A stretch of 64,000 bases of DNA from Frigoriglobus tundricola. GTDB lineage: Bacteria > Planctomycetota > Planctomycetia > Gemmatales > Gemmataceae. Where the stretch lies: positions 7,564,001-7,628,000 of the forward strand of contig NZ_CP053452.2 of the NCBI RefSeq assembly GCF_013128195.2, written 5' to 3'. The position numbers were made by a program, and so were the translations under genes. Shown in pieces: positions 1-64,000 of the stretch. Every line of letters starts with the position of its first letter. Positions within the stretch are counted from its first letter, which is position 1. The notes beneath the pieces were generated by a model. It saw only the letters and a program-made list of their open reading frames with translations, was not told where the DNA came from and made no database searches.

Positions 1-402
1 AGCTCGGGCTGCTGCGGGAGCAAGCCGAGCATTCTGGACAAGATCAAGTCGAAGATCGGTTCCCGGTCGCACGGCTGCGGCTGCGCCCCGGTCGCGGACC
101 CGTGCAACACCTGCGCCACCGCCTCGTACCGGCCGAACCTGCTCGACTCGTTGAAGGGCCGGTGGGGGGCGAAGAAGTGCGGCCCGTCCTGTGACCCGTG
201 CGGCAGCGCCGTGAGCGGCTGTGCGACGCCGCTGCCGCCGGGCGCGGCGCCGGCCGCCCCGCCGAGCACCAACACCCCCCCGAAGGAAATGCCGAAGGAG
301 GCCCCGAAGACGAAGGAGAAGACCGGGGGCAACGTGAGCGGCATCCCGCAGCCGCTTCCGCCGGTGACCGGCGCCGGCCTCACCGGCACCAGTCCGTACT
401 GA
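1..402 (+). CDS. Cys-rich, Pro-rich protein (5' partial)
   Basis: The reading frame is open from the first base to a TGA at 400-402, so the gene starts upstream and only its last 133 residues are visible. The first half is cysteine-rich with paired and spaced Cys (CCG, CGC, CNTC, CGPSCDPC), which suggests metal binding or disulfides in an exported protein. The second half is low-complexity Pro/Ala/Lys (PPG, PKEMPKEAPKTKEK). An internal TTG at 151 is a weak alternative start but would cut off the Cys-rich part. I do not recognise a named family. Similar Cys/Pro-rich exported proteins are common in planctomycetes, but that comparison is by general character only. Confidence 0.6.
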   Translation, partial: SSGCCGSKPSILDKIKSKIGSRSHGCGCAPVADPCNTCATASYRPNLLDSLKGRWGAKKCGPSCDPCGSAVSGCATPLPPGAAPAAPPSTNTPPKEMPKEAPKTKEKTGGNVSGIPQPLPPVTGAGLTGTSPY

Positions 403-559
403 TCACGCGCCCATCGGTTCGCACGCTCGCTTCCCCGCGCGGTCAATCAGACCGCGCGGGGACGTGAGTTTTTTCACTTCCTTTCTCACTCCGCTCTTCC
501 ACCGGCTTGCGGCCCGATTAGGATTGGCGTAGGGACACACTGCCAACGGGGTAGCACGG

Positions 560-1132
560 ATGAACGGGGTATCTCCGGGGCCCGGTGCGGAACTCGCGAA
601 CAAGATCGCTCGGCTCGTCGAAGAAAAAGGCTGGAACCAAGAGGACTTCGCCCGAACCACGCGGCTCAACCGGCACACGGTCCACCAGATCCTACACGGG
701 GGACCCAAGCGGCGGCTGCGCAACCTCACCGTCAGCCAGTGCGCGAAAGCGCTCGGGCTGTCCGTGAGCGAGTTGCGCAACCTCCCGCTGGAGCGATTGA
801 TCCCGCGGATACACGGCAAACCCGCGGCCGACGAGGAGTCGCTCAAGCTCCTCAAGGAGCGCGCCACGCTGCCCGAACTCAGGGCGTGGCTGGAGCGCAA
901 CCACAACCGCGCCGCCGAACTCCACGCCGACGAGGTGCAGGAACTGCTCGAAATGCAAGCTTCCGGCGGCCCGCTCGAGAAGCTCGGGGTGGAGACCTGC
1001 GTCGAGCTGTTGGGCCGCCGGCGCGAGCTCATCTGCCGGGTGAAGGAGATCGCGGGCACAGAATATTTCGACTTCCTCGAACAGTTCGTCACGCTGATTC
1101 ACGAGAAGGTGAAGCCGACGCGGCGCGGGTGA
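560..1132 (+). CDS. XRE-family helix-turn-helix regulator
   Basis: A 190-residue protein. Residues ~10-75 fit a lambda-repressor/XRE helix-turn-helix: an N-terminal helix (ELANKIARLVEEKGW), a turn (NQEDFARTTRLNRHTVHQIL) and a scaffold helix (TVSQCAKALGLSVSELR). The C-terminal ~110 residues are charged and helical (LLKERATLPELRAWLERN, LLEMQASGGPLEKLG, ELICRVKEIAGTEYFDFLEQF) and probably serve oligomerisation or effector sensing. The start is the only sensible ATG; no strong ribosome binding site precedes it. It is convergent with the WD40 gene downstream and stands alone. The target is unknown. Confidence 0.8.
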   Translation: MNGVSPGPGAELANKIARLVEEKGWNQEDFARTTRLNRHTVHQILHGGPKRRLRNLTVSQCAKALGLSVSELRNLPLERLIPRIHGKPAADEESLKLLKERATLPELRAWLERNHNRAAELHADEVQELLEMQASGGPLEKLGVETCVELLGRRRELICRVKEIAGTEYFDFLEQFVTLIHEKVKPTRRG

Positions 1133-1159
1133 CGTGTTAGAGTTGTTGCCGATAACGAA

Positions 1160-1191
1160 ACCGGCACCCGGACCGGAGTCCGCGTGCCGGT
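1160..1191. terminator. Bidirectional terminator-like hairpin
   Basis: Arms ACCGGCAC (1160-1167) and GTGCCGGT (1184-1191) pair over 8 bp. After one C/C mismatch, CGGAC/GTCCG adds 5 bp around a CGGA loop. It lies between the convergent XRE gene (stop 1132) and WD40 gene (stop 1207). There is no U-tract on either strand. Confidence 0.55.
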
Positions 1192-1206
1192 GTGATGGTT
1201 CTCGGC

Positions 1207-4200
1207 TTATCTCTTACGCTCCCACACCACCACCTCGCCGACTTTGGGGGCGGGCGGCTGCGCGGCCTGTCCCGGCAGCGTCCCGCAACCGGTCACGAGG
1301 AACGCTCCGTCCTTCGACCACGCGAGTGAAGTGACGGGTAACGCTCCGCGCATCAACTGCTCGTAAACCGTGCCGTCCTTCGCGGCCAACAGCGCGACCC
1401 GATCCGCTCCTTTGCCGGAGCCGAGTGACACGGCGACCGCAACGGTGTTATCGGCGGGCGAAATTGCCAGCGCGTTCACGCGCCCGTCGGTGTCGTCGCG
1501 CCCGCGGAACTGGGGCGCGCGCCACAGCACCTTGCGGGTTGCCGCGTCCCACAGGATCACGAAGCCCTTCTCGTCACCGGATGCGATCACCGTGCCGTCT
1601 TTCGACCACGCGATCGCCGTCACCAGGTGGTCGTGACCGAGCAGGCTGTGGACCGGGGCGCCGGCTTCGGTACTCCAGATTCTGATCGGCCAGTGAGTGT
1701 CCGGTGTGACGCCCGACCAAACGGTTCGCTTGGTGCGTTTAGGGCTGATCGTTGCGAGTCGCTTGCTATCGGGCGCCCAGGCCACCCCGGCTGGCGCGGC
1801 GGTCGCCCCCTCCGGCGTCGCGCCGGTGATCAGGAAGTTTTCCGGTTTCTCGGGGTCAACCGTCCAGACCGAGTACCCGTCACTCGATGTCAGCCGCTTC
1901 CCATCCGGGGAAAATGCGAGCTGACGGGCGCGATTGTCTATAGTCGCCCGGATATAGTTGTCGAACCCGACACCGGACGCGTTGCCGAAGAGCGTCTTCT
2001 TTGCTCCGGTGGTCGCATCGAGCCGGATCAGGTCGGTCTTCCCGGCGACGAAGAGGTCCTTCCCATCGGGGTGGTACACGAGCGCGAAGGCCGGCGCGTC
2101 GAGCTTGTGCGACCACAACTTGTTTCGGGTCATGGAGTCCCAACACGTCAGGTTGCTTTCGGTCGCGGCGGCGAACGACTTGCCGTCGGGCGCGATCGCG
2201 ACACCGTTCACGAGTGCGTCGTGGTCTTCGAGCACGGCCGCGTCGGTCCACTGCCGCCCCCGAACCGGCGCGGGATGTTCCGGCGGTGCCGTCAGCTCGA
2301 AGACCTTCACCTCGCCGGCTTCCGGGGCGTCTATCGGGAGCCCTTCGACGCCGTCGATACCGGTGCCGGCGATCAGCTTCTTACCGGCGCGGTCGAACGC
2401 GAGCGCCGTGACCGGCAGTTTCGTCGGGGCGATGTGGTTCACGTCCTCGAAGCCGTCGAAGACTTTCGTCACTTGGTCCGTAGCCACGTCGATCAATCGA
2501 ACTTCTGTCTTGGACCCGACGATGCGAGGGGGCCTACCGACGTCCGCGCCGTGGCGGATCGGGAGCCGGATCCCGGCGGCGAGCCGTCTTCCGTCGGGGT
2601 GGAACGCGAGCGCCGTAATCGGAAAGTGTTCGCCGAGCTTTGTAGGCTGCATTTTTCCTTCGGTCCAGATCTCGATCCACTTCTCGTAAGCGACCGCGAG
2701 GTGCTTGCCGTCGGCGCTGAACGCCGCGACCAGTGGGCCGTCGCGGGCGCCGCCCGCGAACGCGTACACCCGCTTGCCGGTCGCCGTATCCCATGAGCCC
2801 GCGCCCAACTGCCCGTTCCCCGTGAGCAGCACGCCGACCGCCACGACCCGCTTGCCGTCCGGGGAGAACCCGATCGACTCGGGACCGGTGACTCCCTGGA
2901 GCCAGCCCGCCATTTCGGACTGTCCGTCCAACTGCACCGGCTCGAGCCCGGTCGCGGTGTCGTACACGCGGGCGTGGAGCCCGCAGTGGGCGACGTACCG
3001 CTTGCCGTCCGGCGCGAACGCGACCTTGTGCCAGGCCCACTTCGTTTTCGGTCGGGGGTAGCTCTTCACCGCCTTGCCGGTGTCCGCGTCGCACTCCCAC
3101 ACCTCGTCGCCCATGACGAACAGTTTCTTGCCATCCGCACCGAACCGGGCGGCCTCCGCGGTGACGGAGTACAGTGGCTTGCCGGTGGCGGTATCGAACA
3201 CCTCCGCCTTCCCAGTCGCGATTACAACGTACTTCGATCCGTCCGGGCTGAAGCTCACATCGGTGATGAACTTCGCGGCCGGGGCAGGTTTTTCTGGCTC
3301 CGCAGGGGCGTTCGCGAACACGCGCACGCGGCCGACGAGGGCGCCGAGTTTCGTGAGGTGGTCGAAGTTGCTGAATGCCGACACGAGGGTCTTGCCGTCG
3401 GGTGCGAACGCGAGCGATGCCAGGCCGCGGAACGGCCCGCCGCCCGTCTCGCTGGAAACCGGCTCCGGCTTTGCGGGCGGATTTGCTGTCGGCCAGACGA
3501 ACACCGCCTCGGTGTACGCCTCCTTCGACTTCTCTTCCTGCTGCTGCACGACCGCTGCGGCTGAGGTGGTTCCGTCGGGCGAGAGCGCCACCGCCACGAC
3601 CCGGCCGCCCAGCGCCAGTCGCGATTTTTCCTTGCACTTCTCCGCGTCCCAGGTGATCACGGCCCCGGCTGCATCGCCGGTAACGACCACTCCGCCGCTG
3701 GTCGCCCACGCCGCCGAAACAACGGCCCCTTTGTGCCCTTCGAGCAGTCCGCTCCCCGCGCCCGAGCCGGCCGCCCACGCCCACAGCACGTTCTTGCCGG
3801 TAGCCCTGTCGATCGGCCCTGTGACGATGACGCGCTTTCCGTCGGGCGACACTGCGAGCGGGGTCGCGTAGTCGTCAGCGGGTGCTTTGCCCGCCGCGAC
3901 TGTACTCGACGTGATCGTGGACACCTTCGGCCACTCCAGCCACGACTTCACGAGGGACCCGCGCGCGTTCCCAAAAATCACTTTGCGGCCCGTCAGGCGG
4001 AGCCCGTCACCGGGGGCGAGGATCGTGTCCGGGAAGAAGCCCACGGCGCTCGGCTCGCTCCCCTTTTCCTCCAGCACGTCGCCGGCCTTCCCGGTGGACG
4101 CATTGAGGAACCGCACCCCGTCCTTGAAAGTGGTGGCAAGCGTCAGTCCGTCACTGGAGGGCGAGACCGCGGCGAAAGCGTCCCCGTCTTGCCTTTCCCA

Positions 4201-4695
4201 CAGTTGCTTCAGCGTCTTCGCCTCGTAGGCGCGGACGTGCCCACCGGTCCCGCCGACGAAGAGCGTCTTGCCATCGGCGGAGTGGGCCACGGAGCCGCCG
4301 AGCCAGCCGGTCAGGTCGAGCACCTTCGACTCCTTCCATACGGGCGGAAGGGGCTTCGCGGGTGGTTCCGCCTTGGGAACGGGCGGCGCAACAGTGACAG
4401 GCGGCGGTCGCTCACCCCCGACCCACGCTGGCGCGGTGGCGACGGCCGCCAACAGCACGCCGACCGTGAGAACGACTGCGGCCAGTTTCGTTGACAGTGA
4501 AGACATGCTCTTCATCACACCCTCCGCGAGCGCGAGGACACTTGCATTGGCCCCGCGGCCCATGAACGTCGAAACCGCGGAAGACGCCAGTTCGGCCGAC
4601 ACGACTGCCGGCCCGGCTGGCGCGCGCGCGGGGAGCGTCACCCCGCGGCGCGCCAGCAGCCGGGCCGCGAGCGCCTGCGCCCGCGTGCGAGCCAC
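1207..4695 (-). CDS. WD40-repeat domain of a frameshifted ECF sigma/WD40 fusion
   Basis: The ORF opens with ALAARLLARRGVTLP, which is the usual continuation after region 4 of planctomycete ECF sigma fusions, so the GTG at 4695 is probably not a native start. A hydrophobic segment follows (LSTKLAAVVLTVGVLLAAVAT, ~residues 70-90), then about 1000 residues of repeated WD40-type blades with motifs such as FSPDGKRV, LAFHPDGRRLA, LAWSKDGAFLV and WDAATRKVLW. The predicted topology is a membrane anchor with a beta-propeller sensor on the far side. The sigma part lies in the other frame just upstream (4638-5255); one missing base near 4676 would join them. This could be true decay, a sequencing error or a working split; the sequence cannot decide. 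Confidence 0.8.
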   Translation of the reverse strand: MARTRAQALAARLLARRGVTLPARAPAGPAVVSAELASSAVSTFMGRGANASVLALAEGVMKSMSSLSTKLAAVVLTVGVLLAAVATAPAWVGGERPPPVTVAPPVPKAEPPAKPLPPVWKESKVLDLTGWLGGSVAHSADGKTLFVGGTGGHVRAYEAKTLKQLWERQDGDAFAAVSPSSDGLTLATTFKDGVRFLNASTGKAGDVLEEKGSEPSAVGFFPDTILAPGDGLRLTGRKVIFGNARGSLVKSWLEWPKVSTITSSTVAAGKAPADDYATPLAVSPDGKRVIVTGPIDRATGKNVLWAWAAGSGAGSGLLEGHKGAVVSAAWATSGGVVVTGDAAGAVITWDAEKCKEKSRLALGGRVVAVALSPDGTTSAAAVVQQQEEKSKEAYTEAVFVWPTANPPAKPEPVSSETGGGPFRGLASLAFAPDGKTLVSAFSNFDHLTKLGALVGRVRVFANAPAEPEKPAPAAKFITDVSFSPDGSKYVVIATGKAEVFDTATGKPLYSVTAEAARFGADGKKLFVMGDEVWECDADTGKAVKSYPRPKTKWAWHKVAFAPDGKRYVAHCGLHARVYDTATGLEPVQLDGQSEMAGWLQGVTGPESIGFSPDGKRVVAVGVLLTGNGQLGAGSWDTATGKRVYAFAGGARDGPLVAAFSADGKHLAVAYEKWIEIWTEGKMQPTKLGEHFPITALAFHPDGRRLAAGIRLPIRHGADVGRPPRIVGSKTEVRLIDVATDQVTKVFDGFEDVNHIAPTKLPVTALAFDRAGKKLIAGTGIDGVEGLPIDAPEAGEVKVFELTAPPEHPAPVRGRQWTDAAVLEDHDALVNGVAIAPDGKSFAAATESNLTCWDSMTRNKLWSHKLDAPAFALVYHPDGKDLFVAGKTDLIRLDATTGAKKTLFGNASGVGFDNYIRATIDNRARQLAFSPDGKRLTSSDGYSVWTVDPEKPENFLITGATPEGATAAPAGVAWAPDSKRLATISPKRTKRTVWSGVTPDTHWPIRIWSTEAGAPVHSLLGHDHLVTAIAWSKDGTVIASGDEKGFVILWDAATRKVLWRAPQFRGRDDTDGRVNALAISPADNTVAVAVSLGSGKGADRVALLAAKDGTVYEQLMRGALPVTSLAWSKDGAFLVTGCGTLPGQAAQPPAPKVGEVVVWERKR

Positions 4696-5255
4696 GACGC
4701 GACCGTGCCCTCCGCCCGGTTCAGCTCGGCCGCAGCTTCGGCCCGCGTCCTACCGTGCAGGTCGCACAGCACGACCGCGGCCCGGTGCGTCTCGGGCAGC
4801 GCGGCGAGTTCGGCGTCGATGATCGCCCGGAGTTCTGAGCGGTCGAGTTGCGCGGCCGGGGACTCCGTCACCCGGCCCGTCCGCTCGCTGTCCGCCGAAA
4901 CGAGGGCAACCATTTCGTGCCTCCGCCGCCGGGCGGCGGCCGTCTTCGCTTTTCGGGCCGTGCGGACCGCGACGCCGTGGAGCCAACCGGCTACCGCTCC
5001 GGGCGGGCGGATCGTGCCGGCCTTCCGGGCGAGGACGATGAACACAGCCTGGAACGCGTCCTCGGCGGCGTGCGCGTCGGACAGGACCCGGCGGCACACG
5101 CCCAGGACCATCGGCCCGTACCGGCCCACCAGCTCTCCGAATGCGGTTTCGCGGTCGGCCCCGCCGGGCGCGATCGCGGCTACCAGTTCGGCGTCGGTCG
5201 GCGGGTGGTCCGGCCCGAGTCGACAAAGCACGCGGCGGACGGCAGCGACAGACAT
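4638..5255 (-). CDS. ECF RNA polymerase sigma factor (N-terminal part of a WD40 fusion, frameshifted)
   Basis: Sigma region 2 is clear at residues ~40-85 (FGELVGRYGPMVLGVCRRVL, AEDAFQAVFIVLARKAGTI). Region 4 lies at ~155-195 (LPETHRAAVVLCDLHGRTRAEAAAELNRAEGTVASWLARGR). The last residues (RRRSRPGCWRAAG) are out of frame: adding one base near 4676 restores RGRxALAARLLARRG and runs straight into the WD40 ORF. As it stands, the product would be a free, soluble 205-residue sigma factor lacking its membrane propeller. The start is the ATG at 5255. The ECF sigma assignment is secure; the target promoters and signal are unknown. Confidence 0.85.
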   Translation of the reverse strand: MSVAAVRRVLCRLGPDHPPTDAELVAAIAPGGADRETAFGELVGRYGPMVLGVCRRVLSDAHAAEDAFQAVFIVLARKAGTIRPPGAVAGWLHGVAVRTARKAKTAAARRRRHEMVALVSADSERTGRVTESPAAQLDRSELRAIIDAELAALPETHRAAVVLCDLHGRTRAEAAAELNRAEGTVASWLARGRRRSRPGCWRAAG

Positions 5256-5574
5256 CCTGCGCCCTCAAAATTCCTGTGCGGACGAGGTCACGGGCCGTCC
5301 CGCCTCGTTCGCACTGCATTGTTTGCCCGCCGGGGGGGAAGTGATGCAGGAAATGTGCGAAGCCGTGCGGGATCGATGACAGGGGCCGCCCCGCAGATGA
5401 GAGCTTCCCACCGCCCGTGCGGGTGAGGTGCGCCTCGATAGTCGGGCCTCCGCATTGCTTCGCAATCATTGGCGCTCGCCGCACGTTTTCGCGTTCGCGT
5501 GTCATGGGCTTAGCTTTTTCGCAATTCCGGTGGTATGCTCTCATACCCACATTCTCCGCTGCCAGGGAGCGGCG
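5256..5574. other. Divergent intergenic region between sigma and kinase genes
   Basis: This stretch separates the sigma gene (minus) from the kinase gene (plus) and should hold both promoters. A small perfect inverted repeat, GGTATG-CTCT-CATACC, lies at 5532-5547, about 28 bp before the kinase start. I see no confident -35/-10 pair and no small gene. Confidence 0.35.
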
Positions 5575-8400
5575 ATGTCCGAACACACTCAGCGCTGCCC
5601 GCCCCCGGACGGGCCGTCTTCCGACACGGCGTTTTTGCCCCCGGCCCCCGATCCGCCCTCGTTGACGCGAGCGAGCGAGTACGTACCCGAACGCCCGGTC
5701 GTAACTCTTTCCGTTGAATTGCCCGGCTTCGAGATCCTCAGCGAACTCGGCCGCGGGGGGATGGGCGTCGTGTACAAGGCCCGGCAGCGGAGCCTGAACC
5801 GCCTCGTCGCGCTGAAAGTCATTCTCGGCGGCCCGCTCGCCAGTATCGAGGACAAGGCCCGGTTCCGCATCGAGGCGGAAGCGGCGGCCCGCCTCCACCA
5901 CCCGAACATCGTTCAGGTCTTCGACGTCGGCGAGTGCGCCGGCTTCTCCTACATCGCGCTCGAGCTGGTCGAGGGCGACAACCTCCGGAAATGGCAGGGC
6001 GGGCAGCCGGTCGAACCGCAACTGGCCGCGCGGCTGGTCTCCGCGGTCGCGCGGGGCGTTCAGCACGCGCACGAACAGGGCATCGTTCACCGCGACCTCA
6101 AGCCCGCGAACATCCTCCTCGCGCCGGTGCCCGACGCGAACCCGGACTCCGGCGGCGGATCCGAGTCCCGGGCCGGCGCGCTGCCGAGCGGTTCCCTGTC
6201 CCGCGCGCCCTCGGGGGCACGGGGGCCGCTCCCCGTCGCGCCGAAAGTGACCGACTTCGGGCTGGCGAAGCCGCTGGAGGGCGGCACCGACCTGACCCTC
6301 ACCGGCGTGGCGTGTGGCACGCCGAATTACATGGCGCCCGAGCAGGTGCGCGGGAAGGCGTCCGGCCTTGCCGTGGACGTGTACGGGCTCGGCGCGGTCC
6401 TGTTCGAGTTGCTCGCCGGCCGCCCGCCGTTCGTCGGGGCGGACGCGGCCGAGGTGCTGATCCGGATCCTCCGCACCCAGCCGGCGGGGGTGCGGAAGTT
6501 CGTGCGCGGGGTGCCCCGCGACCTGGAAGTCATCGTCGCCAAATGCCTGGAGAAGGACCCGGCGCGCCGCTACCCGAGCGCCCGGGACGTCGCCGACGAC
6601 CTCGAGCGGTACCTGGCCGGCAAGCCGATCGCCGCTCGCCCCGTCGGGCCCGCGGAACGGGCGTGGCGCTGGGTGAAGCGGAACCCGGTCGTCGCCGGGT
6701 TCCTGGTCGTTTCCACCTTCGGCTGCGCCCTCACGGGCGCGTTGGCACTGGCACTGGCGCGGTCCGGTTCCGATCAGCGCGGCGCGCGGGCCGCGGCGGA
6801 GTCGGCCCGCGCGGACGCCGAGGTCGCACGCGAGTTGGCCAAAGCCGAGGCCGCTCACGCCGTCGCGCAGCGAGCGGAGGCCGATTCCGCGCGGGCGCGC
6901 TCCGAGGCCCACCTGCGGATCGCCCGTGAGGTCATCCGCGCGAGCTTCGGCGAGCTGTCGGGGCACCCCCGGTTCGAGGACGAAGACTTCCGCCACGCCC
7001 GGCAGACGCTCATCGCTCAGGTGCGCCCGGTTCCGCGATGCGGTGGCCCAGCAACCCCGAACGCCCCCGAGTGGCTGGACGACATCACCGGCGTGTCGCA
7101 CTGGCTCGGCTTCCTGGAGTACCTGAACGGGAACCAGGCCGGTGCCGCGGCCGAGTACCGCACGGCCGCGGCGGCGGCGGGCCGCTGGGCGCAACTGGAG
7201 CCCCAGCGGCCGGAACCCCGCGCGCGCCAAGTGGACGCACTGGTGAACGCCGGCAACGCGCTCTTCAACAGCGGCCAGTTCGACGCGTCCGAGGCGTGCT
7301 ACCGGGACGCCGCGACGATCATGGACGCGGTTGTCGCCGAGCGGCCCGAAAGCGCCTCGTTCCGGCAGCAGGCGGTCCACGCCCGCGGCCAACTCGCGCA
7401 CGTCCTCCGCGCGACCAACCGGCCCGAGAGGGCCGAGGAGTCCGCGAGGCAGGAACTGGACCGGGCCACCGACCTGGTGCGTGTGTGCGGGGACGCGGTC
7501 GACAACCTCCGCCCCCTCGCAGCAGCAAACGCGAGCCTCGCGGGTGCGCTGGAGCTGCGCCAGAAGTGGGACGAGGCCGACCGTCATTTCGTGGAAGCGA
7601 TCGCAACTCGGGACCGCGTGCGGAAGGCGGCCGTGGGGCCGCGCTACGCCGTCGACTACGCCTCGGCCGTTCTCGCGCACGCGAACTTTCTGAACGCGCG
7701 CGGCCACCACGACCGCGCGGCCGACGCGTTTCTGGAAGCCGTTGCCGCGCTCGAAAAGGCTCAGGCGTCGGTGCCGGACGTGAACCTCCACTGCGTCGAT
7801 CTGGCGTTCGGCTGGGCGCAACACGGGGAGTTCCTGCGCGGCCGGTCGCAGTTCGCCGAGGCCGAGCGCCGGTTCACTCAGGCGCTGGAACTGGCCAACA
7901 CCGTGACCCGGCGCGCGCCGGGCTACCGGCTGGCGCGCGAAGCCGCCGTGACCGCCGGCGCGAGCCGCGCCCATGTTTACAACGCGACCGGCCGGCACCG
8001 CGAAGCCGCCGCCGAGTGGCAGCGCCTCGCGGCCGAAGACCCGGACCCGAACCGCCGCACACAGCACGAGCTGTTCGTCCTCCAGTCGCACCTGTTCGCG
8101 GCCGACTGGAAGGCCGCCGCGACCGGTGCGGACGCGCTCATGAAGGCGGACCAGCCGGCCTGGATGTGGGTGGACCTGGGCCGGGTGTGGTGCCTCGCCG
8201 CGCGCCAGATCGAGGCCGACGTGTGCCTCATGCCCGCGGACCGGACCCGCGAGTCGGAAGCGGTGGTGGCGAAAGCCGTTGTGTGCCTGGAACGCGCCAG
8301 GAAGCTGAAACACTTTGAAGCCGTCGATCGCGCCCAGTGGGTCACCGGAAACGACGACTTCGCTCCCGTCCGGGGTAAATTCGACCCCGCGAAGAAATGA
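5575..8400 (+). CDS. Membrane Ser/Thr protein kinase with TPR-like C-terminal region
   Basis: A Hanks-type kinase of 941 residues from the ATG at 5575; an upstream in-frame extension to 5428 lacks family character. Visible motifs are the Gly loop GRGGMGVV (59-66), the ATP lysine in VALK (K81), the catalytic loop HRDLKPAN (172-179), DFG (227-229) and GTPNYMAPEQ (248-257). The ~45 residues between catalytic loop and DFG include a Pro/Gly/Ser-rich insertion of about 30 residues. One transmembrane helix follows at ~366-390 (VVAGFLVVSTFGCALTGALALALA), then an Ala-rich coiled stretch (RADAEVARELAKAEAAHAVA) and TPR-like helical repeats to the end. The kinase domain is therefore likely cytoplasmic and the repeats a sensor or scaffold. 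The neighbouring sigma/WD40 gene is divergent, and a functional link is possible but unproven. Confidence 0.9.
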   Translation: MSEHTQRCPPPDGPSSDTAFLPPAPDPPSLTRASEYVPERPVVTLSVELPGFEILSELGRGGMGVVYKARQRSLNRLVALKVILGGPLASIEDKARFRIEAEAAARLHHPNIVQVFDVGECAGFSYIALELVEGDNLRKWQGGQPVEPQLAARLVSAVARGVQHAHEQGIVHRDLKPANILLAPVPDANPDSGGGSESRAGALPSGSLSRAPSGARGPLPVAPKVTDFGLAKPLEGGTDLTLTGVACGTPNYMAPEQVRGKASGLAVDVYGLGAVLFELLAGRPPFVGADAAEVLIRILRTQPAGVRKFVRGVPRDLEVIVAKCLEKDPARRYPSARDVADDLERYLAGKPIAARPVGPAERAWRWVKRNPVVAGFLVVSTFGCALTGALALALARSGSDQRGARAAAESARADAEVARELAKAEAAHAVAQRAEADSARARSEAHLRIAREVIRASFGELSGHPRFEDEDFRHARQTLIAQVRPVPRCGGPATPNAPEWLDDITGVSHWLGFLEYLNGNQAGAAAEYRTAAAAAGRWAQLEPQRPEPRARQVDALVNAGNALFNSGQFDASEACYRDAATIMDAVVAERPESASFRQQAVHARGQLAHVLRATNRPERAEESARQELDRATDLVRVCGDAVDNLRPLAAANASLAGALELRQKWDEADRHFVEAIATRDRVRKAAVGPRYAVDYASAVLAHANFLNARGHHDRAADAFLEAVAALEKAQASVPDVNLHCVDLAFGWAQHGEFLRGRSQFAEAERRFTQALELANTVTRRAPGYRLAREAAVTAGASRAHVYNATGRHREAAAEWQRLAAEDPDPNRRTQHELFVLQSHLFAADWKAAATGADALMKADQPAWMWVDLGRVWCLAARQIEADVCLMPADRTRESEAVVAKAVVCLERARKLKHFEAVDRAQWVTGNDDFAPVRGKFDPAKK

Positions 8401-8414
8401 CTGTGGAAACCGGC

Positions 8415-8447
8415 ACCCGGCCCGTTGCCGTTCGAGCGGCGCCGGGT
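8415..8447 (+). terminator. Terminator-like hairpin
   Basis: ACCCGGC (8415-8421) pairs with GCCGGGT (8441-8447), with an inner GCCG/CGGC pairing at 8427-8440. It lies 15 bp after the kinase stop and before the esterase gene. There is no clear U-tract. Confidence 0.45.
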
Positions 8448-8506
8448 TAGTCTTGATCTCGCCTACCCCGGCTCTCCTTTCTCACGCAGCACCCGGAGTA
8501 CCCTTC

Positions 8507-9964
8507 ATGCGTCCGTTCAAGGCCGTTTTACTCGCCGTCGCGGCGAGCCTACTGGCGCTGGGCACCGCCCGCGCCGATGTCACCCCGCACCCGCTCTTCA
8601 CCGATAACGTGGTGCTCCAGCAGGGCACCGAAATCGTTGTGTGGGGCAAAGCCGCGCCCGGCGAATCGGTGAGCGTGACCCTGGACCGGAAGGCGTCGAA
8701 CTCGGCGTCCACGGCCACCGCGGAGCTGACCGCGGACAAGGACGGGAAGTGGGCGGTGAAGCTCCCCGCGCAGAAGGCCGGCACCGGTTACGCGCTCACC
8801 GTGAAGGGGAAGAACACCGTCGAGTTCAAGAACGTGGCGGTCGGTGAGGTGTGGGTCTGCTCCGGCCAGTCGAACATGGAGTGGTCGGTCAACGCCAGCG
8901 AAGACCCGGCCAAGGTGAAGGCGGGCGCCAAGAACCCGAACCTGCGGCTGTTCACCGTTCAGAAGCGGCCCGCCGCCCAGCCGATCGAGGACCAAACCGA
9001 CCTCAAGCACTTTACCAAATGGGACGTGAGTGGCCCGGAGACCGTGGGCAACTTCTCGGCCGTCGCGTACCACTTCGGGCAGAAGCTCCAGAAGGAACTG
9101 GACGTTCCCGTGGGCCTGATCCACACCTCGTGGGGCGGCACGCCGGCGCAGGCGTGGGCGAGCACCGAGGCGCTCGAGGCCGAACCGAGCCTGAAGAACT
9201 ACGTGAACCCCGTGAAGGGCGGTCAGGTGGGACCGAACACTCCCGGCGCGCTTTACAACGCGATGATCCACCCGCTGCTGAAGTTCAAAGTGCGGGGCGC
9301 GATCTGGTACCAGGGCGAGTCGAACACGGGGAGGGCGTATGAGTACCGCACCCTGCTCCCGACCATGATCAAGGACTGGCGGAAGCGGTTCGACTGCGAA
9401 CTGCCGTTCATGATTGTGCAGCTCGCACCGTTCGGGAACGGGAACGCGAACGCCGTGACCTATGCCGAACTGCGCGACGCGCAATTGTACACGGCCAATA
9501 CGCTCCCGAAGACGGGCCTCGCGGTCATCACCGACCTGGGCAACGAGACCGACATTCACCCGAAGCCGAAGGCCCCGGTCGGCGAGCGGCTCGCGCTGGC
9601 GGCGCTGGGCATCGAGTACGGTAAGAAGATCGTGTACTCCGGACCGGTCCTAAAGGACGTCACGTTCGCGTCGGGTACGGCGACCGTCAGCTTCACCCAC
9701 GTCGGCGGCGGGCTGGTGGCGAAGGACGGCGACCTCGTGGGCTTCGCGCTCGCGGGCAAGGACGGCAAGTTCCAGCCGGCGAAGGCGACCATCAAGGGCG
9801 ACACGGTGCAATTGACCAGCGAGTTCGTCCCGGAACCGGTCGCGGTGCGCTACGGCTGGGTGAACTTCGCCAAACCCACCTTGAACCTCTTTAATAAAGA
9901 GGGGCTGCCGGCGTCGCCGTTCCGGACGGACGACGCGCCGTACACCACGCAGCCGAAGAAGTGA
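8507..9964 (+). CDS. Sialate O-acetylesterase-like SGNH hydrolase
   Basis: A 485-residue exported esterase. The ATG at 8507 gives a clean signal peptide (AVLLAVAASLLALGTARA) cleaved before DVTPHPLF. The family opening LFTDNVVLQQGTEIVVWGKAAPGE and an Ig-like N-terminal domain are followed by the SGNH block I serine motif VCSGQSNMEW. Family blocks IHTSWGGTPAQAW and GAIWYQGESNT come next, then the probable Asp/His end block DLGNETDIHPKPK. The family removes O-acetyl groups from sialic acids or from plant xylans and pectins; the real substrate here is not known. A hairpin precedes it, so it is probably transcribed separately from the kinase. Confidence 0.88.
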   Translation: MRPFKAVLLAVAASLLALGTARADVTPHPLFTDNVVLQQGTEIVVWGKAAPGESVSVTLDRKASNSASTATAELTADKDGKWAVKLPAQKAGTGYALTVKGKNTVEFKNVAVGEVWVCSGQSNMEWSVNASEDPAKVKAGAKNPNLRLFTVQKRPAAQPIEDQTDLKHFTKWDVSGPETVGNFSAVAYHFGQKLQKELDVPVGLIHTSWGGTPAQAWASTEALEAEPSLKNYVNPVKGGQVGPNTPGALYNAMIHPLLKFKVRGAIWYQGESNTGRAYEYRTLLPTMIKDWRKRFDCELPFMIVQLAPFGNGNANAVTYAELRDAQLYTANTLPKTGLAVITDLGNETDIHPKPKAPVGERLALAALGIEYGKKIVYSGPVLKDVTFASGTATVSFTHVGGGLVAKDGDLVGFALAGKDGKFQPAKATIKGDTVQLTSEFVPEPVAVRYGWVNFAKPTLNLFNKEGLPASPFRTDDAPYTTQPKK

Positions 9965-10004
9965 TCCGGCGAACCGGCGTGCCCGAAATCTGGGGCATCA
10001 TCTC

Positions 10005-10074
10005 GGGTTGAGGAATCTCACCCCTTCGGGGTGTCGAATTCCTAGCAGGCGGGGAGCCTGCGATTCCTCAGCCC
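10005..10074 (+). repeat. Three-way-junction palindromic intergenic element
   Basis: An outer stem pairs GGGTTGAGGAATC (10005-10017) with GATTCCTCAGCCC (10062-10074), 13 bp with one G-U pair. It encloses two perfect 6-bp hairpins, CACCCC-TTC-GGGGTG (10019-10033) and GCAGGC-GGGGA-GCCTGC (10045-10061). It lies between the esterase stop and the DadA-like start. It could be a REP-like dispersed repeat, a terminator or a structured leader. Only one copy is present in this window. Confidence 0.55.
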
Positions 10075-10125
10075 CGGGCACCGCCCACGGTTTCAAGCGT
10101 GCCGGGTTCGCACCTGGAGTTCCCA

Positions 10126-11367
10126 ATGTCGCGTGTCGTGGTTGTGGGTGGCGGGGTCGTTGGCGCGTGCTGCGCGTACTATCTCTCGAAGGCCGGGCAC
10201 GCGGTCACGGTGCTGGACCGCGGTCAATTCGGGTCCGGTTGCTCGCACGCGAACTGCGGGTACATCTGCCCCAGCCACGTCCTCCCGTTTGCGGCCCCCG
10301 GGGCCATCTGGTCGACGCTCAAGACCCTCTTCAAACGCAACTCGCCGCTCAAGGTCCGGCCGGGCGTGGCCCTCGCCAACCTGGGCTGGTTCCTCAACTT
10401 CGCCCGGCGGTGCAACACCCGCGACATGATGGCCGCGGGCCGCGGCATCCAGGCGCTCCTCAACTCGTCCCGCACGCTATTCGACGAATTAATTCAGACG
10501 GAACAGATCGCGTGCGAGTGGGAAACGAAGGGCCTGCTGTTCGTCTTCCAGACGCCGGCGCACTTCGACCACTATGCGCCGACCGACGCGTTCCTCACGC
10601 GCGAGTTCGCGATGCCCGCGAAGCGGTTCGATTCGGCCGCGCTCGCCGCGCTGGAGCCCGCACTCAAGCCCGGCCTCGCGGGCGGCTACCTGTACGAATC
10701 CGACGCGCACCTGCGGCCCGACCGGCTCATGAGCGAGCTGCGCCGCGTGCTGCTCGCGCGCGGCGTCGAGGTGCGCGAGAACTGTGCCGCGACCGGCTTC
10801 GAGAAATCAAACGGGGTCGCGAGTGCCGTTCGCACTGCGACGGGCGCCGTGCCCGCGGATCAGATCGTCGTCGCCACGGGCGCGTGGACGCCGCTCCTGA
10901 ACGAGGAACTCGGCTGCCGGGTGCCGATCCAGCCGGGGAAGGGCTATTCGCTGACGATGCCGCGGCCGGCGGTGTGCCCGACGTACCCGCTCATCTTCGA
11001 AGAGCACCGCGTCGCGGTGACGCCGTTCGCGAGCGGCTACCGGCTCGGTTCGACGATGGAGTTCGCCGGGTACGACGAGAGCCTGAACCGGTCGCGGCTC
11101 GGGCTGCTGACCGACGCCGCGAAGCTGTACCTGCGCGACCCGTTCGCGGAACCGGTGCAGGAGGAGTGGTGGGGCTGGCGGCCGATGACGTTCGACGGGC
11201 TGCCGGTGATTGATCGCGCGCCGGCGGCGAACAACGTTCTGATCGCCGCCGGGCACAACATGCTCGGCCTCTCAATGGCCACCGCCACCGGCAAGCTGGT
11301 GGCGGAGCTACTCGGCGGCGGGTCGGCGCACATCGACCCGGCGCCGTATTCGCTGAAGCGGCTTTGA
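10126..11367 (+). CDS. FAD-dependent amino-acid oxidoreductase (DadA-like)
   Basis: A 413-residue DAO-fold flavoprotein. The N-terminal dinucleotide-binding motif is VVVVGGGVVGACCAYYLSKAG (first half of the FAD site, residues 3-23) followed by AVTVLDRGQFG. The Cys/His motif GSGCSHANCGYICPSH is typical of the DadA/hydroxyproline dehydrogenase branch. The C-terminal block GWRPMTFDGLPVIDRAPAANNVLIAAGHNMLGLSMA is the conserved FAD-closing segment. The family oxidises D-amino acids or D-hydroxyproline to 2-oxo acids or imines and passes electrons to the respiratory chain. The start at 10126 begins right at the FAD motif. No epimerase or transporter gene lies next to it, so the substrate is open. 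Confidence 0.85.
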   Translation: MSRVVVVGGGVVGACCAYYLSKAGHAVTVLDRGQFGSGCSHANCGYICPSHVLPFAAPGAIWSTLKTLFKRNSPLKVRPGVALANLGWFLNFARRCNTRDMMAAGRGIQALLNSSRTLFDELIQTEQIACEWETKGLLFVFQTPAHFDHYAPTDAFLTREFAMPAKRFDSAALAALEPALKPGLAGGYLYESDAHLRPDRLMSELRRVLLARGVEVRENCAATGFEKSNGVASAVRTATGAVPADQIVVATGAWTPLLNEELGCRVPIQPGKGYSLTMPRPAVCPTYPLIFEEHRVAVTPFASGYRLGSTMEFAGYDESLNRSRLGLLTDAAKLYLRDPFAEPVQEEWWGWRPMTFDGLPVIDRAPAANNVLIAAGHNMLGLSMATATGKLVAELLGGGSAHIDPAPYSLKRL

Positions 11368-11382
11368 AGAGTGTAGTTTTCT

Positions 11383-11447
11383 TCCCTGGGACCGCGGCCG
11401 TCACGACCGCTTCACAAGAGTGGCCGAGACGGCCGCGGTCCCGGGGA
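11383..11447. terminator. Long inverted repeat between convergent genes
   Basis: GGGACCGCGGCCGTC (11388-11402) and GACGGCCGCGGTCCC (11428-11442) form a perfect 15-bp stem. Five further pairs with one wobble extend it to 11383 and 11447, around a 25-nt loop. It sits between the convergent oxidoreductase and GH2 genes, so it probably ends transcription in both directions or is a dispersed palindrome. Confidence 0.6.
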
Positions 11448-11470
11448 TGTCCGTCACTCACTTCGATTAA

Positions 11471-13741
11471 CTACTTTCGTTCGGTCACCTCAACGAAGCC
11501 GGCGTCGATGTACTGGCCGCCGGTCGTCTGCTTGACGTGAATCGCGATCACGTTCGCGCCCGCCTTGAGCGCCTTGCGGCCCTCCGCCGTGAGCGGGAAC
11601 TCGGTGTAATCGCTCGTCCACCCGGTCGCCTTGAGGGCGAGCACGCCGTTGATGTACACCTCCGCGTCCTCGTCGTGGTGCATTCTCAGGAGCACTTCGC
11701 CCTTCGGAAGGTCCTTCAGCTCAAAGGTGCGGCGGAGCCAGATGTCGGCCGTTTTCCACTCCGTTCGGACCACCGCGCCCGGCGTACCGGCGGTGCCGAA
11801 CCCGCCGTCGGCTTCGGTCCACTTCGCAGCATCGAAGTCCGGCTTCTCCCAGCCGGCGGCCGGCTTCGTGGTCGTGAACCGCCACTTCTGGGCGACCTTC
11901 TCGGACGTGGGTACGAGTTCGCGGTACTCCGGCGGCGGGCCGAACAGCGATTTGTGCCACTTCGCGGTTTCCGCGACATCGAATTTGATGACCTCGCGGT
12001 CGTAGGTCATGAACCCGTTGACCTCGACCTCCACGTCGGTCGTCTGCGTGTACACGGCCGCCGACAGCCCTTTCCCGATGAGCGGGTGCAGGCGGAGCAC
12101 GAGGAGCCGGTAGTTGTCGCGGAGTTCCTCGGTGGTCTTGAACGTGCGGTAGCCCCAGTTGTCCGTGTCTTTCCAGAGGTGGCCCTTGACCGGCAGCCCG
12201 AGCCCGCCGAACTCACCGAGGACGCTGGCGCGGTCCGGCATCGCCGGGAACATGCCGGGGCCGGGGTAGATGTGCGCGTCCTTCATGTCGCCGAACCCGC
12301 GGTCCTGCCACCCGCTCGGCCCGTCCACGAGCCGGCTGGGGTCGTACTGCTTCACCCACTTCAGGACGTCGTTGGTGTCGTGCTGGCCCCAGCCCTCGTT
12401 GAACGGCACCCATACCACGATGGACGGGAAGAATCGCAGGTGGTCGATGATCGCTTTCAATTCGGCTCGGAACTGCTTCTTCTCCGCGTCCGTGAACTTC
12501 GCGTCGTCCTTCGCGTCGGGCGGGATGAGCTGCCCGCGCGCCGGTACGCCGCCGCTGGGCATGTCCTGCCACACGAGCAGACCGAGCGTGTCGCAGTAGT
12601 GGTAGTACCGCGCCGGCTCGACCTTGATGTGCTTGCGGAGCATGTTGAAGCCGACCTTCTTGAGCACCTCCAGGTCGTACTTCATGGCCGCGTCCGAGGG
12701 CGGCGTGAGCAGCCCGTCCGGCCACCACCCCTGGTCGAGCGGCCCGACCTGGAACAGCGGCTTGCCGTTGAGCGCGAGCCGCATCACGCCCTTGTCGTCC
12801 TTCTCGACGGCGATCTTGCGCATGGCGAAGTACGTGCCCACCGTATCGGCCGCCGCGCTGTCGCGCGTCGGCGATGTTAGCTGGATCTCGATCTCGTGCA
12901 GGTGGGGCGTGTCCGGGGTCCAGAGCTTGTCGGTGCCCGCTTTGAGCCGAATCGGTTGACCCGGCTTGCCTTTCGCGCGGACGTTCAGCCCCGTGGCGGT
13001 CCTGTCCCCGATCAAAACGACATCGGCGTTGCCGACCACCTCAACGACGAACTCCGCTTCGCCCTTGTCCACGTCCGGGGTCACCCGGACGGATTTGACG
13101 TAAGTGTCAGCCGCCACCGGCTCCAACCACACGGTTTGCCAGATGCCGGTGACCGGCGTGTACCAGATGCCCTCGGGCCTCATCTGCTGCTTGCCGCGCG
13201 GTTGGGCCGCGGAGTCGGTGGGGTCCCACACGCGGACGGCCAGTTCGTTCTTCCCCTCCTTCAGCGCCTCGGTGATGTCGAACGTGAACGGGTCGGACCC
13301 GCCCAGGTGCGTGCCGAAGACCTTTCCGTTGACGAACACGGTCGCTTCCCAGTCCACCGCGCCGAAGTGGAGCAGAACGTGCCTCCCCTTCCACCCTGCG
13401 GGCACCTCGAACGTGCGGCGGTACCACAGGTTCTGGTCCTTCGTTACGGGCTTACCGACCCCGGACAGCGCGGATTCGATGCAGAACGGGACGAGAATCT
13501 GCCCGTCCCACTTCTCGGGCTTGTCCGCGCCTTTTTGGGTGATCGCGTAGTCCCACAGGCCGTTGAGATTCTGCCAGTCCTTGCGGACGAGCTGCGGGCG
13601 CGGGTACTCTTTCCAAACGTTGTCCGGCGTGACCGCCTTGCCCCACTTGGTCATGAGCGGGGCGGGCGCCGGTTTCCAGTCTGCCGCAAACGCGGACGCC
13701 GAGCCGGCGAATAGGAGCACGCAGAAGAGGAAACGGCACAT
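11471..13741 (-). CDS. Exported glycoside hydrolase family 2 protein
   Basis: A GH2 enzyme of 756 residues from the ATG at 13741, which starts a signal peptide (FLFCVLLFAGSASAFA); the longer ORF start at 13804 has none. The order is a sugar-binding jelly roll (WYRRTFEVPAGWKGRHVLLHFGAVDW), an immunoglobulin-like domain and a TIM barrel. The acid/base is Glu449 in FNEGWGQHD and the likely nucleophile is Glu510 in LGEFGG. A second jelly roll closes the protein (WLRRTFELKDLPKGEVLLRMHHDEDAEVYING). The family covers beta-galactosidase, beta-glucuronidase and beta-mannosidase, and the specificity cannot be read from the sequence. It is transcribed towards the DadA-like gene. Confidence 0.88.
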   Translation of the reverse strand: MCRFLFCVLLFAGSASAFAADWKPAPAPLMTKWGKAVTPDNVWKEYPRPQLVRKDWQNLNGLWDYAITQKGADKPEKWDGQILVPFCIESALSGVGKPVTKDQNLWYRRTFEVPAGWKGRHVLLHFGAVDWEATVFVNGKVFGTHLGGSDPFTFDITEALKEGKNELAVRVWDPTDSAAQPRGKQQMRPEGIWYTPVTGIWQTVWLEPVAADTYVKSVRVTPDVDKGEAEFVVEVVGNADVVLIGDRTATGLNVRAKGKPGQPIRLKAGTDKLWTPDTPHLHEIEIQLTSPTRDSAAADTVGTYFAMRKIAVEKDDKGVMRLALNGKPLFQVGPLDQGWWPDGLLTPPSDAAMKYDLEVLKKVGFNMLRKHIKVEPARYYHYCDTLGLLVWQDMPSGGVPARGQLIPPDAKDDAKFTDAEKKQFRAELKAIIDHLRFFPSIVVWVPFNEGWGQHDTNDVLKWVKQYDPSRLVDGPSGWQDRGFGDMKDAHIYPGPGMFPAMPDRASVLGEFGGLGLPVKGHLWKDTDNWGYRTFKTTEELRDNYRLLVLRLHPLIGKGLSAAVYTQTTDVEVEVNGFMTYDREVIKFDVAETAKWHKSLFGPPPEYRELVPTSEKVAQKWRFTTTKPAAGWEKPDFDAAKWTEADGGFGTAGTPGAVVRTEWKTADIWLRRTFELKDLPKGEVLLRMHHDEDAEVYINGVLALKATGWTSDYTEFPLTAEGRKALKAGANVIAIHVKQTTGGQYIDAGFVEVTERK

Positions 13742-13944
13742 CGGGCACTCCTGGAGAGCGGCGCGGCGTGAGCCCGCCGGGGGTGGACAACTCGAAGCAC
13801 GCACAATTGAAGGAGAGCAACCTGTCCCGCCCGCGATCGACGGCTAAAAAACGCACGCGATCAAATGCGGGAGACGTTGAACTCGTCGGCGATTGACACC
13901 TCGTAGCACCGGCGGGCTCACGCCGCGCCGCTCGCGTGCGGAAC

Positions 13945-14823
13945 TCAATCCGCCACGCGCTTCGTGATGCCGCCATACGAATCGATGCGCCGGTCGCGGA
14001 AGAACGGCCAGTTCCGGCGCACGTCTTCCATGAGCTTCCGGTCGCACGTCGCGACCAGCACTTCTTCCCTGTCGGCGCTTCCTTTTTGAAGCACGCGGCC
14101 GAACGGGTCGCTGATGAACGACCCGCCCCAGAACTCCAGCCCCTCGCCGACGATCACCTCGTGTCCGACGCGGTTCACGGCGCAGACGTAGGTGCCGTTC
14201 GCGATGGCGTGGCCGCGCATGCTCGTCTCCCAGGCGGAGTGCTGGGCCGCGCCGAACTCGGCCTTCTCGCGCGGGTGCCAGCCAATCGCCGTGGGGTAGA
14301 AGATCACTTCCGCGCCTTGCAGCGCCGTGAGCCGCGCGGCCTCGGGGTACCACTGGTCCCAGCACACGAGCGTGCCCACCTTCGCGGCCGGCGTGCTGAA
14401 CACCTTGAAGCCGAGATCGCCGGGCGTGAAATAGAACTTCTCCAGGAACAGCGGGTCGTCCGGGATGTGCATCTTGCGGTACAGGCCCAGCAGGTGCCCG
14501 CCGGCGTCGTGGACGGTGGCCGTGTTGTGGTACACGCCCGGCATCCGCTTCTCGAACAGCGACCCCACCACCACGATGCTGTTTTTCTTCGCCGCCGCGG
14601 CCAGGCGCGCCTCGCTCGGGCCGGGGACCGGTTCCGCGAGGTCGAAGAGGCTGATGTCTTCCTTCTGGCAGAAGTAATAGCCGGTGAACAGCTCCGGCAG
14701 GCACACCACCTGTGCCCCCCGTTTCGCGGCCTCGGCGATGGCCGTTTCGGCCTTCGCGAGGTTGGTTTCGCGGTCCGGGGCGATTTTCATCTGCACCGCG
14801 GCAATGGTGAACGTGTCCGACAT
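13945..14823 (-). CDS. aguB: N-carbamoylputrescine amidase (nitrilase superfamily)
   Basis: A 292-residue carbon-nitrogen hydrolase with the full Glu-Lys-Cys triad: Glu44 in CLPELFTG, Lys117 in YRKMHIPDD and Cys154 in LVCWDQWYPE. The signature segments YRKMHIPDDP, FYFTPGD and GWHPREKAEFG, and the length, match the AguB branch. That enzyme turns N-carbamoylputrescine into putrescine, CO2 and ammonia in the agmatine route to polyamines. No agmatine deiminase lies in the window. It has no signal peptide and is cytoplasmic. It is divergent from acs across ~130 bp. Confidence 0.88.
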   Translation of the reverse strand: MSDTFTIAAVQMKIAPDRETNLAKAETAIAEAAKRGAQVVCLPELFTGYYFCQKEDISLFDLAEPVPGPSEARLAAAAKKNSIVVVGSLFEKRMPGVYHNTATVHDAGGHLLGLYRKMHIPDDPLFLEKFYFTPGDLGFKVFSTPAAKVGTLVCWDQWYPEAARLTALQGAEVIFYPTAIGWHPREKAEFGAAQHSAWETSMRGHAIANGTYVCAVNRVGHEVIVGEGLEFWGGSFISDPFGRVLQKGSADREEVLVATCDRKLMEDVRRNWPFFRDRRIDSYGGITKRVAD

Positions 14824-14953
14824 GCCTGCTCCGTTGCGAATCGGCGCCTCCGGGCCTAATCTAGAAACCTAACGCGCCGGGATCTTTGTAGGGCGGGCGC
14901 CGCCCACCGCAAACGTGCCCCGGCGTCGTGTCTTCCCCCACGAGAGTCGAACC

Positions 14954-16906
14954 ATGTCCTCTCCCGAAAAGAATATTACGAGCGTACTCAAGGAAACGCG
15001 CCAGTTTCCGCCGTCGGCCGAGTTTGTGGCACAGGCCAACGTGCCCGGCGCCGAACGCGAGCGACTGGTGGAGTGGGCGAAGGCCGACCCGGACGGCTTC
15101 TGGGCCGAACAAGCGAAGTCGCTGCACTGGTTCAAGCCGTGGGACACGGTGCTGGACTGGTCGAACGCGCCGCACGCCAAGTGGTTCGTCGGCGGGCGGA
15201 TCAACGCTAGCGACAACTGCCTCGATCGGCACCTGGCGACCCGCGGCAACAAAGCGGCCATCGTGTGGGAGGGCGAACCGGGCGACAGCCGCACGCTCAC
15301 CTACCAGCAGCTCCACCGCGAGGTGTGCAAGTTCGCCAACGCGCTGAAGGCGCTCGGCGTGGGGGAGGGCGACCGGGTCACGATCTACATGCCGATGATC
15401 CCGGAGGCCGCGGTCGCGATGCTGGCGTGCGCCCGCATCGGCGCGCTGCACTCCGTCGTGTTCGGCGGGTTCTCCTCCGAGGCCGTTGCCGATCGCAACA
15501 ACGACGCCAAGAGCAAGCTCGTCATCACCGCCGACGGCGGCTGGCGGCGCGGGAAAGTGGTGCCTCTCAAGGCAAACGTCGATGTGGCGCTGGACAAATC
15601 GCCGACCGTCGAGAAGTGCATCGTCTTCAACCGTTGCAACACCGCAGTGGAGATGAAGCCGGGGCGCGACGTGTGGTGGCACGACGTGATGGCGGACGAA
15701 AGCGCCGACTGCCCGGCCGAGCCGTTCGACAGCGAGCACCCGCTGTTCATCCTGTACACGTCGGGGAGCACCGGTAAGCCCAAGGGCGTGCTCCACACCA
15801 CGGGCGGCTACCTGCTCGGCGCCTCGCTCACGCACAAGTGGGTCTTCGACATCAAGGAGGATGACGTTTACTGGTGTACGGCGGACGTGGGGTGGATCAC
15901 CGGGCACAGTTACATCGTGTACGGCCCGCTCTGCAACGGGTCCACGGTCGTCATGTACGAGGGCGCTCCGAACCAGCCGCGCGAGGACCGGTTCTGGGAG
16001 ATCATCGCGAAGTACCGGGTGACGATCTTCTACACGGCCCCCACCGCGATCCGGGCGTTCATCAAGTGGGGCGACCACCACCCGCAGGCCCACGATCTGT
16101 CGTCCCTGCGGGTGCTCGGCAGCGTGGGCGAGCCGATCAACCCGCAAGCGTGGATGTGGTACCACACGGTCATCGGCAGCGGCCGGTGCCCGATCGTCGA
16201 CACGTGGTGGCAGACGGAAACCGGGGCGATCATGATCGCGCCGTTGCCGGGCGCGGTCGCCACCAAGCCCGGCAGCGCCACCAAGCCGTTACCGGGTATT
16301 CAGGCCGAAGTGGTGGACAAGCAGGGGCACCCCGTGCCCGCGAACGCCGGCGGCTTCCTCGTGGTGAAGCGGCCGTGGCCAAGCATGATGCGGACCATCT
16401 ACGGCGACGACGAGCGCTACAAGGCGACGTACTGGAGCCACTACCCCGGCGTGTACTTCACCGCCGACGGGGCACGCATCGACGAAGACGGGTACATTTG
16501 GGTGATGGGTCGCGTGGACGACGTGCTGAACGTGAGCGGCCACCGCCTCAGCACGATGGAAGTGGAGAGCGCGCTGGTTCACCACCCGAAGGTCGCGGAG
16601 GCGGCGGTAGTGGGCCGCCCCGACGACCTGAAGGGCGAAGGGATCGTCTGCTTCGTGACGCTGAAGCAGGGCGTCAGCCCGACGGACGAACTGAAGGCCG
16701 AACTCAAGGCGCACGTGGTCCACGACATCGGCGCGCTGGCGCGTCCGGACGACGTGCGGTTCACCGAGGCGTTGCCGAAGACGCGGAGCGGCAAGATCAT
16801 GCGGCGGTTCCTGCGCGACATCGCCGCCGGCCGCCAGTCCACCGGCGACGCCACCACGCTCGAAGACCTCAACGTGCTGGCGAAGCTGCGGGAAGACGAC
16901 GAGTGA
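14954..16906 (+). CDS. acs: Acetyl-CoA synthetase (AMP-forming)
   Basis: A 650-residue member of the ANL adenylating family, the normal length for Acs. Visible are the N-terminal family block ([20 protein letters not shown]), the P-loop-like A3 motif [15 protein letters not shown], the A5 motif WWQTETG, the hinge region [16 protein letters not shown] and the C-terminal TRSGKIMRR. The catalytic lysine in that last motif is the usual acetylation-control site. It converts acetate, ATP and CoA to acetyl-CoA, AMP and PPi in the cytoplasm. The start at 14954 (MSSPEKN) fits the family; the upstream in-frame extension does not. It appears to be a single-gene unit. Confidence 0.95.
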
Positions 16907-16910
16907 CGGC

Positions 16911-16969
16911 CATGTCACCCGGCCGCGCCGGCGGAGTGCTCATCGCGGGGACCGACGCTCGCTCCGAAC
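16911..16969 (+). repeat. Copy A of a ~60-bp duplicated fragment
   Basis: This segment matches 17990-18050 with about 7 mismatches and a 2-bp gap, or ~88% identity. In frame it reads MSPGRAGGVLIAGTDARSE, against VSPGRAGGVLIEWADARSE in the other copy. It begins 5 bp after the acs stop and has no gene context of its own, so it looks like a fragment left by a local rearrangement. Confidence 0.6.
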
Positions 16970-17062
16970 GCCCCAGCTCAGCAGCCCCGGTTGCTGAGCG
17001 CCCCACGAACCCCCAGAAGCGAACGTGCGGCCCAGGTCTGCTCCAGCGCCTGTGACGGCCTG

Positions 17063-17530
17063 TCATCCGCTGATCCACCGCCAGATCGACAGCACTCCGG
17101 CACCGACCACGAACAGCACGGCCGCACCCGCCAGCAGACACCCGAAGGCCACCAGTCGCGGATGGGCGAACAGCGGCTGGGGGTTGAGCAACGCCGCAAA
17201 CTCCTGTTCGCTGGGCATGTCCTCGGGCCGGTTGTAGAACTCGCCGTTGTCACCTTGCACCCTCGCCCCGAGCCGCCGGGCGATCTGGAGCATCTTCGCG
17301 ACGATGGCCCGATCGGGATTCTTGGTGTGAATCTCCCCATCATTCCAGGCCAACCATGTACCATCGGGGTAGCGGCACGGTCCGGACCAGAGGGCCAGAA
17401 ACTCGTGATTCGGGTCGGGCCGCAGCTCGGGATCCGCCGCCACGACGGCCATCCACTCGGCGGACGAGATCGGGTGCTGCTCGAACTCGTGCCAGTCATC
17501 GGCCCGGTGAATGTGCAGGTCGTAACCCAC
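17063..17530 (-). CDS. Hypothetical protein with C-terminal membrane anchor
   Basis: A 155-residue protein from a GTG at 17530, chosen because GGAGGG lies 9 bp upstream and because a longer ORF start at 17758 runs through a transposase remnant. The N-terminal ~110 residues are soluble and aromatic/acidic (GYDLHIHRADDWHEFEQHPISSAEW, FLALWSGPCRYPDGTWLAWNDGEI). A single C-terminal transmembrane helix follows (LVAFGCLLAGAAVLFVVGAGVLSIW). I do not recognise a named family, and it is flanked by repeat fragments and a transposase remnant. Confidence 0.65.
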   Translation of the reverse strand: MGYDLHIHRADDWHEFEQHPISSAEWMAVVAADPELRPDPNHEFLALWSGPCRYPDGTWLAWNDGEIHTKNPDRAIVAKMLQIARRLGARVQGDNGEFYNRPEDMPSEQEFAALLNPQPLFAHPRLVAFGCLLAGAAVLFVVGAGVLSIWRWISG

Positions 17531-17617
17531 CCTCGAAGCCCTCCGGATTCCGAAAGAATCCGTGCAAGCCGCGTGTGTTACTGTGAGGGGCGGTCGCCCC
17601 TCTCTTTCCGGAGGCTC

Positions 17618-17890
17618 GTCACTTCCGACACGATTATCTCGATCGACCTGGGTCGCTACAAGAGCGTGACGTGCCTTTATACCCGGTCCACCCGGGTCCG
17701 CACGTTCCGCACCGTGGATACCACCTCGGAAGAACTGGCCGAGATCTGGTCGAAGCACCCGGGCGCGGTGGTGGTGATCGAGGCGTGCAGCAACGCCGGA
17801 TGGGGCCTCGATCGGGCGGTGGCGGCCGGACCGGTGGTGAACGTGGCAACACCACGGGCGAGGTGTGGAAGTTCACTCGACTCAAACAGC
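17618..17890 (+). pseudogene. IS110-family transposase remnant (N-terminal, frameshifted)
   Basis: The translation TIISIDLGRYKSVTCLYTRSTRVRTFRT, then HPGAVVVIEACSNAGWGLD, matches the N-terminal DEDD (RuvC-like) catalytic domain of IS110-type transposases; the first Asp lies in SIDLG and an acidic residue in VIEACS. One base is missing near 17849: the next frame continues NTTGEVWKFTRLKQ, which is the expected following block. Homology stops at ~17890, before the KTDRDDA segment, and the C-terminal serine domain is absent. No start codon remains at the expected position near 17618. A GC-rich hairpin (17585-17602) and GGAGG lie just upstream. Confidence 0.7.
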
Positions 17891-18115
17891 TATCATGCCG
17901 AATGCGTTTGCCCGGAGGTGCTCGAACTGGCGAAAGAGTCCGTCGGGTTGCTGACAGCGTTTCGCGGAGCCGATCCGTTATGGGCAATTCATGTGTCGCC
18001 CGGCCGTGCCGGCGGGGTGCTCATCGAGTGGGCCGATGCTCGCTCCGAACACGAACTGGAACTCGAGCCGGACGGTACTTGGGGCTTCCTTCACACAGAG
18101 CGCGTTACGAAGTAG
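17891..18115 (+). pseudogene. 5'-truncated small hypothetical gene
   Basis: The frame stays open to a TAG at 18113-18115 and encodes VLELAKESVGLLTAFRGADP, then the acidic strand-rich tail VLIEWADARSEHELELEPDGTWGFLHTE. The composition is protein-like, but no good ATG exists and the upstream part is replaced by the transposase remnant. It may be the surviving C-terminal end of a small gene that formed an operon with 18142-18429. A GTG near 17923 is a possible but unsupported start. Confidence 0.4.
17990..18050 (+). repeat. Copy B of the ~60-bp duplicated fragment
   Basis: This is the in-gene copy of the segment at 16911-16969, lying inside the truncated small gene. The copies are direct repeats ~1.08 kb apart, flanking the membrane-anchor gene and the transposase remnant. 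Confidence 0.6.
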
Positions 18116-18141
18116 ATGAGGGCGCCGAACCGGGAGCTTCC

Positions 18142-18429
18142 ATGTCGATCGCGAGCCGCATTGCTGATGCTCAGCCAATTCCTTCGGTTTCCGCGGACGA
18201 AGCGATCCCGGTGCCGCCTGCCGTCGCGCGGTGCCCGTACTCTTTCGCACGCGATCTGCCAGCCCTGCTCGATACACCACCCCTTCGTTGGGTCGCGTAT
18301 GTCGATGGCAATCAAGTCCGAATTGCCGATACTCAGGCAGAACTCTACAGACACTGTTTGAACGAACTCGGTCTGGATCACGACCGGTTCATCATCGCTT
18401 GCATCGTCCCCGAGAGCGGGGGCCGGTAG
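18142..18429 (+). CDS. Small hypothetical protein
   Basis: A 95-residue protein from the ATG at 18142, with GGGAG 7 bp upstream. The N-terminal ~45 residues are Pro/Ala-rich. The C-terminal half looks folded (LRWVAYVDGNQVRIADTQAELYRHCLNELGLDHDRFIIACIVPE). The strand-turn-strand WVAYVDGNQV followed by a helix recalls DUF5678-like small proteins, but this is a weak resemblance. It follows the truncated gene by 26 bp, so the two probably once formed a pair. The function is unknown. Confidence 0.6.
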   Translation: MSIASRIADAQPIPSVSADEAIPVPPAVARCPYSFARDLPALLDTPPLRWVAYVDGNQVRIADTQAELYRHCLNELGLDHDRFIIACIVPESGGR

Positions 18430-18657
18430 AATACGCCCTGCGGTGAGCGCCGATGCCGCCCATTCTCCGTGCGCTGCCATACTTTGATCGCTGAACGCGG
18501 GTGCCCGTGCAAGGGAACTGGTAGGTGTGGTCGCACACCAGATCATTGTTTGGGTCGGCGTCGCGCGAGTTGGGGAGGTCGAACCGACGCCGGCTGCCCG
18601 TCGTTTCCCGGCAATCTTGGATACAATCTGCGGCGTGAATGAAAGTCTTCGCCATCC

Positions 18658-21516
18658 TTACTTCCTTGCCGCCAAGTACGCGACCAGATCCCGGATTTCC
18701 TGATCCGTGAGCTTGTCCAGCAGTCCGTCGGGCATGATCGAGTTCTTCGCCGCGCGAACGTCGGCCACTTCGCCCGCCGCCACCTTGAAGCGGTTCCCCG
18801 CCTCGTCGATGTACTCCGAAACATCGAGGTACGTGCCGATCAGCAGGCCCGTAAGGGGACGGCCGTCGGTGAGTTCGATCTTCCACGCCTGGTAGTGCGG
18901 GGCGACCACGGCGCTCGGTTGCAGGACCGATTCCACGATCCACTTCCGCTCGGTGCGGCCGATGAGGCTCAGGTCCGGGCCGACGTTCGCGCCGCGCCCC
19001 TCGACCTGATGGCACTTGTAACAGCCCGCGAGTTTCGGGCTCTCGAAGACGCGCCGACCGGCGTCCGGGTCGGCCGGGCCGTCGAGGCGCTTGAGCCACG
19101 CCTCGGTGTCCGTTGCACCCGGGCGACCCATGTTCACCGCTTTCCCGAGCACACGGGCCGCCAAGGCGCTGCTGTCGTCCTTGCCCTTGATCGCGAGGAG
19201 AAGTGCGGTCTCCTGGCTCTGGTCGAGTTTCGTCCCGTTGAGTGCCCGGAGCGCTTCGTGCCGCACCACGGCGTCCGGGGACGCGGCCAGTGCGACGAGG
19301 GCGTCCGTACCTTCGCCGGCCGCGGAGAGCGTGAGCACCGCTTGCGCCCGCACCGCGGCGGGTTCCTTTGCGTCCCGGGCGATCGCGAGGACGGCCGGCG
19401 CGCACTTCGCGTCGGCGCGGTCCTTCAGTGCGCGGAGGACTTCGATGCGGAAGGTCGGGTCGGCCAGCTTGAGTAGTGCGACGAGCCGTTCCGTGTGCAG
19501 GTTCCGGTGCGTGGCCGGGATCGCCCGGAGCGCCATCAGCCGGGCGGGGGGCGGGGCGTCGCCGTCGTTGAGCCGGTCGAGGAAGTACGTCGCAAGGCTG
19601 TCCTCGTTGACCGGCTTGCCGTCGAGCCGGGCGAGTGTGGTCGCGAGAGCAATGTAGCCGCGCGGGTCGTGTGTGCGGCTTTTCAGCAACTCCACAATCT
19701 GAGGGCGGAACTCCGTGAGCTTCTCGTCGGACACCCACTTCAGCGCGAGGAACCGCACGTCGGGGTCGGGGTCCTTGAGGAAGTCGGGGAGAACCTTAGG
19801 TGCGGACTTCAGGCCGGACGCCCGCCACGCGAGGAGGTAAGCGATTCGGGCTTGTGGTTCGAGACGGTCGATCGCGGGCATTCGGCGTAGCAGCGGTGGG
19901 AGCACGGCCATCCGTTGAATCGCGGCGTGTCGGAGGAACGGATCGGCACTCCGAATCGCAGAGGAGATTGCCGCGCCCCGACCGTAGCGCTCTCCCGCGA
20001 GCGCTTCGGCCAACACCGCCGGCTCTTCCCCGTTCTGATCGAGTATCTGCGACATGTCGCCATCGAGGGCGACCAGCCCCCGGACGGCCATTGCACGGAT
20101 CGCACGCGACTGCTCCGCTTGGGGGTGTTGTTTCTCGGGCAACGTCATCAGCCACAAGTTCGTCCTCGGATCGTCCACGTCGATCAGCACTGTCAGCGCC
20201 GCGGCCTTCACGCGCACGTCTTTCGACTTGAGTTGCTCGCGCAAGTGGGCGCATCCGTCCTCCGTCTTCGCCAGTTCGCGTGCCGCGCCTTCGCGCGTCT
20301 TGCGATCTGTGCTCTGAATTGCCTCCTTCAGCTCTTTCGGTCGCGCCGCGGGCTTGGCATCCTTCCACTTGATGTGCCAGATCGCGCCCTTCCCGTGCAA
20401 CTCGTAACTGCGTGAGCCCCAGTCGCTCGCGAACAGTGAGCCGTTCGGCGCGACCGTCAAGCCGGACGGGTAAAAGTCTTTTCCGCCTTGAATGAACGGC
20501 TTCCGCTCGCCCCTGAAGCTCGCACCGTTCGGTTTCAGCGTGTACCGCTCGATGCGGTGATCGGCCCACGCCGGGACGAGCAGTTCGCCGCGGTACTCGT
20601 CCGGCAGGCCGTCGGACTCGTAGCTGATGACCTCGCACGGCGATTCGCCCGTGCCGGCGACGAATGGGAGGGTGCCGGGCAGTTCGCCGTTCCACGCCTG
20701 GAACGGGTGTCGGCCCGCCCGCCCGTAGCGGAACTGGAAGCCGTAATCGCCGCCCTCCACGACGTCCAGCAAGCGACACGGTGGGGAGGCGTCCGGATCG
20801 TTATCGACCACGAAGAGCCGCCCAAAGATGTCGCGGCACGAACCGAACGGGTTCCAGAACCCCGTCGCGACCCGGCGGAGCTTCTTGCCATCTGCGGTGC
20901 AGTGGTAAACGTTGCCGCCCTCGCCTCCGCCGGTCAGTGTGGCACCGTCCGAGCCGACGAGCTTATAGTCCGCGCCGAGGTTTTCGCCGATACCGAAGTT
21001 GAGATCGCCGCGCGAGTCGAACGACAGGCCGCACAGTCCGTTGTGCGGGTAGTTCCCCTTCGTGTCGAGGAACACGATCCGCGTCTTCTCGTCGGCCCTG
21101 CCGTCGCCCTTGGTGTCGCGGAGCCGGATGATTTCGTTCCGCGTGGCGACGTACACGGAGCCGTCCGGGTGAACGGCGAGGTCCATCGTGTGCGTCGTAC
21201 CCTCGTAGAACGTCGTGAACCGGTCGGCCTTGCCGTCGCCGTCGGTGTCTTCGACCACCCGAATGCGGTCGAATTTCGGTCCGTCGTACTTGGCCGGGCG
21301 GAAGTGCGTGTGGCTCTCGACAACGAGTAGCCGGCCCTTTGCATCGAAGTCGAGCGCGATCGGGTGAACGATGTCCGGCGCCGCGGCGAAGAGTTCGACG
21401 ACCAACCGTTTGTCCGCGGTGGTCGGCGCTTCGGGCGGCTTGGGCTCCGCGGCCGCCCGGTCCGGGCTTGCGAGGCATGCAGACGAAATAACGAGTACCG
21501 CAATTCGAGTCCGCAC
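18658..21516 (-). CDS. PVC-type CxxCH heme protein with beta-propeller and HEAT repeats
   Basis: A 952-residue exported protein (signal peptide IAVLVISSACLASPDRAAA). Residues ~30-400 form a glucose/sorbosone-dehydrogenase-like propeller (LLVVESHTHF, VYVATRNEIIRLRD, GFWNPFGSCRDIFGRLFVVDND). Residues ~410-790 are HEAT-like helical repeats. The C-terminal domain is a single-heme cytochrome c with CYKCH (GCYKCHQVEGRGANVGPDLS) and the closing block MPDGLLDKLTDQEIRDLVAYL. This arrangement is typical of large periplasmic heme proteins expanded in Planctomycetes and Verrucomicrobia. Sugar oxidation is the usual guess, but the substrates are unknown. The gene stands alone. Confidence 0.9.
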   Translation of the reverse strand: MRTRIAVLVISSACLASPDRAAAEPKPPEAPTTADKRLVVELFAAAPDIVHPIALDFDAKGRLLVVESHTHFRPAKYDGPKFDRIRVVEDTDGDGKADRFTTFYEGTTHTMDLAVHPDGSVYVATRNEIIRLRDTKGDGRADEKTRIVFLDTKGNYPHNGLCGLSFDSRGDLNFGIGENLGADYKLVGSDGATLTGGGEGGNVYHCTADGKKLRRVATGFWNPFGSCRDIFGRLFVVDNDPDASPPCRLLDVVEGGDYGFQFRYGRAGRHPFQAWNGELPGTLPFVAGTGESPCEVISYESDGLPDEYRGELLVPAWADHRIERYTLKPNGASFRGERKPFIQGGKDFYPSGLTVAPNGSLFASDWGSRSYELHGKGAIWHIKWKDAKPAARPKELKEAIQSTDRKTREGAARELAKTEDGCAHLREQLKSKDVRVKAAALTVLIDVDDPRTNLWLMTLPEKQHPQAEQSRAIRAMAVRGLVALDGDMSQILDQNGEEPAVLAEALAGERYGRGAAISSAIRSADPFLRHAAIQRMAVLPPLLRRMPAIDRLEPQARIAYLLAWRASGLKSAPKVLPDFLKDPDPDVRFLALKWVSDEKLTEFRPQIVELLKSRTHDPRGYIALATTLARLDGKPVNEDSLATYFLDRLNDGDAPPPARLMALRAIPATHRNLHTERLVALLKLADPTFRIEVLRALKDRADAKCAPAVLAIARDAKEPAAVRAQAVLTLSAAGEGTDALVALAASPDAVVRHEALRALNGTKLDQSQETALLLAIKGKDDSSALAARVLGKAVNMGRPGATDTEAWLKRLDGPADPDAGRRVFESPKLAGCYKCHQVEGRGANVGPDLSLIGRTERKWIVESVLQPSAVVAPHYQAWKIELTDGRPLTGLLIGTYLDVSEYIDEAGNRFKVAAGEVADVRAAKNSIMPDGLLDKLTDQEIRDLVAYLAARK

Positions 21517-21665
21517 GGTGTCGCCCTGGAGATTTCGATCGGTTCGGGGTGGGTGCGAGCTATGCTATCCGAAGTGCGCCGGCGGTGCGCCCGAGAACCT
21601 GTTCCGGTATGGGCTCACGCTCCGTGGCGTGATGGTTTCGGGTCAGACGACGTCTACCGGGTCGC

Positions 21666-22160
21666 TCATTCGCCTTCGGAACCCGCGCTGTCCCGAAGGA
21701 GCCGGAACACTTCGGTCATGAACGCGGTCACAAACGCTTCGATCCCGGGCGACGTGCGCTCGGCGTTGCCGGCCACGTTCAGCACCCGAACTCCGGTCCG
21801 GGTGAGCCAGTTCGCCACGTCAGCGGGTGTCACGTCCCCGCCCGGTGTGACCTCGAGCTGGGGCCGACCGTAACGTTCGCACATGCGCCGCGTGAGGACC
21901 TCGCCGGGCGAGTCCCATTCGGTCGCGAATTTGAGTGTGGCGTCGGACTCCTTCACGTTGAGGGCCGTCCGCGGTGGGTAGCGCTCGCTCTCGTGTTCCC
22001 GCACGCCGTATAGCGCTGCGAACTCGGGTCGAGGGCCGTCGTGCGCGCGGAAGCCCCTCGGCATCCACCCGCCGGTGGCAATGCCCGCGGCTTTCGCGGC
22101 GACGAGCGCCGCCCGGTCCGCACCCGTTTGTCCGCCGGAGATGACCCGTTCCAATCGCAC
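21666..22160 (-). CDS. SLOG-family putative molybdenum carrier-like protein
   Basis: The opening VISGGQTGADRAALVAAKAAGIATGGWMPRG is the nucleotide-binding signature of the YpsA/putative molybdenum-carrier branch of the SLOG (Rossmann-like) superfamily. Further family blocks are ESERYPPRTALNVKESDATL and GVRVLNVAGNAERTSPGIE. I place the start at GTG 22160 because AAGGAGGAG sits 5 bp upstream, giving 164 residues; an ATG at 22223 would add 21 residues without family character. The molybdenum-carrier label is a historical annotation; nucleotide or ligand binding is safer. It has no signal peptide. Confidence 0.8.
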   Translation of the reverse strand: MRLERVISGGQTGADRAALVAAKAAGIATGGWMPRGFRAHDGPRPEFAALYGVREHESERYPPRTALNVKESDATLKFATEWDSPGEVLTRRMCERYGRPQLEVTPGGDVTPADVANWLTRTGVRVLNVAGNAERTSPGIEAFVTAFMTEVFRLLRDSAGSEGE

Positions 22161-22513
22161 CCGCTCCTCCTTGCCGTCCGTCGCGCCCGCTCCAAGCGCT
22201 ACAGAACGAAGATTATCGCGCAAGCGGTTTGTCGGTTCGCGCTGCCAACGATTTCACGGACGACCCGTTTAGGGAATATCGGGGCGCTGGGCCACGTTCG
22301 CGTTTGCGTTGGTCGCGAGATCGGGGAGAATAGTTCGTGCCGCATCTTCGATTCGCGGACCCGCGGAGACAATACACTCCGGCTGAACTTGCGCATTGTG
22401 AGTTGCGGGCTCCTCCCACTCGCACACGGGCCAAACGGCCCAGGCCGAAGTGCCTACGGACATCGATCTGAGCAGCGACTGCGTTTCTTGCCGCTTCGTA
22501 CCGGGGGGTCGAG
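22161..22513. other. Divergent intergenic region, no gene seen
   Basis: 353 bp lie between the SLOG gene (minus) and the DUF1559 gene (plus). The SLOG ribosome binding site is at its left edge. A short GGGCC-AAAC-GGCCC hairpin is present near 22428-22441. No convincing promoter or small ORF was seen. Confidence 0.4.
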
Positions 22514-23239
22514 ATGCACGCCCATTCGCGCCGAACGGGGTTCACGCTGATCGAGTTACTGGTGGTGATTGCGATCATCGCGATCATCATCGGGCTCCTG
22601 CTCCCCGCCGTGCAAAAGGTGCGCGAGGCCGCGGCGCGGACGCAGTGCGCCAACAACATGAAGCAGTTCGGACTTGCGGAGCAGAATTACGCACTGAACC
22701 ACGACGGCCAGCTCCCGCCCGCCCGGCTCCCCGCCACTCCGGGTGCGGCGTACGGCGTGTACTGGGGCCCGTTCGATGATCGCGTGGGGTACGCCGCCAC
22801 GCCGCTGCCGGATTACGACCCCACGACCACGATCCTGTGGCCGTATCTGGAAGGGAACGCGAAAGTGTTCCGCTGCCCGAAGGGGTTCGACAGCCTGCCG
22901 GGGAGCCCGACCCTCGGCCAGCCCCTTCAACTCTGTTACGCTCTGGACGGCGTCAGCGGCGGGTCCGCCGGCGCCCGGTTGATCGACATCACCAACGGCA
23001 ACGGCACGTCACAGGTGATGTACCTGTGGGAACACTGTCAGTCCTTCGCATGTGCGACCAGCGGCATCGTCCCGGCCGGGTACCCGGCCGGGTACCCGTG
23101 GCCGCTGGACGACTCGGGCTGGATCAACCACTACCCAGAGAACCGGCACGGCGGCGTGTTCGGTATTCAGTTCTGCGACGGTCACGTCATCATGTCGCGG
23201 CGGTCCGACATCACCACCGCGATGTACTACACGAACTGA
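22514..23239 (+). CDS. DUF1559 prepilin-like protein (short)
   Basis: A 241-residue protein with a type IV prepilin N-terminus. A short basic leader ends at Gly before [24 protein letters not shown], with Glu at position +5 of the mature chain, as prepilin peptidase requires. [21 protein letters not shown] then follows as in all DUF1559 proteins. The C-terminal block [14 protein letters not shown] corresponds to the family H-x-G..DG signature. It is shorter than the usual 300-400 residues. DUF1559 proteins are massively expanded in planctomycetes and probably act as pseudopilin-like surface or secretion components. Confidence 0.88.
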
Positions 23240-23264
23240 CGCCCCGAATAACTCGGTGGCACGC

Positions 23265-23307
23265 GGGCCGGAAGCACGGTAGCATCCGCCTACCGTGCTT
23301 CCGGCCC
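23265..23307 (+). terminator. Strong hairpin after DUF1559 gene
   Basis: GGGCCGGAAGCACGGTAG (23265-23282) and CTACCGTGCTTCCGGCCC (23290-23307) form a perfect 18-bp stem with a 7-nt loop, 26 bp after the stop at 23239. There is no U-tract. Its right arm ends 45 bp before the next start. Confidence 0.65.
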
Positions 23308-23352
23308 CGCGTGTGGCCCTGCGCGGGTCACGTCCCACACCGAGGTACACCC

Positions 23353-24465
23353 GTGATCGTCAGCGGCTTGTCGGGCAACGAGATTTTCGTTCTGGCGGAG
23401 AAGGGCTGGGCGCCGGGCGGCATCGTCGTGGGCAACAGCGTGCAGTCGCTCGGCTTCGTGGGCGGGCTCTCGAGCGGCTTGAAGACGCTCGCCGGCGGCG
23501 AGATCGCCAACCTCACCCAGCTCATCACCGAGGGCCGGCACGCGGCGATCGACCGGTTGGAGAAAGAGGCCCATGCGCACGGCGCCCACGGCGTGACCGG
23601 CGTCACGTCGGAACTGAAGACGCTCGGCGGGATGCGGGAGTTCATCGCCCTCGGGTCGTCGGTCAAGGGGCTCGACTACCGCGGCCCGTTCTTCACCACC
23701 GCCTGCACCGGCCAGGACCTGTACTGCCAGCTCGACGCGGGGTACGAACCGCGGCACTTCGTCATCGGCAACGTGGCCTACGCGCTCGGCGTCAGCCGCG
23801 GTCTCTTCGGGTTCCTCCGGGGCTTCGCCGGGGGCGAGGTGAAAGAGTTCTCCCAGATGTACAACCACACCCGGCACCTGGCGCTGGAGCGGCTCGAGGC
23901 CGAGGCCCGCGAGCGCGGCGCGAACGCCGTGGTGGACATCCACACCCAGATCCTGTCGATCGGCGCGGGCGCGCGGGAGATGCTGATGGTGGGGACGGCG
24001 TCCCACCACCCCGCGTTCGGGACCCCGGCGCGGCCGGTGACGTCCGAACTGACGGGGGAGGAGCTCTGGAACCTGACGAAAATGGGGTACGCGCCGCTGC
24101 GCCTCATGCTCGGGACCTCGGTCTATTCGCTCGGCCTGACCGGCGGCATCGGGGCGCTCTTCAAGGGCCTGTCGCGGGGCGAGGTCTCGTCGGTCACGCA
24201 ACTGATCTACAAGGCCCGCGAGAACTGCCTGGCGCACATCGAGACGGAGGCGAACGAGATCGGCGCCGACGCGGTGATCGGCACGAAGGTGTTCATCTAC
24301 GAGATGGGCGGCGGGTTCGTGGAGGTGCTGGCGATCGGCACGGCGATCAAGAAGACGAGCGGCCTGGCGACGCACTCGCCCGCACTCATCCCCCAGGCGA
24401 TCATCCGCGACCGCTCGACGTTCCTCGACCAGACCCACGACACGGGCAAGCTCGACCGGCACTGA
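23353..24465 (+). CDS. Triple YbjQ-type (heavy-metal-binding-domain) protein
   Basis: A 370-residue protein from GTG 23353, with GAGGT 6 bp upstream. It contains three tandem copies of a ~110-residue unit. Each copy starts with a short GW/GYxP region (LAEKGWAPGGIVVGNSV; LDAGYEPRHFVIGNVAYA; TKMGYAPLRLMLGTSVYS) and continues into a helix ending in a repeat such as AIDRLEKEAHAHGAHGVTGV, ALERLEAEARERGANAVVDI or CLAHIETEANEIGADAVIGT. The last segment of each resembles the YbjQ/UPF0145 fold, which usually forms pentamers. There is no signal peptide or visible metal-ligand cluster, so the family name should not be read as proof of metal binding. The function is unknown. Confidence 0.7.
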   Translation: MIVSGLSGNEIFVLAEKGWAPGGIVVGNSVQSLGFVGGLSSGLKTLAGGEIANLTQLITEGRHAAIDRLEKEAHAHGAHGVTGVTSELKTLGGMREFIALGSSVKGLDYRGPFFTTACTGQDLYCQLDAGYEPRHFVIGNVAYALGVSRGLFGFLRGFAGGEVKEFSQMYNHTRHLALERLEAEARERGANAVVDIHTQILSIGAGAREMLMVGTASHHPAFGTPARPVTSELTGEELWNLTKMGYAPLRLMLGTSVYSLGLTGGIGALFKGLSRGEVSSVTQLIYKARENCLAHIETEANEIGADAVIGTKVFIYEMGGGFVEVLAIGTAIKKTSGLATHSPALIPQAIIRDRSTFLDQTHDTGKLDRH

Positions 24466-24488
24466 GCCGGGATCGTCGTGATTTCTAA

Positions 24489-24519
24489 CTGTGGCCGGCC
24501 CCTGTGAGGCCGGTTACAG
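24489..24519. terminator. Hairpin between convergent genes
   Basis: CTGTGGCCGGCC (24489-24500) pairs with GGCCGGTTACAG (24508-24519) with two internal mismatches, giving 6 + 4 bp around a 7-nt loop. It lies between the converging YbjQ-type and histidine kinase genes. Confidence 0.5.
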
Positions 24520-24606
24520 AAGAAGTGCGGAAGCGAAAGACCCGCACCACCACGAGTCAGCTCGGTCGCGTATGACGCCGGGCCGTGTGGGTTGTGCGCC
24601 CGTGAT

Positions 24607-26454
24607 TTAGACCACCACTCGATCGGTATCGGCGTTCGGGACCCGGGCGCCCGCGGCCGGCAGGACGATGTCAAAGGTCGTGCCGGTCCCCGGTTCGCTG
24701 GAGACGTTGACCCGCCCGCCGCTCTGCGTGACGGCCCCGTGGACGACCGCCAGGCCGAGCCCGGTTCCTTTCCCCACCTCCTTGGTGGTGAAGAACGGCT
24801 CGAACGCCCGCGCCTTCACCTCGTCCGTCATTCCGGTGCCGGTGTCGGACACGGTCAGCCGCACGTAGTCGCCCGGTGGGAGGTCGGGGCACGCCGCGCC
24901 GTCCGCTTCGGTCAGCCGGACGTCCCGCGTTTCGATCCGCAGCCGACCGCCGCGCGGCATCGCGTCCTTCGCGTTGATCGCCAGGTTCAGGAGCACCTGC
25001 TCCATCTGGGTCGGGTCCGCGCGCACGCCGTTCAGATCGGCGGCCAGGTCCGTGACCAGTTCGATGTCCGGGCCGAGCAGCCGGTGGAGGATCCGGACCG
25101 ACTGGGAGATCACCTCGTTCAGGTTGAGGACCCGCGGCTCGAATGTCGTGTTGCGGCTGAACGCGAGCAGCTGGGCCGTGAGCCCGGTGGCCCGCCGACA
25201 CGCGGTGGTCAGTTCTTGAACGAGGTCGCGGGTCGGGCCGGCGTTCGGGAAGCCGTCGAGGAGGATCTCGGCGCACCCGTTGATGACCGTGAGCAGGTTG
25301 TTGAAGTCGTGCGCGATCCCGCTCGCGCGCAGCCCGACCGCCTCCACCCGTTGCGCGTGGCGGAACTGCTCCTCCAGGCGCTTCTGCTCGGTCACATCCA
25401 CCAGCACGGCCGAAACGCCGGAGGGCCGCTCGGCGGCGTCCTGCGCGACGACGCTGACCCGCACCCACAGGGCCGTGCCGTTCTTCCGCCGGTACCGCCG
25501 GTCCGCTTCGTACGCGGTCACCCGCCCCGCGATGACGTCGCCGAGCTGGGCCAGGACGCGGTCCCGGTCCTCGGGGAAGAGGACGTCGGCCGCGGTCATC
25601 GCGCTCAGTTCCGGGAACGTGTACCCGATCATCCGGCAGAACGCGCCGTTGGCCGCGAGGAACCGCCCGTCGGGGGCGACCTCGACCATTCCGGCGGTCG
25701 TCGCTTCGAAAAACGCCCGGAACCGCGCCGCCCGGTGCCGCGCCTCGTCCTCCGCCAGGTTCAGCGTGGCCCGGTCCCGGAACTGGCTCAAGTACGCCTG
25801 GGGCTGGCCGCCCGCCGCGCGCACCGGAAACACCGTCACGTGCCCGCTGAAGACGTGCCCGTCGCGGTGAATGTACCGCTTCTCGGCTTGAACGGACGGC
25901 CCCGCCCCGTCGGCGCGGGGCACGGCGTCACGGTCCCTCACGTGGCGGTCGTCGGGGTGCGTGATCTCGGTGGTCGGCATTCCGAGAACCTCAGCTTGGG
26001 GGTAACCGAATGTGCGGGTGAAGGCCGCGTTCACGCGAACGAACCGGTCCCCGGCGTCGGTCAGCGCCGTGGGCACGTCGGTCGCGTCGAACGCTTCCCC
26101 GAACGGGTCGCCGCCCGCGGGCGGAGCGGCGTCCGGGCGCGGCGCGTCGATCGTCAGGACAACGAACCGGTCGTCGAGCCGCGCCCGGCTCCGGCCGATC
26201 CGCAGCGGGAACCCGGTCCCGTCCTTCCGGAACCCGGTGGGGCCCGAGCCGTCGTCCGCGTGCTCGGCGCGCGTCCAGTCCGGAACGAGCAGCGCGGCCG
26301 GGCGGCCGCACACCTCGTTCCGGGGGTATCCGAACAGCGCCTCCGCCGGCGCGTTCACGAACGCCACCCGACCCGAGTCGTCCACAACGACGATCGGGTC
26401 GGGAGCGGAGTCGAGCAAACTGCAAAACTCGGCCGGGGCGAAGTCGCACATCAT
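24607..26454 (-). CDS. PAS-domain sensor histidine kinase
   Basis: A 615-residue soluble kinase. Three PAS domains are visible, at ~10-105 (LLDSAPDPIVVVDDSGRVAFVNAPAEALFGY), ~115-235 (FVRVNAAFTRTFGYPQAEVLGM) and ~245-365 (FEATTAGMVEVAPDGRFLAANGAFCRMIGY). The phosphorylated residue is His382 in GIAHDFNNLLTVING. The ATPase domain shows N-box NLAINAKDAM, G1 DTGTGM, F-box FEPFFTTK and G2 GKGTGLGLAVV. No transmembrane segment, GAF or receiver domain is present and no response regulator is adjacent, so it is an orphan, probably cytoplasmic redox or ligand sensor. It probably shares a transcript with the small gene at 26492-26812. Confidence 0.92.
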   Translation of the reverse strand: MMCDFAPAEFCSLLDSAPDPIVVVDDSGRVAFVNAPAEALFGYPRNEVCGRPAALLVPDWTRAEHADDGSGPTGFRKDGTGFPLRIGRSRARLDDRFVVLTIDAPRPDAAPPAGGDPFGEAFDATDVPTALTDAGDRFVRVNAAFTRTFGYPQAEVLGMPTTEITHPDDRHVRDRDAVPRADGAGPSVQAEKRYIHRDGHVFSGHVTVFPVRAAGGQPQAYLSQFRDRATLNLAEDEARHRAARFRAFFEATTAGMVEVAPDGRFLAANGAFCRMIGYTFPELSAMTAADVLFPEDRDRVLAQLGDVIAGRVTAYEADRRYRRKNGTALWVRVSVVAQDAAERPSGVSAVLVDVTEQKRLEEQFRHAQRVEAVGLRASGIAHDFNNLLTVINGCAEILLDGFPNAGPTRDLVQELTTACRRATGLTAQLLAFSRNTTFEPRVLNLNEVISQSVRILHRLLGPDIELVTDLAADLNGVRADPTQMEQVLLNLAINAKDAMPRGGRLRIETRDVRLTEADGAACPDLPPGDYVRLTVSDTGTGMTDEVKARAFEPFFTTKEVGKGTGLGLAVVHGAVTQSGGRVNVSSEPGTGTTFDIVLPAAGARVPNADTDRVVV

Positions 26455-26491
26455 GAGAAGCCCGCCGCGGGGTCCGGCCCCCTCAGTTCGG

Positions 26492-26812
26492 TCACGCGTC
26501 GTCCAGCGTGTCGTCGAGGGAGCTTGGCGGATCGAACAACAGTCGAACCAGATCCTCGCTCAACCTCCTCAGGGCTTGGTCCGTCTTGGGGCTCGCCCGG
26601 AACGTTCCGGGCTGTTGGCGGAGCCAGCCGACAAGGGCCGCGGGGCCGTGATCGGTCCGAACGGCGCGCCGCACCATCGGGAGGATCAGGGCGGCCAGGT
26701 CCGCGTGCGCGAGCGGGCCGGTGGTCTCGTCCTGAAGCCGTCTGGCCAGTTGGCGGAGCCCGGCCGCGCGCCCGCCGCGCGGACCCCGTAATGTCGATCC
26801 GTTCGGACGCAC
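26492..26812 (-). CDS. Small hypothetical protein upstream of histidine kinase
   Basis: A 106-residue protein from GTG 26812, with GGAGG 5 bp upstream; a longer ORF to 26860 would overlap the next gene. The sequence is mainly helical and charged (LRQLARRLQDETTG, LAALILPMVRRAVR, LVGWLRQQPG, ALRRLSEDLVRLLFDPP), with no signal peptide and no recognised domain. Its stop is 37 bp before the kinase start on the same strand, so the two are likely co-transcribed. A role as kinase partner is only a guess. Confidence 0.55.
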   Translation of the reverse strand: MRPNGSTLRGPRGGRAAGLRQLARRLQDETTGPLAHADLAALILPMVRRAVRTDHGPAALVGWLRQQPGTFRASPKTDQALRRLSEDLVRLLFDPPSSLDDTLDDA

Positions 26813-26856
26813 GTCTGCCTCCGGTTGGGGACGCTCTCTCGGGCGAAGTGCCGCTC

Positions 26857-27357
26857 TCACACGATGACGTAGGTCATGGCAATATTTGATTGCAGCCCCT
26901 GCTTATCAGTCGTTTGCGCGGTCGCCGTACCGTTGTCCGTGCCGTTCGTCTTCATGATCAGGGTCTTGGAAAAGTTCCCGTTGGCGTCCGTGGTAGTCTT
27001 CACGCCCTGGAGCGATTCCGGGTCGCCACCGAAGCTGACGGTCAGGCCCCCCGGCGCCGGGTCGATCACCTGCCCGGTGAACGTGACGATACCCCCGGTA
27101 CCCTCGGACCAGGTGAAGTTGATGATCTGCGGCTGGGTCACCGCCGCGTTGGTCGGGGTCGCGGAGGTCGAGGGCGTCGAACTCGTGGTGGTCGTACTCG
27201 CGGCGGACACCGGGATGACGAGGGCGGAAGAATCGAGGGGATCGGTACCCGTTCCGGTGATGGTCGACGGGGGCAACCGCCCGTCGAGGGCCTCGAGCGT
27301 CAGACGGGCTCGCAATGGAGTGGGGCTCGGTCCGAACATCTGACGAAGGAACCGCAT
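26857..27357 (-). CDS. Secreted protein with planctomycete LEALD N-terminal motif
   Basis: A 166-residue protein. The motif LTLEALDGRLPPS (~residues 19-31) is a variant of the LExLExRxxP segment found near the N-terminus of many exported planctomycete proteins. A Ser/Thr-rich linker follows (TTTTSSTPSTSATP), then one Ig-like/Big-type beta domain (IINFTWSEGTGGIVTFTGQVIDPAPGGLTVSFGG). The ATG at 27357 was chosen because it puts the basic leader MRFLRQMFG directly before the motif; an ATG at 27417 adds 20 residues. It is probably a cell-surface or secreted adhesin-like fragment. It lies upstream of the small gene and kinase on the same strand. Confidence 0.65.
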   Translation of the reverse strand: MRFLRQMFGPSPTPLRARLTLEALDGRLPPSTITGTGTDPLDSSALVIPVSAASTTTTSSTPSTSATPTNAAVTQPQIINFTWSEGTGGIVTFTGQVIDPAPGGLTVSFGGDPESLQGVKTTTDANGNFSKTLIMKTNGTDNGTATAQTTDKQGLQSNIAMTYVIV

Positions 27358-27578
27358 CGGTCTGATCCCGGTAAGCAACTGGGAATCGGGTGAGGACGAC
27401 CACCCGGACCCGCTCATTAGCGGGTCACCCCAGGAATTGCGATCCGGTCTCGGGACTGGACACGATTTGTGCAGAATGCGGTGAAATGCTTCAGGTGCTG
27501 GGAAAAAAGGCGCTCGGGACGATGCGTGGCCGTTTGGAGGCGGCCCAACCGTAAGCTCCGGAACGGAGGGGTTCGAGT

Positions 27579-29669
27579 TTAGGGAATCGGGTTAACGAGG
27601 TGCGGATTGGCCTGGGGGGCCGACGGACCGGCGTACAAGGCCATAATTTCGTTGTATTCCGGGTGGCCGATCAGCGCCTTCTTCAGCACCGGGTTGCGGG
27701 CGACGAACTGGGGCGATTTACCCGCAAGGATCGCCCGTTTTAAGGCCCATGCGGCTTTGTTCCGCTCGGCGGCTCCGCTCCCGGGTGCGAGGACGTAAAG
27801 GGTCGCGGCCGTCCACCAGACTTCCGCGTTGTCCGTGACGACCGCGGTCACCCGTTCGATGTCTTCGAGTGCTTCGGCGGGTACGGCGGCCGTATGCTTC
27901 TCGAGGTGCCGCCGGAGGTGGACGCACGCACGCGTGTAGCGTGCGGCCAGGAGGTTCGAGTCGCGGCTGAGAGCTTCATTGCAATCGTCCAGGGCATCAT
28001 TGAGGAGCCGCTTATCCTTCAGTCTGAGGTACGCCCGGTTGGCGTACACCGGTGCCTCTTTGTAACCCAGGCGAATGGCCTCATCGGAGGCCACCAGCGA
28101 TGCGGACGGGTCGTAATTGATAACACAAAAGCAATAAGCCGCATAACCGTAAGCCCGACCGTCCTTTCCGGCCGTCCCGATCTCCATGAATTTCGCCGCC
28201 GCCAGGCCGTAGTTTTCGCTGCGATAGAGTTGCAACGCTTCCTCGAACGGTGTCAGCTCGGGTGGTGCGACGGCAACATCGGTCGGGGCCGGTGCCTCCG
28301 TTGCCGGCGCGGTCCTCCACGGCGTGCTGATGCTCAGGGCCAGTCCCAAAATGCTCACGGTAACGAGGCCGGAAACGGGGAGCCGGTACGACCGGCGCCG
28401 GCCGGCACGCGTGAACAGCTCGACCAGTTCGGCCGCGGTCGGCCGCGCGGTCGGATCGAGGGCCAGACAGCGCTCGATCGCGTCGCGCGTGCCCCGCCGG
28501 ACGCAACGGTTGAGGGGCGCCAGCGCCAGATGCCCCTTCCGCTGCGCACCGAGAAGGGCCGCCGCGGCCCGGTCCCGCGGTTGATTCGCGAGCAGGGTGT
28601 TAGACGCTCCGAACGGGTGCTTGCCGGTCAGAAGCTGGAAGAGGATGACGCCGCACGCGAACACGTCGCCGGGGCGGCCGTCCGGTGGCGGCTGAGCGCC
28701 CGTTTCCGCCAGGTGGCTCAGCTGCTCGGGGGCCATGTACGGGAGCGTACCGACCAGGCGCCACGGATCGGCGACCCGCGTGGCCAGATTGAAATCGAGC
28801 AGGTACGGGTGGCCGCCCGGCCCGAACAGCACGTTGGACGGCTTCAGGTCGCGGTGAACGATGCCGCGGTCGTGCAGGTACGCGACCGCGTCGAACACGC
28901 CGACCGCGACCGCGGCGACCGCGTCCGCGTAGCTCGTACCGGCGTGGACCGGGAACGCCGGGCGGGAGGGGTACGGCGGGTCGTCCGGGTGCCCGCCGCG
29001 GGTCGCCGCGTCCAGCAGCTCCGCGGCCGACCGCGGCGGCGCGGTCCGGTCGCTCGGCCAGACCGTCGCGACGACGTCTTCGAGCGTCGCGGTCCCGGCG
29101 AACGGCATCGCGACGACCGTCCACGAACCGATGGCACGTGAGGACAGCACGGGAACCAGGTGCGGGTGCGACAATGGGCCGAGTGTATCGGCCTCCCGGC
29201 TGCCCGCCGCGGACACCTTCAGTGCGACGGGGCGGTTCCCGGCCGTGGTTTCGACCGCCAGATACGCGCGGGCGAAGCTGCCCCGGCCGAGCTCGCGGAG
29301 CACGAGGAAATCGCCCACAGCTTGGCCGGCGGTCGGCCAGACGGTCGGGACGGCGCCGCCGAGCGCGTCGGGGTGCTCGTCGAGAAACTGGTGGACCGTG
29401 AGCAACCGGTGGAGCGACGCGCCGAACGAAAAGTGGGCGCAGAACGCCGCCGGGTCAAGGGCCTCGCCGGCCTCTTCCCGGGTGCAGAACTCCTCGTAAG
29501 CGAGGTCGAGCGCGATCGCCCGGTCCGCGGCGATGTCCGGGTTCTCGCGCAGCGCCGCGGCGGCGTCGGGGCGCCGGTTGGCCTGCCAGGCCTTCTTGAT
29601 CGCCTCGGCGCGCGCGGTGCGGTGGATGGCGGACTCGGCGGCGCGCGGCGGACGGGGGAGTCCCGTCAT
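27579..29669 (-). CDS. Membrane Ser/Thr protein kinase paired with ECF sigma factor
   Basis: A 696-residue Hanks-type kinase starting at ATG 29669, whose ATGA overlaps the sigma stop. An N-terminal helical region (~1-110) precedes the kinase domain. The Gly loop is degenerate (GRGSFARAY, 128-136), and VALK supplies Lys151. HRDLKPSN spans 272-279, with Asp274 catalytic. The metal-binding DFG is replaced by DFN (292-294), followed by GTLPYMAPEQ. A membrane helix (VSGLVTVSILGLALSIS) precedes a TPR-like C-terminal region (YGLAAAKFMEIGTAGKDGRAYGYAAYCF; VYANRAYLRLKDKRLLNDALDDCNEAL). It is translationally coupled to the sigma factor, so the kinase may control or be controlled with it. Confidence 0.9.
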   Translation of the reverse strand: MTGLPRPPRAAESAIHRTARAEAIKKAWQANRRPDAAAALRENPDIAADRAIALDLAYEEFCTREEAGEALDPAAFCAHFSFGASLHRLLTVHQFLDEHPDALGGAVPTVWPTAGQAVGDFLVLRELGRGSFARAYLAVETTAGNRPVALKVSAAGSREADTLGPLSHPHLVPVLSSRAIGSWTVVAMPFAGTATLEDVVATVWPSDRTAPPRSAAELLDAATRGGHPDDPPYPSRPAFPVHAGTSYADAVAAVAVGVFDAVAYLHDRGIVHRDLKPSNVLFGPGGHPYLLDFNLATRVADPWRLVGTLPYMAPEQLSHLAETGAQPPPDGRPGDVFACGVILFQLLTGKHPFGASNTLLANQPRDRAAAALLGAQRKGHLALAPLNRCVRRGTRDAIERCLALDPTARPTAAELVELFTRAGRRRSYRLPVSGLVTVSILGLALSISTPWRTAPATEAPAPTDVAVAPPELTPFEEALQLYRSENYGLAAAKFMEIGTAGKDGRAYGYAAYCFCVINYDPSASLVASDEAIRLGYKEAPVYANRAYLRLKDKRLLNDALDDCNEALSRDSNLLAARYTRACVHLRRHLEKHTAAVPAEALEDIERVTAVVTDNAEVWWTAATLYVLAPGSGAAERNKAAWALKRAILAGKSPQFVARNPVLKKALIGHPEYNEIMALYAGPSAPQANPHLVNPIP

Positions 29670-30235
29670 GACGGCGCCTCCGGCGGGAGCCCGCGGACGA
29701 ACAGGCGCCGCACGAGGCGCTGGATGGTCTTCTCGGACATCTGAAAGGTGGCGGCCGTGTCGGCGTGGGTGTGACCCTCTCGGAGCATCTGGAGCATCTG
29801 CCGTTCGCGCTCGGGCAGACCGGCCGTCAGGCGCTCCCACTCGTCGTCGGCAACGGCGGCCTGACTGGGCGACGGTTCACGGCCGGTCGGGTCGACCGTC
29901 GGCGAGAAGGGGACGTCGCGACTCAGACCGACTTTCTGTGTCGTCTGGTGGCGGTACTCTTCCGCGACCTTCAAGCGGGCCATTTCGGATAAATAAGCCA
30001 CAAGTCGGTTTTCATCCTGAAGTTCCGCGCGATCGACCGCCGCGCGGAAGAAGGACATCCAAACGTCCTGGGCGAAATCGTGTGAATCGAAACGGATTCT
30101 CATACTCGCGGCTAACCGCCGCCGGACGGCGGCGCGGACGTGCGGCAGGTACCGGCGCACCAACTCGGCTGTGGCCGCTGGGTCCCTCCGCCGACACGCG
30201 GTCAACAACTCCACGAGATCGTCATTTCCGGGCAT
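29666..30235 (-). CDS. ECF-type RNA polymerase sigma factor
   Basis: A 189-residue sigma factor. Region 2 is at ~10-75 (DPAATAELVRRYLPHVRAAVRRRL, FDSHDFAQDVWMSFFRAA) and region 4 at ~130-185 (WERLTAGLPERERQMLQMLREGHTHADTAATFQMSEKTIQRLVRRLF). The ATG at 30235 (MPGNDDLVELL) is preferred; one at 30286 adds 17 residues. Neither has a strong ribosome binding site. Its stop overlaps the start of the kinase gene by 4 bp. No anti-sigma factor is nearby, which fits sigma groups whose activity is set by a linked Ser/Thr kinase. Confidence 0.88.
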   Translation of the reverse strand: MPGNDDLVELLTACRRRDPAATAELVRRYLPHVRAAVRRRLAASMRIRFDSHDFAQDVWMSFFRAAVDRAELQDENRLVAYLSEMARLKVAEEYRHQTTQKVGLSRDVPFSPTVDPTGREPSPSQAAVADDEWERLTAGLPERERQMLQMLREGHTHADTAATFQMSEKTIQRLVRRLFVRGLPPEAPS

Positions 30236-31251
30236 GGAGGCAGTGGTGCGAGTGAAAAGAGCGACAGTTATAGTTTCGCCATCCACGGGCTAAACGCAAG
30301 GGCGTTTGGCGCGCTTCGTAAGCCGAGGAACCGGAACGGGTTCGCCAACTTAGGAAGCTTACCTTGGATTCTTCGTGGCGGCTCGGAGATCCGTTCGGCC
30401 TCGGGTGATTGGGGTTGCTTACCTTTGGCGAGGTAAGAACTTGTGTCACGCGGGGCGAAAACAGCGGGGGAGGGCTCGGAAGCGTAGTTAGAATAAGAAC
30501 CGGGGCCTAATTCGCACACCCAAACGGTTGAGCTGATCCGCAATTAATTGGGCATATGGTGACCGAAGTCGTGACTTACAATGTGCTTCGGACGATGTGA
30601 ATTCTTGAAATCCTGTCTCAACAAAAAAATGCACGGACCCGCTCCGCATCGGCACATGGTCCACATCCCCATTCGGGGAACCGGTCCCTATGCCGAGCAA
30701 AGCAACACAGTGCGTTTCGAAACTCGCACGTGCGGGCGAAGCAAGGTGCTCTTGCCCCTTGCAAAACGGCTGTTGCGCGGACGCGCTGACGCGGTTCGTT
30801 GCGTGGTTGTGTGAGCGGGCGCCGGGGGCGCCTGCGCTCGCTCCGCCGGGCTCACCTGACGTAGTTGTTCTGTCGCGCCCGCACCCGCACCGCCCGAAGT
30901 GGAGCCGTGGTTCGCCGGGCGGCCGTGATTGACACGGTCCAGGTAGGACCGTCACAGCGGGTCGGTGTCTTGAGACGGGACAAGTCATCAAGACGGACGA
31001 ATCGGTAGTGGGCCGTCGATCAGTGTTGGCCCTTCGCTCGTTTCGTGCAATTCGCCACAGCGTGCGGGCACCATGCACGGTCCGCGGTCCGGGCGGCAAT
31101 ACCGTGCGCCCCAATTCCTGAGATCTCCAGCGAATATCCGTTCGCGAGAGCATTGGTCTCCGATTTGCAATAACAGGCCGCCGGATCCGCGTGGACGCGC
31201 GTGATCAGCGATTGAGATCGCGTATAGAACAATCGATTAGGATTGGTTGTG

Positions 31252-31279
31252 TTGACAAGTTGGCTGACGCAATTAGAAT
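31252..31279 (+). promoter_or_regulatory. Sigma-70-like promoter
   Basis: TTGACA (31252-31257), a 16-bp spacer and TAGAAT (31274-31279) form a near-consensus promoter inside an AT-richer patch. The next clear plus-strand gene starts at 31703, so the transcript would have a long untranslated leader or encode a small RNA. Confidence 0.55.
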
Positions 31280-31635
31280 CCTACACACTGTGAGAGATGT
31301 ATTCTCACTATCGAGTTGAGTGCCGCCGTTATGCAACTGTTCAACATCAATCCGACTTCGATGCACGGCGTCTATCTCCGGCTCGTCGTCTCGACCGGTG
31401 CGGGCCTTTGACGCACTCCCTCCTCCGGCCGCGCTCGGGCTCGAGCGGTTTCGTTCCCGCTCCTCCGGTGGCCCAGGGGCCGACCCTGATGCCGACTTCG
31501 ATCAACGGAGTGCTTCACGCGGACGTCTTCCAGCGCCTGTGCGTCACGTGTGGGGTGTGGTGACGGCGGCCGTCCCGCGCGCCTTCTCGTTCCGAAATTC
31601 GCAACCCACAGGTTCGACCGCGCCCCGGCGCGGCC

Positions 31636-31663
31636 GCGGGGACCTCATCGCCTGAGGCCCCGC
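31636..31663 (+). other. Leader hairpin upstream of lipoprotein gene
   Basis: GCGGGG-A-CCTCA (31636-31647) pairs with TGAGG-CCCCGC (31653-31663), leaving one bulged A and a 5-nt loop. It ends 39 bp before the start codon and just upstream of the GGAGG ribosome binding site. It could act in attenuation or mRNA stability. Confidence 0.4.
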
Positions 31664-31702
31664 GCTTCACGACCTACCCGGCTCCCGGGGTGGAGGATTT
31701 GT

Positions 31703-32125
31703 ATGCGCCGACAACTGTTCGCCCTCGCCGCTGCGGCGTGCGCGCTCGTCTGTAGCTCGTGTGGTCCTTCCGGACTGTACCCGGTGACCGGCAAGGTGTT
31801 CGTCAACGGGGAACCGGCCGTCGGGGCGACCGTCTCGTTCGTCCGCAAGGGCGCGGCGGACCCGCTCAAGGAGCCGAACGCCCAAGGCGTTGTCGGCGAA
31901 GACGGCACCTTCACGCTCAGCGGTCCCGGCGGCGCCGGTGCGCCGGCCGGCGACTACGTGGTGCTGATCGAGTGGAAGGAGGGCGCCGGGAAGGCCCGGG
32001 GCCGGGCGCCGGCGCTGAGTGCCCCGGACCGGCTCAAGAAGAAGTACCTTGATGCGGACAAGCCGCTCCTGACGGCCACGGTGGAGCCAAAATCGAACGC
32101 GCTCCCGCCGTTCGAGCTGAATTGA
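31703..32125 (+). CDS. Small lipoprotein with transthyretin/CarboxypepD-like fold
   Basis: A 140-residue lipoprotein. The lipobox is in ALAAAACALVCSSCG, with the acylated Cys at about residue 20. The rest is a short beta-sandwich with the pattern YPVTGKVFVNGEPAVGATVSFV, DGTFTLSG and PAGDYVVLIEW, as in the regulatory-like lipoproteins that often precede DUF1559 genes in planctomycetes. The ATG has GGAGG 8 bp upstream. It is the first gene of a probable unit with the DUF1559 gene 65 bp downstream. The function is unknown; an envelope partner of the prepilin-like protein is a reasonable inference. Confidence 0.8.
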   Translation: MRRQLFALAAAACALVCSSCGPSGLYPVTGKVFVNGEPAVGATVSFVRKGAADPLKEPNAQGVVGEDGTFTLSGPGGAGAPAGDYVVLIEWKEGAGKARGRAPALSAPDRLKKKYLDADKPLLTATVEPKSNALPPFELN

Positions 32126-32190
32126 CGCGGTCGGCGGTCGACCGCGCGCCCGGATCTCAACGTGTACTCATTTACGTGATGGAAGGATAT

Positions 32191-33306
32191 ATGAACGCGC
32201 CACGAACCCGTTCGCCTCGTGCCTTTACCCTGATCGAGTTGCTCGTCGTGATCGCGATTATTGCGATCCTGATCGGGCTGCTACTGCCCGCTGTGCAGAA
32301 GGTGCGTGAGGCCGCCGCCCGCATGACGTGCTCCAACAACATGAAACAGATCGGCCTGGCGATCCACAACTACGAATCGAGCTACGGCAAGTTGCCGGCC
32401 GCGTACACCAAGCTCACGGCCCCCGATACGGACCCGAACGCGCAGTTCGCCGGCCGGAACGTCGGGCTCTCGCTGCTGGCCAACTTGCTCCCGTACATCG
32501 AGCAGGACAACCTCTACCGGCGCCTGAACCCGAATCTGTCCGAGTTCGACACCGCGAACATCCCACCGAACGGGCCGCACTCGGGGTCCAACACGGCCTA
32601 CTCCACTGTTGTCAAGACCTACCTCTGCCCGTCGGACCCGACCCCGCCCACGCTGGACTATTACAACGCGTGCTGGGGGCCGTATGGCGACGGCGGCGGC
32701 GCGTTCTGCTTCCCCGGCGGCTCGAACAGCGGGGCGACCAACATCGCCCCGCCCGGCCAGATCTGGGCGCGGTCGGACTACTTCCCGATCGTCGGCATCC
32801 AGGACGCGCTGACGGCCAGCCTGGGCCTGACGTCGTTCTACGGCGGCAGCACCCAGATGATGGGCACCCTCAACGATCCGCAGTACCCGGGCGGAGGGCC
32901 GTTCGCCATCACCGCGATCACCGACGGCACCTCGAACACCATTTTCATGTCCGAGTGCGGCGGGAAGCCGGTCGGGTACAACCGGAAGCGGCAGATTTAC
33001 AAATCCGAAGTGAACGGCCTTCCGGTGGACGGGAGCACCGAGCCGGTGTCGAGTGCGGGTGGGGCGTGGGGCGATATGTTCTGTTACTCGGCGCTGGCCG
33101 GTGGTAAGTGCGACGACAGCGGCCAGCGCCTCGGCCCGTGCATGATCAACGCCACCAGCAACAACGAGATCTACTCGTGGCACACCGGCGGGGCCAACGC
33201 CCTGTTCGGTGACGGCAGCGTCCGGTTCCTCCGGGACTCGACCCCGGCCGCCACGATCATCGCGCTCGTGACCCGGGCCGGTGGCGAAGTCCTCTCGCTC
33301 GATTGA
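32191..33306 (+). CDS. DUF1559 prepilin-like protein
   Basis: A 371-residue family member of normal length. The prepilin leader ends before [24 protein letters not shown], then [36 protein letters not shown]. The C-terminal signature is WHTGGANALFGDGSVRFLRDS. ATG 32191 was chosen over 32122 and 32179 because AAGGA lies 5 bp upstream. It is exported and membrane-anchored by its N-terminal helix after prepilin-peptidase cleavage. The two DUF1559 proteins that bracket it in this window (22.5 and 63.4 kb) share its first ~60 residues closely. Confidence 0.93.
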   Translation: MNAPRTRSPRAFTLIELLVVIAIIAILIGLLLPAVQKVREAAARMTCSNNMKQIGLAIHNYESSYGKLPAAYTKLTAPDTDPNAQFAGRNVGLSLLANLLPYIEQDNLYRRLNPNLSEFDTANIPPNGPHSGSNTAYSTVVKTYLCPSDPTPPTLDYYNACWGPYGDGGGAFCFPGGSNSGATNIAPPGQIWARSDYFPIVGIQDALTASLGLTSFYGGSTQMMGTLNDPQYPGGGPFAITAITDGTSNTIFMSECGGKPVGYNRKRQIYKSEVNGLPVDGSTEPVSSAGGAWGDMFCYSALAGGKCDDSGQRLGPCMINATSNNEIYSWHTGGANALFGDGSVRFLRDSTPAATIIALVTRAGGEVLSLD

Positions 33307-33317
33307 GTGACGTCTGT

Positions 33318-33347
33318 GTCTCGCGGGCGGCGCGCCGCCCGCGAGAC
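33318..33347. terminator. Perfect 30-bp palindrome
   Basis: GTCTCGCGGGCGGCG (33318-33332) is directly followed by its exact reverse complement (33333-33347), 11 bp after the DUF1559 stop and 20 bp before the DUF1592 start. It is probably a terminator or an RNA-stabilising hairpin that separates the two units. Confidence 0.55.
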
Positions 33348-33367
33348 GCCCCTTCTGGAACGTCCCC

Positions 33368-35374
33368 ATGCGCCGCCGGCTCTTGCTTCTCGCCATCTGT
33401 AGCGCCACGATCGCGGCGGCCGTGGTCGCTTGGTCGGATGTCGCCACCCGCCGCGCAGGTTCCGCGACCCCGGCGGACCAATTCCCGTACGATCCCGATC
33501 TCGACACCGCGGAGGCTTCCGGGGACGCCACGCGGGTTGCGTTCGGCGCCCAGGTCGCGCCGGTCGTCGCACGTCACTGCGCCGCGTGCCATTCCGCGGA
33601 GCGTGCTGAAGGCGGAATCGTTCTGGCGTTGACCGAAGAAAATACGACGAGTGCTGAGCACTCTGTTTGGGAGAAGGCGGCGGCTGCTGTGCGGGCCGGG
33701 CGGATGCCGCCGGCCCCTCGGCCGCGCCTGAGCGAAGCGGACAGCGCGGTTCTCACGCTCTGGGCCGATCAACGCGCTCCGCGCGACGTGGGTCGGGTCG
33801 CGCTGCGGCGGTTGAACCGCGCCGAGTATGACAATACGATCCGCGACCTGGTCGGCGTGAGTATCGCGCCCGCCGCCGATTTTCCGGCCGACGACACTGC
33901 CGACGGCTTCGACACCAACGCCGACGTCCTCTCGATTTCGCCGCTGTTGACCGAAAAGTATCTTTCAGCCGCCGAATCGGTGGTCGCGGCAGCGGCATCG
34001 AACCCGGTTGTGTGGTTCCGACTCACCCACGGACCGGCGGATGACTTCATCCCGTTCGCGCTCCGCGGGACGCCGCCGCTGCGGTCTGATGCGGTGAAGA
34101 ATCAGCGTGTCGAAGCGCCCGACCCATCGGGTGAAGCCGCAGAGATGGAGCGGTATTTCTCCGCGCTTCGGGCGTTTGCGGATCGGGCTTTCCGCCGGCC
34201 CGTCTCGCACGCCGAAATGGGACGGCTGATGCGGTTCGTCGCGACCGCCGTTGCCAGTGGGGAGGGGGGCGAGGCCGGGTTCAAGCTCGCCCTCACTGCT
34301 GTCCTCGTCTCGCCGCACTTCTTATTCCGCGTCGAACTCGATCCGCAGGGCGGACCGGCTCCGGACCGCCGGTTGACGGATTTCGAGACGGCTTCACGGT
34401 TATCGTACTTCCTGTGGAGTTCCCTCCCCGATGACGAACTCTCCCGGCTGGCCGCCGGCGGAAAGTTGAGCGACCCACGCACGCTGGTTGCCCAGGTGCG
34501 CCGAATGCTCCGCGATCCCAAATCGCGGGCGCTGGCGGAACACTTCGCCGGTCAGTGGTTGCAAACGCGCGTGCTCACCACCGCGGCACTCGATGCCGAG
34601 CTGCGGCACGCGATGCGCACAGAAACCGAACTGTTCTTCGATCACATGGTTCGCGAGGACCGGAGCGTCCTCGATCTGCTCACAGGTGAGTTCACGTTCG
34701 TGAACGCCCGGCTCGCGCGTCACTACGGGTTGCCGGGAGTGGAGGGGGCCGAGTTCCGGCGCGTGAGCCTGGCGGGCACGGGCCGGGCCGGGGTGCTCAC
34801 TCATGCTTCTGTGCTAACGGTCACATCGGGGCCGACCGGCACTTCGCCGGTGAAGCGCGGGGCGTGGATTCTCGAAAACCTCCTCGGCGCTCCACCGCCC
34901 CCGCCTCCGCCCGGCGCCGACGCGCTCAAGGACACGGGCACCGGGAAGCCGCTCACGCGGCGGGCGCGCTTCGAAGAGCACCGCGCGCGGGCCGAATGCG
35001 CGAGTTGCCACGCCCGCATGGACCCGCTCGGGTTCGGGCTCGAAAACTTCGATCGTGTTGGCGCGTGGCGGGACCGTGACGGAGACGCCGCGGTCGATGC
35101 GTCGGGTGTTCTTCCCGACGGTCGCCGTTTCCGCGGCCCGGCAGAACTCCGGGCGGTTCTCGCGGCGGCACCGACCGACTTCACCCGCTGTCTGACCGAG
35201 AAGCTGATGACCTATGCCCTCGGCCGCAGCCTTCGCGCTGCGGATCGTTCGAGTGCGAACCGGATCGTCCAGCACGCGGCTCGCAACGAGTACCGGTTTT
35301 CGAGCCTTATTATCGCGCTGGTTCGCAGCGACCCGTTCTTGATGCGCCGCGTGGCGGAAGGGGGCCGACCGTGA
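33368..35374 (+). CDS. DUF1592-type c-type cytochrome protein
   Basis: A 668-residue protein with an N-terminal membrane/signal segment (LLLLAICSATIAAAVVAWS). A CxxCH heme motif follows at Cys71-Cys74-His75 (HCAACHSAE), then the block order of DUF1587 (RLNRAEYDNTIRDLVGV), DUF1595, DUF1592 (LTDFETASRLSYFLWSSLPDDELSRLA), DUF1588 (GVLTHASVLTVTSGPTGTSPVKRGAWILENLLG) and DUF1585 (LTEKLMTYALGRSL). CASCHARMDPLGFGLENFD is the second heme-like motif. It is shorter than many homologues. The family is exported and of unproven function. It overlaps the DUF1552 gene by 4 bp, the standard planctomycete pairing. Confidence 0.92.
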   Translation: MRRRLLLLAICSATIAAAVVAWSDVATRRAGSATPADQFPYDPDLDTAEASGDATRVAFGAQVAPVVARHCAACHSAERAEGGIVLALTEENTTSAEHSVWEKAAAAVRAGRMPPAPRPRLSEADSAVLTLWADQRAPRDVGRVALRRLNRAEYDNTIRDLVGVSIAPAADFPADDTADGFDTNADVLSISPLLTEKYLSAAESVVAAAASNPVVWFRLTHGPADDFIPFALRGTPPLRSDAVKNQRVEAPDPSGEAAEMERYFSALRAFADRAFRRPVSHAEMGRLMRFVATAVASGEGGEAGFKLALTAVLVSPHFLFRVELDPQGGPAPDRRLTDFETASRLSYFLWSSLPDDELSRLAAGGKLSDPRTLVAQVRRMLRDPKSRALAEHFAGQWLQTRVLTTAALDAELRHAMRTETELFFDHMVREDRSVLDLLTGEFTFVNARLARHYGLPGVEGAEFRRVSLAGTGRAGVLTHASVLTVTSGPTGTSPVKRGAWILENLLGAPPPPPPPGADALKDTGTGKPLTRRARFEEHRARAECASCHARMDPLGFGLENFDRVGAWRDRDGDAAVDASGVLPDGRRFRGPAELRAVLAAAPTDFTRCLTEKLMTYALGRSLRAADRSSANRIVQHAARNEYRFSSLIIALVRSDPFLMRRVAEGGRP

Positions 35375-36708
35375 TCCGCACGTTACCCAATCGCCGGGTG
35401 GTTCTACGCGCCGCGGGAGTGTCGCTCGCTCTGCCGTGGCTGGAATCGGTCTGTTCGGCGGGCTCCGGAACCCCATCGGCGGCGCCGCAGCGATTGGTGT
35501 TCGTCTACGCTCCCAACGGCAAGCACATGCCCGACTGGGCGCCGACCACCGAGGGGGCGAAATTCGATCTGCCCGCCACGCTCAAGCCACTCGAAGCCGT
35601 TCGAGATCACGTCAGCGTGCTATCGGGGTTGTGCCTGCGGACCGCCACGGCAGGGGGCGACGGTCCCGGCGACCACGCCCGCGCGATGGCCGCGTTTCTG
35701 ACCGGCGTGCGGCCGAAGAAGACCTCCGGGGCCGACGTGCGCAACGGCGTTTCCGTCGATCAGGTGGCCGCCACGGTCCTCGGCCGCGCGACGCGGTTCG
35801 CGTCGCTGGAAGTCGGCTGTGAGGGCGGGAAGACCGCCGGCCCTTGCGACAACGGGTACAGTTGCGCGTACCAAACGAACCTGTCGTGGCGGGGCGAGTC
35901 CACGCCCATGCCCAAGGAAACCGACCCCCGACGGGTGTTCGACCACCTGTTCGGCGACATGGTCGGTGCCGACGCCGACCCGGCGCGTGCGAAGCGCGAC
36001 CGGGACCGCCGCAGCGTGCTGGACTTCGTCGCGGAGGACGCCCGCGAACTGGGGGGGAAGCTTGCGGGTACGGACCGGCGGAAGCTCGACGAGTACCTGA
36101 CCGGGGTGCGCGAAATCGAGCAGCGCATCCAAAAGGCGCAACCACAGGTCGCGCTCGGGGCGGACGCGCTCGCGCGCCCCACGGGTGTGCCCGAACAGTT
36201 CGGTGAGCACGCCCGGCTGCTCGGCGACCTGGTGGTACTCGCGTTCCAGGCCGATCTCACGCGGGTGGTGACCTTCGCTCTGGGCAACGACGGCAGCAAC
36301 CGGAGTTACCGAGAGGTCGGCGTGGCCGATGGGCACCACGACCTTTCGCACCACGCGGGCGACGCGGGCAAGCACGGTAAACTGCGCGCGATCAATAGAC
36401 TTCATGTGGCGCAGTTCGCACACTTGGTGGAACGGCTGAAGGGCACTCGTGAGAGCGACGGTCCGCTCCTCAACCGCTGCACCGTCGTTTACGGAAGCGG
36501 CATTCGCGACGGGGACCGCCACGACCACGACGACCTCCCCATCCTGCTCGCCGGTGGGGGCGCTCGCGCAGCGAAGGGCGGGCGCCACATTCGCTATGCG
36601 GCCGGCACGCCGCTTTGCAACCTGTACCTCGCGCTCCTCGACCGGGTCGGCATCCGGTCCGATCGGTTCGGTGACAGCACCGGCCCACTGGCCGGACTGG
36701 ACGGCTGA
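35371..36708 (+). CDS. DUF1552 protein
   Basis: A 445-residue protein starting at a GTG inside the GTGA overlap with the preceding stop, which implies translational coupling. It opens with a basic, twin-arginine-like leader (NRRVVLRAAGVSLALPWLE). Family blocks are VFVYAPNGKHMPDWAPT, DHVSVLSGL, DHARAMAAFLTGVRPKKTSGADVRNGVSVDQ and CDNGYSCAYQTNLSW. DGHHDLSHHAGDAGKHGKLRAIN carries the His/Asp-rich C-terminal motif. DUF1552 proteins are sulfatase-fold-like exported proteins that always travel with DUF1592 partners; the substrate is unknown. Confidence 0.92.
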   Translation: MIRTLPNRRVVLRAAGVSLALPWLESVCSAGSGTPSAAPQRLVFVYAPNGKHMPDWAPTTEGAKFDLPATLKPLEAVRDHVSVLSGLCLRTATAGGDGPGDHARAMAAFLTGVRPKKTSGADVRNGVSVDQVAATVLGRATRFASLEVGCEGGKTAGPCDNGYSCAYQTNLSWRGESTPMPKETDPRRVFDHLFGDMVGADADPARAKRDRDRRSVLDFVAEDARELGGKLAGTDRRKLDEYLTGVREIEQRIQKAQPQVALGADALARPTGVPEQFGEHARLLGDLVVLAFQADLTRVVTFALGNDGSNRSYREVGVADGHHDLSHHAGDAGKHGKLRAINRLHVAQFAHLVERLKGTRESDGPLLNRCTVVYGSGIRDGDRHDHDDLPILLAGGGARAAKGGRHIRYAAGTPLCNLYLALLDRVGIRSDRFGDSTGPLAGLDG

Positions 36709-37035
36709 GGGCCAGAGATTTCCGCCACCTGGTCGGGAGGCGAGCAGCCGCGATGAGCGTATTTCTCCCGTTCGTGGGATCGCTCGCACCATTCCAATAG
36801 GTGTCGCCGTTTTTGGCGGTGGGGATCGAGAGGCTCCCGGTGCCGAACTGGCGACGTGTGGCTGCCGCGGAAGTGTGCCAGTGCGTTCATCGTAGCGGCG
36901 CGTTCCCGCGGATCACGAAAATGTCGCCAGGATCGGATTCAGCAGAATGCGCTCTTGGGCATATGTCCGCCCACCGGACTTTCGCTTGAATTAATGTCAG
37001 ATTAAAATGGCATTACGTACCGGGCCATCGCGCCA
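36709..37035. other. Convergent intergenic region, no gene seen
   Basis: This region lies between the stops of DUF1552 and TetR. The right end is locally AT-rich and holds a weak inverted repeat (AATGTCA/TGGCATT, near 36994-37015). No ORF with coding character was found. Confidence 0.4.
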
Positions 37036-37644
37036 TCACCGGCTCGGTCCGACCCGGCCGCCGAGGAGGCCGATCGCCTGCTGGCCCATGCGTAGGATGA
37101 GAGCCGGCTCGTTGGCCGCCTTTGCCATGAGGACGACACCGTGGAGGTAAGCGAGCACGGTGTGCCCGGCCGTGTGGGGGTCACCCAGAGGTATGACCCG
37201 GGCCGCCATCAATTCTTCCATGATCGGGTTCAGAGTCATGATCCACCGGCGGGTGATACCGACCAGGCAGGCTCGGACCCGCTCGTCTGCGGCCGCTAGC
37301 TCCAGGGAGAGATTCCCATGCAGACAGCCGTACATGACGCCGGCCTCAGCCTGGTGGCACTCACCCATTGCCTGAGCCCCCTCGAAAATCTTCAGAAGTT
37401 TTCGCTCGGGTAGGTCCCGGCCCTCCGCCGCGGCCCGGAACACGTTCGCGACGCTGTCCCCGTAGCGCTCTAGGGCGGCGATGGCGACATCGATCTTGGC
37501 CTTAAAGAAGTGATAAAGGCTGCCCTTCTGCACGCCCGCCGTGTCGCAAATATCCTGGGTGCTGACGGCCGCGAAGCCGCGGGCGCAAAACAGCCTCAGC
37601 GCTGCTGCCACGATCAGTTCCCGGCTACCCCGTCCGGCCTCCAT
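37036..37644 (-). CDS. TetR-family repressor
   Basis: A 202-residue TetR/AcrR regulator. The DNA-binding domain spans ~5-55: LIVAAALRLFCARGFAAVSTQDICDTAGVQKGSLYHFFKAK. The ligand domain carries a CHQAEAG...YGCLHGNLSLEL segment with two Cys residues (in GECHQ and YGCLHG), placed much as in the NemR-like branch, which senses electrophiles and HOCl. Whether these Cys are the sensor is inference. The gene is divergent from the Met-rich lipoprotein/msrP unit, and two matching palindromes lie in the shared promoter region, the nearer one 14 bp upstream of its start. Autorepression together with repression of the msr genes is the likely mode. Confidence 0.88.
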   Translation of the reverse strand: MEAGRGSRELIVAAALRLFCARGFAAVSTQDICDTAGVQKGSLYHFFKAKIDVAIAALERYGDSVANVFRAAAEGRDLPERKLLKIFEGAQAMGECHQAEAGVMYGCLHGNLSLELAAADERVRACLVGITRRWIMTLNPIMEELMAARVIPLGDPHTAGHTVLAYLHGVVLMAKAANEPALILRMGQQAIGLLGGRVGPSR

Positions 37645-37657
37645 TCGCCTATCCCCC

Positions 37658-37714
37658 TTGACCGACCGGTCAAGTCTGACTACGTTTTATCATCAGTGTT
37701 GACCGAGCGGTCAA
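37658..37714. promoter_or_regulatory. Twin TetR operators over divergent promoters
   Basis: Two 16-bp sites, TTGACCG-AC-CGGTCAA (37658-37673) and TTGACCG-AG-CGGTCAA (37699-37714), share identical 7-bp arms and lie 41 bp apart. The form resembles known TetR-type operators such as that of RutR. TTGACC of site 1 plus 17 bp plus TACGTT (37681-37686) makes a plus-strand promoter. TTGACC of site 2 on the minus strand plus 17 bp plus GATAAA (37691-37686) makes the opposing one. Binding would block both. Confidence 0.75.
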
Positions 37715-37773
37715 ATCACTGCGGTCGCCCGTTCGGGCGGTACCGCCACCGTATTTTAGACCGGAGCCCCCAC

Positions 37774-38013
37774 ATGCGTTTCGCTTACCGCGCCTTCGCC
37801 CTCACCGCGATCCTGGCAGCGCCCCTCGTCGTCGGCTGCGGCGGCAGCGCGGCCACGACGGCCCCCAAGAAAGAAGACGACAAGATGAAAGGCGACGGGA
37901 TGATGAAGGGCGATGACAAGATGAAAGGCGACGGGATGATGAAGGGCGATGACAAGATGAAAGGCGACGGGATGATGAAGGGCGATGACAAGATGATGTC
38001 GACGAAAAAGTAA
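37774..38013 (+). CDS. Met-rich MXKDX-repeat lipoprotein (MrpX-like)
   Basis: A 79-residue lipoprotein. The leader is [21 protein letters not shown], with the acylated Cys at residue 22. The mature 58 residues hold 11 methionines, in three perfect copies of [12 protein letters not shown] plus DKMM. It belongs by pattern to the pentapeptide MXKDX proteins. In Azospira suillum a Met-rich periplasmic peptide (MrpX) works with the methionine sulfoxide reductase YedY1 as a hypochlorite sink, and the same neighbourhood is seen here. The likely role is to be oxidised in place of other envelope proteins and then repaired by MsrP. The function is inferred from context. Confidence 0.75.
37879..37986 (+). 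repeat. Three perfect 36-bp tandem repeats
   Basis: Units start at 37879, 37915 and 37951, each beginning GACAAGATGAAAGGCGACGG and identical at every base; a fourth begins at 37987 and then diverges. They encode the 12-residue Met-rich repeats. Perfect identity implies recent expansion, and the copy number may vary between strains. Confidence 0.9.
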
Positions 38014-38126
38014 GTCCGTCCCCAGCGGTGGACGCCGGGCGACGGAGGGCCGATGACATTGCAGGGTCCTCCAGATCGCACCCGGTCGGGTGCGGTCTGC
38101 GGTTTAGACTCTCAAAGGAACACGTC

Positions 38127-39110
38127 ATGTCCGGTCCGGGTCGCATCCCGTCAAGCGAGATCACGCCAGAAGCGTTGTACTTGAGCCGCCGCGCGTTCCT
38201 TCGGGCCGGGGTCGCGGCGGCCAGTGTGACGGTGACCGGGGTCGCTTACCGACGGCTCAACCGGGTCGGGTCGATGGGGATCGAGACGGATCAGATTCCG
38301 GGTCTGATACCCGCCCCGGAGGGGGCGGAGGGGTTGGCCAGCGGGTTCCGTGTGGACGAACGAGCGACACCATTATCGAGTGTCGGAAACTACAACAACT
38401 TCTACGAGTTCACGACCGACAAAGAGGGGGTAGCGGCTGCGGCCGCGGGGTTCGTCTCGCGCCCCTGGACCGTGTCCGTCGACGGGATGGTCCACAAGCC
38501 CCGGGTGTTCGCTCTGGACGAGTTGCTGGGGCTCGGCCCGCTCGAAGAGCGGGTGTACCGGATGCGGTGTGTCGAGGGCTGGTCCATGGTCATCCCGTGG
38601 GCCGGGCTCCCGCTGGCCCGGGTGCTCGCCCGGGTGGAGCCGATGGGCGGCGCGAGGTACGTCGCCTTCGAGACCCTCCGCGACCCCGCCCGCTTCCCGG
38701 GGCAACGGGGCACCGTCCTCGATTGGCCGTACGTCGAGGGGCTCCGTCTGGACGAGGCCATGCACCCGCTGACGATCCTGGCGGCCGGCCTGTACGGCCG
38801 CGATCTGCCGCCCCAGAACGGTGCCCCGCTCCGGCTGGTGGTGCCCTGGAAGTACGGGTTCAAGGGGATCAAGTCCGTCGTGAAGATCACCCTCGTGTCG
38901 GACGTGCCGCCGACAACATGGAACAAGTCTGCGCCCGGGGAGTACGGGTTCTTCTCGAACGTCAACCCGGCCGTCCCGCACCCCCGGTGGAGCCAAGCGA
39001 CCGAGCGGCGGATCGGCGAGGCCGGCCGCCGGCCGACGCTCCTGTTCAACGGGTACGCCGACCAGGTGGCGCACCTGTACGCGGGCATGGACCTGAAAGC
39101 CAACTACTGA
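38127..39110 (+). CDS. msrP: Protein-methionine-sulfoxide reductase catalytic subunit MsrP
   Basis: A 327-residue Tat-exported molybdoenzyme (twin-arginine SRRAFLRAG, residues 20-28). Cys148 in [15 protein letters not shown] is the molybdenum ligand. Other MsrP/YedY signatures are [36 protein letters not shown] and [17 protein letters not shown]. It repairs methionine sulfoxide in periplasmic proteins with electrons from MsrQ. ATG 38127 has AAGGA upstream; the longer in-frame extension has none of the family sequence. It sits between the Met-rich lipoprotein (114 bp upstream) and the MsrQ fusion (38 bp downstream). Confidence 0.93.
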
Positions 39111-39148
39111 GGTCGGGGCGCCGCACTTCCAGATTAAGGGCTGTATTC

Positions 39149-40843
39149 ATGCCGGTCGATCGGTTCACCCGGGCCGTCGTTCTACTGAATTGTACCGTGC
39201 CGGTCGCCCTCCTCGGGTGGGACGCCTGGTGCGGCCGACTGGGAGCCAATCCGGCCAACTTCGCCATCCGCACGACCGGGCTGCTGGCCCTCATCTTCCT
39301 CGTTCTGTCGCTGGCCGTCACCCCCGCCAGCCGGATCACCGGGTGGGGGTGGCTCGGGCCGTTTCGGCGGATGCTCGGGCTCTACGCCTTCTTTCACGCC
39401 GCCCTCCACTTCTTCCTGTACTTCTGGTTCGACCGTTCGGCGAGCGTGCGCGACACGGCGTCGGAAATCTGGTTGCGACCTTACCTCCTTGTGGGCGCGG
39501 TCGGGCTGGGGCTCATGGTCCCGCTCGCCGCGACCTCGACGGACCGCATGATCCGGCGACTGGGTCCGGCGCGGTGGAAGTCCCTGCACCGGTTGGCGTA
39601 CGTCGCAGCGGCGGCCGGGGCGCTGCACTTCTACCTGCTCGTGAAGGCCGACGTCACCCGACCGGCCGCGTTCGCCGCCGCCCTGGGGGTGCTCCTGGGC
39701 TACCGCCTCGTCGCGCACTACCTGCGGCTGCGGGCGGACGCTCGGAAGTACCGCACCGCCGGCCCGGCCGCCCCCTCCCGACCAACGTTCTGGGCCGGGA
39801 AGCTCCGGGTCGCCCGGGTGTTCGTTGAGACCCCTGAGGTTCGCACCTTCCGCCTGGCGTCGGGTACCGGCCCCGGGCTGCCGTTCGACTTCGCCCCGGG
39901 CCAGTATCTGAACCTGTCGCTCGTGATCGACGGGGTGCGGGTTCGGCGGTCGTACACGATCGCCTCGTCGCCCACGCGAGTGGGCTACTGCGAGATCACA
40001 GTCAAGCGGGAGGACAAGGGGCTGAGTTCGCGGCACCTGCACGACGCCGTTCGGGCCGGCGACTGGATCGACGTGCAGGCCCCGGCGGGCCGGTTCACGT
40101 TCACCGGGGCGGAGGCCGGCAGCGTGGTCCTGATCGCCGGGGGCGTCGGGATCACGCCCCTGATGTCCAAGGTCCGCTACCTCACGGACCTGAGTTGGCC
40201 GGGGGAAATCTACCTCATTTTTTCGGCGAAGACCGAGGACGAGATCATCTTCCGGAGCGAGCTCGATGCCCTGCGCGTGCGGCACCCGAACCTGCACGTC
40301 ACCGTCACCCTCACGCGGTCCGCTCGGCCGGACTGGGCCGGGGAGCGCGGGCGGGTCACCCCGGATCTGCTGACCCGCGTGGTTCCGGAGATCGCCTCGC
40401 GCCGGGTCCACGTCTGCGGCCCGACCGAGATGACCGATTCGACCCGGGAGATGCTGCTCGGCCTGGGGGTGCCCGCTGGGTCGGTCCACGTCGAATCGTT
40501 CACGTCGCCCAGTCGCTCGGCCGCCGGGCCCGTGGTCCAGGCGACTGCCGACCGCAGCCCGGTCCCGATCGAGGGGGCGGCCGACGCAACAGTGACCTTC
40601 GCCCGGTCGGGCGCGACGACGCTGGCCTCGACCAACCGCACGGTGCTGGAGGTCGCCGAGGCATCGGGCGTCGCCATCAATTACGACTGCCGGGCGGGCA
40701 TCTGTGGGCAGTGCAAGGTCAAGCTACTTTCGGGCCGAGTGGTCATGGACGCCGAAGACGCCCTCGACGCGGCGGACCGCGCGGCCGGCGTCATCTTGAG
40801 CTGCCAGGCCCGGTGCGTCGATCATGTCATTGTCGATGCTTGA
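39149..40843 (+). CDS. msrQ: MsrQ fused to FAD/NAD(P)H reductase and 2Fe-2S ferredoxin
   Basis: A 564-residue protein, against ~200 for ordinary MsrQ. Residues 1-195 form the six-helix heme membrane domain (His83, His87, His147 and His160 are heme-ligand candidates in FFHAALHFF and LHRLAYVAAAAGALHFY). Residues ~213-312 form an FAD-binding barrel with RSYTIASS (267-274). Residues ~322-450 bind NAD(P)H (GGVGITPLMS 331-340; VHVCGPTEM). Residues ~475-564 are a plant-type ferredoxin with Cys514, 519, 522 and 552. The domain order suggests electrons run from NAD(P)H through FAD and the 2Fe-2S centre to heme and on to MsrP. In E. coli a separate flavin reductase (Fre) does this job, so the fusion would make the system self-contained. 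Confidence 0.92.
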   Translation: MPVDRFTRAVVLLNCTVPVALLGWDAWCGRLGANPANFAIRTTGLLALIFLVLSLAVTPASRITGWGWLGPFRRMLGLYAFFHAALHFFLYFWFDRSASVRDTASEIWLRPYLLVGAVGLGLMVPLAATSTDRMIRRLGPARWKSLHRLAYVAAAAGALHFYLLVKADVTRPAAFAAALGVLLGYRLVAHYLRLRADARKYRTAGPAAPSRPTFWAGKLRVARVFVETPEVRTFRLASGTGPGLPFDFAPGQYLNLSLVIDGVRVRRSYTIASSPTRVGYCEITVKREDKGLSSRHLHDAVRAGDWIDVQAPAGRFTFTGAEAGSVVLIAGGVGITPLMSKVRYLTDLSWPGEIYLIFSAKTEDEIIFRSELDALRVRHPNLHVTVTLTRSARPDWAGERGRVTPDLLTRVVPEIASRRVHVCGPTEMTDSTREMLLGLGVPAGSVHVESFTSPSRSAAGPVVQATADRSPVPIEGAADATVTFARSGATTLASTNRTVLEVAEASGVAINYDCRAGICGQCKVKLLSGRVVMDAEDALDAADRAAGVILSCQARCVDHVIVDA

Positions 40844-41176
40844 CGGCTCGAAATTCCCTCGATGTGGACCCGCCGAAGATTACGGACCAGCGCGAGGGAA
40901 ACCGAACGGATCGTTTTCCCGCTAATACGCACCTACCGGCTGGGGGGCCACATCGGAGACCAACAGTTGTACGGTTTGAACAAAGACGTGCCCGGTACGC
41001 GCGTTGCTTATGCTGTGGCGTCGTTCTCATCTTGAAATTTGCCGCGCAGCAGGCGAAATGGCGTTCAGACTACGGACCGGGATGTGAACTCCCGCGCAAG
41101 GGGCCGCCCCTCAGCGCATCCGTTATCACGCTCAGGCCGAGCCGTGTGCCGTGCGAGGTCAAGGAGGATCGTCACC
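40844..41176 (+). other. Intergenic region, no gene seen
   Basis: 333 bp lie between the msrQ fusion and the BBP7 gene, which run in the same direction. AAGGAGG at its right edge (41161-41167) is the BBP7 ribosome binding site. No terminator hairpin or promoter stands out, and an in-frame extension of the BBP7 ORF through it lacks coding character. Confidence 0.4.
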
Positions 41177-42667
41177 ATGCGATACGCGCTTCCCGTTGCC
41201 GTTTCGTGCTTCATCGCCTGGGGGAGTGTCGTTCGGGCTCAAGAAGTGGTACCGCTGCCCCCGCCCGACCCGCTGCCGCCCGGGGTTCAAGCCACGCCGC
41301 CCCAGGTGAACATCCTTCAGAACCTCGTTCAGCAGCCGACTTCTCCCCCAGGGCCTAATGCTCCCGGCCAGCCCGGTCAGCCGTTCCAGCCCATTCTGCC
41401 GCCGAGTGCGGGGGGCAGCGGGCCGCCGCCGGGTTATTACGGCGCGCCGCCTCCAGGTTACAACGGCCCGCCGCCGGGTTATTACGGTCCGCCGCCCCCG
41501 GGGTACTACGGCCAACTGCCGCCGGGAATGGTGCCCCCGCCGCCGGGGTACGACGGCATGCCACCCGTCGTGTACCGGCGCCGGCCGATCGCGTACACGG
41601 GTGACCCCGCCAGTGACCCCAACCTCTGGATGACGTTTGACGCACTCGTGTGGTGGTCGAAGAACCAGCCGCTCTCGGTGCCGGTGGTGACCACCGGGCC
41701 GGGGTCTCAGGGGAGCAACGCGGGCGCGCTCGGCGCGCCGGGCACGACCTCGCTCAACCAGCCGCTCCGGTACGGCGGAACGGGAGGCATCTGGGTGGAC
41801 GTGGGCGGCTGGTTCGATGCGGGGCACCGGTTCGGGCTTGAGGGCGAGTTGTTCTCGCTCGGCCAACAGAGCGCCGGGTTCAGCGTGTATGACCGCTCCG
41901 GGACCGGCAGCTTCGTGGTCAACGAACCGGTCTCGGGTGTGCCGTTCTCGACCCAGGTGAGCGCCCCCGGCGTTCAGACCGGCGGGGTCGATGTGCACAC
42001 CACCAGTGAACTCTGGGGCGGCGGGTTCAACGGCCTGTTCAACGTGTTCCGCCGCGACGGCCTGACGGTCTCGCTCATGGGCGGCTTCCGCTACATCGAA
42101 CTGGAGGAGCACCTGGACGTCGTCGCCAACTCGGCGCTGTTCACGCAGACCACCTATACGGACAACTTGGGGAACACCCTGGCGACCGCGCCGGCGGGCT
42201 CGACGGTGACGGTCGTCGATCAGTTCGGCGTCCGGAACGAGTTCTACGGCGGGCAGATCGGGGTCAAGTTCCAATACATGATGGGCCGGTGGTCGTTCAG
42301 CGGCACGGAGACGCTCGCCATCGGGGCGACGCACGAGTCGGTGACGATCAACGGGGCGACGAACGTGTACCCCGTGAACAGCGCGCCGGTGTACCTGTCC
42401 GGGGGCAACTACGCGACGTCGCAGATCGGGCACTACGCGGTCAACCGGTTCGCGGTGAACCCGGGGGTGATGCTGAACCTCGGGTACCAGTTCACGCCCT
42501 TCATCCGCGGCACCATCGGGTACAACTTTCTGTACCTGAGCAACGTCATGCGGCCCGGGAACCAAATCGATAACACTTACGACGGAGTGATTCACCCCGT
42601 CGTGCCGATGAAGAGTACGTCGTACTGGAGCCAGGGGCTCCGGCTCGGGCTGCAAATCAGCTTCTGA
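41177..42667 (+). CDS. BBP7-type outer-membrane beta-barrel protein
   Basis: A 496-residue exported protein (signal RYALPVAVSCFIAWGSVVRAQ). A Pro/Gln-rich linker with PPPGYYG-type tandem repeats covers ~85-135. A C-terminal region of ~350 residues of alternating amphipathic strands follows, with the family opening LWMTFDALVWWSKNQPLSVPVVTTG, then GIWVDVGGWFDAGHRFGLEGELFSLG, GLTVSLMGGFRYIELEEHL, and it ends in an aromatic residue (LRLGLQISF). It matches the planctomycete BBP7 barrel family. The ATG has a perfect AAGGAGG. The role is an outer-membrane porin-like or structural barrel; cargo is unknown. Confidence 0.85.
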   Translation: MRYALPVAVSCFIAWGSVVRAQEVVPLPPPDPLPPGVQATPPQVNILQNLVQQPTSPPGPNAPGQPGQPFQPILPPSAGGSGPPPGYYGAPPPGYNGPPPGYYGPPPPGYYGQLPPGMVPPPPGYDGMPPVVYRRRPIAYTGDPASDPNLWMTFDALVWWSKNQPLSVPVVTTGPGSQGSNAGALGAPGTTSLNQPLRYGGTGGIWVDVGGWFDAGHRFGLEGELFSLGQQSAGFSVYDRSGTGSFVVNEPVSGVPFSTQVSAPGVQTGGVDVHTTSELWGGGFNGLFNVFRRDGLTVSLMGGFRYIELEEHLDVVANSALFTQTTYTDNLGNTLATAPAGSTVTVVDQFGVRNEFYGGQIGVKFQYMMGRWSFSGTETLAIGATHESVTINGATNVYPVNSAPVYLSGGNYATSQIGHYAVNRFAVNPGVMLNLGYQFTPFIRGTIGYNFLYLSNVMRPGNQIDNTYDGVIHPVVPMKSTSYWSQGLRLGLQISF

Positions 42668-42822
42668 CGCCCTCCCGGAGGAGTGGGAAACGCAATCGGT
42701 TTCACTGGTGCCGGCGTTGAATGGGTCGGAGCCGGACTGTTGTCGGCGAAGGTCCAGTTGACTGGCGACGACAACAGTTCGGCTCCAGACCGTCGCCCGC
42801 ACCAGAGGGAGATGGGGATCTC

Positions 42823-43665
42823 ATGAACCGCACACATCGGGTTTTCCGGTCGCTGCCGAAACTCGTGCTTACGGCGGTGGCGCTCGGTATCGGGACGAAC
42901 GAGGCCCTCGCGGTCGGGGGCGGTGGTCATGGTGGCGGTGGGCACGGTGGGGGGGCGGGACACGTCGGCGCCTTCCACGGGGGCTACGGCCACGGATACG
43001 GTTACGGCCACGGCCGCGGGTATTGGGGCGGTGGGTACTGGGGCGGCTACTGGGGGCCCTACGGTTACTGGGGCTACCCTTACGGTTTCGGGCTGGGGAT
43101 CGGGGTGGGTTACGGTTACGGCTACGGGTCCGGCTACGGTGGGTACAACTACCTCGGGTACCCTTACTACGGGAGCGGTTACGGCTACCCGTACTACGGC
43201 AGCCCGGCGAGCATTTACGGCGCGCCCAGCCCCGCGGCTGTGGACCCCTACTACGGCCACGTGTTCCCTTATGGTGTGGTCGGCTCCTCGACGACCTCGG
43301 CGCCGTCGTCCAGTCTCTCCGTGTTGCCGGGTGCGGGGCCGGCTCCCGCTCCGGGCGGCGTGCAGGGACCGCCGGTGGCGTCCGCCGATACCGAAGTGAC
43401 GCTGATCGTCCGCGTGCCGGCGAACGCGAAGGTCTGGGTGAACGGCGTGAAGACGACCCAGAACGGGACGCGGCGCGAGTTCACCTCCTCGGGACTTACC
43501 CCGGGCCGCAGCTACACGTTCCTCGTTCGCGCGCAGTGGGGTGAGTCGGACGGCAACGCCGTGGACAACGACCGGCGGATCACCGTTCAGGCCGGGGAGC
43601 GGCGGGCGATCGATTTCGGAGCAGCCGTGCCGGCCGTCGCGGTCCCGGCCATCGCCAACCCGTGA
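42823..43665 (+). CDS. Gly/Tyr-rich exported protein with TIGR03000 domain
   Basis: A 280-residue protein with signal peptide (VLTAVALGIGTNEALA). A Gly/His then Gly/Tyr/Trp-rich region follows (~30-140, repeats of GYGYG, YWGG, GYPYYGSG), then a Pro/Ser linker. The ~75-residue C-terminal TIGR03000 domain reads VTLIVRVPANAKVWVNGVKTTQNGTRREFTSSGLTPGRSYTF; that family is planctomycete-specific. ATG 42823 was chosen for the GGGGA upstream. Gly/Tyr repeats point to a surface or matrix protein. It follows BBP7 in the same direction and is probably also envelope-related. Confidence 0.85.
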   Translation: MNRTHRVFRSLPKLVLTAVALGIGTNEALAVGGGGHGGGGHGGGAGHVGAFHGGYGHGYGYGHGRGYWGGGYWGGYWGPYGYWGYPYGFGLGIGVGYGYGYGSGYGGYNYLGYPYYGSGYGYPYYGSPASIYGAPSPAAVDPYYGHVFPYGVVGSSTTSAPSSSLSVLPGAGPAPAPGGVQGPPVASADTEVTLIVRVPANAKVWVNGVKTTQNGTRREFTSSGLTPGRSYTFLVRAQWGESDGNAVDNDRRITVQAGERRAIDFGAAVPAVAVPAIANP

Positions 43666-43828
43666 CGTGTCATTACCGCGGCACGTGGGGCCCGCTCAGG
43701 TCGGACGTCTGTCGCTCACGTTCGAACGCTTGAGGTCGTAGTCATCGCGAGGAGCGCGGTGACTACGATCAAGGACCGGCCCGGCTTCTAACTTCTCTTC
43801 ACGCCACCGCTCCGCAAGGACATAGTCG

Positions 43829-46108
43829 TCAAAAGGTTAAACTGCGCCGCCCGCAGGTGGGCGCGCCATCGATTGTGAGATCCGCAGCACCCGCGTCCGG
43901 GGACAGGAACTCGATTTCGCCCGTAACCACGTCGTACATCGCACCGACGATCACGATCCGCCCTTCACGAACGAGGCCGTCAAGTGTCGGGCTCTGGTTG
44001 CGGAGTGCCGCGACCGACTGTAACGCGTTCCGCCGCGCCGCGCCGTCGATCAGCACGTCCTTCGCGGCCGATGGCAAGCTATCGAAGTCCGCACACGGGA
44101 GCGGGCCGATCGAATCGCGGAGGGCGTGAATGAGGTGGCCGAGGTGGGTGCAGCCGGTGGGAGCGGACGAGCACGTGAAGTTCACGGCCGCGGTGACGGC
44201 CCCGCACCGCGTGTGACCCATGACCAGGATCAGCTTCGCCCCGGCGACCGCGCAGCCGTATTCCACACTGCCGATCACCTCCCGGCTCGCAATGTTCCCG
44301 GCGATGCGGACGCCGAAGATGTCGCCCACCCCCAGGTCGAAGATCAGCTCCGCGGGGGTGCGGGAGTCGATGCAACTGACGACCACGGCGAGCGGGTGCT
44401 GGCCGCCTGCGGTGGCCCGCACCTGTCGCCCGAGGTTGCGGGTGAGCCGCCGACCGGTGAGGAACCGCTTGTGCCCGTCCCTGAGAACCTCGAGCACCTG
44501 CGCCGGGTCGAGCGCACTCTGGAGTTCGCGGGTGGCGTGCTCCTGGTACTGGGTCTGGTCCCGGAGCTGATACCGGCGGCGGAACCCGAGCAGGCTCACC
44601 TCGATGCCGCGGGCCGGCCCGGTTTGGTCGTTGAAGTCCCGGATCAGCGTGAGGACGTCCGGGTCGATGTAGTCGGTGTTCCGGGCGTCCAGAAGGACGT
44701 GATCGCCGCGGGGCACCTCGTCGAGAGCCCGTGCGAGTGCCGCTCGGTTGAGGAAGCTCACCTGTTCGGCCAGTTCGATGCGGACCACGTTCCCGCCGAG
44801 GTGCTTCTCGATGCTCCTCCGGAGCGGGCGCCGCACGTTGCTCCGCAGGATGAAGCCGACACTGACCGCCATTCCGACCAGGACCCCGACCAGGAGATCG
44901 GTCAGCACGATGGCGGCCACGGTGGCGGCGAACGGTAGGAACTGGGGGCGGCCCTCGTCCCACATCCGCCGGACGAGCGCCGGACGGGCCAGTTTCACCC
45001 CGGTCACCAACAGAACCGCTGCCAGGCACGAAAGCGGGACGAGATTGAGCCACGGTGCCAGGACGGCCACACTGGCGAGCAGCAGGGCGCCGTGGACGAC
45101 GGTCGCCCGCTTGGTCTGCGCGCCGGCGCCGATGTTGGCCGAACTGCGGACGATAACGGAGGAGACCGGCAGCCCGCCGATCAACCCGACCACCACGTTA
45201 CCGACCCCCTGCGCGATCAGCTCCCGGTTCGGGGGCGAGGTTCGTTGTTGCGGATCGATCTTGTCCACCGCTCCGAGGTTCATGAGCGTTTCGAGGGAGG
45301 CGACCGCCGCGAGGGTGAACGCCGCCGTGTACACCGCCGGGGCGGCCCACAGGGAGAAGTCGGGCACGCGGAGGAGGTCCCAGAACCCGCCCACACCGTC
45401 CGGCACCGGCATTTGCACGCGGTGGCTCGCCTCGATCGTCCAGGCGCCCCCCAGCTCGCGAAACACCAGCGACATGCCGAGCCCGAGCAGCACGACCACT
45501 AGAGGCGCCGGGACGGGCGACTCTCTCAACCGCCGCGTGCGGTCCCAGGCCACCAGTACCGCGACCGAGACGAGGCCGATCAGGGCCGCGCCGAGGTCGA
45601 GGTCGCCGACCGTGGCGACCAACCCGGAGAACGTGTTCTCGCGGTCGGACTGCTCGAACGCCATATCGCCCTCCGGGTCGGCGTCGTGCCCCAGGACGTG
45701 AGGGATCTGCTTGAGGACGAGGATGATGCCCACGGCGGCCAGCAGCCCCTTGACCACGGCGGACGGAAAGAACCCGGCGAGGAACCCGGCGCGGGCGAGC
45801 CCGAACGCGATCTGAATCATGCCGGCGAGGACGACCGCCAGGAGGAACGCTTCAAACGAACCGAGGACGGCGATCTGGGCGACGATGACGGCGGTGAGTC
45901 CGGGGGAGGGGCCGCTGACGCTGGTGTGCGACCCGCTGAGGAGCCCCACGACGGCACCGCCGATGACGCCGGACAGGAGGCCCGAGACGAGCGGGGCGTT
46001 GGACGCCAGCGCCACCCCGAGACACAGTGGCAGCGCCACGAGGAACACGACCGTTCCGGCCGCCAGGTCGCGGAACAGGGGCGGGGAGAATAATGCGGTC
46101 CGAGGCAT
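43829..46108 (-). CDS. SulP-family transporter fused to beta-carbonic anhydrase
   Basis: A 759-residue fusion. Residues ~10-425 are the SulP anion-transporter membrane domain (FLVALPLCLGVALASNAP; SGSHTSVSGPSPGLTAVIVAQ; GLPVSSVIVRSSANIGAGAQTKRATVVHG). Residues ~430-525 form a STAS domain. Residues ~540-759 form a beta-class carbonic anhydrase with zinc ligands Cys579, His632 and Cys635 and the Asp581/Arg583 dyad (VSCIDSRTPAEL, GHTRCGAV). Such fusions are thought to move bicarbonate while interconverting it with CO2. All catalytic residues are present. It is a single gene with no linked partner. Confidence 0.93.
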   Translation of the reverse strand: MPRTALFSPPLFRDLAAGTVVFLVALPLCLGVALASNAPLVSGLLSGVIGGAVVGLLSGSHTSVSGPSPGLTAVIVAQIAVLGSFEAFLLAVVLAGMIQIAFGLARAGFLAGFFPSAVVKGLLAAVGIILVLKQIPHVLGHDADPEGDMAFEQSDRENTFSGLVATVGDLDLGAALIGLVSVAVLVAWDRTRRLRESPVPAPLVVVLLGLGMSLVFRELGGAWTIEASHRVQMPVPDGVGGFWDLLRVPDFSLWAAPAVYTAAFTLAAVASLETLMNLGAVDKIDPQQRTSPPNRELIAQGVGNVVVGLIGGLPVSSVIVRSSANIGAGAQTKRATVVHGALLLASVAVLAPWLNLVPLSCLAAVLLVTGVKLARPALVRRMWDEGRPQFLPFAATVAAIVLTDLLVGVLVGMAVSVGFILRSNVRRPLRRSIEKHLGGNVVRIELAEQVSFLNRAALARALDEVPRGDHVLLDARNTDYIDPDVLTLIRDFNDQTGPARGIEVSLLGFRRRYQLRDQTQYQEHATRELQSALDPAQVLEVLRDGHKRFLTGRRLTRNLGRQVRATAGGQHPLAVVVSCIDSRTPAELIFDLGVGDIFGVRIAGNIASREVIGSVEYGCAVAGAKLILVMGHTRCGAVTAAVNFTCSSAPTGCTHLGHLIHALRDSIGPLPCADFDSLPSAAKDVLIDGAARRNALQSVAALRNQSPTLDGLVREGRIVIVGAMYDVVTGEIEFLSPDAGAADLTIDGAPTCGRRSLTF

Positions 46109-46313
46109 AGGCGTGGCTCCGTAACGAATGATGGGAATGAGTCCGCCGGCGCGCCGCTCCCGGCACGGGTCGTCACGGGACGGCCGTACTTGAAGACATC
46201 AGCGCGCGATCAAGGGATGGAGCTTCCCCGCCGGATATGGCGTTACCTCTCGGCACGGCCCGTATGACCGGGCTCATGTCGTTCGCGTGCGGGGAATCGG
46301 TAGCGCGGAGCGG

Positions 46314-46682
46314 CTAACAGCGGAGCCGGACACCCATGCCGGTGCCGGACGGATCGACGTGTACCGTTCGAGCCGCGTGCGGGAAGTGAGTGCGTGGGGT
46401 CGGGAGCGGGAACACCCAGCGCTCGTGCTGGTGGGCGTTTGGTACGTGGCGTCCGGGGCCGGACGGTGCGCGGTGCGGGTTCGGGATGGAGTCCGGAAGG
46501 ACATCCTCGGGATCTTCACCCGGCGAATTCGGTTGGTCGTTCTGGGCCGGAACCGTGAAAGTGTCGTCGGAATTGGCGAGAGCGGGAGCGGCGATCAGAA
46601 CCAGCGCGACCAGTACGGCGAATAGGCTCAGCGCGTTACGCAGATGAGGCAGGCGCAGAGAATATTGGCCGCATCGTACCAT
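46314..46682 (-). CDS. Small secreted hypothetical protein
   Basis: A 122-residue protein from ATG 46682. A clear signal peptide (LSLFAVLVALVLIAAPALANS) is followed by a short acidic region (DDTFTVPAQNDQPNSPGEDPEDVLP) and a Pro/His/Arg-rich tail. No domain is recognised, no strong ribosome binding site precedes it, and the opposite strand also carries an ORF, so the call rests mainly on the signal peptide. It lies between the SulP fusion and the metalloprotease, all on the minus strand. Confidence 0.45.
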   Translation of the reverse strand: MVRCGQYSLRLPHLRNALSLFAVLVALVLIAAPALANSDDTFTVPAQNDQPNSPGEDPEDVLPDSIPNPHRAPSGPGRHVPNAHQHERWVFPLPTPRTHFPHAARTVHVDPSGTGMGVRLRC

Positions 46683-46864
46683 GTGGTCACTATAGGCGGG
46701 CGACAACGGGCAAGTCAACTCATCGAGAGAGCCGAACGCCCGCTCTCGGCCAGCACGACATTCGCTAGCGATGCGGTCGCGCGCGCCGGCGGACGGTTTC
46801 AACCGCCCGCGCGCTCGCGAATCTCTGCGGACGCGTTCCGCAAATAGCAACCCGCGTTCCTCGC

Positions 46865-48730
46865 TCAGCCGACGTAGAGGCCGTTGACGGTCGGCGTCGA
46901 TCCGAGCGGAACGAGGTACGCAGCCCCGGCGCCGCCCGCCAGGAGCTGATCGTAGGTGAAGGCCCGCGCGAGCCGGCCCTGCGGGCCGCCGTCCGTAACG
47001 ATCAACTCGTCCCGTCCGTCGCCGTTCAGGTCGCTCATCGCGAGCCGCCCGCCGCCGCCGTTCGCGGGAAGTGCCAGGATCAGCGCGGCCATCGGCAACT
47101 GACTGACCGGGACCGTCGGGTTGGCGCTCAGCACCGCACCCGACCACACCGCCGCAATCGCCGAGCCGCCGCGCTCGAGCGAGAGCACCAGGTCGTTGTG
47201 ACCGTCGCCGTTCAGGTCGCCGATGGCGACGTTCAGACCGACCGCCAGACCGGGGACGGGGAAGGCGATCGGCGTGAGCAGGGCCGCGGACCCCCGGGCC
47301 AGCGCGGCCCCGCTGTACGTTGCCACCGCGGCGACCTGCGAGGCGGTCGTCACCACCACATCGGCGTAGCCGTCGCCGTTCAGGTCGCCCGCCGCGATCC
47401 GGATGCCGCCCTGCCAGTCCGGCGCGTTGAACGCGAAGAACGCGTACTGGATCTGGAGCGCGCTCCCGCTCACCTGATAGATCGCGACATACGGCGGGGC
47501 GTTGATCCCGGCTGCCACGACCAGTTGGTCCCGGCCGTTCCCGTCGATGTCGGCGGCGGCTAAGTACAGGCCGCCGGCGTACCCGGGGAACAGGGCCGTC
47601 GGCGGGACGATGTAGTGGCCGTCCGCGCCGCTCAGGATGGCGATCGTCGCCTGCGGCCCGGCGCCGGTGGAGACCGCGTAATCGGTGACGCCGTCGCCGT
47701 TGAAATCGCCGCTCACGACGCGCAACTCGCCCCGGTAGCCGGGGAACGGCGTGAACTGCTGCCCGGTCGCGACCAGGGTCCCGCCGCTCATGCGGTAGAT
47801 CAGGAGCGCGCCGTTCGTGCCGCCCGTGAATGCAACGGCTTGTGCCGGGTCCGTGGTCGTGGTCGTCACGGCCGCCGGAGGGGGCGGCGAGGGCGCGGGG
47901 GACGTCTGTGCGGTGGAGGTCGTCGTGTTCCATCCCAGGTCCCGGAGCCCGGCGGCGTCGAGCGGCGACCACGCGACCCGCGTTCCGCGCGGGAGGATCG
48001 GGTCCATCACGGTCCGCTGACCGTTAATCAGAATGCCGTCGGCCCAGTGGGCGCCGTCCGTGCTCAACGGGACCGGCCCGCCGTACACGCCCTCGGCGCT
48101 GCTCCCCACGAAGTACCCGTTTTGAGACAGGCCGGTCCACTGGGCGGACGTGCCGATCCCGAGGACGTGACCCAGCTCGTGCGTGGCCGCCGACATGAAA
48201 TCGACCTGGCTCGAGTTCAAGCCGGCCGTGGTCGTCCCGAAGAACCAGTTCTCCGTGGAATCGAACGCGATGCTCCCGCCCCACGTCGAGAACCCGGAGT
48301 GCCCCCGCGTCTGGACGGTACTGATCCAGGCCGACGAGCCCGACAGACTGTACCCGCCCGGCCCGCCGCCGCCCGCTTCGGTGCCGGAGATCGGCCGCGC
48401 GCCGACGTACACCGTGATCGTGTTGGCCCCCACGGTCGGGTTCGCGACGGACACCTGCGCGCCGGTCGCCGGGTTGTAGAACGTCTCGCTCCACGTGTTG
48501 CTGCCGGACGGGGAGATGGCCGCAAGGTTGGCGCTGAGGGTGTTGCCCAACTGCGTCGCCACTTGCTGCATGACCGCACGCGCGGCGGGGTTGTTGGTGA
48601 AGAACCCGCTGGTGTCGTAGGAGTAGTCGATCTGGATCGTGATCGCCGGCAGTTCCCGTGCTTCGAGCTGTTCGAGGTGGAGGCCGGGCCGGCGGCGCCG
48701 GTTCGCGCGAGGGGTCGGACACGTCCGCAT
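46865..48730 (-). CDS. Secreted metzincin-like protease with FG-GAP/VCBS repeats
   Basis: A 621-residue protein. The N-terminus carries the planctomycete motif HLEQLEARELPAI (18-30). A metalloprotease domain spans ~30-265: HELGHVLGIG supplies His184, Glu185 and His188. The third metzincin ligand is not at the usual position (a Thr is there), but His228 in DGAHWADG and a Met-turn VMDP (242) lie downstream, as in leishmanolysin-like enzymes with a spacer. A Pro/Thr linker leads to repeated calcium-type DxNGDGxxD motifs (DFNGDGVTDY, DIDGNGRDQL, DLNGDGYADV, DLNGDGHNDL, DLNGDGRDEL), a probable beta-propeller. ATG 48730 starts just before the motif. The likely role is a secreted or surface protease. 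Confidence 0.85.
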   Translation of the reverse strand: MRTCPTPRANRRRRPGLHLEQLEARELPAITIQIDYSYDTSGFFTNNPAARAVMQQVATQLGNTLSANLAAISPSGSNTWSETFYNPATGAQVSVANPTVGANTITVYVGARPISGTEAGGGGPGGYSLSGSSAWISTVQTRGHSGFSTWGGSIAFDSTENWFFGTTTAGLNSSQVDFMSAATHELGHVLGIGTSAQWTGLSQNGYFVGSSAEGVYGGPVPLSTDGAHWADGILINGQRTVMDPILPRGTRVAWSPLDAAGLRDLGWNTTTSTAQTSPAPSPPPPAAVTTTTTDPAQAVAFTGGTNGALLIYRMSGGTLVATGQQFTPFPGYRGELRVVSGDFNGDGVTDYAVSTGAGPQATIAILSGADGHYIVPPTALFPGYAGGLYLAAADIDGNGRDQLVVAAGINAPPYVAIYQVSGSALQIQYAFFAFNAPDWQGGIRIAAGDLNGDGYADVVVTTASQVAAVATYSGAALARGSAALLTPIAFPVPGLAVGLNVAIGDLNGDGHNDLVLSLERGGSAIAAVWSGAVLSANPTVPVSQLPMAALILALPANGGGGRLAMSDLNGDGRDELIVTDGGPQGRLARAFTYDQLLAGGAGAAYLVPLGSTPTVNGLYVG

Positions 48731-49338
48731 GAAGGCACCGTCGATCGTGGTGTGAGTCAGTGGAGTCTGCCGGCAGTGAAGCTTAGATGCTTGATGCCGG
48801 CTCTGCGAGTTTCCGAGGCTAACGTAGTTATCCCGTTTATGACTGGAGTTCGGATCGTGCGAGTTAAAACGATTTTCACGGTTGGGTGAATGCACAGGCT
48901 TCGCGCGATCTAGTGAAGGCGGCCCGACGGGGCAAGGACCGCAAAAACGGGTAGTTCAGGGCGCAAACAAGGGATGTGCGGATTGAATGATTAAATTGGT
49001 TTCTGGCGCTTCTGCGGAAAGTAGATGCACGCCGGCCCCGGGCACCGGTCAACACGTGCTTCCGAGCGGACCTCGTGCCGCTGAGCGTGGCTCGAACTCC
49101 GGTCGAAGGCTGTTTGATGATTCGTGAAAGTCGCGCCCAACTCGCGGGTGTTGTTGGGGTCGGGGTCTCGGTCGGTGCGTGGTCTCGCGCCGACGATTCA
49201 CGAATCGTCCGTTGACGCCGGCAGCGTCCGGGGCGAAACTGAATCCAGTGACCGCATCACCGCCCGGGGCCGGCTCGCGTTGACACGCTCCAGCGGGTTC
49301 GGTTAGGCTCGTGATGTAGTGAGGTCGAAGGTTCCGAT
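48731..49338. other. Divergent intergenic region, no gene seen
   Basis: 608 bp lie between the protease (minus) and the efflux operon (plus). The middle (near 48970-49010) is relatively AT-rich. The right end holds the operon promoter at 49280-49309. Small ORFs here lack coding character. Confidence 0.45.
49280..49309 (+). promoter_or_regulatory. Sigma-70-like promoter of the RND efflux operon
   Basis: TTGACA (49280-49285), an 18-bp spacer and TAGGCT (49304-49309) lie 29 bp before the first ATG of the operon at 49339. No obvious metal-regulator palindrome was seen around it. Confidence 0.5.
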
Positions 49339-49788
49339 ATGCTCTTGCGCCTGCTCATCGCGCTGACTCTGGTGGGGCCGACTGGTCCCCGGGTCTGCAC
49401 GTGCGCGTCGGCCAAGGCATCGAGGACCGCACCCACGCAGACACCCGCACCCGCCTCCAACACGGTGAGGATCGTGTGCGAGTGCTGCCGCCCGGCGCCC
49501 ACGCCGTCCGTGCCATCGAACGACACCGAGTTTCATCCCGCGGCGCACCCCGATCACACGGCGCCGGCCGGTCACAATCCGAGGTGCCCCGCGGCCCAAC
49601 AGAAGGCGCCGTCGGATGCACTCGCGCCGGCACCCGGGCCGAACGACAGTCCGTCCGATGCGCTTGTGTGTGTCTCGTTCGGCGCGTCAGCCGCCTACGA
49701 AGCGAAGCCGGTGTCGGCTTTCCGAGCCGGTCGCGCGCGCAGTCCATTCGATCCCCAATTCTGCACCGTTCACGTCATGCGGAACTAG
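49339..49788 (+). CDS. Small Cys-rich exported protein, first gene of efflux operon
   Basis: A 149-residue protein with a short hydrophobic N-terminus (LLRLLIALTLVGPTG). Cys clusters (VCTCAS, CECCRP) are followed by a Pro/Ala-rich, His-containing tail. No known domain is recognised. Its position ahead of the adaptor and pump genes (110 bp upstream of the adaptor) and its Cys/His content fit a periplasmic metal-binding accessory protein. That role is inferred from context. Confidence 0.6.
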   Translation: MLLRLLIALTLVGPTGPRVCTCASAKASRTAPTQTPAPASNTVRIVCECCRPAPTPSVPSNDTEFHPAAHPDHTAPAGHNPRCPAAQQKAPSDALAPAPGPNDSPSDALVCVSFGASAAYEAKPVSAFRAGRARSPFDPQFCTVHVMRN

Positions 49789-49897
49789 CGGTCCCGCGCT
49801 GATGCTCCGGTCACAAGTGTGACCAGGGCATTCGGTTCCCAGAAATCTGCTCCAACCGAATCGCACGATGTTCGTTTCATTCCCCCGCGAGGGAGCC

Positions 49898-51301
49898 ATG
49901 CGCCTCCGTGCCGTCCTTCCCGTCGTTGCGCTCGCGGCCGTATGCGGGGCCGCGATCGGTGGGTACATCACCCGCGATCAGTGGGTCGCGCACGTCTTTC
50001 CGTCCCAGGCGGACGAGAAATCCGCAGCCGCGCATGCTGGCGAAAGCCACGACCACGCGCACGCCGATCGAGTGAAGCTCAGCCCGCAAGCGCAAGCGAA
50101 CCTGGGGCTGGACGTGGACACGCTCCGGCCGACCGAATACTGGCGCAAGCTCCTGATCCCCGGTGTGGTCGTGGACCGACCGGGCGAAAGCGACCGCGGC
50201 GTGACGACGAAGGCCGGCGGCGTGGTCACCGAAATCAAGGCCCGACCCGGCGACACGGTGAAGGCCGGCGACCCCCTGTTCACGATCCAACTGGCGAGCG
50301 AGTTCTTGCAGAGTGCGCAGGTGGAACTCGCCAAGGCTGCGAGCGAGCGCAAGTTTGCCGTCGACCGCCGCGACCGGGTCGCGGCGCTGGTTGCGACCGG
50401 CACGAAGCCGGGGCTGGAACTGACGGACGAGGAGAACCAGGTCCGGCGGCTGACCAACCAGGTGCAGGCGTACCGGCGGCAGCTCCAGGTGTTCGGGCTC
50501 ACGTCCGCGCAACTGGACCGGGCCGAGCGCGGGGACGTGGTCACGGAGGTAAGTGTCGTCGTTCCGGCGCGGGCGGCCGAGCCGATCCCCGCGCTCGTAC
50601 CGGATACCACGCTTTACGAGGTTCAGGAGCTGAAGGTGCAACTGGGCGAAGCGGTCACCTCGGGACAAACGTTGTGTCTGCTCGCCAACCACCAGCACCT
50701 GTTCGTTGAGGGCCGGGCGTTCAAGTCCGAGGCCAAGGCGCTCGCGCGGCTGGCGGAGAAACGGGTGCCGATCGAGGTGCAGTTCGCGGACGAGCAACCG
50801 GGCGACTGGCCGGCGGTGCCGCCGCTCGCCGTTCACCACCTCTCGAACCAGGTGGACGCGGCCACCCGCACGTTCGCGTTTTATCTGCCCCTGGAGAACC
50901 GGGCCGACACCTTCAACCGGGACGGGCAGAAGCACTTCGTCTGGCGGTTCCGGCCGGGACAGCGGGTGCGCTTGAAGGTGCCGGTGGAGAAGCTCGTGAC
51001 GCTCGCCCCGGACGGGAAGACCGAAGTGCTGCCCTTCGTGCTTCCGGTGGGGGCGGTCGTTCGGGAGGGGCCGGAGGCGTTCGTGTTCGTGCAGTCCGGT
51101 GACGTGTTTGTTCGCAAGGCGGTCCGGGTGCTGTACGAGGACCGGGCCGAAGTCGTGCTGGCGAACGACGGCAGCGTGACCGAGGCCGATTTCGTGGTGA
51201 AGAACCACGCGACCGCGCTCAACCGCGCGCTGAAGGCCGCGGCCGGTGGCGAGGGCGGCCACGCGGGTCACGACCACGCCGGCCACGACCACAGCCACTG
51301 A
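49898..51301 (+). CDS. RND efflux periplasmic adaptor subunit (CzcB-like)
   Basis: A 467-residue membrane-fusion protein. ATG 49898 has GGGAG 5 bp upstream and starts the signal/anchor (AVLPVVALAAVCGAAIGGYI). A His-rich stretch (AHAGESHDHAHADR) follows. The lipoyl-like domain (GVVTEIKARPGDTVKAGDPLFTI), a hairpin helix (SAQVELAKAASERKFAVDRRDRV) and beta-barrel/MPD domains follow, and the tail is His-rich (GHAGHDHAGHDHSH). The His segments point to Zn, Co, Ni or Cd handling. The stop is 14 bp before the pump gene. No outer-membrane channel gene is in the operon. Confidence 0.9.
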   Translation: MRLRAVLPVVALAAVCGAAIGGYITRDQWVAHVFPSQADEKSAAAHAGESHDHAHADRVKLSPQAQANLGLDVDTLRPTEYWRKLLIPGVVVDRPGESDRGVTTKAGGVVTEIKARPGDTVKAGDPLFTIQLASEFLQSAQVELAKAASERKFAVDRRDRVAALVATGTKPGLELTDEENQVRRLTNQVQAYRRQLQVFGLTSAQLDRAERGDVVTEVSVVVPARAAEPIPALVPDTTLYEVQELKVQLGEAVTSGQTLCLLANHQHLFVEGRAFKSEAKALARLAEKRVPIEVQFADEQPGDWPAVPPLAVHHLSNQVDAATRTFAFYLPLENRADTFNRDGQKHFVWRFRPGQRVRLKVPVEKLVTLAPDGKTEVLPFVLPVGAVVREGPEAFVFVQSGDVFVRKAVRVLYEDRAEVVLANDGSVTEADFVVKNHATALNRALKAAAGGEGGHAGHDHAGHDHSH

Positions 51302-51315
51302 GCGGAGCGCACGCG

Positions 51316-54300
51316 ATGCTGAACGCGGTCATCAAGTTCGCCCTCCGGCACCGCCCGCTCGTCGTGGCGGCGTGCCTGATCGCGCTCGTTTACGGCGGCT
51401 ACCTCGCCACCGCCATGCCGATCGACGTGTTTCCGGACCTCGACCGGCCGCGGGTCACGGTGATGATCGAGTGCCCCGGCCTGGCACCGGAAGAAGTGGA
51501 AACGCTCGTCACGTACCCGCTCGAATCGGCCCTGCTCGGCGCGAGCGGCGTTCAGGACGTGCGGACACAGTCCGGGTTCGGGCTGTCGGTGGTGTACGCC
51601 GAGTTCGGCTGGGGCACCGACATCCGCGCCGCGCGTCAGGTGGTACAAGAACGCCTGGCCACGGTCGCCGGCGACCTGCCGACCGGAGTACGGCCGCAGA
51701 TGGCGCCGGTCAGTTCCGTCATGGGCCAATTTTTGATCATCGGTCTGCGCCGGCAGGCGGGGCCGAACCGCGGCGACCTGATACCCGTGCCGGACACGCC
51801 GTACTACGCCGAACGGGTCACGCGGCCCGGCGCGCCGCCCGAACTGTACGCCTGGACGGTCACCGATCGTCGCGTTCCGGCCGCGTGGGGGGCCGTACCG
51901 GTTTCGCACGTGAAGTGGCAGCCCGCCACGGCCGACGGACCAAGCCGAGCTGAGAGCCCGGCCGATAGCGACCAGCGGGTGCGGGCGACGGTGGCCGGGG
52001 TCAGCCACGAACTCGTTTTCCCGTCGGAGGCGCGCCGCGCCCGCACTCTGCGCACGCTCGCGGACTGGGTTCTGCGCCCGCGGGTCCTCAAGGTGTCGGG
52101 CGTGGCCCAAGTGGCGGTGATGGGCGGCGGGCGGAAACAGTATCAGGTGCTGGTGGACCCGACCGCGCTCCAGGAGTACGGCGTCACGCTCCCCGATGTC
52201 GAAGCGGCGCTGCGGGCGAACAACGTGAACTTCACCGGCGGGTTCGCCGAACTCGGCGGCGTGGAGAAGCCGATCCGCGTGATCGGCCGGCTCGGCCCGC
52301 GCCCCGAACAGGTGGTGTCGGACCTGAAGATCATCCCCGTTAAAGTGCCCGATCCGAAGCGGGCCGACGGCGCGGGCCGCGAGGCCGTGTTGCGGCCGGT
52401 GCTGTTGGAAAACGTCGCGCGGATCGCCGAGGGGGCGCAGGTGAAGCGCGGGGACGCGGGCGTCAACGGGTACGCCGGGGTCGCGCTCACCGTCACCAAA
52501 CAGCCGCACGCGGACACCCGGGCGCTCTCCGACGCGTGCCAGGCCGCGCTCGCGGAGATCGAACCGGCGCTGCCGGCCGACGTGGTGCTGGAACCGCGCA
52601 TGTACGAACTCCGCGAGTTCATCGACCGCGGCGTGTACAACGTTGGCGAGGCGCTCGCGATCGGCGCCGGGCTCGTCCTGATCGTGCTGTTCCTGTTCCT
52701 CCTGAACGTGCGCACCACGTTCATCTCGCTCGCGGCCATTCCCCTTTCGCTGGCCGTAACGGCGGTGGCGTTCAAGCTGATCGGCGCGGTTACGGGCACC
52801 GAACTGTCGATCAACGTGATGACGCTGGGCGGCATCGCGGTCGCGATGGGCGAACTCGTGGACGACGCGATCGTGGACGTGGAGAACATTCACCGGCGGT
52901 TGCGCGAAAACGCCGCCGCCCCGGCGCCGCGGCCGGTGCTCCGCGTCGTGTACGAGGCCAGCGCCGAGGTCCGCACCTCGATCGTGTTCGGGACGGCGGT
53001 GGTGGTGCTGGTGTTCCTCCCGCTCTTCGCGCTGTCGGGCATCGAGGGCCGCATGTTCGCCCCGCTCGGCGTCGCGTACATCGTGTCGATCCTGGCCTCG
53101 CTCGTCGTTTCGCTCACCGTCACGCCGGTGCTGTCGTACTACCTGCTGGCCCGCGGCGCGCACGCCGCGGAGCGAGAAGGGTTTCTGGTGCGCGGGCTGA
53201 AGTGGCTCGCCGGGTTCCTCGTGCGGTTCAGTATGACGCGAGCCGGGCTGATCCTGTTTCTGAGTTGGTTACTGGTTGCGTACTGCGCGTGGCGGGTGAC
53301 GACACTGGGCGCGGACTTCCTCCCGCCGTTCGACGAGGGCGCGGCGCAACTGAGCGTCACGCTCCCGGCCGGCACCTCGCTCGAAGAGAGCACGCGCACC
53401 GGCCGGCTGATCGACGCCAAACTCGCGTCGCTCCGGGCCACGCCCGAGAACCCGACCGCGCCGATCCGGTCGTTCGTCCGCAAGACCGGCCGCGCCGAAC
53501 TCGACGAGCACGCCGACCCGCCCAACGCCAGCGACATCATCGTTCAGTTGAACCCCGACAGTGAGCTGCCGCGGGCGGAGGTGCTCGCGCGCCTCCGGCG
53601 CGAGGTCGTGGCGGAGGTGCCCGGCATCGACGTGGAGATCGAGCAGCCGCTCGCGCACCTCATCAGCGAGAACCTGAGCGGGTCGAAGGCCCAGATCGCC
53701 ATCAAACTCTACGGCGACGATCTGGACACGCTGGAGAAGCTCTCGGGCCAGATCAGGGACGCGGTCGCGGGCGTGCCGGGGGTCGGGTCGCTCGCCGTCG
53801 AGGCGATCCGGAAGGTGGACGAGATCCACGTTCGGTTGCGGCCGGAGGCGCTGGCGTTCTACGGCGTGGACCGCGCCTCCGTCGGCCAGTTCGTCCAGAC
53901 CGCGCTCAATGGCGAAACGGTGTCGCAGGTGGTCGAGGGGCAGCGGCGCTTCGACCTGGTCGTGCGCATGGACGAGCCGTTCCGGGCGGACGTGGCCCGC
54001 ATGGGCGACCTTCGGCTCGACCTGCCCGACGGGCGTGGACCCGTGCGCCTGAAGGATCTCGCCGACGTGACGCCGCTCACCGGCGGTGAGGCAGGTGCGA
54101 ACCAGGTGAAGCGCGAAAACGCCCGCCGGCGGATCGTCGTCCGGTGCAACGCGGTCGGCCGCGACCTCGCGAGTGTCGTCGGCGACATTCAGGAGGTGGT
54201 GAGCAAAAAGGTCCCGCTGCCGGAGGGCTACTTTGTCGAGTACGGCGGCCAGTTCGAGAGCCAGCGCCGGGCGACACGGCTGATCGCGGTCCTCGCGCTC

Positions 54301-54885
54301 GTTTCGCTGGTCGGCATGTTCTTCGTTCTGACACTGCTGTTCCCGTCCGCGCGGATCGTACTCCAGATCCTCAACGCCATCCCGACTGCGTTCGTCGGCG
54401 GCGTGCTGGCGCTGGTGCTGACCGAGCAAACGCTCACAGTGGCGAGCCTCGTCGGCTTCATTTCGCTCGGCGGGATCGCGGTGCGGAACGGCATCTTACT
54501 CGTCACCCACTATGTCCACCTGATGAAGCACGAGGGGGAGGGGTTCACGAAGGAGATGGTGCTGCGCGGCAGCCTGGAGCGGCTGTCGCCGGTGCTGATG
54601 ACGGCGCTGACGGCGGGGATCGGCCTCATCCCGCTCGTGCTCGCGGGGCACCAGCCGGGGCGCGAAATACTGTACCCGGTGGCGACGGTGATCCTCGGCG
54701 GCCTCGTCACCTCGACCTTTTGCGAGTTTCTGATTCACCCGGGCTTGTTCTGGCGCTTCAGCGGGACCGCGGCGGAGCGGCTCGCGCAGCGCGGGGACGA
54801 AGCCGCCGACGGGCTGGACGACCCGGCGGAGCCGCCCGCCCCCCTCGCGGCTCCCGAGGCGGAGGAACGATCTGTCGCCCTGTAG
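51316..54885 (+). CDS. Heavy-metal RND efflux pump (CzcA/CusA-like) with insertion
   Basis: A 1189-residue pump, against ~1040 for typical CzcA. It has the family start ([28 protein letters not shown]) and the [14 protein letters not shown] proton-relay/signature block of TM4 (~512-524). It also has the second-half blocks ([54 protein letters not shown]). About 95 extra residues lie at ~145-243 in the first porter domain, between MGQFLIIGL and [24 protein letters not shown]. It is inner-membrane, proton-driven export of divalent metal; the exact metal is unknown. It lies in an operon with the adaptor and two lipoproteins. Confidence 0.92.
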   Translation: [1189 protein letters not shown]

Positions 54886-54895
54886 AGGATTTCGT

Positions 54896-55708
54896 ATGCG
54901 ATACGCGTTGCTCGTAGTTCCGTTCGTACTGATCGTGGGGTGCGGCACGCGCCCCACGTCACAAAGGGAAACCGCTCCGGTCGGCGCACAACCGGCCGCC
55001 CACGACCACGGTCTGGAAGGGCCGCACAAGGGGGCGCTCGCGGAGTGGGGCGCCCACGACTACCACGCCGAGTTCACGGTCGATCACGCTGCCAAGGAGG
55101 CGACCGTTTACATTCTCGATGGGGACGCGAAGAACGCGAAGCCGATTGCTGCGAAGCAGCTCACTGTGGCACTCGCGGAGCAACCGGCCGTGACCTTCAC
55201 GCTGGTTCCGAAGGCCCAGCCCGGCGACCCGACCGGTACGGCCTCTCGGTTCGTGGGCACGCACGAGTTCCTGGCGACCAAAAAAGCGCTCGCGGGGACG
55301 ATCAGCGCGCAGGTGGACGGCAAACCGTATTCGGGGTCGTTCAAGGAGACCGCCCACGACGATCACGCCGGCGACCACCCCGCGCCCCCCAGTGCGAAGC
55401 CGAGTCAAAAGGAGCAGGAGGTGTTCCTGACGCCCGGCGGCATCTACACCCGGGCGGACATCGAGAAGAACGGGAGCACGGTTCCGTCGGTAAAGTACCG
55501 TGGCGTGTCGTTCGACCACGACGACGACCTGAAGCCCGGCGACAAGGTGTGCCCCGTGACGGTGAACAAGGCGGACGAAAAGTGCAAGTGGTGGGTCAAC
55601 GGGAAGCAGTACCAGTTCTGCTGCGCACCGTGTTTGGAGAAGTTCGTCAAGCAGGCGAAGGAAACGCCGGAGAAGATCAAAGACCCGAGCGAGTACATCA
55701 AGAAGTAG
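54896..55708 (+). CDS. Lipoprotein with duplicated domain and TRASH-like Cys motif
   Basis: A 270-residue lipoprotein (lipobox VLIVGCGT, Cys16). Residues ~30-150 form a domain shared with the next gene (GPHKGALAEWGAHDYHAEFTVDHAAKEATVYILDGDAKNAKPI). The C-terminal ~100 residues carry VCPVTVNKADEKCKWWVNGKQYQFCCAPCLEKF, a Cys pattern like TRASH/YHS metal-sensing domains. His clusters (AAHDHGLEGPH, HDDHAGDH) add potential ligands. The start is 11 bp after the pump stop. The likely role is periplasmic metal binding or delivery to the pump, inferred from context. Confidence 0.8.
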   Translation: MRYALLVVPFVLIVGCGTRPTSQRETAPVGAQPAAHDHGLEGPHKGALAEWGAHDYHAEFTVDHAAKEATVYILDGDAKNAKPIAAKQLTVALAEQPAVTFTLVPKAQPGDPTGTASRFVGTHEFLATKKALAGTISAQVDGKPYSGSFKETAHDDHAGDHPAPPSAKPSQKEQEVFLTPGGIYTRADIEKNGSTVPSVKYRGVSFDHDDDLKPGDKVCPVTVNKADEKCKWWVNGKQYQFCCAPCLEKFVKQAKETPEKIKDPSEYIKK

Positions 55709-55732
55709 AGCGGTGGGCACGAAACCGGCAGC

Positions 55733-55750
55733 CCGGGGTGGAAACCCCGG
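55733..55750 (+). other. Intra-operon hairpin
   Basis: CCGGGGT (55733-55739) and ACCCCGG (55744-55750) close on a GGAA tetraloop between the two paralogous lipoprotein genes. It may set relative expression or protect the upstream mRNA. Confidence 0.45.
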
Positions 55751-55775
55751 CCCCTGTTCTGTTCAAGGAGTGACG

Positions 55776-56252
55776 ATGCGGACGATTTTCGGAACGGTTC
55801 TGGGCGGCGTGGTTGTGTTCGCGGCGCTCGGCTGTAGTCCCAAGCCCGTGAGCGTCGGCCCGCAGCCGAAGGACGAACACGATCACCCCGAGGTCGGCCC
55901 ACACAAGGGGGCGCTCGCCGAGTGGGGCGACCACGACTACCTGCTCGAATTCACTGTTGACCACGACACCAAGGAGGCGACGGTGTACGTACTCGACGGC
56001 AAGGCCAAGGACCCGAAGCCGATTCCGTCGAAGACGCTGACTCTGGGCCTCAAGCAGTCCCCGCCGGTCACGTTCACGCTCGAAGCGAAGTCGCAGGCGA
56101 GCGACCCGTCGGGGCAAGCGTCGCGGTTCGTGGGCAAGCACGACGCACTTGCGGAGAAGAAGGAGTTCGCGGGCACCATCAGCGGCGAGGTGGCGGGTAA
56201 GAAGTTCTCGGGACCGTTCAAGGAAGCGCCCCACGACGACCACAAGCACTGA
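55776..56252 (+). CDS. Lipoprotein paralogous to the preceding gene
   Basis: A 158-residue lipoprotein (lipobox VVFAALGCSP, Cys20). The body repeats the first domain of the upstream lipoprotein almost block for block (GPHKGALAEWGDHDYLLEFTVDHDTKEATVYVLDG; FVGKHDALAEKKEFAGTISGEV) and ends in HDDHKH. It lacks the C-terminal Cys domain. ATG 55776 has AAGGAG 7 bp upstream. It is the last gene of the efflux operon. Its origin by tandem duplication is clear; the function is probably envelope metal handling. Confidence 0.75.
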   Translation: MRTIFGTVLGGVVVFAALGCSPKPVSVGPQPKDEHDHPEVGPHKGALAEWGDHDYLLEFTVDHDTKEATVYVLDGKAKDPKPIPSKTLTLGLKQSPPVTFTLEAKSQASDPSGQASRFVGKHDALAEKKEFAGTISGEVAGKKFSGPFKEAPHDDHKH

Positions 56253-56298
56253 TCCGGCAGAGTCAACCTGCGCCTCTCGCGCAGCACCGGAGGCCGCC

Positions 56299-57135
56299 AT
56301 GAGCGACACCGCGTTGTCAATCGACGGCGTAACGGTTCCGCGCGTTCTGTACGGTACGGCGTGGAAGGAGGCCGAGACGCAGCGCCTCACGGAACTGGCG
56401 CTGCGTCAGGGCTTCCGGGGCATCGACACCGCGAACCAGCGGAAGCACTACTTCGAGGCCGCGGTGGGGCAGGGGATCGCGGCCAGCGGCATGCCCCGCG
56501 CCGAACTCTTTCTGCAAACCAAGTTCACGTTTCGGGGCGGTCAGGACCACCGGCTGCCCTACGACCCGGCCGCGCCGATCGGGGCGCAGGTCGAGCAGTC
56601 GTTCGCGAGTTCGCTCCAGCACCTCGGGACGGACGCCATCGATTCGTATGTCTTGCACGGGCCGAGCACCCGATCCGGCCTCGCGCCGGCCGACTGGGAA
56701 GCGTGGCGGGCGATGGAAGCGCTTCATGCCAGTGGCCGCACGCGACTCCTCGGCGTGAGCAACCTGACACTCGAACAGCTTCAGGAGTTGTGGCGCGGGG
56801 CACGCGTGAAGCCGCGGTTCGTGCAAAACCGCTGCTACGCCGTGCGTGGCTGGGACCGGGCCGTTCGCGCGTTCTGCGCCGCCAATGGGCTGACCTACCA
56901 GGGCTTCTCGCTCCTGACCGGCAACCGCGACGTCCTGGCCCACCGGGAACTCGCGCGGATCGCTTCCCGGCACGGTCGCGATGTGAATCAGGTCGTGTTC
57001 CGATTCGCGCTGGCTATGGGCATGGTCGTTCTGATCGGGACGACCCGCGCCAGCCACATGCGGGCCGATCTCGATACCAGCGGCTTTGATCTGGAGCCGG
57101 ACGAGGTTGCCCGGATCGAACGAATTGCCGGCTGA
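56299..57135 (+). CDS. Aldo/keto reductase
   Basis: A 278-residue (alpha/beta)8 reductase. The catalytic tetrad is visible: Asp in RGIDTANQRKH, Tyr in KHYFEAAVG, Lys in LFLQTKFTF and His in DSYVLHGPS. LLGVSNLTLEQLQEL and QNRCYAVRGWDRAVRAFC match later family blocks, and VVLIGTTRASHMRADL is the NADPH-binding region. ATG 56299 has CGGAGG upstream. It is cytoplasmic and the substrate cannot be told. It follows the efflux operon by 46 bp but is functionally unrelated to it. Confidence 0.87.
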   Translation: MSDTALSIDGVTVPRVLYGTAWKEAETQRLTELALRQGFRGIDTANQRKHYFEAAVGQGIAASGMPRAELFLQTKFTFRGGQDHRLPYDPAAPIGAQVEQSFASSLQHLGTDAIDSYVLHGPSTRSGLAPADWEAWRAMEALHASGRTRLLGVSNLTLEQLQELWRGARVKPRFVQNRCYAVRGWDRAVRAFCAANGLTYQGFSLLTGNRDVLAHRELARIASRHGRDVNQVVFRFALAMGMVVLIGTTRASHMRADLDTSGFDLEPDEVARIERIAG

Positions 57136-57278
57136 GCGCTTTCGTTCTACGGTCGATCAGACCCGAATTCGTAACTTCAAATTACAGAAGAGCGTAAAAC
57201 CGAAGTCGGCTCGGCCGTCCCACAGACGGCGGAGAGGACCGTTGCTTCACGCCGCACGTGATTCAGGAGACGTTCACG

Positions 57279-58238
57279 ATGTTCCCCTCCCGCCTCGTGG
57301 CGCTGCTGCTCCCGTTCGTTCTCGTTGCGGCGCTCGTCTCCGCCGCGCCGAGTGCGGCCGACGACCCGCCCGCGGGGTGGAAACTCACCTGGAGCGACGA
57401 GTTCGACGGAAAAGACATCGACCGCACGAAGTGGGACTTTGACCTCGGCAACGGCTTCTTCAACTACGACGCGAACCAGTGGATCAGCGGGTGGGGCAAC
57501 GACGAGCTGCAATACTACACGCGCGAGCCCGAGAACGCGTTCGTGAAGGACGGGATGCTCCACATCCGGGCCGTCAAGGAGTCCCGCGACGGGTGCGGGT
57601 ACACGTCGGCGAAGCTGAAATCGAAGAAGCGCGACGGCACCGTGCTGTTCGCGCAAAAGTACGGCCGGTTCGAGTTCCGCGCGCAGATGCCGACGGGCAA
57701 GGGCGTGTGGCCGGCGCTGTGGATGCTCCCGGCCGACGACAAGTACGGCACCTGGGCCGCGTCCGGCGAGATCGACGTGCTGGAAGCGAAGGGGCACGAG
57801 CCGAACAAGATCCTCGGCACGATCCACTTCGGCGGCAAGTGGCCCTCGAACACAGAAGCGAGCAAGACCTACGACTTCCCCGCGAAGGGCACCATCGCCG
57901 ACTTCCACGTGTACGCCGTGGAATGGGAGCCGGGCGCGATCCGGTGGCTCGTGGACGATAAGGTGTTCGCCACACAATCATTCTGGTGGAGCAGCCGCAG
58001 GGCCGACGGCGCGAAGCCGACGAAGGACGCGGACCTGAACCCGTGGCCCGCCCCGTTCGACCAGCCGTTCTACCTCATCATGAACGTTGCGGTCGGCGGC
58101 AAGTTCCCCGGCAAGCCGGAGAAGACGACCGCGTTCCCGGTCGAGATGGTGGTCGATTACGTCCGGGCATACGAGAAGGTCGGCGGGTACGGGAACGTTA
58201 AGCCGCGCGGGACCGGGAAACTGCCGTTCGAGAAGTAA
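57279..58238 (+). CDS. Exported GH16 beta-glucanase-like hydrolase
   Basis: A 319-residue glycoside hydrolase. The signal peptide is ALLLPFVLVAALVSAAPSAA. The GH16 catalytic motif is GEIDVLEAKG, with nucleophile Glu164, Asp166 and acid/base Glu169. Supporting blocks are LTWSDEFDG, YGRFEFRAQMPTGKGVWPALWMLP and NDELQYYTREPENAFVKDGML. The domain fills the whole protein. Family members hydrolyse laminarin, lichenan or related beta-glucans, and laminarinase-like activity is most likely. ATG 57279 is preferred; GTG 57258 adds 7 residues. Confidence 0.9.
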   Translation: MFPSRLVALLLPFVLVAALVSAAPSAADDPPAGWKLTWSDEFDGKDIDRTKWDFDLGNGFFNYDANQWISGWGNDELQYYTREPENAFVKDGMLHIRAVKESRDGCGYTSAKLKSKKRDGTVLFAQKYGRFEFRAQMPTGKGVWPALWMLPADDKYGTWAASGEIDVLEAKGHEPNKILGTIHFGGKWPSNTEASKTYDFPAKGTIADFHVYAVEWEPGAIRWLVDDKVFATQSFWWSSRRADGAKPTKDADLNPWPAPFDQPFYLIMNVAVGGKFPGKPEKTTAFPVEMVVDYVRAYEKVGGYGNVKPRGTGKLPFEK

Positions 58239-58254
58239 CCCCGCGGAGCGGCGC

Positions 58255-58566
58255 GTGGACGTCACGTTGGTGTGGGTGATCGTCGTCGCGGCACTGGTGA
58301 TCTGGTTCGTCGCGAAACCGGACGCGGTGTTCGTCGTGCGCGTGCGCGCTGGTCACGCGGAGGCCACGGCTGGCACCGTCACGACCGCGTTTTGTGCGGC
58401 GGTCGTGGACGTGTGCCAGGAGTTCGGCGTGCGGGCCGGGCAGGTACGCGGCGTGGCCCGCGGCCGGCGCATCGCGCTGCGGTTCTCCACCCATTTCCCG
58501 CCCGCGGCCCAACAACGGCTGCGCAACTGGTGGGCCGTGTACGGTTGGTCCGCACCCCGCCGCTGA
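58255..58566 (+). CDS. DUF3634-like small membrane protein
   Basis: A 103-residue protein from GTG 58255, preceded by GCGGAG. One N-terminal transmembrane helix (VTLVWVIVVAALVIWFVA) is followed by a small soluble domain (VFVVRVRAGHAEATAGTVTTAFCAAVVDVCQEFGVRAGQVRGVARGRRIALRFSTHFPPAAQQRLRNWW). The pattern of a membrane helix, then a short strand, helix and Arg/Phe block ending in QQRLRN, fits DUF3634 proteins. The function is unknown. It starts 17 bp after the GH16 stop, so the two are probably co-transcribed. Confidence 0.7.
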   Translation: MDVTLVWVIVVAALVIWFVAKPDAVFVVRVRAGHAEATAGTVTTAFCAAVVDVCQEFGVRAGQVRGVARGRRIALRFSTHFPPAAQQRLRNWWAVYGWSAPRR

Positions 58567-58774
58567 CTTGAGCAACGGGAACCAGTCGCGGCGGGTGTGA
58601 AAATGACCGCCCCGGTTCGTCTAGTCAATAACCACACCGTTGGCGCGCGTTTCGCAACGCGTGCTTTCCTCTCTGCGGTGTAACGCAAGCGGAACCCTCT
58701 TCGTTCGGGTCTCACCGGGGCCGGTCGTCCCCGGCGGGATCGTCACGTACCCAGGGCATTCTCGAGGTCCAGCG

Positions 58775-59950
58775 ATGCCATTCCCGAGCGCGAACGCGGA
58801 CAAATCCCGGCGACAGTTCCTGGCGACGGCCGCGGCCGGTGCGGCGGGGCTGTGGGCACGTCCCGCTTTCGGTCAGCAGAACAAAGCCGGCGGAAAATCC
58901 AGGTTGGACGCGGCCGTTAGCCGCGGGCTCGAATGGCTCAAGAAGGGACAGGCACGGGACGGCCACTGGGACGTGGGCGGCGGCCGGTATTCGGTCGCGA
59001 TGACCGCTCTGGCGGGCATGTGCTTCCTGATGGAGGGGAGCACGCTCCGGGAAGGTAAGTACACCGACCAGGTGAAGAAGGCCGTGGACTGGCTGACGGC
59101 GCCGGCCCACCAGAAACCGAACGGCGCGATCGCGGACAGCAGCGCGCCCGGTGAACTGGACAGCTACATGCACGGTCACGGGTACGCGACGATGTTCCTC
59201 GCCAGTGCGTACGGCGAAGCGGAGGGGAACGAGGAACAGCGGAAGCTCGAAAGGGCGGTGACCAGGGCCGTCGATTTCACCGCGAAAGCGCAGACGCGGA
59301 AGAAGCACCCGCTGGCGGGGGGCGGGGCGGTTGAGGTCGGCGGTTGGGGCTACGTCAGCGCGGCCGACCGGGATTTCGACGAGGGCTCGGTCACGGCAAC
59401 GCAGCTCCAGGCGCTGCGCGCGGCCCGGAACGCGGCCATACCGGTTCCGAAGGAGACCATCGCTTTGGCGGTCGCGTACCTCGAGGCCTGCACGACACCA
59501 CAGGGGGGCATCATCTACAGTTACACGCTCTCCGGCGGGCGGGCGGTCAACGGCGAGGAGCGACCGGCGCTCACCGCCGCGGCCGTCTGCTGTGGGTTCA
59601 GTGCCGGCGATTACAGCGGCACGCTGCCGAAAAAGTGGATCAAGTTCTGCAAGGACCGCGTCCCGGTCGCCGCCGGACGGGTGCCGCACGACGAGTACAC
59701 GAACTATTATTTTGCGCAGTTCCTGTACGGGCTGGGCGACGACCGGTACGCGCGGATGTTCCCAACGGAGGCGAAAGACTCCGCCCTGACCTGGAGCAAG
59801 TACCGTAGCGCGATGTTCCCCTACCTTCTGGAACAGCAGACTCCGGACGGCTCGTGGACGAGCGGGTACATCGGGGCCGTGTTCGCAACGGCCGTGAACC
59901 TCACGATCCTCCAGTTGGAAAAGGACCAACTGCCGATCTACCAGTGCTGA
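58775..59950 (+). CDS. Tat-exported terpene-cyclase/prenyltransferase-like toroid protein
   Basis: A 391-residue protein. Its Tat signal is SRRQFLATAAAGAAGLWA. The rest is an alpha/alpha toroid of squalene-cyclase/prenyltransferase type with QW-like repeats: AVSRGLEWLKKGQARDGHWDVGGGRYSVAMTALAG; GWGYVSAADRDFDEGSVTATQLQALRAARNA; LLEQQTPDGSWTSGYIGAVFATAVNLTIL. The DxDD cyclase motif is not seen, so catalysis as a terpene cyclase is unlikely, and export also argues against it. These exported toroids are common in planctomycetes with unknown function. ATG 58775 has GAGG upstream. Confidence 0.8.
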   Translation: MPFPSANADKSRRQFLATAAAGAAGLWARPAFGQQNKAGGKSRLDAAVSRGLEWLKKGQARDGHWDVGGGRYSVAMTALAGMCFLMEGSTLREGKYTDQVKKAVDWLTAPAHQKPNGAIADSSAPGELDSYMHGHGYATMFLASAYGEAEGNEEQRKLERAVTRAVDFTAKAQTRKKHPLAGGGAVEVGGWGYVSAADRDFDEGSVTATQLQALRAARNAAIPVPKETIALAVAYLEACTTPQGGIIYSYTLSGGRAVNGEERPALTAAAVCCGFSAGDYSGTLPKKWIKFCKDRVPVAAGRVPHDEYTNYYFAQFLYGLGDDRYARMFPTEAKDSALTWSKYRSAMFPYLLEQQTPDGSWTSGYIGAVFATAVNLTILQLEKDQLPIYQC

Positions 59951-60477
59951 GGGCGAGCGGAAGAACCTGACCCCCGGCCCCCTTCCCTCTTGGGTAAGGG
60001 GGAGAAAGAGGAGCCATTCGTTTCAAACGGATGGGGCGGAATTTGAGGGACGGTGATTTCGCAGCCGGTCCCGGTCTTTCCGATCACAGCGTTCATCTCA
60101 AGTTTGACAAGTCTGATTGCGGTCGAGTCATTCGTGCGTCTTGTGCGCCACATCTCCTCCGGCACAAAACTCCCAAACGATTTTGGACCGGTTTCTGATG
60201 GCCCGCAGTGAAGCGGTGGGGAGCGTCGTATCCGGGTTTTGAGCCCTGGAGGGCTCAATCCCCTCACCGTGTGACTCTTAACGGTTTTCAATCGTCGCAG
60301 CGCGTTTGCTCCAATCGATATCGGGTCGATCGGAAACGTATCGCCTGTTCTCGTCGATAGTTCGAGATCTTGCACGCGGACTTAACACGGACTTCATCGT
60401 GGAAACGGGCCAAAACAAGGAAAATTGCGACCGGTAACGGGCTTTATTGGGTGAATCGCCCAAACGAGAGGCAGGTC
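59951..60477 (+). other. Intergenic region with terminator, no gene seen
   Basis: 527 bp lie between the toroid gene and the second sigma-fusion gene. The hairpin at 59978-60002 is at its left. The rest is less GC-rich and presumably contains the sigma gene promoter, but no clear -35/-10 pair stands out. GAGAGGCAGG just before 60478 may serve as ribosome binding site. Confidence 0.4.
59978..60002 (+). terminator. Terminator-like hairpin
   Basis: CCCCCTTCCC (59978-59987) pairs with GGG-T-AAGGGGG (59992-60002), 10 bp with one bulged T and a TCTT loop, 28 bp after the toroid stop. It is purine-rich downstream, with no U-tract. Confidence 0.5.
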
Positions 60478-62016
60478 ATGTTCGCCGATCCCACGCCGGT
60501 CGAGCGCCCGGACGCGCCAAACGCACCAAACGGGCTGAACGAGTTCCTGCGCCAGGTCGTTGCCACTTTCCGGAACGAGAACCGGAGCGACGCCGAACTG
60601 CTCGCCCTGTTCGCGACAACGAACGACCAGGACGCGTTCCGCGCACTGGTGGGCCGACACGGTCGATCGGTCTGGGCCGCGTGCCTGGCGGTGGCCGGGG
60701 ACGGTCACGACGCCGAGGACGCGTTCCAGGCCGTGTTCGTCGCGCTGGCCCGCAGGGCGGCCGCGGTGGACGCCAAAAAGGGGATCGGCCCCTGGCTCCG
60801 CGCCGTGGCCCGTCGGGCCGCCCTCAAGGTCCGGCGCGATTCCCACGTCCACCGGCTCCGCGCCCGGGCCGCGGCCGACGTGCCGGCGGAAAGCCGCGAA
60901 CCCGACGAGAGTCACGCCTGGGTGTTGACGGCCGAGGAGCTGGAGCACCTGCCCCGGCGCCTGCGCGAGCCCCTCGTCATGTACCACCTGGAGGGGCGGA
61001 CGTTCGCCCAGGTGGCCGAACTGTTGGGCTGCTCGGTGACCGAGACCTACCGCCGGGTCGAGCGCGGGTTGGAGCGGCTCCGCACCCGGCTCTCGGCACG
61101 CGGGGTGGCACTGACCACGGGGATGCTGGCCGCGATCCCGGCCGGGCTCGTGGTGAACACAGCGAGTGCCGCCGCCGGGCTGACCCGCGGGGGCGCTGCT
61201 GCGCCGCGGGTGGCGACGCTGGCGGAAGCGATCCTGGCGCCGCGGTTCCCGAGTTGGCCCGTGGCGGTTGGGGCCGCGCTGCTCATGGCGGGAGGAACGG
61301 CCCTGGCGCTGGTCGTCTATCCGGCTCCCCCGCAACTCCCCATCGCGGGCGCGGGCCCGGAGCTCTCGGAGAATGTGCGTCCCGCTGAAACCGTGAAGGG
61401 GGCGGCCCGGCCGACGGCCGCGCTGACCGGGCGAGTGACCGACGCCGCGGGCCGCCCGGTGCCCGGCGCCGACGTGTTGGCCCTGGTCCGTCGGCCGTGG
61501 CTGCCGGGCGACCGGGGGCTGCGCGACGACGTGGTCGCCCGCGCGAGGACCGACGCCGCGGGCCGGTACGTGCTGGTGGTTCCGGCGGACTTCCCGACCC
61601 ACTACCCCGAGCGGGCGGTCACGCTCCTGGTCACCGGGCCGGGGCTCCCGCCGACCACCAAACTCGCCCGGCTCGCCGCGGGCGGGCACGGCGGACGTGG
61701 GCGTTTCGGCGGGGCGCACGGTCCGCGGGGTTCTCGTCGCCCCGGACGGGAAGCCGGGGGCCGGTGTCCGGGTGGGTGTGGTCCGGTTGGGGAGCCGCAG
61801 CGGCCGAGCCGGTGCAGGGCGCCGCCCGCGCCGCCCCCACGGGGTGGCCGGCCGAGGTCACCACCGACGCGGGCGGCGGGTTCGCGCTCGCGGGACTGCC
61901 GTCGGGCGAGGACGTGTGGCTCGAAGTGTTCGACGAGCGGTTCGCACAGGCCACCGTTCGGGTGGCGGCGAACGAGCCGGACCCGGTGCGGATCGCTCTG
62001 GCCCCGCCGCGCGTGA
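60478..62016 (+). CDS. ECF sigma factor fusion, frameshifted after ~residue 404
   Basis: Region 2 lies at ~35-105 (DQDAFRALVGRHGRSVWAACLAV, DAEDAFQAVFVALARRAAAV) and region 4 at ~145-205 (LPRRLREPLVMYHLEGRTFAQVAELLGCSVTETYRRVERGLERLR). A membrane helix follows (WPVAVGAALLMAGGTALALVVY, ~260-282), then a carboxypeptidase-regulatory-like domain (ALTGRVTDAAGRPVPGADVLALV). After about 61690 the frame turns into Arg/Pro/Gly-rich nonsense and ends at 62016, while the family-like sequence continues first in frame +1 and then in frame +2. The native protein would be ~950 residues. The start is ATG 60478. The topology resembles the sigma/WD40 fusion at 1.2-5.3 kb. Confidence 0.75.
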   Translation: MFADPTPVERPDAPNAPNGLNEFLRQVVATFRNENRSDAELLALFATTNDQDAFRALVGRHGRSVWAACLAVAGDGHDAEDAFQAVFVALARRAAAVDAKKGIGPWLRAVARRAALKVRRDSHVHRLRARAAADVPAESREPDESHAWVLTAEELEHLPRRLREPLVMYHLEGRTFAQVAELLGCSVTETYRRVERGLERLRTRLSARGVALTTGMLAAIPAGLVVNTASAAAGLTRGGAAAPRVATLAEAILAPRFPSWPVAVGAALLMAGGTALALVVYPAPPQLPIAGAGPELSENVRPAETVKGAARPTAALTGRVTDAAGRPVPGADVLALVRRPWLPGDRGLRDDVVARARTDAAGRYVLVVPADFPTHYPERAVTLLVTGPGLPPTTKLARLAAGGHGGRGRFGGAHGPRGSRRPGREAGGRCPGGCGPVGEPQRPSRCRAPPAPPPRGGRPRSPPTRAAGSRSRDCRRARTCGSKCSTSGSHRPPFGWRRTSRTRCGSLWPRRA

Positions 62017-63341
62017 TGAGCGGTCGGGTGACCGCGGCGGGCACCGGACAACCCGTTGCGGGTGCGCGGATCAGCGTGTTCGCCGGGCCGGAGGAGAGCT
62101 ACCGCTTCGGGAGCTGTGACCGGTACACCACCATGACCACCACCGCCGACGCGGCGGCCGCCTCGCCCCCGGTCGAGTTCGACACGGTGAGCGGTACCGA
62201 CGGCGCGTTCCGCTTCCGCCTGCCCCCGGGCGGTCCCTATCGGGTGACGGTCTCCGCTCCGGCCGGTAGCGCCTACCTCAGCGTCGAACACTGGCTCACA
62301 TGGGAAAACGACAACGCGGCTCTGGACCTGCCGCTCACCCTGCCGGCGGGCCGGATCGTCCGCGGGACCATGCGGGACGATGCGGGGCAACCGGTCGCGG
62401 GCGGGTGGGTGATGTACCTGCCGTCGCGGAGCAACCGGGAGCTGCCCGCGGCCCTGGCGGTCGGCCGGGCCGCCCCGGTGCGGACGGCGGAGGACGGGTC
62501 GTTCGTGATCGTCGTGCCGCCGGGCCCGGGGACCCTGGAGGGATGGGGCGCGACGCCCGATTACCGACCGGTATCGTTCGGCCCGGTGCCGGCGCGCGGC
62601 AAGGACACCTTAAGGACGTTCGAACACGCCCGCGTCCGGCTCGGCGCGGGCGCCGACCCGACGGACGGTGCCGGGCCGCCGGTCCTGACGCTCCACCGCG
62701 GGGTGGGCACGCGGGTCCAGGTGACCGGCCCCGATGGGAAACCGGTGGCGGCCGGGGTGGCGGTGTGCCGGCCGGTGGTTCAGCCGCTCCGGAACCTCGT
62801 TCCCCGGCCGCTCGCGATTCGCGATGGCACGTTCGAGCTGCCCGGCTGTGCGCCGGACCGGGTGTACCCCGTCGCCTTCCTCGATCCGACGGGACAGGCG
62901 GGGGCGGTGGCGGAGGTGCGGGCCGGCGAACCCGCCGCGGTGAACCTGGAGCCGTGCGGGGCGGCCGAGGTGCGGCTCGTGGACCTGGCGGGGCGGCCCC
63001 GGTCCGGGGCGGCGGTCGCGGTGCTGCTGGTGCTCGACTGCGACCGGGCGGCGACCGCGGCCCGCGGGGCTCCGGGGCCGGCACTCGTGGACCAATCGTG
63101 GTTCGACCCGAAGCACTTCTTGCCGCGATCGGTGACCGACGCCGACGGCAAGGTGACGCTGCGGGGGCTGGTGCCGGGCGCGGACTACGTGGTGATGTTC
63201 GCGCTCAACGAGAGGGCGCACACCAGCACGCCGTTCCGCGTCCGGTCGGGGCAGGTCTCCCGCCCGTCGGATGTACTCGTCCTCTTCAACGACTCATCGA
63301 AGAACAAACCGCGCGCGGCCCCGTTCCCGGAAGAGGACTGA
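61803..63341 (+). pseudogene. C-terminal part of the sigma fusion, displaced by frameshifts
   Basis: The sequence reads AEPVQGAARAAPTGWPAEVTTDAGGGFALAGLP and continues with repeated Ig/CarboxypepD-like modules ([85 protein letters not shown]) to 63341. Between ~61690 and ~61795 the matching piece (TVRGVLVAPDGKPGAGVRVGVVRL) is in another frame, so two +1 shifts separate this part from the sigma domain; both lie in G-rich tracts. It has no credible start of its own. It is either a decayed gene or sequence errors. Confidence 0.7.
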
Positions 63342-63405
63342 CCGCGCGCGGTTCATGCGGGGCCGTCGGATTCGATCCGGTTTCTGTTCCCTACAAGGAG
63401 AGATC

Positions 63406-64000
63406 ATGAGACGTGTTCAGGGCAGCGACAGGGGGGCGTTCACGCTCATCGAGTTGCTGGTGGTGATTGCGATCATCGCGGTCCTCATCGGGTTGTTACT
63501 TCCGGCCGTGCAGAAGGTCCGCGAGGCCGCGGCGCGGATGAGTTGCCAGAACAACATGAAGCAGATCGGGTTGGCGATGCACAACTTTCACGACGCCAAC
63601 CAGTACTTTCCGGGCTATACGTCGTGGGCGAGTAACTACAGCCCCACGTCATCGTGGTCCGACCCGGACGGGGGCGGCTGGTACAACAAGCTGAAGTATT
63701 ACTTCGAGCAGGGGAACGGCACCTGGACCTCCGTCGTCAAGATCCTGCAGTGCCCGTCGCACCCGATGGCCGGCCTATCGGCCCCGGACCAGAGCTGGTA
63801 CGGAGTTGGCGGATCGACGTTTTATGCCTCGCTCTACGAAACGCCCGCGGCACTCTTTGGGACGCAAACGACGTCCACGGCCAGTAACGGGACGGTCACC
63901 TCCACGACCACGTACCCCCAGTTCACGAGTGTGATCGCGTGGACGGTGAGCACGTACTCCTACTCCGCCGACGGTTCTACCGGGTTCTCCACCGACGGGC
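63406..64000 (+). CDS. DUF1559 prepilin-like protein (3' partial)
   Basis: The gene begins at ATG 63406 with AAGGAGAG upstream and runs off the window after 198 residues. The prepilin signal is [26 protein letters not shown], then [35 protein letters not shown]. The central part is rich in Ser, Thr, Trp and Tyr. The C-terminal DG signature lies outside the window. It follows the broken sigma fusion by 64 bp and may share its transcript. Confidence 0.9.

Follow-up and report, generated by a model that had tools for sequence, protein, structure and literature searches.

The window, by which we mean the whole 64,000-nucleotide stretch of Frigoriglobus tundricola DNA analysed here (NZ_CP053452.2, positions 7,564,001-7,628,000, forward strand; all coordinates below are those of the window), encodes just behind msrP a single polypeptide in which an MsrQ domain is fused to a flavin reductase and a 2Fe-2S ferredoxin. 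We regard this protein as quite probably a self-sufficient MsrQ, which would pass electrons from NAD(P)H through FAD, the 2Fe-2S cluster and the MsrQ hemes to MsrP, within an operon that would serve as a hypochlorite sponge. The features that bear on this reading are the following.

37036-37644, minus strand: divergent gene for a TetR-family regulator (relatives search; position)
37658-37673, strandless: palindrome TTGACCGACCGGTCAA, probable operator (0 expected in shuffles)
37699-37714, strandless: palindrome TTGACCGAGCGGTCAA, probable operator (palindrome search)
37774-38013, plus strand: gene for a Met-rich lipoprotein of 79 aa with a lipobox-like LVVGC (sequence; upstream of msrP)
37879-37996, plus strand: 36-bp tandem repeat, 3.3 copies, 100% match, coding for the Met-rich part (repeat search)
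38127-39110, plus strand: msrP, 327 aa, twin-arginine-like start SRRAFLRAG (NF003767, 446.7 bits, cut-off 207)
39149-40843, plus strand: MsrQ-reductase-ferredoxin fusion gene, 564 aa (open frame and domains; homologous fusions in other genomes)
39149-39748, plus strand: six-helix MsrQ domain (YedZ-type ferric reductase), residues 1-200 (NF003831; AF2 helices; Foldseek)
39365-39367, plus strand: codon of R73, which occupies the first canonical heme His position of NOX/FRE (R in 53/53 MsrQ rows)
39407-39409, plus strand: codon of H87, presumed periplasm-side heme ligand (H in 53/53 MsrQ rows)
39587-39589, plus strand: codon of H147, presumed cytosol-side heme ligand (H in 53/53 MsrQ rows)
39626-39628, plus strand: codon of H160, presumed periplasm-side heme ligand (H in 53/53 MsrQ rows)
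39824-40099, plus strand: FAD-binding domain, residues 226-317 (PF00970 FAD_binding_6, 57.4 bits, cut-off 21.1)
40130-40447, plus strand: NAD(P)-binding domain, residues 328-433 (PF00175 NAD_binding_1, 68.2 bits, cut-off 22)
40601-40813, plus strand: 2Fe-2S ferredoxin domain, residues 485-555, with Cys 514/519/522/552 (PF00111 Fer2, 54.9 bits, cut-off 21)

The original prediction of one 564-residue frame with four domains is borne out, as positions 39149-40843 translate without a stop and four Pfam domains score above their cut-offs, among them Ferric_reduct at residues 43-157; residues 7-196 also match the NCBIfam model of MsrQ (NF003831, 152.7 bits, cut-off 130). The predicted flavin, NAD(P)H and CxxxxCxxC...C ferredoxin motifs lie where they had been placed (RSYTIASS at residues 267-274, GGVGITPLMS at 331-340, and C514-C519-C522 followed by C552), and the distance of 38 bp from msrP, whose stop ends at 39110, to the fusion start at 39149 is likewise correct, the preceding gene being MsrP by NF003767. 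The program-made frame opens earlier, at 38567; the alignments of homologues begin at M1. The opposite strand holds a frame of 435 residues (39182-40489), and such shadow frames are common opposite GC-rich genes. An Rfam scan of 36800-41300 at gathering scores gave no match. Farther along, the window contains a frame with a long Gly/Tyr/His-rich stretch (42721-43665, plus strand) and a 759-residue frame (43829-46108, minus strand), which we take for a fusion of a SulP-type transporter with a beta carbonic anhydrase.

The fusion is not a peculiarity of this genome. At least 28 of the 297 genomes of the class have the four-domain order, and so do two Myxococcota records; several of the class assemblies have only one to three contigs. 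The figure of 28 is made up of 25 single-place matches, of which that in G032 breaks off at residue 440 where its contig ends, and of three matches (G436, G1282, G1378) that are split in two within a single frame, as confirmed by reading the loci L151, L196 and L199. The two Myxococcota records come from a scan of public genome contigs, which yielded seven loci matching most of the fusion, the other five in Planctomycetota. Eleven loci besides that of the window were found fused in the genomes searched, with MsrP upstream in ten and the remaining one (L008) starting inside the gene, and of 38 loci read, 35 are fused with no inner stop. These are counts of loci and not of species, since some public loci may duplicate other genomes in the set. 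Among 391 genomes of the phylum, MsrQ scores above the cut-off in 10, and in nine of these a reductase follows in the same frame (eight with the ferredoxin, one cut by a contig end), the tenth, G432, being unfused. Within the class, for which four candidates per genome were scored, an unfused MsrQ appears among the matches listed in G432, G1269 and G1296, all three of which were confirmed separately, and G1365 has one in addition to its first copy, so that by these matches the fusion is commoner, with at least 28 genomes against three that have MsrQ only. In a further phylum, that of G491, MsrQ is above the cut-off in 50 of 282 genomes: 30 loci and three long-frame loci are without a reductase, G491 (L102) is fused, and the remaining 16 were judged only by frames below 400 residues.

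As to close relatives, whose lack of the fusion would have told against the original prediction, the outcome is mixed. None of 18 genomes of the same genus carries the fusion; these genomes have no strong MsrQ match either (two weak ones, at about 24-26 bits), which speaks for a patchy gene and not for a mis-joined one. The nearest full-length relative, at 70%, belongs to another family of the class (G1208), and those of the same family (G019 and G1283) reach 62%, which is a hint of horizontal transfer. In one same-genus genome without the fusion (G008, L035), a ferric-reductase-type membrane domain is followed by another domain, presumably a Rieske domain.

In the tree of MsrQ domains, a 100/99 branch separates 17 fused rows, together with the unfused G432, from 35 separate MsrQs; the position of G432 makes its unfused state look like the loss of a reductase, and the sole other match to the fusion in that genome is 26% identical. 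In the tree of reductases, the fused rows form a group (99/97) that also takes in reductases of a different build. As these are placed among the fused rows, with weak support, the 16 fused rows need three changes, and a single origin of the reductase half is unsupported. The contig-cut L071 was left out of this tree, and both trees were built without the fusions from the scan of 297 genomes.

Regarding the membrane half, the original prediction of a six-helix heme domain with paired histidines holds for the six-helix MsrQ domain and needs refining in the pairing: the candidate heme positions are three histidines and one arginine (R73, H87, H147 and H160), invariant in an alignment of 17 fused and 36 separate MsrQ rows, in which H83 of the fusion is not conserved. 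An arginine in place of the first canonical histidine is, according to the accessible part of Zhang et al., a sign of YedZ/STEAP proteins (PMC3591440), and the fusion shows this sign, with the arginine first and three further histidines. Membership among the NOX or long-form ferric reductases was rejected, as R73 replaces their first canonical histidine and the NAD domain is of another type (see below). Foldseek returned STEAP2/1/4 as top matches of the membrane domain with weak E values of 5e-3 to 3e-2, and the membrane domain of CsNOX5 at rank 8, also weakly (E 0.16); by sequence, this half matched nothing in the PDB at E up to 1. The loops carry 11 positive charges inside and 6 outside, in agreement with an N-in/C-in arrangement. 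From this and from modest models, both ends of the fusion would be cytosolic; R73/H147 would lie towards the cytosol and H87/H160 towards the periplasm. The AF2 models, computed from alignments of eight rows, have pTM 0.49 and 0.53 and a mean pLDDT of 68, at which level the attempt to choose from them whether FAD or the cluster docks at the heme was abandoned.

The order FAD_binding_6, NAD_binding_1 and Fer2 with four cysteines is the layout of the FNR-Fer2 reductases of the PDR/GbcB type. Of the 17 fused rows one is cut before the C-terminus, and the other 16 all keep the four Fer2 cysteines; among the 35 fused loci Fer2 is absent only in L071 and L199, both at contig ends. The NOX/FRE-type NAD domain PF08030 stays below its cut-off (20.6 vs 22.2 bits), and PF00175 fits better (68.2 bits). 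The reductase half scores under the cut-offs of the named equivalogs GbcB (219/500 bits), PaaE (195.8/420.8) and Hcr (178.1/383). Its fold resembles that of phthalate dioxygenase reductase (2pia; Z 25.2, rmsd 4.1 over 308 residues), an enzyme whose path runs from NADH through the flavin to the 2Fe-2S centre. In the VIA-align alignment, at least one fifth of the rows cover only residues 207-454, by which the rest of the protein is barely tested.

Modules of this kind occur in other settings too. The closest relatives of the reductase half, 42-51% identical (L024-L026, L043-L046, L135-L140 and the plasmid loci L160 and L161), are C-terminal to a signal-peptide-like start, a His/Met/Gly-rich stretch and one membrane helix; such plasmid-type relatives are perhaps Met-rich periplasmic proteins with a reductase of their own. 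On plasmid L160 the relative lies beside a four-helix copper-binding protein and a heavy-metal regulator, and on L161 beside a multicopper oxidase, CopB and a Spy-like chaperone, which makes copper or metal genes the neighbours in two of the three plasmid relatives examined. The same reductase-ferredoxin type stands C-terminal to another domain, presumably FHA, in other genomes of the phylum (L047-L050), and behind a further domain, which we take for MOSC, in Motiliproteus and one other genome (L009 and L143). Among 398 genomes of Pseudomonadota, the phylum of Motiliproteus, with three candidates scored in each, the matches listed include none that combines MsrQ with a reductase.

The neighbourhood of the fusion points to MsrP as its partner. 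Of the 35 fused loci, 33 have an msrP gene upstream in the same orientation; in the other two (L181 and L008) the contig ends too early to show one. The alignment ends are at most 192 bp apart in 31 of the 33, while L185 has a gap of 369 bp and L180 one of 905 bp; in this last locus (G1228) a frame on the other strand, presumably a transposase, lies between msrP and the fusion. A source of electrons other than the fusion was sought in the F. tundricola genome, which has one Ferric_reduct domain only and two FAD_binding_6 proteins, namely the fusion and a protein of 273 residues whose best NCBIfam models are dihydroorotate dehydrogenase electron-transfer subunits, below their cut-offs, and which scores 20 of 230 bits with the model of Fre. 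No Fre-like protein was thus found by the FAD_binding_6 search, a result that falls short of proof of absence because only this fold was searched and the stated completeness of the genome is 95%. As the fusion joins an NAD(P)H reductase of its own to the MsrQ heme half, it probably feeds MsrP with no separate helper protein of the E. coli kind.

Upstream of msrP, the 79-residue lipoprotein has a methionine content of 15% overall and 19% after the lipobox; its export is predicted from sequence, and it is probably a sacrificial methionine donor. With its Met-rich repeat, export-signal-like lipobox and place beside msrPQ, it fits the description of an MrpX/BcrX-like protein. It is short and repetitive, and gave no NCBIfam family at E up to 0.01. 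Of 31 fused loci, 14 have a similar Met-rich gene ahead of msrP and in its orientation; none was seen in the other 17, some of which have little upstream DNA. This count includes L181, which has no upstream DNA, and leaves out G319 (L041/L076), which likewise has a Met-rich lipoprotein. The lipobox expression is passed by 11 of the 14 proteins and failed by those of L180, L184 and L189. When 162 loci (757,735 bases, a non-random sample) were searched for Met-rich proteins with a lipobox, all 10 matches fell in fused loci, and dropping the lipobox added three copper-type loci (L137, L159, L160). A promoter scan gave two weak matches, both within the Met-rich repeat. In Brucella, the bcrXQP genes for a Met-rich peptide, MsrQ and MsrP are induced by hypochlorous acid, according to the available text of PMC8315932.

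A regulatory part of the system is suggestive only. The TetR gene faces two perfect palindromes, TTGACCGANCGGTCAA, and that it belongs to the system is a guess from its position. Among solved structures 3bru matches it best (E 6.3e-16), followed by 3qbm and 9b7y; NemR (4yze) comes fourth with 2.7e-9 and so is not its closest relative, and the best NCBIfam models, AcuR and CurR, are both below their cut-offs. C107 and K175 of the regulator align with Cys106 and Lys175 of NemR, which form a hypochlorite switch as described in the accessible part of PMC7464077; 3bru also has a cysteine and a lysine there, which makes this a wider trait and not a proof of hypochlorite sensing. Among the loci compared, the TetR gene and the palindromes were seen in the window only: the other 33 loci, some with short flanks, gave no homologue of the regulator at E up to 1e-4, and conserved control by this gene was therefore rejected.

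From these observations, we infer the cofactors, the topology, each electron step, the client protein and the inducer of the following scheme. The cytosolic C-terminal reductase would take hydride from NAD(P)H onto FAD, and the 2Fe-2S cluster would hand single electrons to the cytosol-side heme site (R73/H147) of the MsrQ domain, from where they would move to the periplasm-side heme (H87/H160), then to the molybdenum centre of MsrP, and so reduce methionine sulfoxide. The main client of MsrP would likely be the Met-rich lipoprotein encoded just before msrP, in which case the operon would soak up hypochlorite like a sponge and be recharged with NAD(P)H, and the divergent TetR-type repressor may turn it on. 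That one polypeptide could carry electrons from NAD(P)H to MsrP, as originally predicted, is supported by the MsrQ signature, the kept reductase and cluster motifs, the msrP gene upstream in every fused locus whose contig reaches it, and the search of the genome for FAD_binding_6 proteins, which gave none like Fre. We can more tentatively envisage, as a possibility somewhat short of even, a complete NAD(P)H-powered sponge, with a tethered lipoprotein recharged by MsrP and by a one-chain flavin-cluster-heme donor, which would work with neither quinones nor Fre and by a path unlike that of NOX.

Other readings of the same protein have to be weighed. MsrQ of E. coli is associated with FMN. Brucella MsrQ is listed with FMN in the consulted part of PMC9045290, and published accounts of the E. 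coli donor diverge: our starting premise that MsrQ is fed by Fre is indeed in print (PMC11031084, PMC8228183), and the quinone pool is named as well (PMC11564096, PMC8315932), as far as the available portions of these papers go. MsrQ in the fusion might thus still be quinone-fed, and the reductase would then let in NAD(P)H electrons as an additional source under certain conditions. Unfused close relatives in the same class (G432, G1269 and G1296; loci L078/L149, L197 and L198) have msrP and no adjoining reductase, which indicates that this type of MsrQ can manage with none; the predominance of the fusion in the class, among the matches listed, weighs the other way, and we hold quinone feeding to be doubtful. 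Electrons might instead take a short cut as in NOX, from FAD directly to the heme, the ferredoxin serving another cytosolic partner or being a leftover. Electron flow from flavin to hemes is described for NOX and for MsrQ with Fre (PMC11031084, in excerpt), and in the fusion, too, the FAD domain joins the last helix via a short linker. Such a role of the ferredoxin is, however, hard to reconcile with four cysteines that never vary where the C-terminus is reached, whose conservation argues that the ferredoxin lies on the path, and with a reductase built of FAD_binding_6, NAD_binding_1 and Fer2 for which the NOX/FRE-type model stays below its cut-off; we deem the short cut unlikely.

A function mainly as a transmembrane oxidase or metal reductase (superoxide, ferric or cupric), and not as a donor to MsrP, would suit a superfamily common to NOX, FRE and STEAP, as well as the copper and metal genes beside the sister modules on plasmids. 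The constancy of msrP upstream, the MsrQ model above its cut-off and the arginine at the first histidine position, a YedZ/STEAP sign in the available part of PMC3591440, all oppose it, and its chance appears slight. An artefact of assembly, sequencing or annotation that joined two genes is excluded for practical purposes by the recurrence of the same order in at least 28 class genomes, several in one to three contigs, and in the two Myxococcota records. We therefore retain the self-sufficient MsrQ as the preferred reading.

If so, the protein matters in several respects. Given the disagreement in print between the quinone pool and a cytosolic flavin reductase as donor of MsrQ, a natural fusion that at least 28 class genomes and two Myxococcota records have kept, and that has msrP beside it in every fused locus read whose contig extends to it, is evolutionary evidence for the NAD(P)H route, and a one-chain protein makes the electron path open to measurement. 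If a 2Fe-2S cluster relays electrons from flavin to heme, the wiring differs from that of the NADPH oxidases, and the adjoining Met-rich lipoprotein extends the idea of sponge and repair to these bacteria.

A search of the literature, with most subscription journals outside it, found nothing on MsrQ fused to a reductase and a ferredoxin, or on such a fusion beside msrP; a 2004 paper by von Rozycki et al. reportedly has YedZ fusions in its title. Phthalate dioxygenase reductase, GbcB, PaaE and Hcr share the order FAD, NAD and 2Fe-2S with fusion residues about 214-564; unlike the membrane fusion, they are soluble partners of other enzymes. The E. coli system MsrPQ (YedYZ) plus Fre has an MsrQ of the same curated family, an adjoining msrP and a donor of the FNR superfamily. 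Fre itself is not known to have a ferredoxin domain. In E. coli, Fre is a separate protein (PMC8228183, in excerpt), whereas the reductase of the window is fused, belongs to another FNR branch and comes with a 2Fe-2S domain. Brucella BcrXQP and yedYZ-mrpX of Azospira suillum have, as in the window, a gene for a Met-rich peptide with MsrP and MsrQ; bcrXQP is under an ECF sigma factor, and the window differs in its lipobox-bearing Met-rich protein, TetR-type neighbour and fused MsrQ (PMC8315932, from the part available). The main text of PMC2448597, which treats YedZ, shows no MsrQ-reductase-ferredoxin fusion.

SpNOX and the long forms of FRE unite a ferric-reductase membrane domain and an FNR-type domain in one chain, as the fusion does; the long forms have four histidines, according to the accessible portion of PMC3591440, against one arginine and three histidines, Fer2 and an adjoining msrP in the fusion. 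The same paper, compared here by a figure legend alone (Zhang et al. 2013), gives as architecture M8 a ferric-reductase-domain protein with Fer2 (FRD + Fer2), which is like the fusion. MsrQ-like proteins with a C-terminal NAD domain, which have PF01794 and PF00175 in one chain as in the fusion, occur in 1437 gene clusters (PMC8238504); these flavinylation clusters typically contain apbE and a gene for an FMN-binding protein, and the available excerpt mentions neither Fer2 nor msrP. Related fusions are thus already in print.
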